NCBI GenBank assembly: GCA_021734345.1
Contig: JAIPJC010000011.1
Span: 1-44,913 of the forward strand
DNA from: Kiritimatiellales bacterium
GTDB lineage: Bacteria; Verrucomicrobiota; Kiritimatiellia; Kiritimatiellales; Pontiellaceae
Direction of reading: 5' to 3'
Length of the DNA stretch: 44,913 bases
Position numbers and translations under genes: made by a program. This document shows, in pieces, positions 1 through 44,913 of this stretch (position 1 is its first letter; each line of letters opens with the position of its first letter). The notes beneath the pieces were generated by a model. It was not told where the DNA came from and did no database searches. It was given only the letters and a program-made list of their open reading frames with translations.

Positions 1-363
1 GTGCTGCTCGCCCGCGTGAAGGCCGCGTTGCGGCGGATCGAGGGGAACATGTCCGCATCCAGCGACGATCTCATCCAGATCCATGGCATCGAGATCGACG
101 CCACCCGCCACAAGGTGGCGGTCGACGGCAACGATATCACGCTGACGTTTACGGAATTCAAAGTGCTGCAGTTGATGGCCAGCCAGCCGGGACGGGTCTT
201 TACACGCTACCAGATTGTGGATGCCGTCCACGGCGACGACTACCCGGTCACCGACCGTTCCGTCGACGTGCAGATTGTCGGACTGCGCAAGAAACTCGGC
301 GATGCGGGCCAGTTCATCGAAACGGTTCGCGGCATCGGCTACCGTTTCAAGGAAGAGGGATGA
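1..363 (+). CDS. phoB: PhoB-like OmpR-family response regulator, C-terminal winged-helix DNA-binding domain (truncated by window start)
   Basis: Translation ...FTEFKVLQLMASQPGRVFTRYQIVDAVHGDDYPVTDRSVDVQIVGLRKKLGDAGQFIETVRGIGYRF is a typical Trans_reg_C domain; it overlaps a PhoR-like kinase start and sits beside phosphate transport genes. Confidence 0.88.
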   Translation: MLLARVKAALRRIEGNMSASSDDLIQIHGIEIDATRHKVAVDGNDITLTFTEFKVLQLMASQPGRVFTRYQIVDAVHGDDYPVTDRSVDVQIVGLRKKLGDAGQFIETVRGIGYRFKEEG

Positions 364-2132
364 AAAAGAAACATCTGTTCTGGCTGCTGCTCCCATCGTA
401 TTGGGCGCTGACCGCCGTTGCAGTCATCGTGGTGGCGTTCTACGCCTTCCATTCGATGTCGAACCTCAATTTCCAGGCGTTGGAAAACGATATAAACACC
501 CGCGCACTGCTGCTCGCCGACCACGCCGCCCCCATGGTCCAGCGCATGGACACGAAGGCGATCGATGCGCTCTGCAAGAAACTGGGTCGATCCGTCCACA
601 CGCGTTTTACGGTCATCGCCTCCGACGGCAAGGTTTTGGGCGACTCGGACGAAAACCCCGACCTGATGGAATACCATGGCGACCGACCAGAAGTCCGCCA
701 GGCACTCGGCGGCTCCCAGGGCATCCATCGGCGCTACAGCCGTACGGTGAAGCAGGAAATGATGTATATCGCCGTTCCGCTGAAGAACGAAAACGGCGAA
801 ATCCTTTGCGCCGTGCGCGCGGCACTGCCCATGACCGCCATCAAGGGCGAACTCAACAAAATGACTTCCCAGGTGGTGGTGGCGGCGCTGGTGACCGGCT
901 TGCTGGCCATGGCCGTGTGCATTGTCGTGGTGCGCCGCATTACGGCACCGCTGCTCGGGATGAGCAGCGCCGCACGAAAGTTTGCCGAAGGCGACTTCAA
1001 CCACCGTATTCCCGCCCAGCAGGCCGTCGAGCTCGACCTGCTGGCCGAATCGCTTAACACCATGTCGGAACAACTCAATAAAACGCTCTCGACCCTCAGC
1101 GAACAACGCAACGAACAGCAGGCGGTGCTTTCAAGCATGGACGAAGGCGTGCTGGCGATCGACCGGCGCGAGCGGATCATCCACATGAACCGGGTTGCCG
1201 GCGAAATCCTCGGTGTGGACCACACCCAAGTCAAACGCAAGCTGATCCAGCAAGTCATCCGGTTCTCCAATCTACAGGAGTTCAGCAAGGCGGTGCTTGG
1301 CTCGCAAAAACCCATTTCGATGGATCTCACCTTGATCGGAAAAACCGAAAAGCAGATCCAGGCGCACGGCACCGTCTTGCGCAACGCCGCCGACGAATCC
1401 ATCGGCGCCCTCATCGTCCTGCGCGACGTCACCCACATCCGCCACCTCGAAACCGTACGCGCCGACTTCGTGGCGAATGTCTCCCACGAACTGAAAACCC
1501 CGATCACCTCCATCAAGGGTTTTGTGGAAACGCTGCTTTCCGACGACTGGAACCACGAACCGGACATCCTGCGCTTCCTGGAAATCATCAACCAGCAGTC
1601 GGGCCGCCTCAATGCGATTATCGACGACCTGCTAACCCTCTCCCGGCTGGAACAGAAGGAAGGCCATGTGCAGAAGGTTCCGTCCGAACTGGCGGCGGTG
1701 ATCAACAACGCGATCTATCTCTGCCAACTGCAGGCCGCAAAAAAAAACATCGCCGTCACCATGGAATGCCCCGGGGATTTGGCCTTGGCCATCAACGCCC
1801 CGCTGCTGGAACAAGCCCTGGTCAATCTCATCATCAACGCCATCAAATATTCCGAACCCGACAAGCCGGTGCGGATCGCGGCGCGGAAACTGCCCGGCAA
1901 AGTGGAGATCTCCGTCAAGGACGAAGGATTCGGCATCGAACACAAGCACCTTGAACGGCTGTTCGAACGGTTCTACCGGGTCGATACCGCCCGCAGCCGC
2001 AAGCTCGGCGGAACCGGATTGGGCCTTTCGATCGTCAAGCATATCGTACAGGTTCATGAAGGCTCGATCCGGGTGGAAAGCAAGCTCGGCATCGGCAGCA
2101 CGTTCATCATTTCCCTTCCTGACGAAGCCTAG
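360..2132 (+). CDS. phoR: PhoR-like sensor histidine kinase (TM - HAMP - PAS - HisKA - HATPase)
   Basis: HAMP-like segment, PAS-like segment, H-box FVANVSHELKTPITSIKGFVETL, and N/G boxes NLIINAIKYS, DEGFGIEHKHLERLFERFYRVD, GGTGLGLSIVKHIV; 4-nt overlap with the upstream regulator. Confidence 0.92.
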   Translation: MKKKHLFWLLLPSYWALTAVAVIVVAFYAFHSMSNLNFQALENDINTRALLLADHAAPMVQRMDTKAIDALCKKLGRSVHTRFTVIASDGKVLGDSDENPDLMEYHGDRPEVRQALGGSQGIHRRYSRTVKQEMMYIAVPLKNENGEILCAVRAALPMTAIKGELNKMTSQVVVAALVTGLLAMAVCIVVVRRITAPLLGMSSAARKFAEGDFNHRIPAQQAVELDLLAESLNTMSEQLNKTLSTLSEQRNEQQAVLSSMDEGVLAIDRRERIIHMNRVAGEILGVDHTQVKRKLIQQVIRFSNLQEFSKAVLGSQKPISMDLTLIGKTEKQIQAHGTVLRNAADESIGALIVLRDVTHIRHLETVRADFVANVSHELKTPITSIKGFVETLLSDDWNHEPDILRFLEIINQQSGRLNAIIDDLLTLSRLEQKEGHVQKVPSELAAVINNAIYLCQLQAAKKNIAVTMECPGDLALAINAPLLEQALVNLIINAIKYSEPDKPVRIAARKLPGKVEISVKDEGFGIEHKHLERLFERFYRVDTARSRKLGGTGLGLSIVKHIVQVHEGSIRVESKLGIGSTFIISLPDEA

Positions 2133-2217
2133 CGAAACGCTAACAATTATGGTTAGCAAACCGCCCGGATTCTGCTAGGTTCCCTGCTTATTTGAACTTA
2201 AAGGCAAAGGGTATCCA

Positions 2218-3915
2218 ATGGATCTTTTCATAAAAATCGCACAGGAAGTTGTTGGGGGTTTGGGGCTATTCCTGCTCGGAATGAAATACATGTCGGAAGG
2301 CTTGCAGGCCGTGTCCGGCGACAAGCTCCGGAAAATGATCAGTGCCGTAACCAGCAACCGGGTCATGGGTGTCATGGTTGGGCTGATTGTCACCTGCCTC
2401 GTGCAATCGAGTTCCGTTACGACGGTAATGGTCGTCGGCTTTGTAAATTCCGGCATCATGACCCTGATGCAAGCCATCGGCGTCATCTTCGGCGCAAACA
2501 TTGGCACCACCATCACCGGCTGGATTTTAGTGTTGGATATTGGAAAATACGGGGCTCCCATGCTTGGCATCGCAGCCTTCTTCTTCTTGTTCTCCAAAAA
2601 GGACCGCCTACGCTATATCGGCATGACCGTCATGGGTATCGGCATGGTCTTTTTCGGACTGGAACTGATGAAGCAAGGATTCAAACCGCTACGCTCGCAT
2701 GAAGAGTTCAATGCTTGGTTCCACGCCTTCCAGGCCACCTCCACGCTGGGCATCATCAAATGCGCATCGGTTGGCTGCATCCTCACCATGATCGTACAGT
2801 CCTCCTCCGCCACGCTCGGCATTACCATCGGACTCGCCTCCACGGGAGTGATTGAGTTCCAGACTGCCGCAGCCCTGGTCATGGGCGAAAACATCGGCAC
2901 CACTATCACGGCGTGGCTGGCCTCGCTCGGAACGACCACCGCCGCCAAACGCGCCGCCTATGCGCATGTATTTTTCAATGTATTCGGAACCATGTGGTTT
3001 ATCGCCCTTTTTCCAGTCGCCATCAAAGCCGTCTCGCGCCTGATTGCATGGAAGACTGGATTCAACCCGCTCACCATCGCCATCGATGACATGGACGAAG
3101 ATCGGTTTGGACAAATCGTTACGGCTGGCATTGCCCTAGTGCACACGTCATTCAACGTGGCGAACGTCATCCTCTTCCTGCCGCTGGCCGGATTGCTTGG
3201 AAAATTTGTAACCAAGCTCGTTCCAGACAAGAAGACCAAGGAAGTTTCCCACCTCACCTATCTCGACGTGCGCATGCTCGATACGCCTGCACTCAGCATC
3301 GTGCAGTCGCTGCAACAAATCAACTTCATGGGTGAAAGCGTCGGGGCGATGATGGAAAAACTGAAAATCTGCCTCGAAAGCGAAACACTGGACAAGGAAC
3401 TCGCGAGAAAAATATTCCATCGCGAAGAGGTCCTCGACAATGTCCAGAAGGAAATCTTCGTCTTCCTCAGCAACCTAGTGTCCGGGCAGGTTCCCCATGA
3501 AATCACCAAAAAGGCACATATGCAGATGCGCATTGCCGACGAATACGAATCGCTCAGCGACTATGTCGCCAACGTGCTCAAGGGCATTAAAAAGCTGGAG
3601 GAAATGAATCTCCCGCTCGATGGCCCGGCGCGGGAAAAACTGCTGACGCTTCATGATCGCGTCTCCGCATACATCTCGAAGGTAAACCTCTATGTGAAGG
3701 AAGAGCAGAAAAAAGACATCCTCGAGTGGGCCGGAGCCGAGGGCACCGCGATTTCCTTGCTGATGAAGGAGTTTCGTCGCCAACACCTCGAACGCCTGCA
3801 GAACGAAGAGGTATCCCCGTTCTTCAGTCTTGCCTTCACCGACATCCTCAACTACTACCGCCGCATGAAAGACCACGCGCTCAATATCGCCGAGGTCGTC
3901 GCTGGCGAAAAATAG
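2218..3915 (+). CDS. Na+/phosphate cotransporter (NptA/PNaS family) with C-terminal PhoU-like domain
   Basis: Duplicated QSSS motifs (LVQSSSVTTVMVVGFVNSG, IVQSSSATLGITIGLAS), GANIGTTITG and GENIGTTITAW, followed by a helical PhoU-like tail. Confidence 0.93.
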   Translation: MDLFIKIAQEVVGGLGLFLLGMKYMSEGLQAVSGDKLRKMISAVTSNRVMGVMVGLIVTCLVQSSSVTTVMVVGFVNSGIMTLMQAIGVIFGANIGTTITGWILVLDIGKYGAPMLGIAAFFFLFSKKDRLRYIGMTVMGIGMVFFGLELMKQGFKPLRSHEEFNAWFHAFQATSTLGIIKCASVGCILTMIVQSSSATLGITIGLASTGVIEFQTAAALVMGENIGTTITAWLASLGTTTAAKRAAYAHVFFNVFGTMWFIALFPVAIKAVSRLIAWKTGFNPLTIAIDDMDEDRFGQIVTAGIALVHTSFNVANVILFLPLAGLLGKFVTKLVPDKKTKEVSHLTYLDVRMLDTPALSIVQSLQQINFMGESVGAMMEKLKICLESETLDKELARKIFHREEVLDNVQKEIFVFLSNLVSGQVPHEITKKAHMQMRIADEYESLSDYVANVLKGIKKLEEMNLPLDGPAREKLLTLHDRVSAYISKVNLYVKEEQKKDILEWAGAEGTAISLLMKEFRRQHLERLQNEEVSPFFSLAFTDILNYYRRMKDHALNIAEVVAGEK

Positions 3916-3938
3916 GCGGTGCGCGTCCAAATCTCTGA

Positions 3939-3968
3939 AAAGCTCCCCCGGATATGGGGGAGCTTTTT
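3939..3968 (+). terminator. Rho-independent terminator after nptA-like gene
   Basis: aaagctccccc ggatat gggggagctttttttt: perfect GC-rich stem followed by a T-tract. Confidence 0.9.
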
Positions 3969-4126
3969 TTTGAAAAATACATGCGTTTTATAGGTGTTTT
4001 TGAAAAATACAGGGAAAGATTGACTCGCGCCAAACGGTCAATTCGACTATAAGCCATTTCACGGCACTGGGAATATTCCCTATCACCGGAAGATAAAATT
4101 CCGTTCTGTGCCTTGGTTGGACTACC

Positions 4127-6301
4127 ATGAAGAAATGCCTGCCCAGCTTTACCGGTCGGATCGTTGTGCTACTATCCGTCGCCCTTGCGGCAACGGGAGA
4201 AGCCTCTTCACGCAGATCATGGGTGAAGGTGGAAAAATACTCGGGAGCGGCCACCGCCGACCCCATCAACCAAGCGGACTTCCGGCAACTTGCGTATGAA
4301 CTACAGGCCGAGCATCCGGGAGCCTATGACCGGTTAAGGGGTCCCAGAAACAATCAGGGAAACCGGCATGCGCTGAGCGTGATCCACTGGATCCGATCCG
4401 TTGAAACAGATCAACTCGAAGGATCATACGTACAGTATTCATCCGGCACGACCAACATCACCCTTTTCGCGTTCGCACCGGTCAAGCCGACCACCTATCG
4501 CGGCGGCGAATTGAAACTAGGCATTCCCTCGGACATGCTATTTGAAGAGGTCGCCGATCCAAAACGCAGGATTGTACATATGCGGATCGACGGCGGGGAC
4601 GGCCGGGGATGGCAGAAGATCGCCCCGAACCATGAAGCGACCGTGACCTACAGCTCAATCGGCACTAAAACCTTGTTGATGGAAGCCACACTGGCCGATG
4701 GCTCCATCCTATCTGCGGCGACGACTCTGGAAGTGGCTGCACTGGCAACACCGGATCCCACCCAAACCATTCAAGTGAGCGCCGATGCTCCATACTCCCT
4801 ATATTCCGGCTCCGTGTATGTCCTCAAATCGGATACCCACTCCGGCCTCCGCAATCCGGTCCTCGCGGTCGAAGGCTTCGACATGAACAACGACATGGAC
4901 TGGGATGTCCTCTACAACATCCTCAACAAGGAAGCCCTCGCGGAAACCTTGCAATCCTATGGGCGCGATCTGGTCGTGCTCGACTTCGGCAATGCAACCG
5001 CCGATATCTTCGGCAATGCGGAAGTGGCGATGGCAGCCATCCGGTATATCAACGCGAACCGGAACGACCCCGGCGACAAATTCACCGTCATCGGAGCCAG
5101 CATGGGCGGGCTGGTAACCCGAAACGCGCTGGCCCGTTTCGATGGTGATCCGACTCTTCATAACTATGGCCAAAGCGATGTCGATACCTGGATCAGCTTC
5201 GACTCTCCCCAGGAAGGCGCAAACATTCCGCTCGGGATCCAGGAGTTTTTCAGTTTCTTCGGCGCATTCGCCGGCGACTATCCGGATCTCGCCACGGCAC
5301 AGGACTACAAGGACAAGATCGATGCGCCCGCGGCCAAGCAAATGCTGCTCTGCCACTACACCGCTCCGTCGACAGGCGCAGGTAATCCCTACCACGATGC
5401 ATTCAAGTCGGCCATGGATGCACAGGGTTATCCTACCTCATGCAAAAAAATCGCCATCAGCAACGGCTCCGGCTATGGCGCCCTCCAGCCCTTCCTTCCC
5501 GGAGAACAGGTGATTGAATGGTATCATGCCAGTATCCCGCTGGATATTACCGGACGAATCTATGCGCTCTACAAATCCGATTCAGCCCAAGCCACCGTGT
5601 TCTACGGACACTTCAATCCGTTTAATTGGTTCTGGGAGCATGATGTTAACGAAACAACCTACAAATACAACCGCTACGCCTACGCCCTCGACAACGCTTC
5701 CGGCGGGACGCGGGACTCGTTTCTGGAAGTATTCAATAGCCTCCCTTCCGGCTACAAGGATGCCGGAGATTGGTGCAAATATCCGGACCACTGCTTTATT
5801 CCGGCAACCAGCTCGCTGGGCCTTCCCCTGTCATGGGTCGAACAAACGATCGACGGCAACGCAACCATGCTGGCCCTGAGCCCGTTCGATGAAATCCATT
5901 ACGCCATCACCAACGAGGAACACATCGACATCAATGCCCGTAACAAGCGCTGGTTCATGCGGGCCATCCTCGAAAACCAGGACAGCGATGCCGATGGGTT
6001 CGACGATTATACGGAATACCTCGCCGGCACCGCCTACGATTCCCCATCCAGCAACCCCAGCCTCAGCACCACCATCGCGATCCCCCAGCCTGCGACGGAA
6101 GCAGTCTTGGTCTGGAACGCCTATCCGAACACCAACTACAAAATCTACTTCACGGAATCGCTGAGCGATGAATGGCAGTTGATCGACACCATTGCCCCGA
6201 CCTCTGCAACACAGATCAGCAACTCCTATCCCAACGTCGGCTATTCCACCAACGGGTTCTTCAAAATCACATCCCAGCCCGTCGACCCGGTAACCGACTA
6301 A
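4127..6301 (+). CDS. Secreted alpha/beta-hydrolase (lipase/esterase-like) with C-terminal calcium-binding-type DSDADGFDDYTEYLAGT segment
   Basis: N-terminal signal peptide-like segment; nucleophile elbow VIGASMGGLVTRNALARF (GxSxG); C-terminal thrombospondin-type-3-like repeat and FFKITSQP tail. Confidence 0.75.
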   Translation: MKKCLPSFTGRIVVLLSVALAATGEASSRRSWVKVEKYSGAATADPINQADFRQLAYELQAEHPGAYDRLRGPRNNQGNRHALSVIHWIRSVETDQLEGSYVQYSSGTTNITLFAFAPVKPTTYRGGELKLGIPSDMLFEEVADPKRRIVHMRIDGGDGRGWQKIAPNHEATVTYSSIGTKTLLMEATLADGSILSAATTLEVAALATPDPTQTIQVSADAPYSLYSGSVYVLKSDTHSGLRNPVLAVEGFDMNNDMDWDVLYNILNKEALAETLQSYGRDLVVLDFGNATADIFGNAEVAMAAIRYINANRNDPGDKFTVIGASMGGLVTRNALARFDGDPTLHNYGQSDVDTWISFDSPQEGANIPLGIQEFFSFFGAFAGDYPDLATAQDYKDKIDAPAAKQMLLCHYTAPSTGAGNPYHDAFKSAMDAQGYPTSCKKIAISNGSGYGALQPFLPGEQVIEWYHASIPLDITGRIYALYKSDSAQATVFYGHFNPFNWFWEHDVNETTYKYNRYAYALDNASGGTRDSFLEVFNSLPSGYKDAGDWCKYPDHCFIPATSSLGLPLSWVEQTIDGNATMLALSPFDEIHYAITNEEHIDINARNKRWFMRAILENQDSDADGFDDYTEYLAGTAYDSPSSNPSLSTTIAIPQPATEAVLVWNAYPNTNYKIYFTESLSDEWQLIDTIAPTSATQISNSYPNVGYSTNGFFKITSQPVDPVTD

Positions 6302-6309
6302 TACATTCC

Positions 6310-6537
6310 GTCGCGCCACGCTCGGCATTACCATCGGGTCTCCTCCAGGGGTGATTGAGTTCCAGACTGCTGCAACCTTGGACAAGAATCTCGCGAGAAA
6401 AATATTCCATCGCGAAGAGTTCCTCGACAATGTCCAGAAGGAAATCTTCGTCTTCCTCAGCAACCTGGTTTCCGGACAGGTTCCCCATGAAATCACCAAG
6501 AAGGCGCTCGTGCAGATGCATCGCCGGCGAAAAATAG
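6310..6537 (+). pseudogene. Remnant of a second nptA-like gene (three fragments joined)
   Basis: 6313-6375 resembles 2812-2877, 6379-6516 resembles 3391-3528, and the end 'tcgccggcgaaaaataggc' resembles 3900-3918; large internal deletions. Confidence 0.85.
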
Positions 6538-6560
6538 GCATCGGACCTCCTGTCCCTGGA

Positions 6561-6588
6561 AAGGCCTCCCAACCGGAGGGCTTTTTTC
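6561..6588 (+). terminator. Probable terminator after the nptA-like remnant
   Basis: aaggcctcc caacc ggagggcttttttc: stem with one mismatch followed by a T-run. Confidence 0.6.
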
Positions 6589-6605
6589 TTTCCGGGACGG
6601 TTGAA

Positions 6606-9341
6606 CTACTGCGTGTTGACGCGGAAGAAGCTGATCGGATAATTGGTCGATGGGAAAACGAACTGTTGCAACGAACCATTGCCGGTAAAGTTGGTCAGGT
6701 CGCTCCATGTGCCACTGGTCAAGTTGGTTCGCACCTGGACGGTATGGGGTCGTCCGGCCAGCGTTTGGAAGGAAAACCGGAAAGTGCCGTTGATCGGTTG
6801 AATATCGACCAGTTCGACAGGCAGCGGCTCCGGCGCACCCACGACAAAGTGGTCGTACGCCGCGGAGACCAAATTGGCGGTGGCGGCCCAAGTCCGGAGT
6901 GGGTTGGACAGCGCATCCACCGGAGGGGAAAACGTGATACCGGGGAAATTGTTGCTCGTGTAATCCACGTCGAACCGCTCGGGGCCGTAGCTCAACGTCG
7001 GCGCGGATGGCCAGTTGGTGGCGGCAACCGGCAGCCCCGCAACCGGCCCGCTCAAAAGGTCAACGACAAGCGTCGTGAAATTCGAGGGACCGATCCAGTG
7101 GTATTCCGGGTTGGTGGCGACGTTGACGGCGCCATTGGCCGGGGCAAACACCTCGACCGCCGTGAGCAGGTTGGTGTCCAGCCCGCTGATGGAAACCTGG
7201 AACGAGTACACCTGCTGTGTGGAAGTACCCTCGTTGATGTAGATCGACCAGAGTCCGTTGGTACATTCATTGATAACGGCATCTAGGGAACCGAGAATAG
7301 CCGAGCCACCACTGCCACCGCCGGGATATTGTTCGGAATGATAGTAAGAGTGGGGCGAACTCACGCTGTTCGTGGTGGCGGCCTCCGGGCTGACCGAGTT
7401 GAACGAGACAGAGGCGGTGTAATAATCGCCAAAACTGTCAGGGTCTTGATTGCGGGCGATGGTCAATTGAAGATCCACGTCCACCGGATACGGCGTGGTG
7501 AAACCCACGGGGAGCACGACCTTGTCCAGCCAGCCGGCGTCCGAACCTTCGCTGACGCTCTCGTCTTTGCTGTATTCCCAGCGCAACGTGTCGCCCGCAG
7601 ACACCGTATACGATGCCTGATTCCAGTCCACTTCGCCTGAAATCGAATCCTGCTCGATTCCATTGATGTAAAACCTCAAGAAGTCGAAGTCCGCTTCTGA
7701 AGAAACCTTCCAGTAAAAGGAAAGCTGCCCGTCGGCTGGAACGATCATCGCGATCCAGTTGGTCTGGCCATCCGTGATTACACCGCTTTGCGCCGCCGAA
7801 ACCCCATCATAGGTATTGGTGGTTTCGATAAACCAACTGGTGTTTCCGCCGACTGTCCAAGTCAGGTTGGTCGTGTTAAGAGCTGCGTTGAAGTCACCGC
7901 CGACATCGGGAATGACCGTGCCGGGATTGTTGTAGAGTTGCAGTACCTCGTTTGAGGACAACTCGCCAGAGTAGATTTGAATTTCGTCCATGCGCCCGTC
8001 AAAGCCCGTGCCATTGCTGTAACCGATGTTCAACTCGGTTGGGGTATCCAGCAGGTCGGTGGAACCTGTTCCCATGGCATCGAGCGTGCCGTTCACGTAG
8101 ATCTTCTTCTCGCCGGTGGACTGGTTGCGTGTCACGACCAGATGCACGTAGCTTCCGATGTTGATGTCCGAGGCGGAGTGGAGGTAATTCTCCGAACTCC
8201 CTCCGGTGGAAAAGGTCACTTTGTTGCCGGTGATGGCCATGGGCACCACCCAGTTGTTCCCGGAACCGTTGAAGGCGGAAACCAACCCGGCGTTGCCGTA
8301 CAAGCCGTCGTCCGTGTCGCTGCCCGTGGCCTGGGTGGTGTTGACCCAGAGCGAAATGCTGAAACTGCCGGCCAGGGTGGCGAGCAGATTGGTGGGCGGG
8401 TTCAGCCAACTGGCTCCGCTGCCTCCATTATTCGAAAAAAAGGCAGCGTAGCTGCCAAGCGTCTGTACATTCGTCGTGTAGGCGGTCCCGTCGCCGAAAC
8501 TGCTGACCGACGACACATTATTCCCGTTGGTAGAGTAATCGGTCGCGAAGATGTTGTCGTCCTCGAAGGAGTAGTAAGCGACGTTCGTGTGGCCGCCGCC
8601 CCCTCCGCCAGCGCTGTTGCTGACCACGACGAAGGTGGAGACGTTGTAGCTAAACACGTCGCCCTGCGCAGCCCAGCCGCCCAGCGTGCCGGAGGAATTC
8701 GTGGGTGCGGTGAAGGAAAAGCCCGCGACGTTGTTGGAATGGTAGTTGATGAAAAAGTTGTTCGTCCCCGGAGACAGAAGGCCTGACGGCGTCCAGTTTG
8801 TGGCCGTTCCCGGCAGCACATCATAATAGAAATTGCCACCGGTGTTCTGGTACGCGTCCACGTTCACCAAAGGCAGGTTGGCCGGCCCTGTCCACGAGAA
8901 CGTCGGCGGGTTCTCCAGCACGCTGCTGCCATACGCAGGATAAACAATGGTGGCATCGCCAAACAAATTCGTCGTCACTCCTGCGATCGACACCGTGAAG
9001 TGGTAGAGTTGCTCCGAACCGTCCCCTTTGTTTAGGTAGAGCTTCCACAACCCGTTGCATTCATTGAGCACGACGGACAGGTCGTTGGTGAGGAAGAATG
9101 CATTGCTGTCGTTGTTGGTCCCAAAATTTTGCCAGATGATGCCGTTCGGCGACTCCACGCGGTCATAGGTCACCGGAGCCGGGCTGGAGGCGGTCAGGCT
9201 CACGCCGGGATAATAGAAATCGTAGCCGTGCCAGATTTCCAACGTGAAGCCTACATCGGCGGATGACCTGGTGGCGAATCCGGCCAAGAAAACCGCGAGA
9301 AAGATCAGGGAGAAAGGGTAGAACCGGAACTTCATAAACAA
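6606..9341 (-). CDS. Large secreted protein with LamG/concanavalin-like domain flanked by two copies of a ~210-aa repeat
   Basis: Signal peptide-like MKFRFYPFSLIFLAVFLAGFATRSSA; LamG-like core GSFSISLWVNTT...YVHLVVTRNQSTGEKKIYVNGTL...GFDGRMDEIQIYSGELSSNEVLQLY. Confidence 0.8.
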   Translation of the reverse strand: MFMKFRFYPFSLIFLAVFLAGFATRSSADVGFTLEIWHGYDFYYPGVSLTASSPAPVTYDRVESPNGIIWQNFGTNNDSNAFFLTNDLSVVLNECNGLWKLYLNKGDGSEQLYHFTVSIAGVTTNLFGDATIVYPAYGSSVLENPPTFSWTGPANLPLVNVDAYQNTGGNFYYDVLPGTATNWTPSGLLSPGTNNFFINYHSNNVAGFSFTAPTNSSGTLGGWAAQGDVFSYNVSTFVVVSNSAGGGGGGHTNVAYYSFEDDNIFATDYSTNGNNVSSVSSFGDGTAYTTNVQTLGSYAAFFSNNGGSGASWLNPPTNLLATLAGSFSISLWVNTTQATGSDTDDGLYGNAGLVSAFNGSGNNWVVPMAITGNKVTFSTGGSSENYLHSASDINIGSYVHLVVTRNQSTGEKKIYVNGTLDAMGTGSTDLLDTPTELNIGYSNGTGFDGRMDEIQIYSGELSSNEVLQLYNNPGTVIPDVGGDFNAALNTTNLTWTVGGNTSWFIETTNTYDGVSAAQSGVITDGQTNWIAMIVPADGQLSFYWKVSSEADFDFLRFYINGIEQDSISGEVDWNQASYTVSAGDTLRWEYSKDESVSEGSDAGWLDKVVLPVGFTTPYPVDVDLQLTIARNQDPDSFGDYYTASVSFNSVSPEAATTNSVSSPHSYYHSEQYPGGGSGGSAILGSLDAVINECTNGLWSIYINEGTSTQQVYSFQVSISGLDTNLLTAVEVFAPANGAVNVATNPEYHWIGPSNFTTLVVDLLSGPVAGLPVAATNWPSAPTLSYGPERFDVDYTSNNFPGITFSPPVDALSNPLRTWAATANLVSAAYDHFVVGAPEPLPVELVDIQPINGTFRFSFQTLAGRPHTVQVRTNLTSGTWSDLTNFTGNGSLQQFVFPSTNYPISFFRVNTQ

Positions 9342-9367
9342 CTCCTTTTAGAGGTTAGTTGCCACAA

Positions 9368-9395
9368 GCAATCCGACCCAATTGAGTCGGATTGC
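9368..9395. promoter_or_regulatory. Hairpin in the 5' leader/upstream region of the LamG gene
   Basis: gcaatccgac-ccaattga-gtcggattgc: perfect 10-bp stem, 8-nt loop, 27 nt upstream of the minus-strand ATG at 9341. Confidence 0.5.
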
Positions 9396-9600
9396 AGGAA
9401 CCTACCGGCTTCATTCGAAGCGGCTTGTATCCAAGCGACACCCGTGCCTATAGCAGCCCCCCTGAAAGCTGTACAGGGAAAAGTGAAAGGTCAAAAATGT
9501 GAGACTTAAGCCCTTAATTTCAGGTAGTGACGGCCTCCATTCCGGCAGATCCGGTTGCGCGCTCACGTAGATGGGGCGTGTATCATTTTTTGTGCGGACT

Positions 9601-9660
9601 CTTTTCCACCAACGGGTTCTTCAAGATCACATCCCAGCCCGTCGACCCGGTAACCGACTG
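9601..9660 (+). pseudogene. Duplicated 3' end of the alpha/beta-hydrolase gene
   Basis: Near-identical to 6241-6300 (only about 3 mismatches in 60 nt); encodes the same ...STNGFFKITSQPVDPVTD-stop tail with TGA instead of TAA. Confidence 0.9.
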
Positions 9661-9747
9661 AACATAGTCGTTCGCCCTACCACCCCGCCCCTTGCCGCCT
9701 GAACGCTATTCTATTCCAAACACCTAAAAAACATTCCAAATCACAAT

Positions 9748-9794
9748 CTGACCCGAAACTAACATCTAACAACCCACTCACATTCTCCTAACAT
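9748..9794 (+). promoter_or_regulatory. Candidate Pho-box array upstream of porin
   Basis: CTGACCC-gaaa-CTAACAT then CTAACAA-ccca-CTCACAT-tctc-CTAACAT: 7-bp units with 4-nt spacers (11-nt period). Confidence 0.55.
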
Positions 9795-9968
9795 TAGGAA
9801 TCTAACTTTTCTCCCATGCAAAGGGGACAGGTTAACCAGATGGAAACAAAAGCCCGGATAATCCGGGACTGCAAAGAGGTTCCATCGCCCCCTTGCTAGA
9901 TTTTGATGCCGGCAAAAGAGCCGCAGGCAACCCTAAGCAATATAACCCTAACGAAAGGATGAAAGTAG

Positions 9969-11129
9969 ATGAATAAGAAAGCCATATACAGCATCGCCAC
10001 CGGACTCGCGGCTTCCGTGTTGACGGCCTTCGCAGCCGACACAACCGCCGAACCATCCGTATACGACAAGATCTGGTCCAATACCGAACTCGTGAACAAC
10101 AAGGATGCAACGGTTCTCCAGAAGCTCTCGATTGTCGGACGCCTGCAGGGCGATACCGTCTATTTCAACTCTGAGGATAGTGGCGAATTCCAGGATGATG
10201 TCTGGCGCCGGTTCCGCATGGGTGGCAAGGCAAAACTCTTCAATGATTTCCTTATCCACGCAGAAATGGATCTAAACCTGAACAAGGCAGACTCCGGATC
10301 GTGGGATGAGTTCTACGTGCGCCTGACCGATGCCTATCTCGGTTGGGAACCCTCGAAGGCGGTCGACCTGAAACTCGGCAAGCAATCCGCCCCCTTCACC
10401 TTGGACGGCGGAACCTCCTCCACCAAGCTCTATACCCCGGAACGCAGCATTGTCGCGAACAACCTCTGGTTCTCGACCGAATACTTCACCGGCGTCGGTG
10501 CATCAGGGAAGGCTGAAGAATGGGACTGGCGCGCAGGCGGATATTCCGCCAGCGGAGAGGCGGAATTCGGCCACTTCGAAAGCGGCTATTTCGGGTTGCT
10601 TTCAGGCGGGCACAAGGTTGGAAAAGACGGTTCGCTTCGCCTCGACTACGTCTACAACAATCCTGACTATACTGGAGTCCAGAAAGATTCAAGCTACATA
10701 GTCGGAAGCCGCAAGCTCAAGCACATCGCATCGCTCGTCTACAAGCAGAAGGTGAGCGAAAAGTTTGAAATCTGGTCCGACCTGTCCGGCGCAACCGGCA
10801 TCAATACGCAGGGAAACCTATTCGGCATTGAAATCATGCCGATGTACAACATCAGCAAAACACTACAGCTCGTCGCCCAGTATGCCGGCGTAACCGACCT
10901 GGAAGGAAATTCCGACGTCATCATGTCCACCTATGCCCAGAAAAATGCAGGCAAAAAAGGCACCGTGGAAACCTCGCACAACATGCTGCTGGGCTTCAAC
11001 TGGTTCCTCTACGGGCACAAACTGAAGTGGCAGAATGCCGTGGAATACAACTATGGTCAAAACATGGCCAACTCCGGCAAAGACTACAACGGATTCGGTC
11101 TAACCTCCGCCCTCCGCGTCAGCTGGTAA
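9969..11129 (+). CDS. Phosphate-selective porin O/P-like outer-membrane protein
   Basis: Signal peptide, beta-barrel pattern, LKLGKQSAPFTLDGGTSSTKLYTPERSIVANNLW, C-terminal SALRVSW; located in a phosphate gene cluster. Confidence 0.8.
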   Translation: MNKKAIYSIATGLAASVLTAFAADTTAEPSVYDKIWSNTELVNNKDATVLQKLSIVGRLQGDTVYFNSEDSGEFQDDVWRRFRMGGKAKLFNDFLIHAEMDLNLNKADSGSWDEFYVRLTDAYLGWEPSKAVDLKLGKQSAPFTLDGGTSSTKLYTPERSIVANNLWFSTEYFTGVGASGKAEEWDWRAGGYSASGEAEFGHFESGYFGLLSGGHKVGKDGSLRLDYVYNNPDYTGVQKDSSYIVGSRKLKHIASLVYKQKVSEKFEIWSDLSGATGINTQGNLFGIEIMPMYNISKTLQLVAQYAGVTDLEGNSDVIMSTYAQKNAGKKGTVETSHNMLLGFNWFLYGHKLKWQNAVEYNYGQNMANSGKDYNGFGLTSALRVSW

Positions 11130-11156
11130 AAACCGGCCCGCTTCAAAACAAGATCA

Positions 11157-11184
11157 AAAGGCGTCCATCCGGGCGCCTTTTTTT
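11157..11184 (+). terminator. Terminator after porin gene
   Basis: aaaggcgtccatccgggcgccttttttt stem plus T-tract. Confidence 0.75.
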
Positions 11185-11209
11185 GCATTTATCCCTCGCA
11201 AACTAATCC

Positions 11210-11225
11210 TTAATGGAATTTAAGG
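11210..11225 (+). promoter_or_regulatory. Candidate response-regulator operator TTAATGGAATTTAAGG
   Basis: Direct TTAA repeats with 10-nt period, 75 nt upstream of the b561/EB_dh gene; matches a second copy at 16487-16502. Confidence 0.45.
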
Positions 11226-11300
11226 GTTAATACCTTCCCCGCCCAAGATGTTGACGGCTATATTGGGTGGGTTTAAATCAACTTTGCATGAAGGAGCTCC

Positions 11301-12815
11301 ATGAAACAAAAGAAGATATCACCCTACCACCACTTGTTCCGTGTTTTGCACTGGGTGCTGGCCATCGCCATGCCGCTATTGATCTACACCGGCGTGGGCC
11401 TGCATTCCATCGCCCGCCCGGACTGGTCGCTGATCGACGCGTATGTTTCGTGGTTTCCCGGCGGACGCATCATGTTCCTGCACCTTATCGGCGCACTGTG
11501 CTTTGTTCCGGCCGCCATTATTTCCGCAGTCATTTTCCTTAAACGCTATCAAGCATCCAGTGTTTGGACCTGGCGCTGGGTGGCCAACTTCCTCCTGCTG
11601 ATCGGCGCTCTCATCTCCTTCACCACTGCATTCGGACTGCTCTACAACGTCCCGAATGGACTCTACCAGGTCGCCCGCTTCATTCATTCCTGCAGCGGAT
11701 TGGTTCTTCTGCCGCTCGCCTTTATTGTGCATGTAATTCTGGCTCTCACGGTGCACATAAAAGTACTACCCTTTGTCTTCTTCCCGTTCCGCCATCCAAA
11801 ATGGTCAACCTTCATATGGATCCCGATCGTGGCGGTAGTTACGACCGCAGCAATCAATCAACTCCCTGTAAAGCAATCGGCGAGTCACCGGTTGTTGGCT
11901 GAAAAAATCGGCGATGTCCCAATCGACATAAAAGCCGTTCCCGACCTTAACTGGGATGCCGCCCGTCCGCTGAAGACCCGTCTCGTCAACGGCGTCGGCT
12001 TCGACAAGGGCGTTACCCGGCTCGAACTGCGCGCCATGTACGACAACACCTATCTCTATATGCGCGCGCAATGGGAAGACGACACCGACAGTACCGTGTA
12101 CTGGCCCATCCAAAAAACGGCCGAGGGCTGGAAATACCTGCAGAACTCCCTGAATGACGAACAGGAATTGTATGAGGACAAATTTGCCCTGCTCTTCCCG
12201 ATCGATCAAAGCGTGCTATTCGACCAGGTCGGCTGCGCGGCCTATTGCCACCAAAGCTCCGACACCAAACGCTTCCCCTACGGCTACAAGGCCTCCAAAG
12301 ATCCGCTGGATGTGTGGCACTGGAAAGCTGCCCGCACCGACCCCATGGGCTATGTCGATGATAAATATTGGCAGGGCCACGACACCAGCCTCACGGACGT
12401 CGGGCGGAAATCCGACAGCGGTGACAAAGCCGGCTACTTAAAAAACATCTCGGAAGACCACACCCATCCGCTTTATCTGCCGAAGGATGAAAACAGTGTC
12501 ATCAAAGGGGCTATCCTGCAATCCGGGGCGGTGGAATACACCGAAGAGCTTGGCGCAAGAATACCCGAAGGCACCATTATCCCCGGCCTCGTGATCCATG
12601 ACATTCAAGGCGACCGAGGCGACATCCGGTGCGTCTCCGAATATAAAGACGGCATACATACTCTCTGGATGCGGCGGCAGCTCGATACCGGCAGCGAATA
12701 CGACGTCCTTTTCACGCCTGGCGAATCCGTATCCTTTGCAGCATCTGCATTTGACCATGCCGCCAAGCGCCATGCGTACAACATGACCTCCTACAAGCTT
12801 CTGCTTAAAAAATGA
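11301..12815 (+). CDS. Membrane cytochrome b561-like protein fused to ethylbenzene-dehydrogenase-type heme-binding domain
   Basis: N-terminal TM helices with conserved His (HHLFRVLHWVLAIAMP, FLHLIGALC, FIHSCSGLVLLPLAFIVHVILALTVH); C-terminal EB_dh-like domain (MYDNTYLYMRAQWEDDTDS..., VGCAAYCHQSSDTKRFPYGYKASKDPLDVWHWKAARTDPMGYVDDKYW). Confidence 0.8.
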   Translation: MKQKKISPYHHLFRVLHWVLAIAMPLLIYTGVGLHSIARPDWSLIDAYVSWFPGGRIMFLHLIGALCFVPAAIISAVIFLKRYQASSVWTWRWVANFLLLIGALISFTTAFGLLYNVPNGLYQVARFIHSCSGLVLLPLAFIVHVILALTVHIKVLPFVFFPFRHPKWSTFIWIPIVAVVTTAAINQLPVKQSASHRLLAEKIGDVPIDIKAVPDLNWDAARPLKTRLVNGVGFDKGVTRLELRAMYDNTYLYMRAQWEDDTDSTVYWPIQKTAEGWKYLQNSLNDEQELYEDKFALLFPIDQSVLFDQVGCAAYCHQSSDTKRFPYGYKASKDPLDVWHWKAARTDPMGYVDDKYWQGHDTSLTDVGRKSDSGDKAGYLKNISEDHTHPLYLPKDENSVIKGAILQSGAVEYTEELGARIPEGTIIPGLVIHDIQGDRGDIRCVSEYKDGIHTLWMRRQLDTGSEYDVLFTPGESVSFAASAFDHAAKRHAYNMTSYKLLLKK

Positions 12816-14734
12816 GCCCTCCCAAGACGCCATCCAAACATATCGGCGGAGGGCTCCTCGGGAAGGTGAAGGATCTTCTCGGACTTTCGGGCGGCAAGCA
12901 GACCTTGATCAGCCCAACGGCATCCCTGTCGGTACGGACGGGAAAAGCCGCCGGCGCAAAGGATTTCCAATGGCTGGAAAAAAATATTCCATGCCAGAAA
13001 GCCTGCCCTGCTTCGACCGATATCCCCGCCTACCTCACGGCCGTGCACGAGGGCGACCACGACGCGGCCTACCGCATCAACCTGCGCGACAATATCTTCC
13101 CTGCCGTCCTCGGCCGCGTCTGCTCGCGCCCATGCGAAGCCGCCTGTCGGCATGGCTGGGAGGGCCTAGGCGAACCGGTCTCCATCTGTTTTTCCAAGCG
13201 CTCGGCCGCCGACTTCAAGAATCAGGATCTTGTACTCATGGAGCCGTGGTTTGGTTCCAGCGGAAAAACTATTGCCATCGTCGGGGCTGGACCAGCCGGC
13301 TTGACGGCCGCCCGCAATCTGGCATTGCTGGGTCACCGCGTCACCGTCTACGAAAAACACGACAAGCCCGGCGGCATGATGAACCAAGGGATTCCCGCCT
13401 TCCGTCTGCCACGCGAAACGATTGAAAAAGAGATCGCGCAGATCGCCGCGCTTGGCGTCGATATTGTCTGCAACACCGAAATCGGGAAAACCATTCAACT
13501 CGCTGAACTAACCACAAATAACGATGCGGTGATCATGGCCGCCGGGACGCTCCTACCGAACATGCTGAATCTGCCAGGCAAGGAACTCGACGGTATTCGG
13601 CATGGGCTGGACTTCCTGTTGGAGGTCAATCAAACCGGTTCCGCAAAAGTTGGAGAGCGCGTAATCGTGATCGGCGGCGGGTTTACAGCCATGGACTGTG
13701 CGCGCACCGCCCGCCGACTCGGAGCCACCACCGTCCAGCTCGATGAAGAGTGGCACCAGAAAGCGTTGCCCGGCTCCATCCTTCGCATCCCGAAAGATCT
13801 GGTCAACGTCTGGTATCGCCGATCGGTCGACGAAATGCCGATCACACCCGGCGAACTCGACGAACTGGAAAACGAACATATTCCACTCGAATGCATGGTC
13901 AGCCCCAAAGCCTACATCGGAAAAAACGGACATGTGGCCGCGATGCAGTTCATCCGTACCGAGCTCGGCGAACCAGACGCATCCGGTCGTCGCCAACCGA
14001 TCGAAATCACCGGAAGCGAGTTTGAAATTGAAGTCGACACCGTACTGCTGGCGACCAGCCAGTTTCCAGACACCTCTTGGATCGATGAATCCCTTGCCCC
14101 GGCACTAACCAAAGAAAATGGCTGGCTCAAGGGCGATGGAAAACATGCGACCGAACATAAAAAAATCTTTGCGGCCGGAGACTTTGCCGAAGGGGCCAAC
14201 TCCCTGATCCAGGCGATTGCCCATGCCAAGGCCTGCGCCCGCAAAGTGGATACTTTTCTAATGGGCGAAGAACGCCTCAAAGACGTTGTGGTGATTGAAG
14301 ACGTAAAAAAGACCGGCCGCAAGCGAGAGATGGATTGGGTCGGTCAGCAAAAAATGCCAACGACTCCCCTCACCCATCGGGATCTGCCGACCGAAGTGGA
14401 GCTTGGATACGATGAACAACTGTCCGTCACCGAGGCGCAGCGTTGCTACCGTTGCCACTACAAGTTCGAGATTGATCAGGATAAATGCATTCTCTGCGAT
14501 GTCTGCATCAAAGCCAGGGCCCGTCCCGAGTGCATCCTCCAGCTCAAGGAACTTCGTCACGACGACGAAGGACGCGTCGTGTCGTGGGAGGTTGCCGATA
14601 CACCACACGACATCAAGATGATCTGGATCAACGAAGAAGAGTGCATCCGTTGCAACGCCTGTCTGGAAGTCTGCCCAGCATACGCCATCACCATTCAGAA
14701 AGTTTCGCTCGCCACCGAACCGGCTTGCCCGTAG
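12812..14734 (+). CDS. GltD-like FAD-dependent oxidoreductase with N- and C-terminal Fe-S cysteine motifs
   Basis: N-terminal CQKACPASTDIPAYL...VCSRPCEAACRHGW; FAD/NAD(P) motifs IAIVGAGPAGLTAARNLALLGHRVTVYEK and VIVIGGGFTAMDCARTARRLGA; C-terminal CILCDVC and CIRCNACLEVCP. 4-nt overlap with the upstream CDS. Confidence 0.88.
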   Translation: MSPPKTPSKHIGGGLLGKVKDLLGLSGGKQTLISPTASLSVRTGKAAGAKDFQWLEKNIPCQKACPASTDIPAYLTAVHEGDHDAAYRINLRDNIFPAVLGRVCSRPCEAACRHGWEGLGEPVSICFSKRSAADFKNQDLVLMEPWFGSSGKTIAIVGAGPAGLTAARNLALLGHRVTVYEKHDKPGGMMNQGIPAFRLPRETIEKEIAQIAALGVDIVCNTEIGKTIQLAELTTNNDAVIMAAGTLLPNMLNLPGKELDGIRHGLDFLLEVNQTGSAKVGERVIVIGGGFTAMDCARTARRLGATTVQLDEEWHQKALPGSILRIPKDLVNVWYRRSVDEMPITPGELDELENEHIPLECMVSPKAYIGKNGHVAAMQFIRTELGEPDASGRRQPIEITGSEFEIEVDTVLLATSQFPDTSWIDESLAPALTKENGWLKGDGKHATEHKKIFAAGDFAEGANSLIQAIAHAKACARKVDTFLMGEERLKDVVVIEDVKKTGRKREMDWVGQQKMPTTPLTHRDLPTEVELGYDEQLSVTEAQRCYRCHYKFEIDQDKCILCDVCIKARARPECILQLKELRHDDEGRVVSWEVADTPHDIKMIWINEEECIRCNACLEVCPAYAITIQKVSLATEPACP

Positions 14735-14760
14735 CCCTTTCGGTTTGATACGAACCCTCC

Positions 14761-15444
14761 ATGCACTTGCTCATCATCGAAGACAACCGCCGGATCGCAC
14801 AAAGCCTTGAGCGTGGCCTGACCGAATCCGGCCACACTACGCAAACGGCCGAAACGGGCATGGTTGCCTTGTCTATCCTGAAGGAGCAGCTAGTTGAACT
14901 GGTGGTGCTCGATCTGGGACTTCCCGACATGGACGGCATGGAACTCCTGCCAGAAATTCGCAAACTGCACCCGTCCCTCCCCGTCATCATCCTGACCGCC
15001 CGCGGTGAAATAGAGAGTCGGGTGGCCGGACTCGATGCCGGAGCCGACGACTACCTCGTGAAACCCTTTGCCTTTTCCGAACTCGTTGCCCGAATTCGGG
15101 CATTGGAAAGGAGAAATACCAGGGGAGTCGCTCCTCAAATCCGCATTAAAGACCTTATGCTCAATCCCATCCAACGCACCGCGGTGCGCGGCGCAACGAC
15201 CCTCGATCTCACCCCTCGGGAGTTCGATCTACTCCTATGCCTGTCGCAGCACACAGGCGAGCCGGTATCACGCGAAATGCTTGCGCGAGAAGTCTGGAAC
15301 ATCACATCCCGTGCAGTGCCGTTCGACAACATCATGGACGTCCACATGTCCAATCTTCGAAAAAAAATCGATGCCGGATTCGCGGTTAAACTCATCCATA
15401 CCGTCCGCGGCATCGGGTTTGTCCTGGGAGATATCCAACCATGA
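14761..15444 (+). CDS. OmpR/QseB-type response regulator
   Basis: MHLLIIEDNRRIAQSLERGL, VVLDLGLPDMDGMELL, VIILTARGEIESRVAGLDAGADDYLVKPFAFSELVARIRALERR, plus winged-helix domain. Confidence 0.93.
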   Translation: MHLLIIEDNRRIAQSLERGLTESGHTTQTAETGMVALSILKEQLVELVVLDLGLPDMDGMELLPEIRKLHPSLPVIILTARGEIESRVAGLDAGADDYLVKPFAFSELVARIRALERRNTRGVAPQIRIKDLMLNPIQRTAVRGATTLDLTPREFDLLLCLSQHTGEPVSREMLAREVWNITSRAVPFDNIMDVHMSNLRKKIDAGFAVKLIHTVRGIGFVLGDIQP

Positions 15445-16490
15445 AGCAAGCCCCGATCCGGATCCGGTATTTTTCACAACTGACTTTGCTGCTGTTAGCC
15501 TCCTATATCCTTTTTTTCGGGATACTGTGCCTCGTAGAATTTCGCAAGGCCTACGTCGACCCCACAAAAATGGCGGAGGCCTCCCATGAGGTAGCCATTT
15601 TTTTCATCGTGGGTTTCGTCTCGCTGCCTCTCGCGCTGCTGCTGGCATGGCATATGACCCGTCGCCTGCTTCAGCCACTCCACAAGATGGTCCAAACCGC
15701 CGAGCAGATCGGCAATGGCGACTTTTCCAAACGGATCCAACTCAACCGGACCTACGACGATCTCGACCAGCTGGCCACCAGCTTTAATCTGGCGTTCGAC
15801 CGCTACGAAGACGCCGTGGAAAAGCTTAAGCACTTCGGTGCCGATGCCGCCCATCAGCTGCGCACCCCGCTCACCTCCATTCGCAGCGTCGGAGAGATCA
15901 CCCTGCTCAAAACCCGTTCGCCCGAAGAGTACGAAGAGTGCCTGCACCAGATTCTTGAGGATATCCACGACCTGTCCATCACCATCGACCAGTTGCTGTT
16001 GCTGGCCCGTCTGGAGACCGGATCGATACAACGTTCCTTTGAAAAAACGGCACTCGAAGATTCCATCATCCGGGCCGCCGACCGCTTCCAACCCTTGCTT
16101 GACGAAAAAAAAATCGGGCTGATCATCAACGCAACCGGTTCCAGCTTTATTTTTGGAGCACCCGCCCTGATCGACCAGGTTTTTGCCAACCTGCTAGACA
16201 ATGCCATTCGCTTTACATCTTCGGGCGGACACATATGGATCGCTCTAGAAAATATAAACCAGCAGGTCAGATGCACCTTCGAAGACAGCGGAACAGGCAT
16301 ATCCGACGCAATGCTCCAACATGTTTTTGAACGGTTCCAACGGGACAAATCATCCGATACCAGCGGCAGCGGGCTTGGCCTAGCCATCGTGAAGAATATC
16401 GTCGACGCCCATCAGGGCACCATTGAAGCCGGCACAGGATCGCAAGCCAACGGAGCCCGGTTCATCATGTGCCTTCCCGCGCTACCTTAA
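15441..16490 (+). CDS. Sensor histidine kinase (HAMP, HisKA, HATPase)
   Basis: FGADAAHQLRTPLTSIRSVGEI H-box; NLLDNAIRFTSSGG; GSGLGLAIVKNIVDAHQG; overlaps the upstream regulator by 4 nt. Confidence 0.92.
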   Translation: MKQAPIRIRYFSQLTLLLLASYILFFGILCLVEFRKAYVDPTKMAEASHEVAIFFIVGFVSLPLALLLAWHMTRRLLQPLHKMVQTAEQIGNGDFSKRIQLNRTYDDLDQLATSFNLAFDRYEDAVEKLKHFGADAAHQLRTPLTSIRSVGEITLLKTRSPEEYEECLHQILEDIHDLSITIDQLLLLARLETGSIQRSFEKTALEDSIIRAADRFQPLLDEKKIGLIINATGSSFIFGAPALIDQVFANLLDNAIRFTSSGGHIWIALENINQQVRCTFEDSGTGISDAMLQHVFERFQRDKSSDTSGSGLGLAIVKNIVDAHQGTIEAGTGSQANGARFIMCLPALP

Positions 16491-16502
16491 GCGAAATTAA
16501 GC
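16487..16502 (+). promoter_or_regulatory. Candidate response-regulator operator TTAAGCGAAATTAAGC
   Basis: Direct TTAAGC repeats with 10-nt period, 44 nt upstream of the ATG at 16547; same architecture as 11210-11225. Confidence 0.45.
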
Positions 16503-16546
16503 ACGGCCACCTTTTTCTTTTCCCACGGGACTCCTACATTGTCTGG

Positions 16547-17734
16547 ATGAAACTGTTGCACACAAAACGGTTGATCGCCACGATGGTGTTTGGATTCGGA
16601 TCCATTTCCGGCGCGACGGATTCCAGCTGGAAAACCATCGCCACCAACACCACCATTTACGGCAAGACCGGCGTAGCCTTTAACAGCATCGCGTTTCACC
16701 GCGGCGACACAGCGAATCGAAGCCTTGCATGGGGTTTTGGAGAGCTGGGCGCCACATCGGGAAAGCACCTTGGGCTTCAAGGCGGCATCTACACCCTCGT
16801 CCCGGTTGAGCTATGGGAAAGCCAACCCGGCAACTATGAAACTGTTTTTCGCGACGACTACGCCCTGCGGGATCTCTATCTCGACTTCACTATCCCCGGC
16901 ACCAAAACCACGCTGAGCACGGGCCGGAAAAAATTCGTTAAAACTCCCGCTGTCGACGGCGATTCCCATCAAGGATTCCAGATTCAAATCAAGGATATCA
17001 AACAGGTCGGAATCACCGCCAGCATCGTCGACCGCTGGATTAACAACTCCGTTACCTTCCTTGATGCCGACGGAATCGACGGATGGAAAGATGTAGGGGA
17101 AACCACGACCTATGCCGATGACTATTTTTATTCCGCGCAGGCTGAGTTGTATCTGGTTCCGGGACGACTGAGCGTCACTCCATTTTTCAATTGGCTCGAC
17201 AATGTTATGGGCGCAGCAGGTTCCAGATGGGACTTCACCCAACCGATCAACGAGGAATGGGCCTTCGGCTTCGACGGCTACTACAATGTGTTCATCAACG
17301 ACCACCCCAAATCGATACATCCCGAATACAGCAACGTCGACATGACGCGCATCCACATGGCCTTGAAACATCAACGTGGTTTCGTTGGATTGGGCTACTA
17401 TGCCTACGGTAAAGGGACACTGCCTACCAAACTCGGGATCTTTGATCGCGACGATCCGCTAGACCAAGACGACCTGATCGGAACCCCGCAAAACGACACC
17501 GATATGTATTACGCCGATTGCGTCTACGACACTGATCGGTTGCGCATCAAAACAAAATATGGAATCGGCGAGAATCGACCGCTTGCAATCCACTTCCAAG
17601 AGTTCAATTTCTGGGTCTTCTACGACATCACGGAACACATTGAAGCAGGCCTCTACTTTATCTATACCGACTATTCCACCCGTGCCGAATACGACTACCA
17701 CCGGACTGGCACCTCCCTGCTTTACAAGTTTTAG
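16547..17734 (+). CDS. Outer-membrane beta-barrel/porin-like protein
   Basis: Start taken at internal Met27 of the listed ORF (MKLLHTKRLIATMVFGFGSISGATDSS signal-like); alternating barrel-like strands; C-terminal aromatic TSLLYKF. Confidence 0.65.
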   Translation: MKLLHTKRLIATMVFGFGSISGATDSSWKTIATNTTIYGKTGVAFNSIAFHRGDTANRSLAWGFGELGATSGKHLGLQGGIYTLVPVELWESQPGNYETVFRDDYALRDLYLDFTIPGTKTTLSTGRKKFVKTPAVDGDSHQGFQIQIKDIKQVGITASIVDRWINNSVTFLDADGIDGWKDVGETTTYADDYFYSAQAELYLVPGRLSVTPFFNWLDNVMGAAGSRWDFTQPINEEWAFGFDGYYNVFINDHPKSIHPEYSNVDMTRIHMALKHQRGFVGLGYYAYGKGTLPTKLGIFDRDDPLDQDDLIGTPQNDTDMYYADCVYDTDRLRIKTKYGIGENRPLAIHFQEFNFWVFYDITEHIEAGLYFIYTDYSTRAEYDYHRTGTSLLYKF

Positions 17735-17770
17735 GGAAAGAAGCTTTTGTGACGAAAAATTCACCGTCCC

Positions 17771-17810
17771 CTAATACACTCCTCATCTACCGCTAACACA
17801 ACGCATTCAT
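17771..17810 (+). promoter_or_regulatory. Candidate Pho-box array upstream of pstS
   Basis: CTAATAC-actc-CTCATCT-accg-CTAACAC-aacg-CATTCAT: four 7-bp units in 11-nt register, about 50 nt upstream of ATG. Confidence 0.6.
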
Positions 17811-17860
17811 CCTGTGCCCGTCGTTAATCAAGAACCGATTAAACCAAAGGAGAATGCGAT

Positions 17861-18679
17861 ATGAACAAAATGCTAATGAATGCCCTCGGGGCTGCCGCTG
17901 TTGCCATCACCGTACAAGCACAAGACAAGATCACCATCGACGGGTCCACCACGGTCGGACCGATCGCCAAGGCGTTTGCCGAATATTTCATGGCGGCCAA
18001 CCCCAACGTAAACATTACCGTATCGGAATCCGGTAGCGGCAACGGTGCCAAGAGCCTCGTCAACAACACCTGCGATGTTGCCGACATGTCGCGTCCGATG
18101 AAGGAAAGCGAATTCAAGGCTGCCGCCGACAAGGGCATCCAACCCGTGGCGCACGTTGTAGCGCTCGACGGCCTAGCCGTGGTTGTCCACCCCTCCAACC
18201 CCGTCCAGGACTTGACTGTCGAACAGGTCCGCAAGATCTACCTCGGCGAAATCTCCAACTGGAAAGACATCGGCGGACCGGACAAGGCAATCGTGGTTAT
18301 CTCGCGCGACACCAACAGCGGAACCTACGAAACCTTTGAGGACCGGGTACTGGAAAAGAAGAAGATCCGCGAAGATTGCGAATATGTCGGATCCAATGGT
18401 GCGATGCGCCAGCGCGTACAGAGCACACCGGCAGCTATCGGCTACGCCGGACTCGGCTTTGTCGACAAGACCGTCAAGGCGCTCAAGGTAAACGGCATCT
18501 ATCCGTCGCCCGAAACCGTGCAGACCGGCGAATACCCGATTGCCCGCCCGCTGTTCATGTACACCAACGGCTACCCGCAACTGGGTTCCCCGCTCTACCG
18601 CTTCGTCACCATCCACTTGACCAAGGACGGTCAGGAAATGGTTGAGGAAATAGGCTTTGTTCCAGTTACCGCCTACTAG
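17861..18679 (+). CDS. pstS: Phosphate-binding periplasmic protein PstS
   Basis: ITIDGSTTVGPIAKAFAEYF, ESGSGNGAKSLVNNTCDVADMSRPMKESE, VRKIYLGEISNWKDIGGPDKAIVVISRDTNSGTYETFEDRVL, GAMRQRVQSTPAAIGYAGLGF. Confidence 0.93.
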   Translation: MNKMLMNALGAAAVAITVQAQDKITIDGSTTVGPIAKAFAEYFMAANPNVNITVSESGSGNGAKSLVNNTCDVADMSRPMKESEFKAAADKGIQPVAHVVALDGLAVVVHPSNPVQDLTVEQVRKIYLGEISNWKDIGGPDKAIVVISRDTNSGTYETFEDRVLEKKKIREDCEYVGSNGAMRQRVQSTPAAIGYAGLGFVDKTVKALKVNGIYPSPETVQTGEYPIARPLFMYTNGYPQLGSPLYRFVTIHLTKDGQEMVEEIGFVPVTAY

Positions 18680-18703
18680 GCAAACGTCCATCAAAACACA
18701 AGC

Positions 18704-18742
18704 AAAACGCCGTTTTCAAAGATTTGGAAAACGGCGTTTTTC
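18704..18742. terminator. Bidirectional-type terminator between pstS and cysK (convergent)
   Basis: aaaacgccgttttc aaagattt ggaaaacggcgtttttc: 14-bp perfect stem with flanking A/T runs. Confidence 0.88.
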
Positions 18743-18758
18743 TTGTGTGTGGTTTGGC

Positions 18759-19685
18759 TTAGTTTTCTTCGAAGAGCCATGTGGATAGGTAGCGTTCTCC
18801 GGTATCGCAAATGACCGTAACGATCAGCTTGCCGGCATTTTCCGGACGCTTCGCCAACTCAACCGCGGCATGGACGTTGCCTCCTGCGGAAATGCCGCAC
18901 AAGATACCTTCTTCCTTGGCCAGTCGCCGCGCCATCGCACCCGCTTCCTCGTCATTGATCAACACGATTTCGTCGACCAGTCCGACGTTCAGATTGTTCG
19001 GAATAAAGCCGGCCCCGATGCCTTGGATCTTGTGCGGACCAGGTTTTCCACCGGAAATGACCGGCGATTTTGCAGGCTCGACCGCGACAGCCAATACACC
19101 AGGCTTCTTTTCCTTCAGCCCGGCAGCAACCCCGGTCAGGGTTCCACCTGTTCCAACACCGGCAACAAAGATATCGACCGTGCCATCCGTATCCGCCCAG
19201 ATTTCCTCGGCAGTGGTGGTGCGATGGATTCCGGGGTTGGATGGATTATCAAATTGCTGGAGCATGATGGCATCGGGATTTTGCTCGACCAGCTTTTCGG
19301 CGGCGCGGATGGCTCCCGGCATGCCTTCTTCAGCAGGAGTCAACACCAGCTGGGCTCCCAGTACTTGAAGCAGGCGGCGGCGTTCTATACTCATGCTTTC
19401 GGGCATGGTGAGAATAAGTTTGTAGCCTTTGGCCGCAGCGGTGAATGCCAGCGCGATACCCGTGTTGCCGCTGGTCGGTTCAATCAGCGTGGAGCCGGGC
19501 TTGATCAGCCCCTTTGCTTCGGCATCGGCAATCATGGCGACACCGATGCGGTCCTTTACACTGCCCAGTGGATTGCGCGATTCAAGCTTCACGGCCACGG
19601 TGGCCTTCAAGCCTGCAGTAACGCGGTTGAGTTTCACGAGGGGGGTATGTCCCACGGTTTGGGTAATGTTGTCATAGATGTTCAT
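18759..19685 (-). CDS. cysK: Cysteine synthase A
   Basis: [84 protein letters not shown]. Confidence 0.96.
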
Positions 19686-19700
19686 ATCTCAATCTCCAAA

Positions 19701-20138
19701 TTAAATGTTGAACATGATCGGCTGGTCGGATGCGCGCTTGTTGTAGTCGTCGTGCAGTTCTTTCAGCGTGATCTTTGAAAAATATTCCCGCAGTTCATTG
19801 CTGGCACCCTGCCAGACGCGCTGGACTACGCAGGTATCCGAACGGCTACAACCTTCGGCCAGGCAGCCGACGAGGTTGATGTCGCCTTCCGATGCCGAAA
19901 GAATGTCGTAGACCGATATTTTCGACGGGTCTCGCGCAAGCCGGAAGCCGCCGCGCAAGCCGCGGACGCTGTTGACCAGTCCGGCATTCTTCAGCGGCAC
20001 GATGATTTGCTCGATATAGTCGGTGGAAATTCCTTCTTGCTCGGCAATTTTCTTTTTGGGCACAGGTTGATCGCCCTGTAACCGGGAAATGCACAGCAAA
20101 ATACGGGTTGCGTAACGCCCTTTGGTTGATAACTTCAT
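19701..20138 (-). CDS. Rrf2-family transcriptional regulator (IscR/CymR-like)
   Basis: MKLSTKGRYATRILLCISRLQGDQPVPKKKIAEQEGISTDYIEQIIVPLKNAGLVNSVRGLRGGFRLAR; Cys-rich GCLAEGCSRSDTC. Confidence 0.92.
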   Translation of the reverse strand: MKLSTKGRYATRILLCISRLQGDQPVPKKKIAEQEGISTDYIEQIIVPLKNAGLVNSVRGLRGGFRLARDPSKISVYDILSASEGDINLVGCLAEGCSRSDTCVVQRVWQGASNELREYFSKITLKELHDDYNKRASDQPIMFNI

Positions 20139-20377
20139 AGGTCAATCTCCTTAAACTGTGGTTTTGTTATGGTTTTCATCATATATAAATGTGAGACCTT
20201 TACCCGTCAAGAGTAGTTGGCTGAAAAAGTAGTACGGGTTTTGAGGTATTGCCTTTAGGCAGGCTTTTCCAAGGCAATTCGAGCTTGGGTACGCAAAAAA
20301 AACTCAGGTGCCTGAACAGAAAAGATCGGTCGTCCTAGAGTAATCCAGGAGCTGAAATATTTCGAAGCATCGCCGAA

Positions 20378-20719
20378 TCAAATGGCAAATCCACTCGCGA
20401 GAAGAACAAACAGGGTCAGGATGCATACACCGCACAAGCCGAGGGAAAACCAAGGCAAGGAACCGCCTTCGATTTTGCGCCTTCCCAGCTTGGAATATGA
20501 AGCCAAGGCCGCCAACAGGAATGTGACTAGCAGCACGCCGAGAAACGCCATTTCGTTATTTGCCGCATGGGCAACTTTGCTCCCGGCAGGCCCCACCAAC
20601 GGAAGGATCATGCACAGGAAGAAAAACGACAACCCCGATGCCACCGCTAAAATTGTTCCGGCCAGCGGAGTGAATAGTACTTTATCAGTCGTATCTTTTT
20701 GCAGCTTGCTCATGCTCAT
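20378..20719 (-). CDS. Small two-to-three TM membrane protein, uncharacterised
   Basis: Internal start at 20719 (MSMSKLQKDTTDKVLFTPLAGTILAVASGLSFFFLCMILPLV...); the longer listed 278-aa ORF overlaps murC and its N-terminal part is not convincing. Confidence 0.6.
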   Translation of the reverse strand: MSMSKLQKDTTDKVLFTPLAGTILAVASGLSFFFLCMILPLVGPAGSKVAHAANNEMAFLGVLLVTFLLAALASYSKLGRRKIEGGSLPWFSLGLCGVCILTLFVLLASGFAI

Positions 20720-20804
20720 GGTTTTTCCAACGGTTGTAAAAGAGCGGACAATATATGCAGGTTCTCCAAGGGTTGGAAGAAAAAACAACCTCGTTCCAGC
20801 GGCA

Positions 20805-22085
20805 TCACGGTTTCGCCGCAGCCCAGGCAGCCATCTGTTCGATATCGCCGGCACCGATGATGAGCAGTAGATCACCGGCACGCAGCTCGGACTGGATATC
20901 CGCCCATGCGGCTTCCAAGGATGGGCAGTTGCGCAGACGGTTTTTCCAGTCGGCGGAAAAACGCGCCACCAGATCCTTCGTGGTTCCACCTGCGATAGGT
21001 TGCTCGGAGGCGGCATAGACGGGAACGAGCCAGAGCGATTCCAATCCTTGAAAACTCGGAGGGAAGTCCTTTCCGAGCGCAAGCGTACGGGTATAGCGGT
21101 GCGGCTGAAAAACGCCGAGCAGGCGCTTGGGTTTGAGTTCGAGCGCGGTTTGAATGAGCGCGGTGATCTCGGTCGGATGGTGCGCATAGTCGGAGACGAT
21201 CCGGACTCCCCCACCCTCGTACACGGATTCGAAGCGGCGACGAACCGGTCGGATGTTTTTTAATGCCTGGAAGATTTCATTATCCGACTTCCAATGTCTG
21301 GAAACGGACAGCGCCGCGGCGGCGTTCCATTGATTGTGGTTTCCGGGAAGGGGCAACGCGATGCGGGATACGGGATATCGGAAAGGTTCGCATTTCGGAT
21401 TGGTTGAACAAAGCCGGGTTGCGATGGGATCGGTGGCGCAGTAGTAGACCTTGTTTTTTGTGTTTTGGATGAGCCGCTCGAAGCAGCCGATGAAGGCGGC
21501 TTCGGAGGCGTGATGCTCCATGTGGTCGTATTCGATGTTGGTGATGACGGCGATGTCGGGCGTGTAGCCTGCAACGGTCCCATCTGACTCGTCGGCCTCG
21601 ACGACCATGGTTTCGCCGTCCTTGGCGACGCCCTCGATACCGGCCATTTCGCCACCGATGCAATAACCGCAGCCGAGCACTTGGGCGATCATGGCGGTGG
21701 TGGTGGTTTTGCCGTGCGTGCCGCTGACGGCGATGCAGGTGCGGGCGCGCATGAGCGCGGGCAGTACTTCGCCACGACGGGAAACCGGAATACCCAACGC
21801 CTTGGCACGCTGTACTTCGGAGTGCGTGTCTGGTACGGCGGTGGAACGGACCAGCCAATCGAGGGATTCCGTGATGTGCGATTCGTTGTGGCCGACAAAC
21901 ACATCGATGCCGCACTTGCGCAACCAGGTGATTTGCCGATTCTCCTGCAGGTCGCAACCGGAAACGACCAGTCCGCGTTCCTGAAGCAGATAGGCCACGC
22001 CGGCCATCCCGATTCCGCCTGCTCCGATCAAGTGGACGCGGCCGCCGCGACGGATCAGTTCCTCTGCGCGATCAACGGCATTCAC
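20805..22085 (-). CDS. murC: UDP-N-acetylmuramate--L-alanine ligase
   Basis: VHLIGAGGIGMAGVAYLL, CIAVSGTHGKTTTTAMIAQVL, ADESDGTVAGYTPDIAVITNIEYDHMEHH, SDYAHHPTEITA. Confidence 0.95.
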   Translation of the reverse strand: MNAVDRAEELIRRGGRVHLIGAGGIGMAGVAYLLQERGLVVSGCDLQENRQITWLRKCGIDVFVGHNESHITESLDWLVRSTAVPDTHSEVQRAKALGIPVSRRGEVLPALMRARTCIAVSGTHGKTTTTAMIAQVLGCGYCIGGEMAGIEGVAKDGETMVVEADESDGTVAGYTPDIAVITNIEYDHMEHHASEAAFIGCFERLIQNTKNKVYYCATDPIATRLCSTNPKCEPFRYPVSRIALPLPGNHNQWNAAAALSVSRHWKSDNEIFQALKNIRPVRRRFESVYEGGGVRIVSDYAHHPTEITALIQTALELKPKRLLGVFQPHRYTRTLALGKDFPPSFQGLESLWLVPVYAASEQPIAGGTTKDLVARFSADWKNRLRNCPSLEAAWADIQSELRAGDLLLIIGAGDIEQMAAWAAAKP

Positions 22086-22087
22086 GG

Positions 22088-23185
22088 CTAGGCCTCCGCC
22101 ACCCTTTCGAGCAGATCGGCCAACCGTCCTGACGCGTTGATTTGCGCGCGCTTCTTCATGGCGATGACCATGCGCTCAAGTCGTTCAGGCTTTTCGGAAA
22201 CACTGATCAGATAGTCGCGCAGCCATGTGGCCGTTAGATCTTCCTGGGCAACGACATCGGCCGCACCGGAATCCTGCAGGGCGCGAGCGTTGCCCATCTG
22301 GTGGTTGCGCGAGGCGAAGGGGTATGGAATGAAGAGCGCCGGAACACCGAATACGGCCAGCTCCGCACAGGTGGCGGCGCCGGAACGGCAAAGGGCAAGA
22401 TCGACATTGAGATAGATGTTTTCCATGTCCTGGACAAAGTGGTGCACGTGGGCCTTGATCCCTGCGGCCTTGTAGATCGCCTCAACCTCGTCGAAGTTTT
22501 GCGCGCCGGCAATGTGCTCGACCTCGATGGCGATCGCTTTCTTTTCGGCTGCCGCTGCAATGGCTGAGGGCACCACTTCGTTGAGAACTTGCGCTCCACG
22601 GCTTCCGCCCATCACGAGGATCCGTAGCGGGTCGCCTGCGGCTCGTTCGCGGCGCGGAAGCAGACTGGCGCGCTGGAGTTCTTTGCGTAGCGGCATGCCG
22701 GTGGCTTCTATGTTGCCGTGCTTGAGGTAGAACCGCGATTTTTCAAAACTGACGGCCACCGTGTGCGCCTTGCGGGTTAGCAACGATACGGCGCGGCCGG
22801 GCAGCAAATTGGCTTCGTGCAGGACATAGGGGATGCCAAGCTTTCTCGCAGCGCGAACCGGCCCGAAGGACGCGTAGCTTCCCATCGCCAGCAGAACGTC
22901 CGGCCGGGTTTCGCGCATGGGCGCAAGGGCCAGACGGTAGGCCTTGTACAACCGGAAGATCGTCAGCACGCTGCGTACTGAAAACCCAAATTGAAAACCT
23001 TCGGAAGGAATCGTGATGATGCGGCCCGTCCAGCCCTTGACGGCGTCGCTCTCGATGTCTTTCCCGGCCATCCACAGCGTGACGTCGTGGCCGCGCTCCA
23101 AGAGTTCGTGCCCGGTCGCCAAGCCCGGAAATATATGCCCGCCGGTACCGCCGCAGGCGATGGCAATCTTCAGCTTTTTCCCCAT
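22088..23185 (-). CDS. murG: UDP-N-acetylglucosamine--N-acetylmuramyl-(pentapeptide) pyrophosphoryl-undecaprenol N-acetylglucosamine transferase
   Basis: IACGGTGGHIFPGLATGHELLERGHDVTLWMAG, VLHEANLLPGRAVSLL, ILVMGGSRGAQVLNEVVP, LALCRSGAATCAELAVFGVPALFIPYPFA. Start placed at internal MGKKLK. Confidence 0.94.
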   Translation of the reverse strand: MGKKLKIAIACGGTGGHIFPGLATGHELLERGHDVTLWMAGKDIESDAVKGWTGRIITIPSEGFQFGFSVRSVLTIFRLYKAYRLALAPMRETRPDVLLAMGSYASFGPVRAARKLGIPYVLHEANLLPGRAVSLLTRKAHTVAVSFEKSRFYLKHGNIEATGMPLRKELQRASLLPRRERAAGDPLRILVMGGSRGAQVLNEVVPSAIAAAAEKKAIAIEVEHIAGAQNFDEVEAIYKAAGIKAHVHHFVQDMENIYLNVDLALCRSGAATCAELAVFGVPALFIPYPFASRNHQMGNARALQDSGAADVVAQEDLTATWLRDYLISVSEKPERLERMVIAMKKRAQINASGRLADLLERVAEA

Positions 23186-23309
23186 CGATTCGCCCCCAAA
23201 AGAAAGTTGCAGGGTTGTATCATGCACCCTCTGGATTGACACGTTAATTTATTGATGAAAGGCATCGCGCTTATATAATCACCCCATTAATGATCATGGA
23301 GCATTTATT

Positions 23310-23780
23310 ATGGAAGAACTCGACCCCATTAAACTGAAAGCGGAACTCGACCAGTTCAAAAAGGAAAAGGAAAAGATCAGGAAGCTGATGGGACAGATCG
23401 GCGGCAAGCAGCAGGAAAAGCGCGACAAATGGATGAATTGGATTTTTATCGCCGCCATCGTCCTCATTGCGATCAACGACGTGCTCCACCATGTAGGGAA
23501 TTTCCACGCACCGATTTCGACGGAGCTCTCGCTGGTGATTGCGGTGCTGCTCGTTTCGATCAAGATCATCTGGATGATGCACAAGGCGACCAAGGTGGAG
23601 CATTTCCAATTCTGGATCCTCAATTCGATCGAATTCCGCCTGAACGATGTGGCCAAACAGCTGCGCAATCTGGAAAAGACGGTCATCGACTACCATTCCG
23701 CCACCGATCTGGAGCAGCCGATTATTCCTGTCCTCAACGAAATGGAAGGACTTGATCTAACGAAACCGCCCCGGCCATAA
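23310..23780 (+). CDS. Small membrane protein with N-terminal coiled coil, uncharacterised
   Basis: ATG with charged helix then two TM segments (WMNWIFIAAIVLIAINDVLHHV, LSLVIAVLLVSIKIIWMMHKA). Confidence 0.7.
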   Translation: MEELDPIKLKAELDQFKKEKEKIRKLMGQIGGKQQEKRDKWMNWIFIAAIVLIAINDVLHHVGNFHAPISTELSLVIAVLLVSIKIIWMMHKATKVEHFQFWILNSIEFRLNDVAKQLRNLEKTVIDYHSATDLEQPIIPVLNEMEGLDLTKPPRP

Positions 23781-24606
23781 GCATCAGCAGGCGATCGACA
23801 CCAAGCGCCACCCCGCCGGACGGCGGCATCTTCTCCAAGGATTGGAGGAAGGTTTCGTCGACAGGATAGACCAGCTTTCCCAATGACTTGCGTTGCTCTG
23901 CGCATTGCTCGAACCGGTGGCGCTGCTCGGCGGGATCGGTGAGTTCGGAATAGGCGTTGGCCAGTTCGATGCCGTCGATGTAGAGTTCCCAGCGTTCGGC
24001 CACGCGCGGATCGCCCGGCTTGCGGCGCGAGAGCGCGGCGGCTTCTACGGGATAGTCGATCAATACGACCGGACCGCCCATCTTCTTCAGCGCAGGCTCG
24101 ACCTTTTCCACTAGATCGATATCGAACCGGTCTTCATCAAAACTTCCGACCGGATCCCATCCGGCATATTGATGGAACGCATCGGACACAGACACGGTTT
24201 TCCATTCCCTAGAATCCACCAATCCTTGGAACCCGGGGTCACCGACCCCGGCTACAGCAGAAACCAGCGCCTTGGTCTCTGCGAGCATGTCCATGTAGTC
24301 GGCGTTGGCGCGATACCATTCGAGCATGGTGTATTCGGGATGGTGCCGTGCGCCGTACTCTCCGCGACGGAAGCATTTGCCGATCTCGAAGATCCTTTCG
24401 TGCCCGGCGGCGAGCAGCCGCTTGTGGAATATTTCCGGCGAGGTGCGCAGGAAGTGGTCGCCACTAGGCTCGGCGTCGATGTGCAACTCCATGCAGGGGA
24501 TCTTCAGCCGGATCGGCGTCTCGACCTCGGTAAAACCTCGGTCATAAAAAAACGCCCTGACGCAGCGCATCAAGGCATCTCGCAGCAGTATGCTGTCGGA
24601 TGGCAT
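23734..24606 (-). CDS. epmA: EF-P (beta-)lysylation protein EpmA / LysRS-like (GenX/PoxA)
   Basis: Class II LysRS core without anticodon-binding domain: FLRTSPEIFHKRLLAAGHERIFEIGKCFRRGEYGARHHPEYTMLEWYRAN ... IELANAYSELTDP ... PPSGGVALGVDRLLML; next to efp. Confidence 0.93.
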   Translation of the reverse strand: MPSDSILLRDALMRCVRAFFYDRGFTEVETPIRLKIPCMELHIDAEPSGDHFLRTSPEIFHKRLLAAGHERIFEIGKCFRRGEYGARHHPEYTMLEWYRANADYMDMLAETKALVSAVAGVGDPGFQGLVDSREWKTVSVSDAFHQYAGWDPVGSFDEDRFDIDLVEKVEPALKKMGGPVVLIDYPVEAAALSRRKPGDPRVAERWELYIDGIELANAYSELTDPAEQRHRFEQCAEQRKSLGKLVYPVDETFLQSLEKMPPSGGVALGVDRLLMLMAGAVSLDQVLPFR

Positions 24607-24612
24607 CCCCCT

Positions 24613-25179
24613 CTATCCCTTGGAAACGCGGTCGGAGTAGACTCCATCGCGCGTATCAATGCGGATGGTGTCGCCTTCGTTGATGAAGATCGGCACGTTG
24701 ATTTCGTAACCATTGGCGAGCTTGGCCGGCTTCATGACGTTGGTGGCCGTATCGCCACGCGCACCGGGTTCTGTTTCGGCAATCACCATTTCCACAAAGT
24801 TCGGCAGCGTAATATCAAGGGCGCGGTCGTTGTGGAACAGGATTTCAACCTTCATATCGTCGACGATGAAGTGTTTCGCGTCGCCGAGAAGGTCCTCGCC
24901 AAGCAGGGCTTCCTCGAAGGTCTCGTTGTCGGAAAACACATAGTTGATCCCATCGTTGTAGGAGAAGGTGCATGCACGGGAAACCAGTGCGCAACGCTCG
25001 ACCTTGTCGCCCGAGCGGTAGGATTTTTCAAACTGGTTGCCGGATACAAGATTCTTGATCTTGCACCGGTAGATCGCCTGCCCCTTGCCAGGCTTTGAAA
25101 AATCAAAGTTGGTGATCACGCAGGGATCGCCGTCGATCTCGATTTTCAGGCCTTTTTTTAGATCGGATGCACTGTACAT
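24613..25179 (-). CDS. efp: Elongation factor P
   Basis: MYSASDLKKGLKIEIDGDPCVITNFDFSKPGKGQAIYRCKIKNL; conserved KPGKGQA modification loop; C-terminal INEGDTIRIDTRDGVYSDRV. Confidence 0.96.
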   Translation of the reverse strand: MYSASDLKKGLKIEIDGDPCVITNFDFSKPGKGQAIYRCKIKNLVSGNQFEKSYRSGDKVERCALVSRACTFSYNDGINYVFSDNETFEEALLGEDLLGDAKHFIVDDMKVEILFHNDRALDITLPNFVEMVIAETEPGARGDTATNVMKPAKLANGYEINVPIFINEGDTIRIDTRDGVYSDRVSKG

Positions 25180-25415
25180 GGATGTCGCCTCATTGGGTTA
25201 AAACTTAAAAAAGATCGCGCATTATGCAGAATGCCCCCACCCCTGCCAAGTGGTTTTTCAGGTTGAAACTCATCCGGTGCAACGGTGATGCATGTCGATA
25301 AAAGTAGTAAAAAACATGGTATTTCCGGACAAAACCCTATATCTATAGAGGCGTGTCAAATTGATCTGGTGCGGAGGTTTTCGTGCCAAACCCTACACTA
25401 AAGGAGAACATGACC

Positions 25416-26114
25416 ATGAAGAAACAACTTGGATTGCTAATCGTTTTTGCATTGCTAGTCGGCATGTCGGCCAAGGCCGAAGAAAAGAAAAACATGCCGA
25501 AGCCCGAGGCTGTGGCAACGGAGCTCAAAGCCGTAGGAGGTGAGCATTACCCCGCAAAGATGAAGGTCAGCAAGGTCGGTTCGGTCAAGGTCGACGAAAC
25601 CTTCTACCATGCCTATAGTGGTTCGCTGAACGAAGGGGGCTACCACGTCATATTAGTGGACAACAAGGGGAACTATCTGGGCTTCTACCCATGTGAGTTC
25701 GAACCGGTCGACGTCGAAGAAGGTGCCGTACTGCTAGATTCCGGCAATAGCGATTCAGAAGGGAATACAACCTATTTCAAGGTTCCCGTCGGCAAAGACG
25801 GACCTGCCGACAAGATCAGAGTCGATGGAACACCCGTAGCTTTCGTCAAGGTACCGAAGAAGGATGCGAAACCTGGTGCAACAGAAAACGTTTCCCCGAC
25901 TGCTACTGCGGCTGCCGCTGGACCGATCCAACCCGAATACCGCGAGTGGACGATTACCCGTGGAGGGAAATCTATTCCCGCACGCGCTTTGTACGTAAAA
26001 GAAGCTTCCGGCAAGGTCTTTCTGAAAAGTGAAGGGAACGGTATGACAGCTTCCTTTTCGCTCCAAGAATTGTCCGATGCGGATAGGGACTATTTGAAAC
26101 TACTCGAAAAGTAG
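25416..26114 (+). CDS. Secreted protein with C-terminal SHD1-like segment, uncharacterised
   Basis: SD aaaggag; signal peptide MKKQLGLLIVFALLVGMSAKAE; C-terminus REWTITRGGKSIPARALYVKEASGKVFLKSEGNGMTASFSLQELSDADRDYL. Confidence 0.65.
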   Translation: MKKQLGLLIVFALLVGMSAKAEEKKNMPKPEAVATELKAVGGEHYPAKMKVSKVGSVKVDETFYHAYSGSLNEGGYHVILVDNKGNYLGFYPCEFEPVDVEEGAVLLDSGNSDSEGNTTYFKVPVGKDGPADKIRVDGTPVAFVKVPKKDAKPGATENVSPTATAAAAGPIQPEYREWTITRGGKSIPARALYVKEASGKVFLKSEGNGMTASFSLQELSDADRDYLKLLEK

Positions 26115-26140
26115 GATCCAAAGAATAATACCGCCGAATG

Positions 26141-26168
26141 AAAAACCACCCTTGCGGTGGTTTTTTTA
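26141..26168 (+). terminator. Rho-independent terminator
   Basis: aaaaaccaccc ttgc ggtggttttttta stem plus T-tract. Confidence 0.85.
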
Positions 26169-26198
26169 TTGCGCCAGCCATGGCAACGGCACACCAAC

Positions 26199-26702
26199 CT
26201 ATTCAAAACCCGGAAAGAAACCGATGGAGGAAGCGGTGCTTTCGAATGCCAGATCCGCAGGTAGCTCCTGCCCTTGCGAAGCCGCAACCGCCAGCGCATC
26301 GCACCGCTCGTTTTCGGGATGGTTGTTATGTCCTTTCACCCAGTGGAAGCTGACGCGATGCTCTTCGCAGAGATCAAGCAGGAGCGCCCAAAGGTCGGTA
26401 TTCTTTGCGGGTTTGGACGGCGAAAGATTCCACCCCTTGGAACGCCAGCGTTTGGCCCAGCCTTTGGTGATGGCATCGACCACGTATTTTGAATCGCTGG
26501 TCAATACCACGTCGCACGGACGCTTTAACGAGCGCAGGCCTTCGATGCACGCCAGCAGCTCCATCCGGTTGTTGGTCGTCTTGAGAAATCCACCGGAAAG
26601 CTCCCGCCTACGACCGCCTGCCAACAGCACCACGCCGTAGCCGCCCGGCCCGGGGTTCCCCTTGCAGGCACCATCGGTATAGATTTCAACACTCTCGTTC
26701 AT
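26199..26702 (-). CDS. rnhA: Ribonuclease HI
   Basis: [90 protein letters not shown]. Start at internal MNESVE. Confidence 0.95.
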
Positions 26703-26852
26703 AGGCTTTTTCCAATCACTGGGGGAAAAGGTACAGGATCGTTGCGGGCTTTGGAAATCCCGAGTGACTGCCAAAGCCAACCGTGTGCATTTTACACTTT
26801 ATGCCCGGGAGTTCCCAAGTATAGTCGGTCGCACAAAAACGGAGGCACGACC

Positions 26853-28094
26853 ACGGAAAGCGAAACCAAAAAGAAACCTCTCGGCGGACTGCTCCATTTC
26901 CTCGGGCCGGCCTTTCTGGTGACGGTTGGGTTCATCGATCCCGGCAACTGGGCCACGAACATCGAGGGCGGCTCCAAGTTTGGTTACCAGCTGCTATGGG
27001 TGATCACGCTCAGCACGTGCATGCTGATTGTCATCCAGCACATGGCCGCCAAGCTCGGCATCGCCACCGGAAAATCCCTGGCGGTAAACATCCGTGAAAA
27101 CTTTTCGGCACCGGTATCGACGATGCTGGGACTGACGATCGTGACCGCCTGCGTGGCAACCGATGTGGCGGAACTGCTCGGCGGAGCGATCGGCTTCAAC
27201 CTGCTCTTCCATCTACCGCTATGGGCGGGCGCGCTGCTCACGGTCATGCTCGAAACCATCCTGATCATCAGCCAAAGGTATCACCGGATCGAGATGATCA
27301 TCATGGGTTTCCTGGGAATCATCGGCCTGTGCTATCTGGTGGAGATCCTGCTCGTCCGGCCCGACTGGGCGGCGATCGCCCCGGCCATGGTTATTCCGCG
27401 GGTCGACCGCGACAGCATCTACATCGCCATGGCGATCCTGGGAGCCGTGGTGATGCCGCACAACATCTACCTGCACTCCAACGTCATCCACAGCCGGAAG
27501 TGGGGTATTTCCGATGACGAAAAAACCAAGCTGCTACACTTCGAGAAGCTCGACACACTGCTGGCCATGCTGCTGGGCTGGGCCGTGAACTCGGCGATGA
27601 TTATCGTGGCTGCCGCCGTCTTCTCGCACAACAATGTAGTCGTGACGAGCATCGAACAGGCCTCCGCCACGCTGAAGCCGCTGGCCGGTCCGCTGGCCGG
27701 GTTGCTCTTCGCGGTGGCGCTCGTGTTTGCCGGGGTCGGATCGTCGGTCACCTCGTCCATGGCGGAGGTGAACGTCATCACCGGTTTTCTGGGCAAGCCC
27801 GAAGACCCGCGGACATTGCTCTACCGAACGGCCGTGTTCGTTACGGCCATTCCGTCCTTTCTGGTCATCTTGCTGGGCATGGACACGTTCCGCATTCTGA
27901 TCTTCAGCCAGGTCGTGCTGAGCATGCAATTGCCGTTTACACTGGTTCCCTTGCTGGTTCTCTGCCGCCGCAGGAAGCTCATGGGCCGGTTCAGAAGCGG
28001 CACGCGGGAGTTCGTTGCCGCTCTGCTTATTTCCATCGTCGTGATCGGCCTTAACCTCTATCTGCTTTACACCACCCTTGCCGGAAGGAGCTGA
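26853..28094 (+). CDS. Nramp-family Mn2+/Fe2+ transporter
   Basis: GPAFLVTVGFIDPGNWATNIEGGSKFGYQLLW (DPGNxxT motif), GAVVMPHNIYLHSNVIHSR (MPH motif). No ATG/GTG/TTG near the conserved N-terminus; GGAGG sits 7 nt before ACG at 26853. Confidence 0.9.
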   Translation, partial: TESETKKKPLGGLLHFLGPAFLVTVGFIDPGNWATNIEGGSKFGYQLLWVITLSTCMLIVIQHMAAKLGIATGKSLAVNIRENFSAPVSTMLGLTIVTACVATDVAELLGGAIGFNLLFHLPLWAGALLTVMLETILIISQRYHRIEMIIMGFLGIIGLCYLVEILLVRPDWAAIAPAMVIPRVDRDSIYIAMAILGAVVMPHNIYLHSNVIHSRKWGISDDEKTKLLHFEKLDTLLAMLLGWAVNSAMIIVAAAVFSHNNVVVTSIEQASATLKPLAGPLAGLLFAVALVFAGVGSSVTSSMAEVNVITGFLGKPEDPRTLLYRTAVFVTAIPSFLVILLGMDTFRILIFSQVVLSMQLPFTLVPLLVLCRRRKLMGRFRSGTREFVAALLISIVVIGLNLYLLYTTLAGRS

Positions 28095-28095
28095 G

Positions 28096-28512
28096 ATGCA
28101 ACTCTACAAGAAAATCCTGGTCCCCATCGATTGCTCGCCCGTAGACGCCGCGATCATCGAGCACGTGGCGCTTCTTGCACTCCAGAACAGCGCCAAGGTC
28201 TACCTGCTGCATGTGGTACATTCCCACACGCTCGATCAGGACCGCACCTTGCGCGCCAAGGCGGAGGCTGCATTGAAGATCCACTGCCAAACTTTGCAGC
28301 AACAGGGAATCGAAGCCTTTATCGTGCTCAAGAGCGGCGAGCCGGAAGAGGTGATCCTGAAGGAGATCGACGGGCAGGACTACGATCTGGTGGCGATGGC
28401 CACCCATGGCCACACCTTCCTGGCCGACCTCCTGTTTGGCAGCGTATCCAGAAGCCTCAAGCACAAGCTCAGCATTCCCCTGCTATTGCTCAGGCCACCC
28501 AACCGGCCATGA
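28096..28512 (+). CDS. Universal stress protein (UspA family)
   Basis: MQLYKKILVPIDCSPVDAAIIEHVALLAL ... YDLVAMATHGHTFLADLLFGSVSRSLKHKLSIPLLLLR; immediately follows the Nramp stop codon. Confidence 0.93.
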   Translation: MQLYKKILVPIDCSPVDAAIIEHVALLALQNSAKVYLLHVVHSHTLDQDRTLRAKAEAALKIHCQTLQQQGIEAFIVLKSGEPEEVILKEIDGQDYDLVAMATHGHTFLADLLFGSVSRSLKHKLSIPLLLLRPPNRP

Positions 28513-28530
28513 ACCCGCTGCAAGCGATGT

Positions 28531-29643
28531 TCAACCAACGTCCCGGAAGGTAATACCGAGCTGCTTTTCGAGCTGGAGTAGGATTTTTTCTTCGCGCTTG
28601 GCGATGACCGCAAGGGAGATGCCCGTCTTGCCGGCGCGGGCGGTTCGGCCGCTGCGATGGGTGTAGTATTCGTTTTTCTCGGGCAACTGGTGGTGGATGA
28701 CAAACGACAGCCCTTCCACATCGATGCCGCGCGCGGCAATATCGGTCGTGATGAGAATGCGGACGCGTTCCTTCTTGAACATCCGCATGACTTTGTCGCG
28801 CTCGGTTTGCATGAGGTCGCCATGCAGCACCACATTCGAGAATCCATACGGGGCAAGTGCTTCTCCAAAGGCGATCGTATCGGCGCGGGTGCGGCAGAAA
28901 ATGAGTCCGCGCTGTTCGCCGCGATCCTTCAGGAACGCCGCAATTTTCTCTAGCTTTTCATCTTCCTTGCAGACCAGGTATTGATGGCGGATATTGGGAT
29001 TGACGATGTGCTTCTTGTCGATCTTCAGGAACGGGGCGTCGGGTGAAAGATGCTTGCCGATCATCTTCTTGATGCCATCGGGCATGGTGGCGGAAAAGAG
29101 CCAGATGTGGCGCGAGCCTTTGGTGATCTTCATGATCTCTTCGATGTCGTCGCGGAAGCCCAGCTTGAGCATTTCGTCGGCCTCGTCGAGCACCAGCGTT
29201 TTAACGTGCGAAAGATCGACCGCCTTGCGCCGCAGCAAATCCATCAGGCGACCGGGCGTGGCCACAAGGACGTGCGTCGGCCGCTTGAGCGCTTCGATCT
29301 GCCGGTCGATCTTGTCGCCTCCGCAAACGACTTCCGAAAAGATTCGTTCGGAATGTTTGGTAAAGCGGAAGAGTTGCTTCTGCACCTGCTTCGCCAATTC
29401 GCGGGTCGGGGCCAAAACCACCGCTTGGATATGCACCTCCCGGATATTCAGCCCGGCAAGCAGTGGAAGCCCGAAGGCTGCGGTTTTACCGGTTCCGGTC
29501 TGGGCCTGGACGATAAAATCGGTCTGCTTTCCGAGTATCTTCGGAATGGATTGGGCCTGGACGTCGGTCGGGGTCTGGATGCCGAGTTCCTCAAGCGCTT
29601 TGATATAGTCGGGGGCAATGCCGAGGTCCTTGAATGTACTCAT
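28531..29643 (-). CDS. DEAD-box ATP-dependent RNA helicase
   Basis: AQTGTGKTAAFGLPLLAGL, PTRELAKQ, VLDEADEMLKLGF, FSATMP, ARGIDVEGLSFVIHHQLPEKNEYYTHRSGRTARAGKTG. Confidence 0.95.
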   Translation of the reverse strand: MSTFKDLGIAPDYIKALEELGIQTPTDVQAQSIPKILGKQTDFIVQAQTGTGKTAAFGLPLLAGLNIREVHIQAVVLAPTRELAKQVQKQLFRFTKHSERIFSEVVCGGDKIDRQIEALKRPTHVLVATPGRLMDLLRRKAVDLSHVKTLVLDEADEMLKLGFRDDIEEIMKITKGSRHIWLFSATMPDGIKKMIGKHLSPDAPFLKIDKKHIVNPNIRHQYLVCKEDEKLEKIAAFLKDRGEQRGLIFCRTRADTIAFGEALAPYGFSNVVLHGDLMQTERDKVMRMFKKERVRILITTDIAARGIDVEGLSFVIHHQLPEKNEYYTHRSGRTARAGKTGISLAVIAKREEKILLQLEKQLGITFRDVG

Positions 29644-29737
29644 GTCTATCCGTCCTTGCTGGTCTTGTTTTTGAAAAAAGGGAACCTGAACCGAAGCCGG
29701 ACGAGACGCCAGCCAATTATGGAGAAAAGGCGGAGAC

Positions 29738-31909
29738 CTAATCGTTCGCCTGCATGAAGGCGCGAACGATGCGCAGCTCGGCGTAGTTGACCGTATCGCT
29801 GGAGGCTTCAATAATTGCTTTCATGGATTTACCGGAATGCTGGTTGAACAATTCCTCGATCTGCAGCCGTTTGGCGGATCCAAGCAGCTTGTCCACATCC
29901 AATCCGTTGCCCTGCCCTTCCTCGAGCAGTTTTTCTATGTGCTGGCTGATGGTCCCTTCCGACAGGCCGCGCATATCGGCCATGGCTTCGAGCGAGAATC
30001 CCTGCTTGGCCAGCTTCAGCGTATCAGTGACGGTTTGCCCGGTTTTCTTTTTGCGGCTCTTCTTAATAATCGTCACCGGAACCTGGAGAACCGAATGTTT
30101 CTGCGCTTCGTCCGGATGCAGGTGCTTGTACATCTCGATAATGATCATGAAGGTGTCGCCGTATTTCTCGAGCTTGGCCGCGCCGACTCCGGAAATACCC
30201 GACATCTTTTCCGGCGTGTCGGGAAAATAGAGCGCCATCTCGCGCAACGTGCGATCGGAAAAAATAACAAACGGCGGGACGCATTCGTTCTGCGCCAAGC
30301 GCTGCCGTTCGGCACGAAGCTGCATGAAGAGGTTCGGCGAATAGTCGCCGGAAAAGCCGTCGAAGTCGGCTTTCTTGACCTCCTTCTGCCGAATGACTTC
30401 GAACTTTTTCTTTCCGAGCAGAACCTGCTGTCCCTTGGGCGTAAGCTCCAAGGCGGAATAGCTGTCCTGGTTCTGAACGAGGCACTCCTGCGCAAGCAGG
30501 TCGTCGATCACCCGCCGCCAATATTTCTTGTCCATGTCCTTGCCGGCACCATAGGTCTTGAGCTGGTCGTGCCCCATCTGCCGGATTTTCTGGGTGTCGG
30601 CGCCAACAACGATATCGGCGATATGCACCGCGCCAAATTTTTGGCCGGAACGATGGATGGCCGACATGACCTTCTGCGCCGGGACGGTGGCATCCACGCA
30701 CTCCACCTCGCCCATGCAAATATCGCAGGTTTTGCAATTGGCCTTGGCATAAGTTTCGCCGAAGTAGCCCAAGAGGGTTTTGCGACGGCAAACGTTGGCC
30801 TCGGCGAACCGCACCATCTGGAACAGCTGCTGCTCGGCAATCTTCTTTTCCATCGGGTCGTCGGTCTGCTCGATGAAATAGCGGATGCGCACCATGTCGC
30901 CGCGGTTGAAGAACAGCCGGCAGTGCGCCGGTTCGCCGTCGCGGCCCGCCCGGCCGGTTTCCTGATAGTAGCCTTCCATGTTTTTCGGAAGGTCGCCATG
31001 CAATACGAACCGGACGTTGGACTTGTCGATCCCCATGCCGAAGGCAATCGTGGCGACGACCACCTCGGCCTCGTCGCGGTTGAACTGGTCCTGGTTTTCC
31101 TTCCGTTGCTTGTCGGTCAGTCCGGCGTGGTAGGCCAGCGCGCGAACGCCCTGCTCCTGCAGGAACTCCGTGGTCGACTCGACGCTCTTGCGCGTGGTGC
31201 GGTAGATGATTCCCGACTCGCCCTTGCGCTCTCGCAGAAAGTGCAGGATTTGCAGATCGAGGTTTTCCTTCGGCACCACCTGGTAGAACAGGTTCGGGCG
31301 ATCGAACGACGCGCGCACCAGATGCGGGTTGCGCAGGCCGAGCTTGGCGATGATGTCGTCCGAAACCTTGTGGGTCGCCGTAGCGGTAAACGCCGCCACC
31401 GGCACCTTGGGGAAATGTTTGACGATGTTGGCGAGCGACAAATAGTCCGGCCGGAAATCGTGGCCCCACTCCGAGATGCAGTGCGCCTCGTCGATCGCAA
31501 AAAAGGAAACCTTCGCCTGCTTGAGCGTTGCAATGAACTCCGGCATGGCGAAGCGCTCGGGCGAGACATAGAGCAGATCCAGCTGGTGGTTATCCAGTGA
31601 CTGGAACACGCGAAACCGCTCCTTTGGTGTCAGCGAGCTGTTCAGGAACTCCGCATCCAGCCCGTTGGCCTTGGCGGCATCGACCTGGTCCTTCATCAAT
31701 GAAATCAGCGGACTGATCACTACGCACAGTCCTTCGAGCATATGCGCCGGAAGCTGGTAGCAGAGCGACTTTCCGCCGCCCGTCGGCATCACCGCAAAGA
31801 CGTCGCGCCCTGCCATGATGTTCGAAACGATCACCTCCTGGTTCGGGCGAAAACTGCTAAACCCGAAAATCCGGTGGAGCGCATCACGCATGCCCTTCTT
31901 CATTCCCAT
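29738..31909 (-). CDS. recQ: ATP-dependent DNA helicase RecQ
   Basis: FGFSSFRPNQEVIVSNIMAGRDVFAVMPTGGGKSLCYQLPA, DEAHCISEWGHDFRPDY, QETGRAGRDGEPAHCRLFF, C-terminal zinc-binding/RQC/HRDC-type regions. Confidence 0.95.
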   Translation of the reverse strand: MGMKKGMRDALHRIFGFSSFRPNQEVIVSNIMAGRDVFAVMPTGGGKSLCYQLPAHMLEGLCVVISPLISLMKDQVDAAKANGLDAEFLNSSLTPKERFRVFQSLDNHQLDLLYVSPERFAMPEFIATLKQAKVSFFAIDEAHCISEWGHDFRPDYLSLANIVKHFPKVPVAAFTATATHKVSDDIIAKLGLRNPHLVRASFDRPNLFYQVVPKENLDLQILHFLRERKGESGIIYRTTRKSVESTTEFLQEQGVRALAYHAGLTDKQRKENQDQFNRDEAEVVVATIAFGMGIDKSNVRFVLHGDLPKNMEGYYQETGRAGRDGEPAHCRLFFNRGDMVRIRYFIEQTDDPMEKKIAEQQLFQMVRFAEANVCRRKTLLGYFGETYAKANCKTCDICMGEVECVDATVPAQKVMSAIHRSGQKFGAVHIADIVVGADTQKIRQMGHDQLKTYGAGKDMDKKYWRRVIDDLLAQECLVQNQDSYSALELTPKGQQVLLGKKKFEVIRQKEVKKADFDGFSGDYSPNLFMQLRAERQRLAQNECVPPFVIFSDRTLREMALYFPDTPEKMSGISGVGAAKLEKYGDTFMIIIEMYKHLHPDEAQKHSVLQVPVTIIKKSRKKKTGQTVTDTLKLAKQGFSLEAMADMRGLSEGTISQHIEKLLEEGQGNGLDVDKLLGSAKRLQIEELFNQHSGKSMKAIIEASSDTVNYAELRIVRAFMQAND

Positions 31910-32289
31910 ACCACCTTCGTTTTGGGGTAGGTTGGAATGGTCCGATCCTTGGTCAGAATCGTCATGCCATACACCTGCGCGGTGGCGATAATGATCCGGT
32001 CAAACGGATCTCGGTGAATCGGCGGGAGTTGGGTGGAGGCTATACCTATTTCAACATCCACCGGAATCTGTTGAATGTCATAGTGATCAAAATTCCTGCT
32101 TAAAAAATAGTCGCACGAACACGGGATCGAAACTTTTCCGGAGTTTACGAGTAATCCCAATTCGACCGCTGAGATCGATGAAATGAACATATTCCCAGCC
32201 TCTTTCTCAAGCGTCTCAAACAGGGAGACCGGGAACTTACTCCAATCCAAAGCCAACCAAATGAAAGCGTGTGTATCCAACAGAAGCAT
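31900..32289 (-). CDS. PIN-domain toxin (VapC-like)
   Basis: MLLLDTHAFIWLALDWSKF, SAVELGLLV, RDPFDRIIIATAQVYGMTILTKDRTI; start overlaps antitoxin stop (TGATG). Confidence 0.88.
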   Translation of the reverse strand: MLLLDTHAFIWLALDWSKFPVSLFETLEKEAGNMFISSISAVELGLLVNSGKVSIPCSCDYFLSRNFDHYDIQQIPVDVEIGIASTQLPPIHRDPFDRIIIATAQVYGMTILTKDRTIPTYPKTKVVWE

Positions 32290-32534
32290 CAGCGATATTC
32301 CTCGGGCCACAAGTCCTCGGTCGACTCCAACGGATCGCAAAGATAGCCACCCTTTCCTTTGAATTCAGGAAGAGGTTTGGGTAAGGATCTTTTCACTTTT
32401 TCGCCATGCACCACGATATCCACCACCGGCTGGTTGTTCTTGCAGATGGTATAGGGTTCGCCGGTTTCCTGAACCTGTTTAATAAGTTCGGAAAGATGCG
32501 TCTTGGCTTCGTAGATGTTGATTCGTTTTTCCAT
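32289..32534 (-). CDS. Phd/YefM-family antitoxin
   Basis: MEKRINIYEAKTHLSELIKQVQETGEPYTICKNNQPVVDIV; coupled to the PIN toxin. Confidence 0.88.
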   Translation of the reverse strand: MEKRINIYEAKTHLSELIKQVQETGEPYTICKNNQPVVDIVVHGEKVKRSLPKPLPEFKGKGGYLCDPLESTEDLWPEEYR

Positions 32535-32595
32535 AATCGACCTCCGCGAGAATAATGGTGGGTCAAGTTGGCTAGGTCAAGTCAGATTAAGAATA

Positions 32596-32651
32596 CGTAA
32601 TTCGTAATGCGTAATGCGTAATGCGTAATGCGTAATGCGTAATGCGTAAAA
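32596..32651. repeat. Period-7 tandem array (CGTAATG)n with an inverted arm at 32678-32705
   Basis: cgtaatt, 6 x cgtaatg, cgtaaaa; downstream caattacgaattacccgttacgcattac is the reverse-complement type. Confidence 0.92.
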
Positions 32652-32693
32652 GGCCAATCCTTCGCGCGATTCGAGTCAATTACGAATTACCCG

Positions 32694-33353
32694 TTACGCA
32701 TTACTGCCATTCTTCAAATCGGCGATGCGCCGCATGATGAGCGCGGCATATTGGTCGTAGGCCTCGCGGCCGGTTCCCAAGGACTGGAAGTCTTCCTGCG
32801 TGATGGGCTTGCCGTAGGTGATCGTGACTTTGGACGGTTTGATACCTTTTGAGCCCTTCGGATGCGCTTTGAAGGTGCCGTCGATATAGGCCGGAACCAC
32901 CATGCAACCAGACTTCTCGATGATGAACCCGATGCCGCCCTTGGCCTCCTGCAGTTCGCCGTCTTCCGTGCGGGTTCCCTCCGGAAACATCGAAACCGCC
33001 TTGCCTTCCTTCAGCGCCTTGATGGTCAACTTCAATGCCCGTACATCACCGGTGCCGCGCGATACCGGAATGCAACCCACGTGATCCATCCACCACTTGC
33101 CAAACTTTGAGTTCCAAAGGGTATCGCGCGCCATGAAATGGATCGGGCGGCCGCGATAGCCCACGCCCACCACCGGCGGATCAAGAAAGCTGGCATGGTT
33201 CGAGGCCATTAGTACCCCGCCCTGGTCCGGTATGTTTTCCGCGCCGCGGATACTCAGTCGGTTCCAGAGCAACAGGAATAATTTAAAGATCCGCGTCGAG
33301 AACTGGTAGATCCGCATGTCGGCCATCGTTTCATGTTTTACCGGATCGATCAT
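32694..33353 (-). CDS. plsC: 1-acyl-sn-glycerol-3-phosphate acyltransferase
   Basis: VLMASNHASFLDPPVVG (HX4D), MFPEGTRTEDGELQEAKGGIGFI. Confidence 0.92.
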   Translation of the reverse strand: MIDPVKHETMADMRIYQFSTRIFKLFLLLWNRLSIRGAENIPDQGGVLMASNHASFLDPPVVGVGYRGRPIHFMARDTLWNSKFGKWWMDHVGCIPVSRGTGDVRALKLTIKALKEGKAVSMFPEGTRTEDGELQEAKGGIGFIIEKSGCMVVPAYIDGTFKAHPKGSKGIKPSKVTITYGKPITQEDFQSLGTGREAYDQYAALIMRRIADLKNGSNA

Positions 33354-34021
33354 GCTGCCCCCTGCACGGTTTCAATGATGGTCTGGATGACTTCTTCGAT
33401 TCCCATGGACGTGCTATCGATCACATGCGCGCCCTCGGCGACCTTCAGCGGATCGGTCTTGCGGGTCGAATCGATCTGGTCGCGCTTCTTGAGGCTCTCC
33501 ATCACCTCGTGCGCCTTTTCATCTTCACCCGCTTCGACCAGCTCGCGGTAGCGGCGCATCGCCCGCTCCTCCGGGTCGGCGTCGAGGTAGAACTTGTAGG
33601 GAGAACCCGGGAACACAACCGTTCCAATGTCGCGCCCTTCCATCACCAGCGAACCAAAATTTTCCAGCGCTTGGAGATTCTCGACCACAAATTTCCGAAC
33701 CCCGGGCATCGCCGCCACACCGGCGACGGCTTCGCGCACATCCTTTTCGCGTAATTCCTGCACAGGAATATCACCACCGACCGAAAAAGTTGCCGCGCCA
33801 TCTTTTACGAAAAACTCCCATTCGGCATTGAGCATCGAATCGACCACCGCGGCGGCATTCTTTGTATCGACACCCTGACGAATCGCGTTCCACGTCACGC
33901 CGCGGTACAGCGCGCCTGAATCCACATAGATGAATCCCAGCTCCGCCGCCACGCCCTTCGACACCGTCGACTTCCCCGAAGCCGACGGCCCGTCAATTGC
34001 AATTGTCTTTACCGTTTCCAA
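33350..34021 (-). CDS. cmk: Cytidylate kinase
   Basis: IAIDGPSASGKSTVSKGVAAELGFIYVDSGALYRGVTW, VMEGRDIGTVVFPGSPYKFYLDADPEERAMRRYREL. Confidence 0.95.
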   Translation of the reverse strand: METVKTIAIDGPSASGKSTVSKGVAAELGFIYVDSGALYRGVTWNAIRQGVDTKNAAAVVDSMLNAEWEFFVKDGAATFSVGGDIPVQELREKDVREAVAGVAAMPGVRKFVVENLQALENFGSLVMEGRDIGTVVFPGSPYKFYLDADPEERAMRRYRELVEAGEDEKAHEVMESLKKRDQIDSTRKTDPLKVAEGAHVIDSTSMGIEEVIQTIIETVQGAA

Positions 34022-34023
34022 AA

Positions 34024-35328
34024 CTATTCAACCTTTCCGCCAAGTTGTTCCATATGCTGCCAGAATTCGGGATACGAGGTGTCCACGCAGCCCGTGTTTT
34101 CAATCGTTATTGCTCCGTCGCCGAAGCTGTTCAGAATGGCGATCGACATCGCAATGCGATGGTCGCCGTGGCTATTGATCGCAACGTCCGGCGTGTGCAG
34201 GTTGGCCGGCCCCGTCACGATCATGCCGTCGTCCAGCTCGTCGACCTCGACGCCGAACAGCCGCAGGTTTTTGACCATCTCGGCGATGCGGTCGGACTCC
34301 TTCACGCGCAGTTCGACGGCATCGCGGATCTCGGTTTGACCATTCGCCAGCGCGCCCGCCACCGCAATAACCGGCAGCTCGTCGATCAGGTTCGGGATTT
34401 CGTCGCCTTCGATCACGGTTCCATTCAAATGCGCGCCACGAACCTTTATCGTGCCGTAGGGATCGCCCTTCTCTTCCGTCACCGCCACTTCGATATCGGC
34501 GCCCATCCGCCGCATCACATCCAGCAACGCGGTGCGGCGCGGATTCAAGCCGACGTTTTCCATCACCAGCTCCGCGCCGGGGCGGGCGGCGACCGCGACG
34601 ATCCAAAAAGCGGCCGACGAAAAATCGCCTGGCACCACAAAATCGCGCGCCGTGTATTTCGGCCCGTCCGGTCCATAGCCCTCGATGGAAATCTCCAATC
34701 CCTTGATCGTGATGGGGATTCCCAGCGCCTGGAAAAGTTTTTCGGTATGGTCGCGCGTCGGGCGCGGTTCGATCACCGTGGTCTTGCCTTCGGCATACAG
34801 CCCGGCCAGCAGGATGCACGACTTCACCTGTGCGGAAGCCATCGGCAGAAGATAGCCAATGCCTTGCAGCTTTCCGCCGCAGATCATCATCGGCAACGTA
34901 CCCTTCTGTCCGGTCAGGCCAATATGCGCGCCCATGAGTTCGAGCGGATGGCGAATGCGCCCCATTGGGCGCGACGAAAGCGACGCGTCGCCGATCATCG
35001 AAACCTCGATGCCCGCTCCCGCGACCAACCCCGCCAGCAACCGTGTACCGGTTCCCGAGTTGCCCATATTGAGCGGTTCATCCGGCGGTTGAAGCTTGCC
35101 GGCCACTCCGGTGATGTAGAGCGCGTCGTCGCGGAACTCCGCCTTGGCGCCCATCTGCTCCATGGCGGAAAGCGTGCTCCGTGCATCCTCGCCGTTGAGA
35201 TAACCCGCCACCTTAGAGATTCCCGCCGCCAGCGAGGCCAACATTGCCACGCGCTGGGAAATGCTCTTGTCGCCCGGAACCGTCACGGAACCGCCAAGTT
35301 TGGCGGGAAAAATTGTTTTGGAACTCAT
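34024..35328 (-). CDS. aroA: 3-phosphoshikimate 1-carboxyvinyltransferase (EPSP synthase)
   Basis: VPGDKSISQRVAMLASLAAG, NMGNSGTGTRLLAGLVAG, PGDFSSAAFWIVAVA, VKESDRIAEMVKNL, HGDHRIAMS. Confidence 0.95.
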   Translation of the reverse strand: MSSKTIFPAKLGGSVTVPGDKSISQRVAMLASLAAGISKVAGYLNGEDARSTLSAMEQMGAKAEFRDDALYITGVAGKLQPPDEPLNMGNSGTGTRLLAGLVAGAGIEVSMIGDASLSSRPMGRIRHPLELMGAHIGLTGQKGTLPMMICGGKLQGIGYLLPMASAQVKSCILLAGLYAEGKTTVIEPRPTRDHTEKLFQALGIPITIKGLEISIEGYGPDGPKYTARDFVVPGDFSSAAFWIVAVAARPGAELVMENVGLNPRRTALLDVMRRMGADIEVAVTEEKGDPYGTIKVRGAHLNGTVIEGDEIPNLIDELPVIAVAGALANGQTEIRDAVELRVKESDRIAEMVKNLRLFGVEVDELDDGMIVTGPANLHTPDVAINSHGDHRIAMSIAILNSFGDGAITIENTGCVDTSYPEFWQHMEQLGGKVE

Positions 35329-36191
35329 CGTTTAAGAAACCTGTTCAGTTTTAGAATCTGGTTGCGGGCGGCGGAAGCTTCTTCAAGCCACCGGCGGATA
35401 TCGTCGCCATTACCGCCGCGTAGAATTTTGATCAGCCCTTGCAGCTCTTCGTGGAACCGGTCGAGTTCGGCTTCGAGCGCGGCGCGGTTGGTGTCGATGA
35501 TGTCGACCCACATATCGGCCGAGCCGGATGCAACGCGGGTGGTGTCCTTGAATCCCGTACCGCAGAAGTCGGCCTTCTTCGCTGGATCGCCATCCGCCAC
35601 CGAACGCGCCAAGGCTCCCGCGACCATGTGCGGCAAATGGCTGGTCGACGCCAGCATCGCGTCATGGGCTTCGGGCGACATTTCGATCACCTCCGACCCA
35701 ACGGCCTGCCATATTTTTGAAATTTCCGGGGCACCTTCGGATGGGCATACCACCGTGAGCCGGCCTTGGTAGAGATCGGGATCACCCGCTTCGATTCCGG
35801 TTTTTTCGGAACCGGCGATCGGATGCGATCCTACAAAATGGGCGGCGGAATGTTTAAAGAGCGGCTGCATCGTTTTGAGCAGTTCGGACTTGGTGCTGCC
35901 CACGTCCGTCACCACCGAACCGGGCTTCAACGCCGGAACAATCTGTGCCGCCAGCTTGGCGATTGTCCAGATCGGTACGCAAATCACGACGATGTCCGCC
36001 TCACGGACGGCCTCGGAGGGATCGGCGAACACTTCGTCCACCACACCGTTTTCCAAGGCTTGGACACGGGTTTCCTCGCGGCGGGCATAGCCGATGATAC
36101 GGCCCGAAAAGCCGCGTTTCTTCAGCCCGAGCGCCAATGACGCGCCCATCAGTCCGAGGCCCAGAATGGCTATGTTTTGCTGTTTATCCAT
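35325..36191 (-). CDS. tyrA: Prephenate dehydrogenase
   Basis: [60 protein letters not shown]; start at internal MDKQQN. Confidence 0.92.
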
Positions 36192-36378
36192 ATCGGTTTC
36201 CATTGCTTGGAAAATTGAGCGGTCATTCTCCAAGGATTGGGAATTAATTCAACCAAAATCCCGCGGGTGCGGTCTCCACCCTTATACAGAACCATTATGG
36301 TACTATTATGTTGACATCAAGGTGCGCTGCCTCATTATGAAGGCAATTAAAAGAAAACCCATTAACAGGAGGTATAAT

Positions 36379-36993
36379 ATGTCATACAAACTACCAGCAC
36401 TGCCCTATGCCTACGATGCGTTGGAACCACATATCGATGCGCGCACCATGGAGATCCACCACACGAAGCACCATCAGGCCTACATCAACAACGTCAATGC
36501 CGCGCTGGAAGGCACTGCGCTAGCCGACCTCAAGGTGTGCGAACTGGTCAAGCGGCTGGACGAATTGCCGAAAGACAAACAAACGGCAGTCCGGAACAAC
36601 GGCGGCGGACATGCGAACCATTCACTGTTCTGGGAAGTGATGAGTCCAAATGGCGGAGGGAAGCCCACAGGAGCCCTTGCCGCTGCGATCGACAAGTCGC
36701 TAGGAGGCTTCGATGCCTTCAAGGACCAGTTCAGCAAGGCGGCAGCCACGCGCTTTGGCTCCGGCTGGGCGTGGCTCTGCAAACACGATGGCGGCAAACT
36801 GAGCGTTTGCTCGACGCCAAACCAGGACAATCCGTTGATGAAGGATGTGCCTTGCGACGGCGTTCCAATCCTTGGTCTGGACGTGTGGGAGCATGCCTAC
36901 TACCTGCACTACCAAAACCGACGGACGGACTACATCGCCTCGTTCTTCAATGTGGTCAATTGGGAGAAGGTTGCGGAGCTATACGCAAAATAA
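36379..36993 (+). CDS. Superoxide dismutase (Fe/Mn family)
   Basis: [87 protein letters not shown] aggaggt upstream. Confidence 0.96.
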
Positions 36994-37026
36994 ACCTGAA
37001 TCGAACACCTGTCTAGCCAGTCCGAT

Positions 37027-37060
37027 CAGCCTCGCCATCCCATGGCGGGGCTGGTTTTTT
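37027..37060 (+). terminator. Terminator after SOD
   Basis: cagcctcgccat ccc atggcggggctggtttttt stem plus T-tract. Confidence 0.8.
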
Positions 37061-37203
37061 GGCCACGCCCCAACCCATGGAAACAGGGCTTGGCGTAAAT
37101 GATGATGAATATTGTACGATTTAGGTATTTTAATGCTGAAATAGTCAATCCACTGTGATTTATATGTCAAAAGTTGAACTTTGGTGTATTAAAGCGTGAG
37201 GAA

Positions 37204-37226
37204 TTCACCTCATTTGCCGAGGTGAA
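37204..37226 (+). promoter_or_regulatory. Hairpin abutting the Shine-Dalgarno of the following operon
   Basis: TTCACCTC-atttgcc-GAGGTGAA (8-bp perfect stem) immediately before ccccGGAGag and the GTG start at 37244. Confidence 0.45.
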
Positions 37227-37243
37227 CCCCGGAGAGAATAAAC

Positions 37244-39019
37244 GTGAAGCCGACAGATGTTAAAAACCCGGAATATTTCCATAAAGTCGTCGATTGCCAA
37301 TTTGCCTGCCCGTCGCACACCCCGGTGCCGGAATACATCCGCCTGATCGCCGCTGGACGCTACACCGATGCCTACATGATCAACTGGGAATCGAATGTCT
37401 TCCCCGGCATCCTGGGCCGTACGTGCGACCGGCCCTGCGAACCGGCCTGCCGCCGCGGTCGGGTGGAGGACAAGCCGGTGGCGATTTGCCGCCTCAAGCG
37501 CGTCTGCGCCGACTTCAAGGACGAAATAAAAGATCGCCTGCCCAAGATCCCGAAACAAAAGAACGGCCATCGCGTGGCACTGGTCGGCGCGGGTCCCTCC
37601 TCTCTGACAGTCGCGCGCGACCTCATGCCGCTCGGCTACGAAATCGATCTGTACGAAGCCAATGCCAAGGCCGGCGGCTTCATGCGCAGCCAGATTCCAT
37701 CGTTCCGCCTGCCGGAAAAGGTGATCGACGAGGAGGTCGGCTACATTCTCGACATGGGCGTCAAAACCTTCTTCAACAAACGTGTGGAAAGCCTCAAGCA
37801 GCTGCTCGACAACGGATACGATGCGGTATTCATCGGCTCCGGCGCACCGACCGGCCGCAACCTGAAGCTGCCAGGCTACGAGGCCGATGGCGGCAAGAAC
37901 ATCCGCATTGGCGTGGAGTGGCTGGCCGATGTCGCGTTCGGTCATCGTACCGAAGCTCCAGAAAACGTCATAGTCCTCGGTGGCGGCAACACAGCCATGG
38001 ACTGCTGCCGCACGGCGCTGCGGCTCGGCGCAAAAAACGTCAAGGTGCTCATCCGCACCCCGCTGGCCTCCATGCTGGCCTCGCCATGGGAAATCGAGGA
38101 CACGCAGGCCGAGGGAATTCCGATCATTGAAAACCATAATCCAATCGAATATGTGGTTGAAGACGGCAAGCTCGTCGGCATGAAATTCGAGATCATCGTA
38201 TACTCCGTCGACAAAGACGGGCGGGAAGTCTTCACGCCTACCGGCGAAACGGATATCGTGGCATGCGACCTGGTGTTGCTGGCCATCGGACAGGCCAACG
38301 CGTTTCCCTGGATCGAAAAGGATCTCGGCATCGAATTCAACAATGTTGGTCTGGCCTTGGTTGATCCGGTAACCCACCAGTCGACGAATCCACGGGTTTT
38401 CTTTGGAGGCGATGCCGCCTTCGGTCCGCGCAACATCATTACCGCCGTTGCGCAGGGCCATGCCGCTGCACTATCGATCGACATGCTGCTCCACGGACAG
38501 GATCTGCACGTGCGCCCCGACCCCGGCACCAACCTCGTCAGCCAAAAGATGGGCATCCACGACTGGAGCTATGCCAGCATGGTGACCGAAGAAGAGCGCC
38601 ATGCCGTGCCCCATGTGGATTTGCGGGAAGCCATCCACAGCCACAAGATGGAGGTGGAACTGGGCTTCGACCTGGAAACCGCATTCGAAGAGGCGCAACG
38701 CTGCCTGAACTGCGATGTCGAAACCGTCTTTACCGCCGAGAGCTGCATCGAATGCGACGCGTGCATCGACATCTGCCCGGTCGACTGCCTGACCTTTACG
38801 GAAAATTCCGAAGAGGCCGAGCTGCGGCGCAAGTTGAACGTACCTGCGTACAACCTCTCGCAGGATCTGTTTATTTCCAAAAACCTCGCGACCGGGCGGG
38901 TCATGGTGAAGGACGAAGACATGTGCCTGCACTGTGGACTCTGCGCCGAACGCTGCCCCACCTCCGCGTGGGACATGCAAAAATTCCTCTACATGGTTAC
39001 CAAGGCAGGACAGCAATAA
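37244..39019 (+). CDS. GltD-like FAD/Fe-S oxidoreductase with two C-terminal ferredoxin clusters, linked to KorAB
   Basis: FACPSHTPVPEYIRLIAAGRYTDAY..., VALVGAGPSSLTVARDLMPLGYEIDLYE, VIVLGGGNTAMDCCRTALRLGA, CIECDACIDICPVDC, CLHCGLCAERCP; GTG start. Confidence 0.88.
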   Translation: MKPTDVKNPEYFHKVVDCQFACPSHTPVPEYIRLIAAGRYTDAYMINWESNVFPGILGRTCDRPCEPACRRGRVEDKPVAICRLKRVCADFKDEIKDRLPKIPKQKNGHRVALVGAGPSSLTVARDLMPLGYEIDLYEANAKAGGFMRSQIPSFRLPEKVIDEEVGYILDMGVKTFFNKRVESLKQLLDNGYDAVFIGSGAPTGRNLKLPGYEADGGKNIRIGVEWLADVAFGHRTEAPENVIVLGGGNTAMDCCRTALRLGAKNVKVLIRTPLASMLASPWEIEDTQAEGIPIIENHNPIEYVVEDGKLVGMKFEIIVYSVDKDGREVFTPTGETDIVACDLVLLAIGQANAFPWIEKDLGIEFNNVGLALVDPVTHQSTNPRVFFGGDAAFGPRNIITAVAQGHAAALSIDMLLHGQDLHVRPDPGTNLVSQKMGIHDWSYASMVTEEERHAVPHVDLREAIHSHKMEVELGFDLETAFEEAQRCLNCDVETVFTAESCIECDACIDICPVDCLTFTENSEEAELRRKLNVPAYNLSQDLFISKNLATGRVMVKDEDMCLHCGLCAERCPTSAWDMQKFLYMVTKAGQQ

Positions 39020-40863
39020 TGAAGCGTGAAATCATAACCAACCTTTTCGTCGTCAAATTCGCCAACGTGAACGGCACCGGATCGGCCAGCGCCAACCGGC
39101 TTTTTTCCAAGGCGGTCTTCCGCATGGGCGTCCCCGTCAGCCCCAAGAATATTTTCCCCTCCAACATCCAGGGACTACCCACGTGGTATGAGGTCCGCAT
39201 CAACGAAAACGGATTCCTCGGGCGCCGCGGCGGCATCGATGTGGTGGTCGGCATGAACCCGCAAAGCATGGAGCGCGACATCGGCGAACTGGAGCGCGGC
39301 GGCTATTTTGTCTACGACTCCTCCAAACCGCTCGACAAAAAAATGCTGCGCGACGACATCGACTACATCGGCATTCCATTCACCGAGATCTGCCGGACGG
39401 AATACACCGATCCGCGCCAGCAGCAGCTTTTCCGCAATGTCATGTATATCGGCTCGTTGGCCGCCCTGCTCAACATCGAATTCGACGTGCTAACCGGCCT
39501 GATCACCGACCAGTTCAAGGGCAAGGAAAAACTGATTGCCCCTAACGTCCATGCGCTGGAACTTGGCTTCAAGTATGCCCAGGAACACTTCGACTGCCCG
39601 ATTGCCTTTCGAGTCGAACGGCGCGATAACGTCGGCAATAAAATCCTGATCGACGGCAACTCGGCCTGCGGACTCGGTGCGGTCTACGGCGGCGCAACGG
39701 TCTCGGCCTGGTATCCCATCACGCCATCCACTTCCGTGATCGACGCCTTTGCCCGCTACTGCCGCCGCTTCCGCGTCGATCCCGAAACCGGCGAAAAGAA
39801 CTTCGCCATCGTACAGGCCGAGGACGAGCTGGCCGCCATTGGAATGGTCATCGGTGCCGCGTGGAACGGCGCGCGCGCCTTCACCGCAACCAGTGGCCCG
39901 GGCGTTTCGCTCATGACCGAATTCCTTGGACTGGCCTATTTCGCTGAAGTTCCGACCGTGCTCATCGACGTCCAACGCGCCGGACCCTCCACCGGCATGC
40001 CGACGCGCACGCAGCAGTCGGACGTGCTGACCTGCGCCTACGCTTCGCACGGCGACACCAGGCACATCTGTCTCTATCCTTCCAACCCGAAGGAATGCTT
40101 CGAGTTCACCGCTACCGCGCTCGACCTCGCCGACCGGCTCCAAACCCCGGTCATCATTCTCTCCGACCTCGACCTCGGCATGAACGACAACATGTGCGAC
40201 CCGCTCGAATGGGACGACACGCGCACCTACGACCGCGGCAAGGTGTTCACCGCCGAAGACCTCGACGCGATGGAAAAAAGATTTGGCCGCTATCTCGACG
40301 TGGACGGCGATGGCATCCCCTACCGCACCTACCCCGGAACGCACCCCACCAAGGGGTCGTTTTTCACGCGCGGCACCTCCAAGGACGAATACGCCGTCTA
40401 CACCGAGGCCGGCGAAAAATATGTCGCCAACATGGATCGCCTGCTCAGGAAATGGGACACGGCCAAGAAACTGGTACCCGCGCCCGTGATCCGGAAAACC
40501 AAGCAACCCTGCACCATCGGTGTCGTCTACTTCGGCACCAGCGAAGCCCCTACGCTCGAGGCGCTCTACCACCTCGAAGACCTCCACGGCATCTCGCTCG
40601 ACAGCCTCGGCATCAAGGCCCTGCCCTTCGCCGACGAAATTGCCGACTTCATCGAGGCGCACGACTATGTCTTCGTGGTCGAGCAAAACCGCGACGCGCA
40701 GATGCGCTCGCTCCTGATCAGCGAGTTTGATATATGCCCCGACCAACTTGTATCGCTGCTGCACTACGACGGCAGCCCGATCACCGCCCGGCAGATCCGC
40801 CGCGAGATCCGCGACTGGATCCTGCGCACCACCACCACGCCCCGCCGCCGTGGCCGCAAATAG
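39019..40863 (+). CDS. korA: 2-oxoacid:ferredoxin oxidoreductase, fused gamma-alpha subunit (KorA-type)
   Basis: N-terminal gamma domain (NLFVVKFANVNGTGSASANRLFSKAVFRMGVPVSPKNIFPSNIQGLPTWYEVRI), alpha domain GGATVSAWYPITPSTSVIDAF, VQAEDELAAIGMVIGAAWNGARAFTATSGPGVSLMTEFLGLAYFAEVP; start at 39019 overlapping the upstream stop (TAATG). Confidence 0.9.
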   Translation: MKREIITNLFVVKFANVNGTGSASANRLFSKAVFRMGVPVSPKNIFPSNIQGLPTWYEVRINENGFLGRRGGIDVVVGMNPQSMERDIGELERGGYFVYDSSKPLDKKMLRDDIDYIGIPFTEICRTEYTDPRQQQLFRNVMYIGSLAALLNIEFDVLTGLITDQFKGKEKLIAPNVHALELGFKYAQEHFDCPIAFRVERRDNVGNKILIDGNSACGLGAVYGGATVSAWYPITPSTSVIDAFARYCRRFRVDPETGEKNFAIVQAEDELAAIGMVIGAAWNGARAFTATSGPGVSLMTEFLGLAYFAEVPTVLIDVQRAGPSTGMPTRTQQSDVLTCAYASHGDTRHICLYPSNPKECFEFTATALDLADRLQTPVIILSDLDLGMNDNMCDPLEWDDTRTYDRGKVFTAEDLDAMEKRFGRYLDVDGDGIPYRTYPGTHPTKGSFFTRGTSKDEYAVYTEAGEKYVANMDRLLRKWDTAKKLVPAPVIRKTKQPCTIGVVYFGTSEAPTLEALYHLEDLHGISLDSLGIKALPFADEIADFIEAHDYVFVVEQNRDAQMRSLLISEFDICPDQLVSLLHYDGSPITARQIRREIRDWILRTTTTPRRRGRK

Positions 40864-40875
40864 AGAGGACCTTCC

Positions 40876-41928
40876 ATGAGCTATGCCATCCCCGGCTTTC
40901 GCCACCCCAACCTTCCCAAGAACGACCTCGGCTTCACCACCAAGGACTACGAAGGCGCCGTCTCGACGCTCTGCGCCGGTTGCGGCCACGACTCCATCAG
41001 CGCCGCCATCATCGAAGCCTGCTTCGAGCTGTCGATCCCGCCGCACCACGTCGCAAAACTGTCGGGAATCGGTTGCTCGTCCAAGACGCCCACCTACTTC
41101 CTCGGCAACTCGCACGGCTTCAACTCCGTCCATGGCCGCATGCCGGCCGTCGCCACCGGCGCCAACATGGCCAACCGCGACCTCATCTACATCGGCGTTT
41201 CCGGCGACGGCGACACCGCCTCTATCGGCATGGGGCAATTCGTCCATTCCGTCCGTCGCAACGTCGACATGGTCTACATCTGCGAAAACAACGGCGTGTA
41301 CGGCCTGACCAAAGGCCAAGACTCCGCCACCACCGATATCGGATCGAAAAGCAAGAAGGGCGAACCCAACGCGATGGAACCGATCGACCTGTGCAGCGTC
41401 GCCCTGCAACTCGGTGCCACCTTCGTCGCCCAGAGTTTTTCCGGCGACAAGCACCAGTTGGTTCCACTCATCCAGGCCGCCATCGCCCACCGGGGCTTTG
41501 CCTTCATCAATGTCATCTCCCCCTGCGTCACCTTCAACAACACGCCCGGCTCAACCAAGTCCTACGACTTCATCCGCCAGCACATGGCCTCGAGCAACAC
41601 CGTTGACTTTGTCCCGCACGCCGAAGAAATCACCACCGAGTATGCTCCCGGCACATCGACAAGCGTCACCATGCATGACGGCTCCGCCATCAACTTGCAG
41701 AAGATGGATCCGAACCTCGACATCCACAGCCGCCGTTCCGCGCTCGCGCTGATGCAGGAATACAAGGCCCAGGACAAAGTCCTCACCGGACTGCTTTTTG
41801 TCGACGAGGACTCCCAGGACATCCACACAACCATGAACACCACCAAAACGCCCTTGCGCGCGCTATCCGAAAAAGAACTCTGCCCCGGCAGCGCCGCACT
41901 CGAAAAGATCAACCAGTCCCTGCGCTAG
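40876..41928 (+). CDS. korB: 2-oxoacid:ferredoxin oxidoreductase beta subunit (KorB-type)
   Basis: LCAGCGHDSISAAIIEA, KLSGIGCSSKTPTYFL, HGFNSVHGRMPAVATGANMANRDLIYIGVSGDGDTASIGMGQFVHSVRRN. Confidence 0.94.
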   Translation: MSYAIPGFRHPNLPKNDLGFTTKDYEGAVSTLCAGCGHDSISAAIIEACFELSIPPHHVAKLSGIGCSSKTPTYFLGNSHGFNSVHGRMPAVATGANMANRDLIYIGVSGDGDTASIGMGQFVHSVRRNVDMVYICENNGVYGLTKGQDSATTDIGSKSKKGEPNAMEPIDLCSVALQLGATFVAQSFSGDKHQLVPLIQAAIAHRGFAFINVISPCVTFNNTPGSTKSYDFIRQHMASSNTVDFVPHAEEITTEYAPGTSTSVTMHDGSAINLQKMDPNLDIHSRRSALALMQEYKAQDKVLTGLLFVDEDSQDIHTTMNTTKTPLRALSEKELCPGSAALEKINQSLR

Positions 41929-41997
41929 GCATGTGATAAACGGAATACCCGCCCGGCGGGCGGCACTTCAAACGATACCAGCCCCCGCGCTCTCCGT

Positions 41998-42174
41998 TTA
42001 CACGGAGCGCCCCGTCGAACAGATCTCCCTGGATAAGAATGCACACTTCCACTGCACAACCGCCGTATTTACCGTAGAGGCACAGCCCCGGACTTTGGTT
42101 TGCTGGGCAACCTCATCCGCCTCCTCAGCCTTGTATGCGATTTCTGTTCGTCGGCCCACAGTTTTGAACTCCAT
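41998..42174 (-). CDS. Possible small protein, uncharacterised
   Basis: MEFKTVGRRTEIAYKAEEADEVAQQTKVRGCASTVNTAVVQWKCAFLSREICSTGRSV preceded by gagaggaag; no recognised family. Confidence 0.3.
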   Translation of the reverse strand: MEFKTVGRRTEIAYKAEEADEVAQQTKVRGCASTVNTAVVQWKCAFLSREICSTGRSV

Positions 42175-42417
42175 CTTCCTCTCCACCATTCCTCGCGGAA
42201 TCGCAGTTGATTTCGTCTAGCGCTTTAGCTACCCTACAACTCCATGAAAGAAGTTAACCATAGCCGGGCTAAGCGCACGGGACTTCAACCCCATAAGTTT
42301 GCATTCATGCCAGGCGTACCCAGTGGTTAGAGGCTATCGTGAAAACGCCGGTTGATCCGGTCGAAGTTTGTTTCCACTCAGCCATAAGGTCTGTGTAAAA
42401 ATAATAGGAAGTAAGAT

Positions 42418-42927
42418 ATGAAGATGCGTTTAGTTTTTATCGCTTGTTGGTTGGTGACGTTAGTATCTTCACATTTCGCGCAGGGGCAAACTCTTACAGA
42501 CTGTGCTAAAGCCTATGCTTTCACGTATGTTGTTTCTAACCCAAATGTAATGGGGGATTCGCGCATCTTTGTGTTGAGCGATGTTAACCCCAATCCAGAA
42601 AGTAACATCGTGACGAACAAATTATATGCATATCGGTTATCTAGCGCATACATAAGCTATCAGGTTCAACAGTCACCAGATATGGGAGTCGATATCCCAT
42701 GGTCTAACACTGTATTTGACGATAAAAACTATTTCATCAGCTACAATGACGTTCCATATTTTGAATCGGATCTTTTCTCTGGAATAGTTGGTTCCGTCTT
42801 ATCTACGAATAATACAATGTTTTTTAGGGTTCATTATACCTGCACATCTACAACCTACTTTTCGGAATCCGATTTGATTGGATATTGCACCAACTCTCTC
42901 GGGTTTCCCGCATCATTATTTGAATAA
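42418..42927 (+). CDS. Secreted protein of unknown function in an AT-rich segment
   Basis: Signal peptide MKMRLVFIACWLVTLVSSHFAQGQ; ATG preceded by aggaagtaag; no recognised domain. Confidence 0.6.
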   Translation: MKMRLVFIACWLVTLVSSHFAQGQTLTDCAKAYAFTYVVSNPNVMGDSRIFVLSDVNPNPESNIVTNKLYAYRLSSAYISYQVQQSPDMGVDIPWSNTVFDDKNYFISYNDVPYFESDLFSGIVGSVLSTNNTMFFRVHYTCTSTTYFSESDLIGYCTNSLGFPASLFE

Positions 42928-43020
42928 CAAGAATTCGTATATCATTAGTTATCTCCCTGAAGTAAATGCAACTTGGGATTACCTTATATTGCGATAAATG
43001 AAAACATGCAGAGAATGCTG

Positions 43021-43980
43021 ATGAAAAGGTCTATCCTGTTACCGGTGTTGATTCTTTTTTTCCTGTCATCCTGGACCGGAGAGGTCATTTCTGGCTTTCT
43101 CACGGCGGGGCAGTTTTTCGAACCGTTTCGGCTTCTTATTACCCTGCCGCCATACGGCTGCGGAGTCCTAATCGCCCGCGAACTCATGGTTCGAAACAAA
43201 AAAGGGTGGCCCAGCCTTTTCATGTTCGGTATGGCCTTCGGTATTTTTTTCGAGGGCATCATCACCCGTGTTTTCGTCAATCCCGATCCGGGCATTATCG
43301 CACCGCACGATGTGGCTTACCAAAGGGTCCTGGGGTGGAACTGGGCCAACACCATCGGGGTAACCCATTTTCATGCCCTGCTCGCCATCGTATCACCGGT
43401 GTTTTTGACCGAAATGCTCTTCCCAAAACACCGTCGCGAATCCTGGATGGGTGCCCCGGCGCTTTGCATCTGCGTCCTGGTTATGCTGACCTGGCCCTTT
43501 GTGTTGGGTCTTTTTGCCGATTACGTGCCGCCGGTCCCGGTTGTCCTTTCAGCTCTTCTTTTGACCGGGTTGTTCTTGGCCCTGGGACTGGCAATGCCGG
43601 CGCGTGTTTTCTGGTCGGAGCACCGGAAAGCTTGGCGGCCCTTCTGGCTGTGGTTCGTGTGCACGGCGGCAATGGCTCTTGTAATGATCGGTGGCAGCGC
43701 CATCCCAAGCAGCGCAACCCCGCCGCCTCTCCCGGCACTTCTAGGGTCGATGGTCGCCGTTATCATCCTTGAGTTTCTCATACTGGCCTTTCTAACCGGC
43801 GGTCATTCCTTTGGCGACCGCCACCGCCTGTCCATGGTGCTGGGTTGGCTGATGTTTTTCTTGCTCTTCACCGTGGCCAAAGAGATTGAGGCAAAAGAGA
43901 TTACTCAGCGGGGCATTACCGCAGGACTCATGGTTATCTTTCTGCTGTTTCTACGCATTCGGGTGAAGTCTGAGCAATGA
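43021..43980 (+). CDS. Polytopic membrane protein of unknown function
   Basis: Multiple hydrophobic segments (SILLPVLILFFLSSW, WPSLFMFGMAFGIFFEGIITRVF, LMFFLLFTVA, AGLMVIFLLFLRI). Start chosen at MKRSILL. Confidence 0.65.
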   Translation: MKRSILLPVLILFFLSSWTGEVISGFLTAGQFFEPFRLLITLPPYGCGVLIARELMVRNKKGWPSLFMFGMAFGIFFEGIITRVFVNPDPGIIAPHDVAYQRVLGWNWANTIGVTHFHALLAIVSPVFLTEMLFPKHRRESWMGAPALCICVLVMLTWPFVLGLFADYVPPVPVVLSALLLTGLFLALGLAMPARVFWSEHRKAWRPFWLWFVCTAAMALVMIGGSAIPSSATPPPLPALLGSMVAVIILEFLILAFLTGGHSFGDRHRLSMVLGWLMFFLLFTVAKEIEAKEITQRGITAGLMVIFLLFLRIRVKSEQ

Positions 43981-44079
43981 GGATTGCCAGCAAAGAATAG
44001 AGCGCAGCGAGAAGCGAAAGGATAATACGAGAAAGCATTCCCATTTAGACGACCAGATAACCGATGACATCTAATTGTT

Positions 44080-44913
44080 GTAAGCGATCCGCGTAGCATC
44101 ACTTGACAGTCGTAGATTTTGGAAAGGTCGTAGGTCTATGGCTACGACGTCTACGATGCGAGTTTCATGCGCCGCTCCTTGGACCAGGCGCGGGGTGTGA
44201 CCAGGGGGATCTGCTGGTTGGTCATGTGCGGCAGGCGTTCGAGTACGTCCTTGAGGTAGGCGTAGGGATCGACCCCGTGGGTTTTGCAGCTCGACAGGAT
44301 CGTGTAGATCACGGCACTGCGCCAACCGGTGTCTTCGCCGCCGATGAACATCCAGTTCTTTCTTCCCAAGGCGGCGGGGCGGATGGCGTTTTCGATCAGG
44401 TTGTTGTCGATCTCGACCTGGCCGTATTCGACGTAGGCCCGCAGGCCGTCGCTCTGGCGCAGCGCATAGGCGATGGCGGTTCCGGTCAGCGATCTGGGCT
44501 TGCAGGATCCGCCCTCGAACATGGCCCCGAAGACCCGGAAGAGGCGGTCGAGTATCGGTCGGCTTTCGCTTGCGCGGATGGCGGCGCGAAGCTTGGATCC
44601 GGCGTTTTGTTCGCGCAGCTTCCTCTCGATCTGGTAGAGCAGTCCGATCTGGTGCAGGATCCAGCGGTTGCGGGCCCGATGCTCGCCCATCTCCTGCGCC
44701 TTGAAGAACCGGCGGCGCACGTGCGCCCAGCATGCGGCATGCGCAGGCACATCAAAATCCTTTTCCAGTTTGCCATAGGGTTGGTATTCGTCGGTCTGGA
44801 TGATGCAGTCGAAGTCGTCGGGCAGCCATCGCTTCAGATGTTCGTAGCCGCGGCCGGGGGCCCAGTGGAAGACGGTTTCTTTTCGCGGGGCGTTGGAGAC
44901 CCAGAAGTAGCCT
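44080..44913 (-). mobile_element. IS66-family insertion sequence, one end (continues past window end)
   Basis: IS66-type transposase ORF plus a terminal GTAAGCG sequence at 44080, typical of IS66-family inverted repeats. Confidence 0.75.
44151..44913 (-). CDS. tnpC: IS66-family transposase (TnpC), truncated by window edge
   Basis: AHAACWAHVRRRFFKAQE, YGQVEIDNNLIENAIRPAALGRKNWMFIGGEDTGWRSAVIYTILSSCKTHGVDPYAYLKDVLERLP; reading frame stays open to the window end. Confidence 0.93.
   Translation of the reverse strand, partial: GYFWVSNAPRKETVFHWAPGRGYEHLKRWLPDDFDCIIQTDEYQPYGKLEKDFDVPAHAACWAHVRRRFFKAQEMGEHRARNRWILHQIGLLYQIERKLREQNAGSKLRAAIRASESRPILDRLFRVFGAMFEGGSCKPRSLTGTAIAYALRQSDGLRAYVEYGQVEIDNNLIENAIRPAALGRKNWMFIGGEDTGWRSAVIYTILSSCKTHGVDPYAYLKDVLERLPHMTNQQIPLVTPRAWSKERRMKLAS

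Follow-up and report, generated by a model that had tools for sequence, protein, structure and literature searches.

A putative eroded tandem duplication of nptA and a hydrolase gene around an antisense LamG gene in a Kiritimatiellales bacterium

In the genome of a Kiritimatiellales bacterium of the family Pontiellaceae, an intact gene for a Na+/Pi cotransporter (nptA) and the hydrolase gene behind it are followed by a scrap of nptA, a LamG-domain gene on the opposite strand and a second copy of the hydrolase 3' end, which raises the question of how this arrangement came about. A sequence-only reading had explained it by a tandem duplication of nptA and hydrolase with later erosion and replacement of the interior. 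The window analyzed here is the whole contig C5 (44,913 bp) of a 3.25-Mb draft genome; the source assembly is fragmented (176 contigs, 84.8% complete), is apparently a metagenome-assembled genome and belongs to the same genus as Pontiella sulfatireligans F21. A literature search returned nothing on this locus.

Genes of the phosphate-response locus

The left part of the contig carries phoB (partial), phoR, nptA, the hydrolase gene, the antisense LamG gene, a porin gene, a cytochrome b-like gene and further genes up to pstS. The features needed for the argument are the following:

2218-3915, + strand: nptA, intact Na+/Pi cotransporter with a PhoU-like C-terminal domain (Pfam Na_Pi_cotrans 2e-65, PhoU 6e-13; NCBIfam Na_Pi_symport)
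3943-3968, + strand: terminator hairpin of nptA
4127-6301, + strand: intact alpha/beta-hydrolase-like protein with a GASMG nucleophile elbow (Pfam Palm_thioest/PGAP1 below threshold)
6300-6313, + strand: putative duplication junction, 14 bp from the end of the hydrolase homology to the first sure nptA match
6314-6384, + strand: remnant piece A, corresponding to nptA 2808-2881, with a 3-bp net deletion in its middle
6375-6519, + strand: remnant piece B, corresponding to nptA ~3385-3529 (90-91% identity)
6521-6539, + strand: remnant piece C, corresponding to the nptA 3' end at 3899-3917 (18/19 identical, including the stop codon TAG)
6550-6602, no strand assigned: long hairpin with a T tract on the + strand (-27.0 / -25.4 kcal/mol), between remnant and LamG gene
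6606-9341, - strand: intact LamG-domain protein of 911 aa (Pfam Laminin_G_3 2.8e-19), between the two scraps
9342-9600, - strand: upstream region of the LamG gene, with a strong hairpin before the LamG start
9601-9659, + strand: copy of the hydrolase 3' end
9766-9793, + strand: a pair of perfect, overlapping Pho-box-like sites ahead of the porin gene, the ancestral right flank of the locus
9969-11129, + strand: phosphate-selective-porin-like gene (Pfam Porin_O_P 1e-13), ancestral neighbour of nptA according to the nptA/nptA2-porin adjacency in relatives

The hydrolase is a secreted protein whose relatives are 46-55% identical and share the C-terminal motif PVDPVTD. In the spacer between nptA and the hydrolase gene (3966-4012) a direct repeat, TTTTTGAAAAATACA, can be read in two copies about 33 bp apart.

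Two further observations concern the far end of the contig. At 42038-42202 (- strand), about 110 bp past the end of a 2-oxoacid oxidoreductase-type gene, lies a full-length match to the Rfam family group-II-D1D4-3 (119.5 bits); no ORF for an intron-encoded reverse transcriptase was seen around it, and therefore the match is probably an intron remnant. An IS66-family transposase gene at 44151-44912 (- strand) runs off the contig end.

Two gene remnants and their putative junction

The nptA remnant at 6314-6539 consists of three collinear pieces rather than the single block at 6310-6537 described before; by repeat search, blastn and exact matching alike, they have the strand and order of nptA. 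Piece A starts with 24 of 24 identical positions (6314-6337 against nptA 2808-2831) and then becomes less conserved, with about 4 differences in the 30 positions of 6348-6377 (nptA 2845-2874). The spacing between remnant and nptA drops from 3506 to 3503, 2990 and finally 2622, which corresponds to losses of 3, 513 and 368 bp on the side of the remnant. The 513-bp deletion at the join of pieces A and B lies near CTGG/TTGG, and like this one the join of pieces B and C, a deletion of about 368 bp, sits at a short similar stretch. In addition, the remnant contains one cluster of indels that disturbs the frame. The second nptA copy (nptA') can be traced from about codon 197 onward only; it may have been truncated at the 5' end from birth, or the original unit may have been larger and later trimmed by deletion.

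The copy of the hydrolase 3' end is identical to 6241-6299 at 57 of 59 positions. It is not exact, and it reaches to 9659 instead of the 9660 given before, since the homology of both ends stops at 6299/9659 inside the stop codon, which is TAA in copy 1 and TGA in copy 2. Together with the nptA remnant downstream of the intact genes it preserves the original gene order on the same strand, with the LamG gene on the opposite strand between them, as the sequence-only reading had noticed. The blastn E-values (2e-18 for piece A, 6e-57 over 6379-6531 for piece B and about 1e-23 for the hydrolase end) exclude chance for both scraps, and searches of the whole 3.25-Mb assembly revealed no other copy of either one besides a distantly related nptA paralogue (59% aa identity), which lies on contig C150. 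The two scraps differ from their intact counterparts at 2 of 59 (hydrolase) and 14 of 165 positions (nptA; Fisher p 0.25) and thus appear compatible in age, the hydrolase scrap measuring 59 bp only. For annotators it should be kept in mind that neither the mechanical ORF at 6351-7286 nor the nptA-like stretch is a gene.

At 6299/6314, 14 bp separate the last position of one unit from the first of the next. An extension of the nptA remnant leftwards through 6300-6313 was not significant (left-edge test, fraction 0.17), and with this linker the left edge of the unit is placed only loosely. That the homology of the hydrolase end stops just where the nptA remnant starts points to a tandem junction, because independent events give no reason for joint borders.

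Origin of the nptA remnant and the locus in relatives

The remnant shares 91.5% of 165 aligned coding sites with the nptA of its own genome, whereas the closest relative of the own nptA reaches 80% (G013) and the closest one of the remnant 77.6% (G023). A tree built from these short stretches groups the remnant with the own nptA as its sister (support 0.994), which points to the intact nptA as the source; a transfer from another species is rejected within the sampled relatives. The remnant branch is 3.5-fold longer than that of the intact gene (0.076 vs 0.022), as would be expected for a pseudogene beside a working gene, and the amino acid changes A219T, E394N, H434L and M435V are assigned to the remnant side. 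At codon 405, a V/F site, both remnant and own nptA differ from the relatives, which have neither base. Nine of the 14 differences are at third codon positions; these counts are small, and such a mixture would fit constraint on one copy and drift in the other.

The common core of the locus in relatives is phoB-phoR-nptA(-nptA2)-porin without hydrolase and LamG gene. The nptA loci of 15 relatives, each searched with its own nptA, contain no scar like that at 6314-6539; they show either the ancient nptA1-nptA2 pair (65-71% DNA identity in larger blocks) or nothing, apart from one weak 34-bp match at locus L075. The event is therefore lineage-specific. Between nptA or nptA2 and the porin gene of relatives there is no hydrolase gene, no LamG gene and no nptA scrap, and neither a hydrolase nor a LamG gene was seen at the locus among the genomes of the genus (n=28). 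As the sequence before the porin gene, with its Pho-box-like CTNACA repeats, is conserved in relatives, the events can be placed in the interval from nptA to the porin promoter. Relatives of the hydrolase are encoded at other genomic positions, and the most similar full-length one comes from another family of the order (G028, 55%); a hydrolase scan of the genome contigs found no relative.

Other changes were observed at these loci as well. At L070, L071, L072 and L080 nptA1 was at first matched in two pieces (genomes G018, G024, G003 and G014); the two pieces fall into different reading frames in G003 and G014 and are spanned by a single longer frame in G018 and G024, which suggests an inserted stretch near codon 295. 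In G005 (L068, 11965-14478) a RimK-like ATP-grasp gene and a SET-domain gene are located between nptA1 and nptA2, another case of genes gained at this locus.

The LamG cassette and the proposed course of events

The cassette between the scraps (6540-9600, 3.06 kb) has no similarity to nptA, to the hydrolase gene or to the spacer between them. The LamG protein is predicted by inspection to be secreted, and in the translation its N-terminal domain seems, by eye, to be present twice (near residues 30-250 and 617-850). Its relatives are only 28-50% identical and are encoded at other genomic places, sometimes in pairs. We found no sign of a foreign composition, since GC (57%) and GC3 (75%) are native-like and similar to those of the neighbouring genes. 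The hallmarks of an insertion carried by a transposon were not seen: a scan of 14 kb with a minimum length of 20 revealed no inverted repeats, and no transposase-like ORF was recognized between 6540 and 9600. The 59-bp repeat does not look like a target duplication either; it is hydrolase coding sequence and far exceeds the usual length of such duplications. The strong hairpin before the LamG gene is a palindrome at 9368-9395, close to the start codon, with a folding energy of -21.6 kcal/mol for the - strand.

The hairpin at 6550-6602 is a probable two-way terminator, which would stop transcription from the left and perhaps from both sides. Its position matches that of the nptA terminators of relatives, but it is not clearly alignable to 3943-3968; a terminator common to nptA and remnant was discarded because, in spite of the agreement in position and kind, the alignment is unconvincing. 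Behind the remnant, the 3' flank at 6540-6602 has only its nature as a terminator in common with that of nptA and falls below the 91% expected from duplication and drift, and therefore this flank was either replaced or arrived with the LamG cassette.

We consider it quite probable that a single tandem duplication with decay of copy 2 explains both scraps and that the LamG gene was inserted with or before the loss of the interior of the second hydrolase copy (hydrolase'). A unit of about 3.5 kb, starting inside nptA (at codon 197 or earlier, position <=2808) and ending at the hydrolase stop (6299), would have been copied head to tail in this lineage, in the space that separates nptA from the porin gene. 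Copy 1 would have kept its function, whereas nptA' would have lost about 513 and 368 bp and gained missense and frameshift changes, and hydrolase' everything except its last 59 bp. This is in line with the unchanged order and orientation of the copies, with a unit end facing a unit start across the 14-bp linker, with the derivation from the own gene, with the faster decay and the deletions of one copy and with the unduplicated state in relatives, where nptA or nptA2 lies directly before the porin gene without scraps. Along the copied unit the coding scraps agree in identity, whereas the 3' flanks of nptA' and nptA gave no convincing alignment. The data establish the remnants themselves, with their order, source, decay and absence from relatives; that both go back to a single tandem duplication is what we infer from these features, and for the antisense gene that now separates them, an insertion accompanied by or preceding the loss of the hydrolase' interior is suggested more cautiously, replacement of this interior being the simplest reading.

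The earlier observation holds in nearly every detail, and the first interpretation was right in its main point and only in part beyond it, since the sequence supports neither a whole nptA in copy 2 nor, as such, a replacement by the LamG gene. The cassette does lie between the scraps and the 5' part of hydrolase' is missing, but among the genomes searched there was no intermediate allele that would speak for insertion, for deletion or for their order. The comparison with relatives that had been proposed yielded alleles free of hydrolase and LamG genes, but never an intact second copy.

It is unlikely that the LamG gene was already located between nptA and the hydrolase gene before the duplication, so that after duplication of a unit nptA-LamG-hydrolase the first copy lost LamG and the second one the hydrolase. 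Deletions alone would lead to the identical final order and the native-like composition of the LamG gene agrees with this, but the loss of LamG would have to be precise, and the spacer of copy 1 (3916-4126) contains no trace of the cassette (nothing below E 0.7). Slightly less likely still are two separate events, namely an incoming or template-switched hydrolase gene with an nptA fragment, as in a Campbell-like integration in nptA, and an independent copy of the 59-bp hydrolase end at the right border of a LamG insertion. Hydrolase and LamG genes are accessory at this locus and the scraps differ in identity (91% vs 97%, though not significantly), but two events are needed and the shared border at 6299/6314 would be left without a reason. 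A chimeric assembly of metagenome strain variants, joining arrangements that were never on one chromosome, comes to mind with such a fragmented draft genome; we regard it as very improbable, because a mis-join would not produce the internal deletions and the roughly 9% decay seen in the remnant, which are real changes in sequence, because the LamG and hydrolase genes are intact, and because the contig goes on into genes ordered as in G003. The decay of the ancestral tandem paralogue nptA2 can practically be dismissed. Although nptA1-nptA2 tandems occur in many relatives, nptA2 is here found on contig C150 and piece C alone could be assigned to either gene, pieces A and B are only about 61% identical to the own nptA2, against 91.5% to nptA1.

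In our preferred explanation, a single tandem duplication with decay of copy 2, the event is ordinary genome evolution, well recorded and not surprising. The scar opens no new mechanism, and its value is that of a readable record of turnover among phosphate-response genes, with a duplication, its decay and a new gene in the place of the duplicate. A more doubtful idea is that genes have repeatedly been gained in Pontiellaceae in the interval from nptA to the Pho-box promoter of the porin gene, and that a short-lived tandem duplication there provided dispensable DNA which accepted a new surface-protein gene.

Tandem duplication with pseudogenisation in bacteria leaves head-to-tail copies of which one decays. 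The locus described here shares with such cases the head-to-tail order, the junction beside a gene end, the decay of one copy and the internal deletions, and differs in that copy 2 also holds an intact, unrelated antisense gene between its remains. The nptA1-nptA2 pair of Pontiellaceae and related families likewise represents tandem nptA copies at a phoBR-nptA-porin locus, but this pair is old (about 57% aa identity) with both genes mostly intact, whereas the scar is a recent and separate copy of nptA1.
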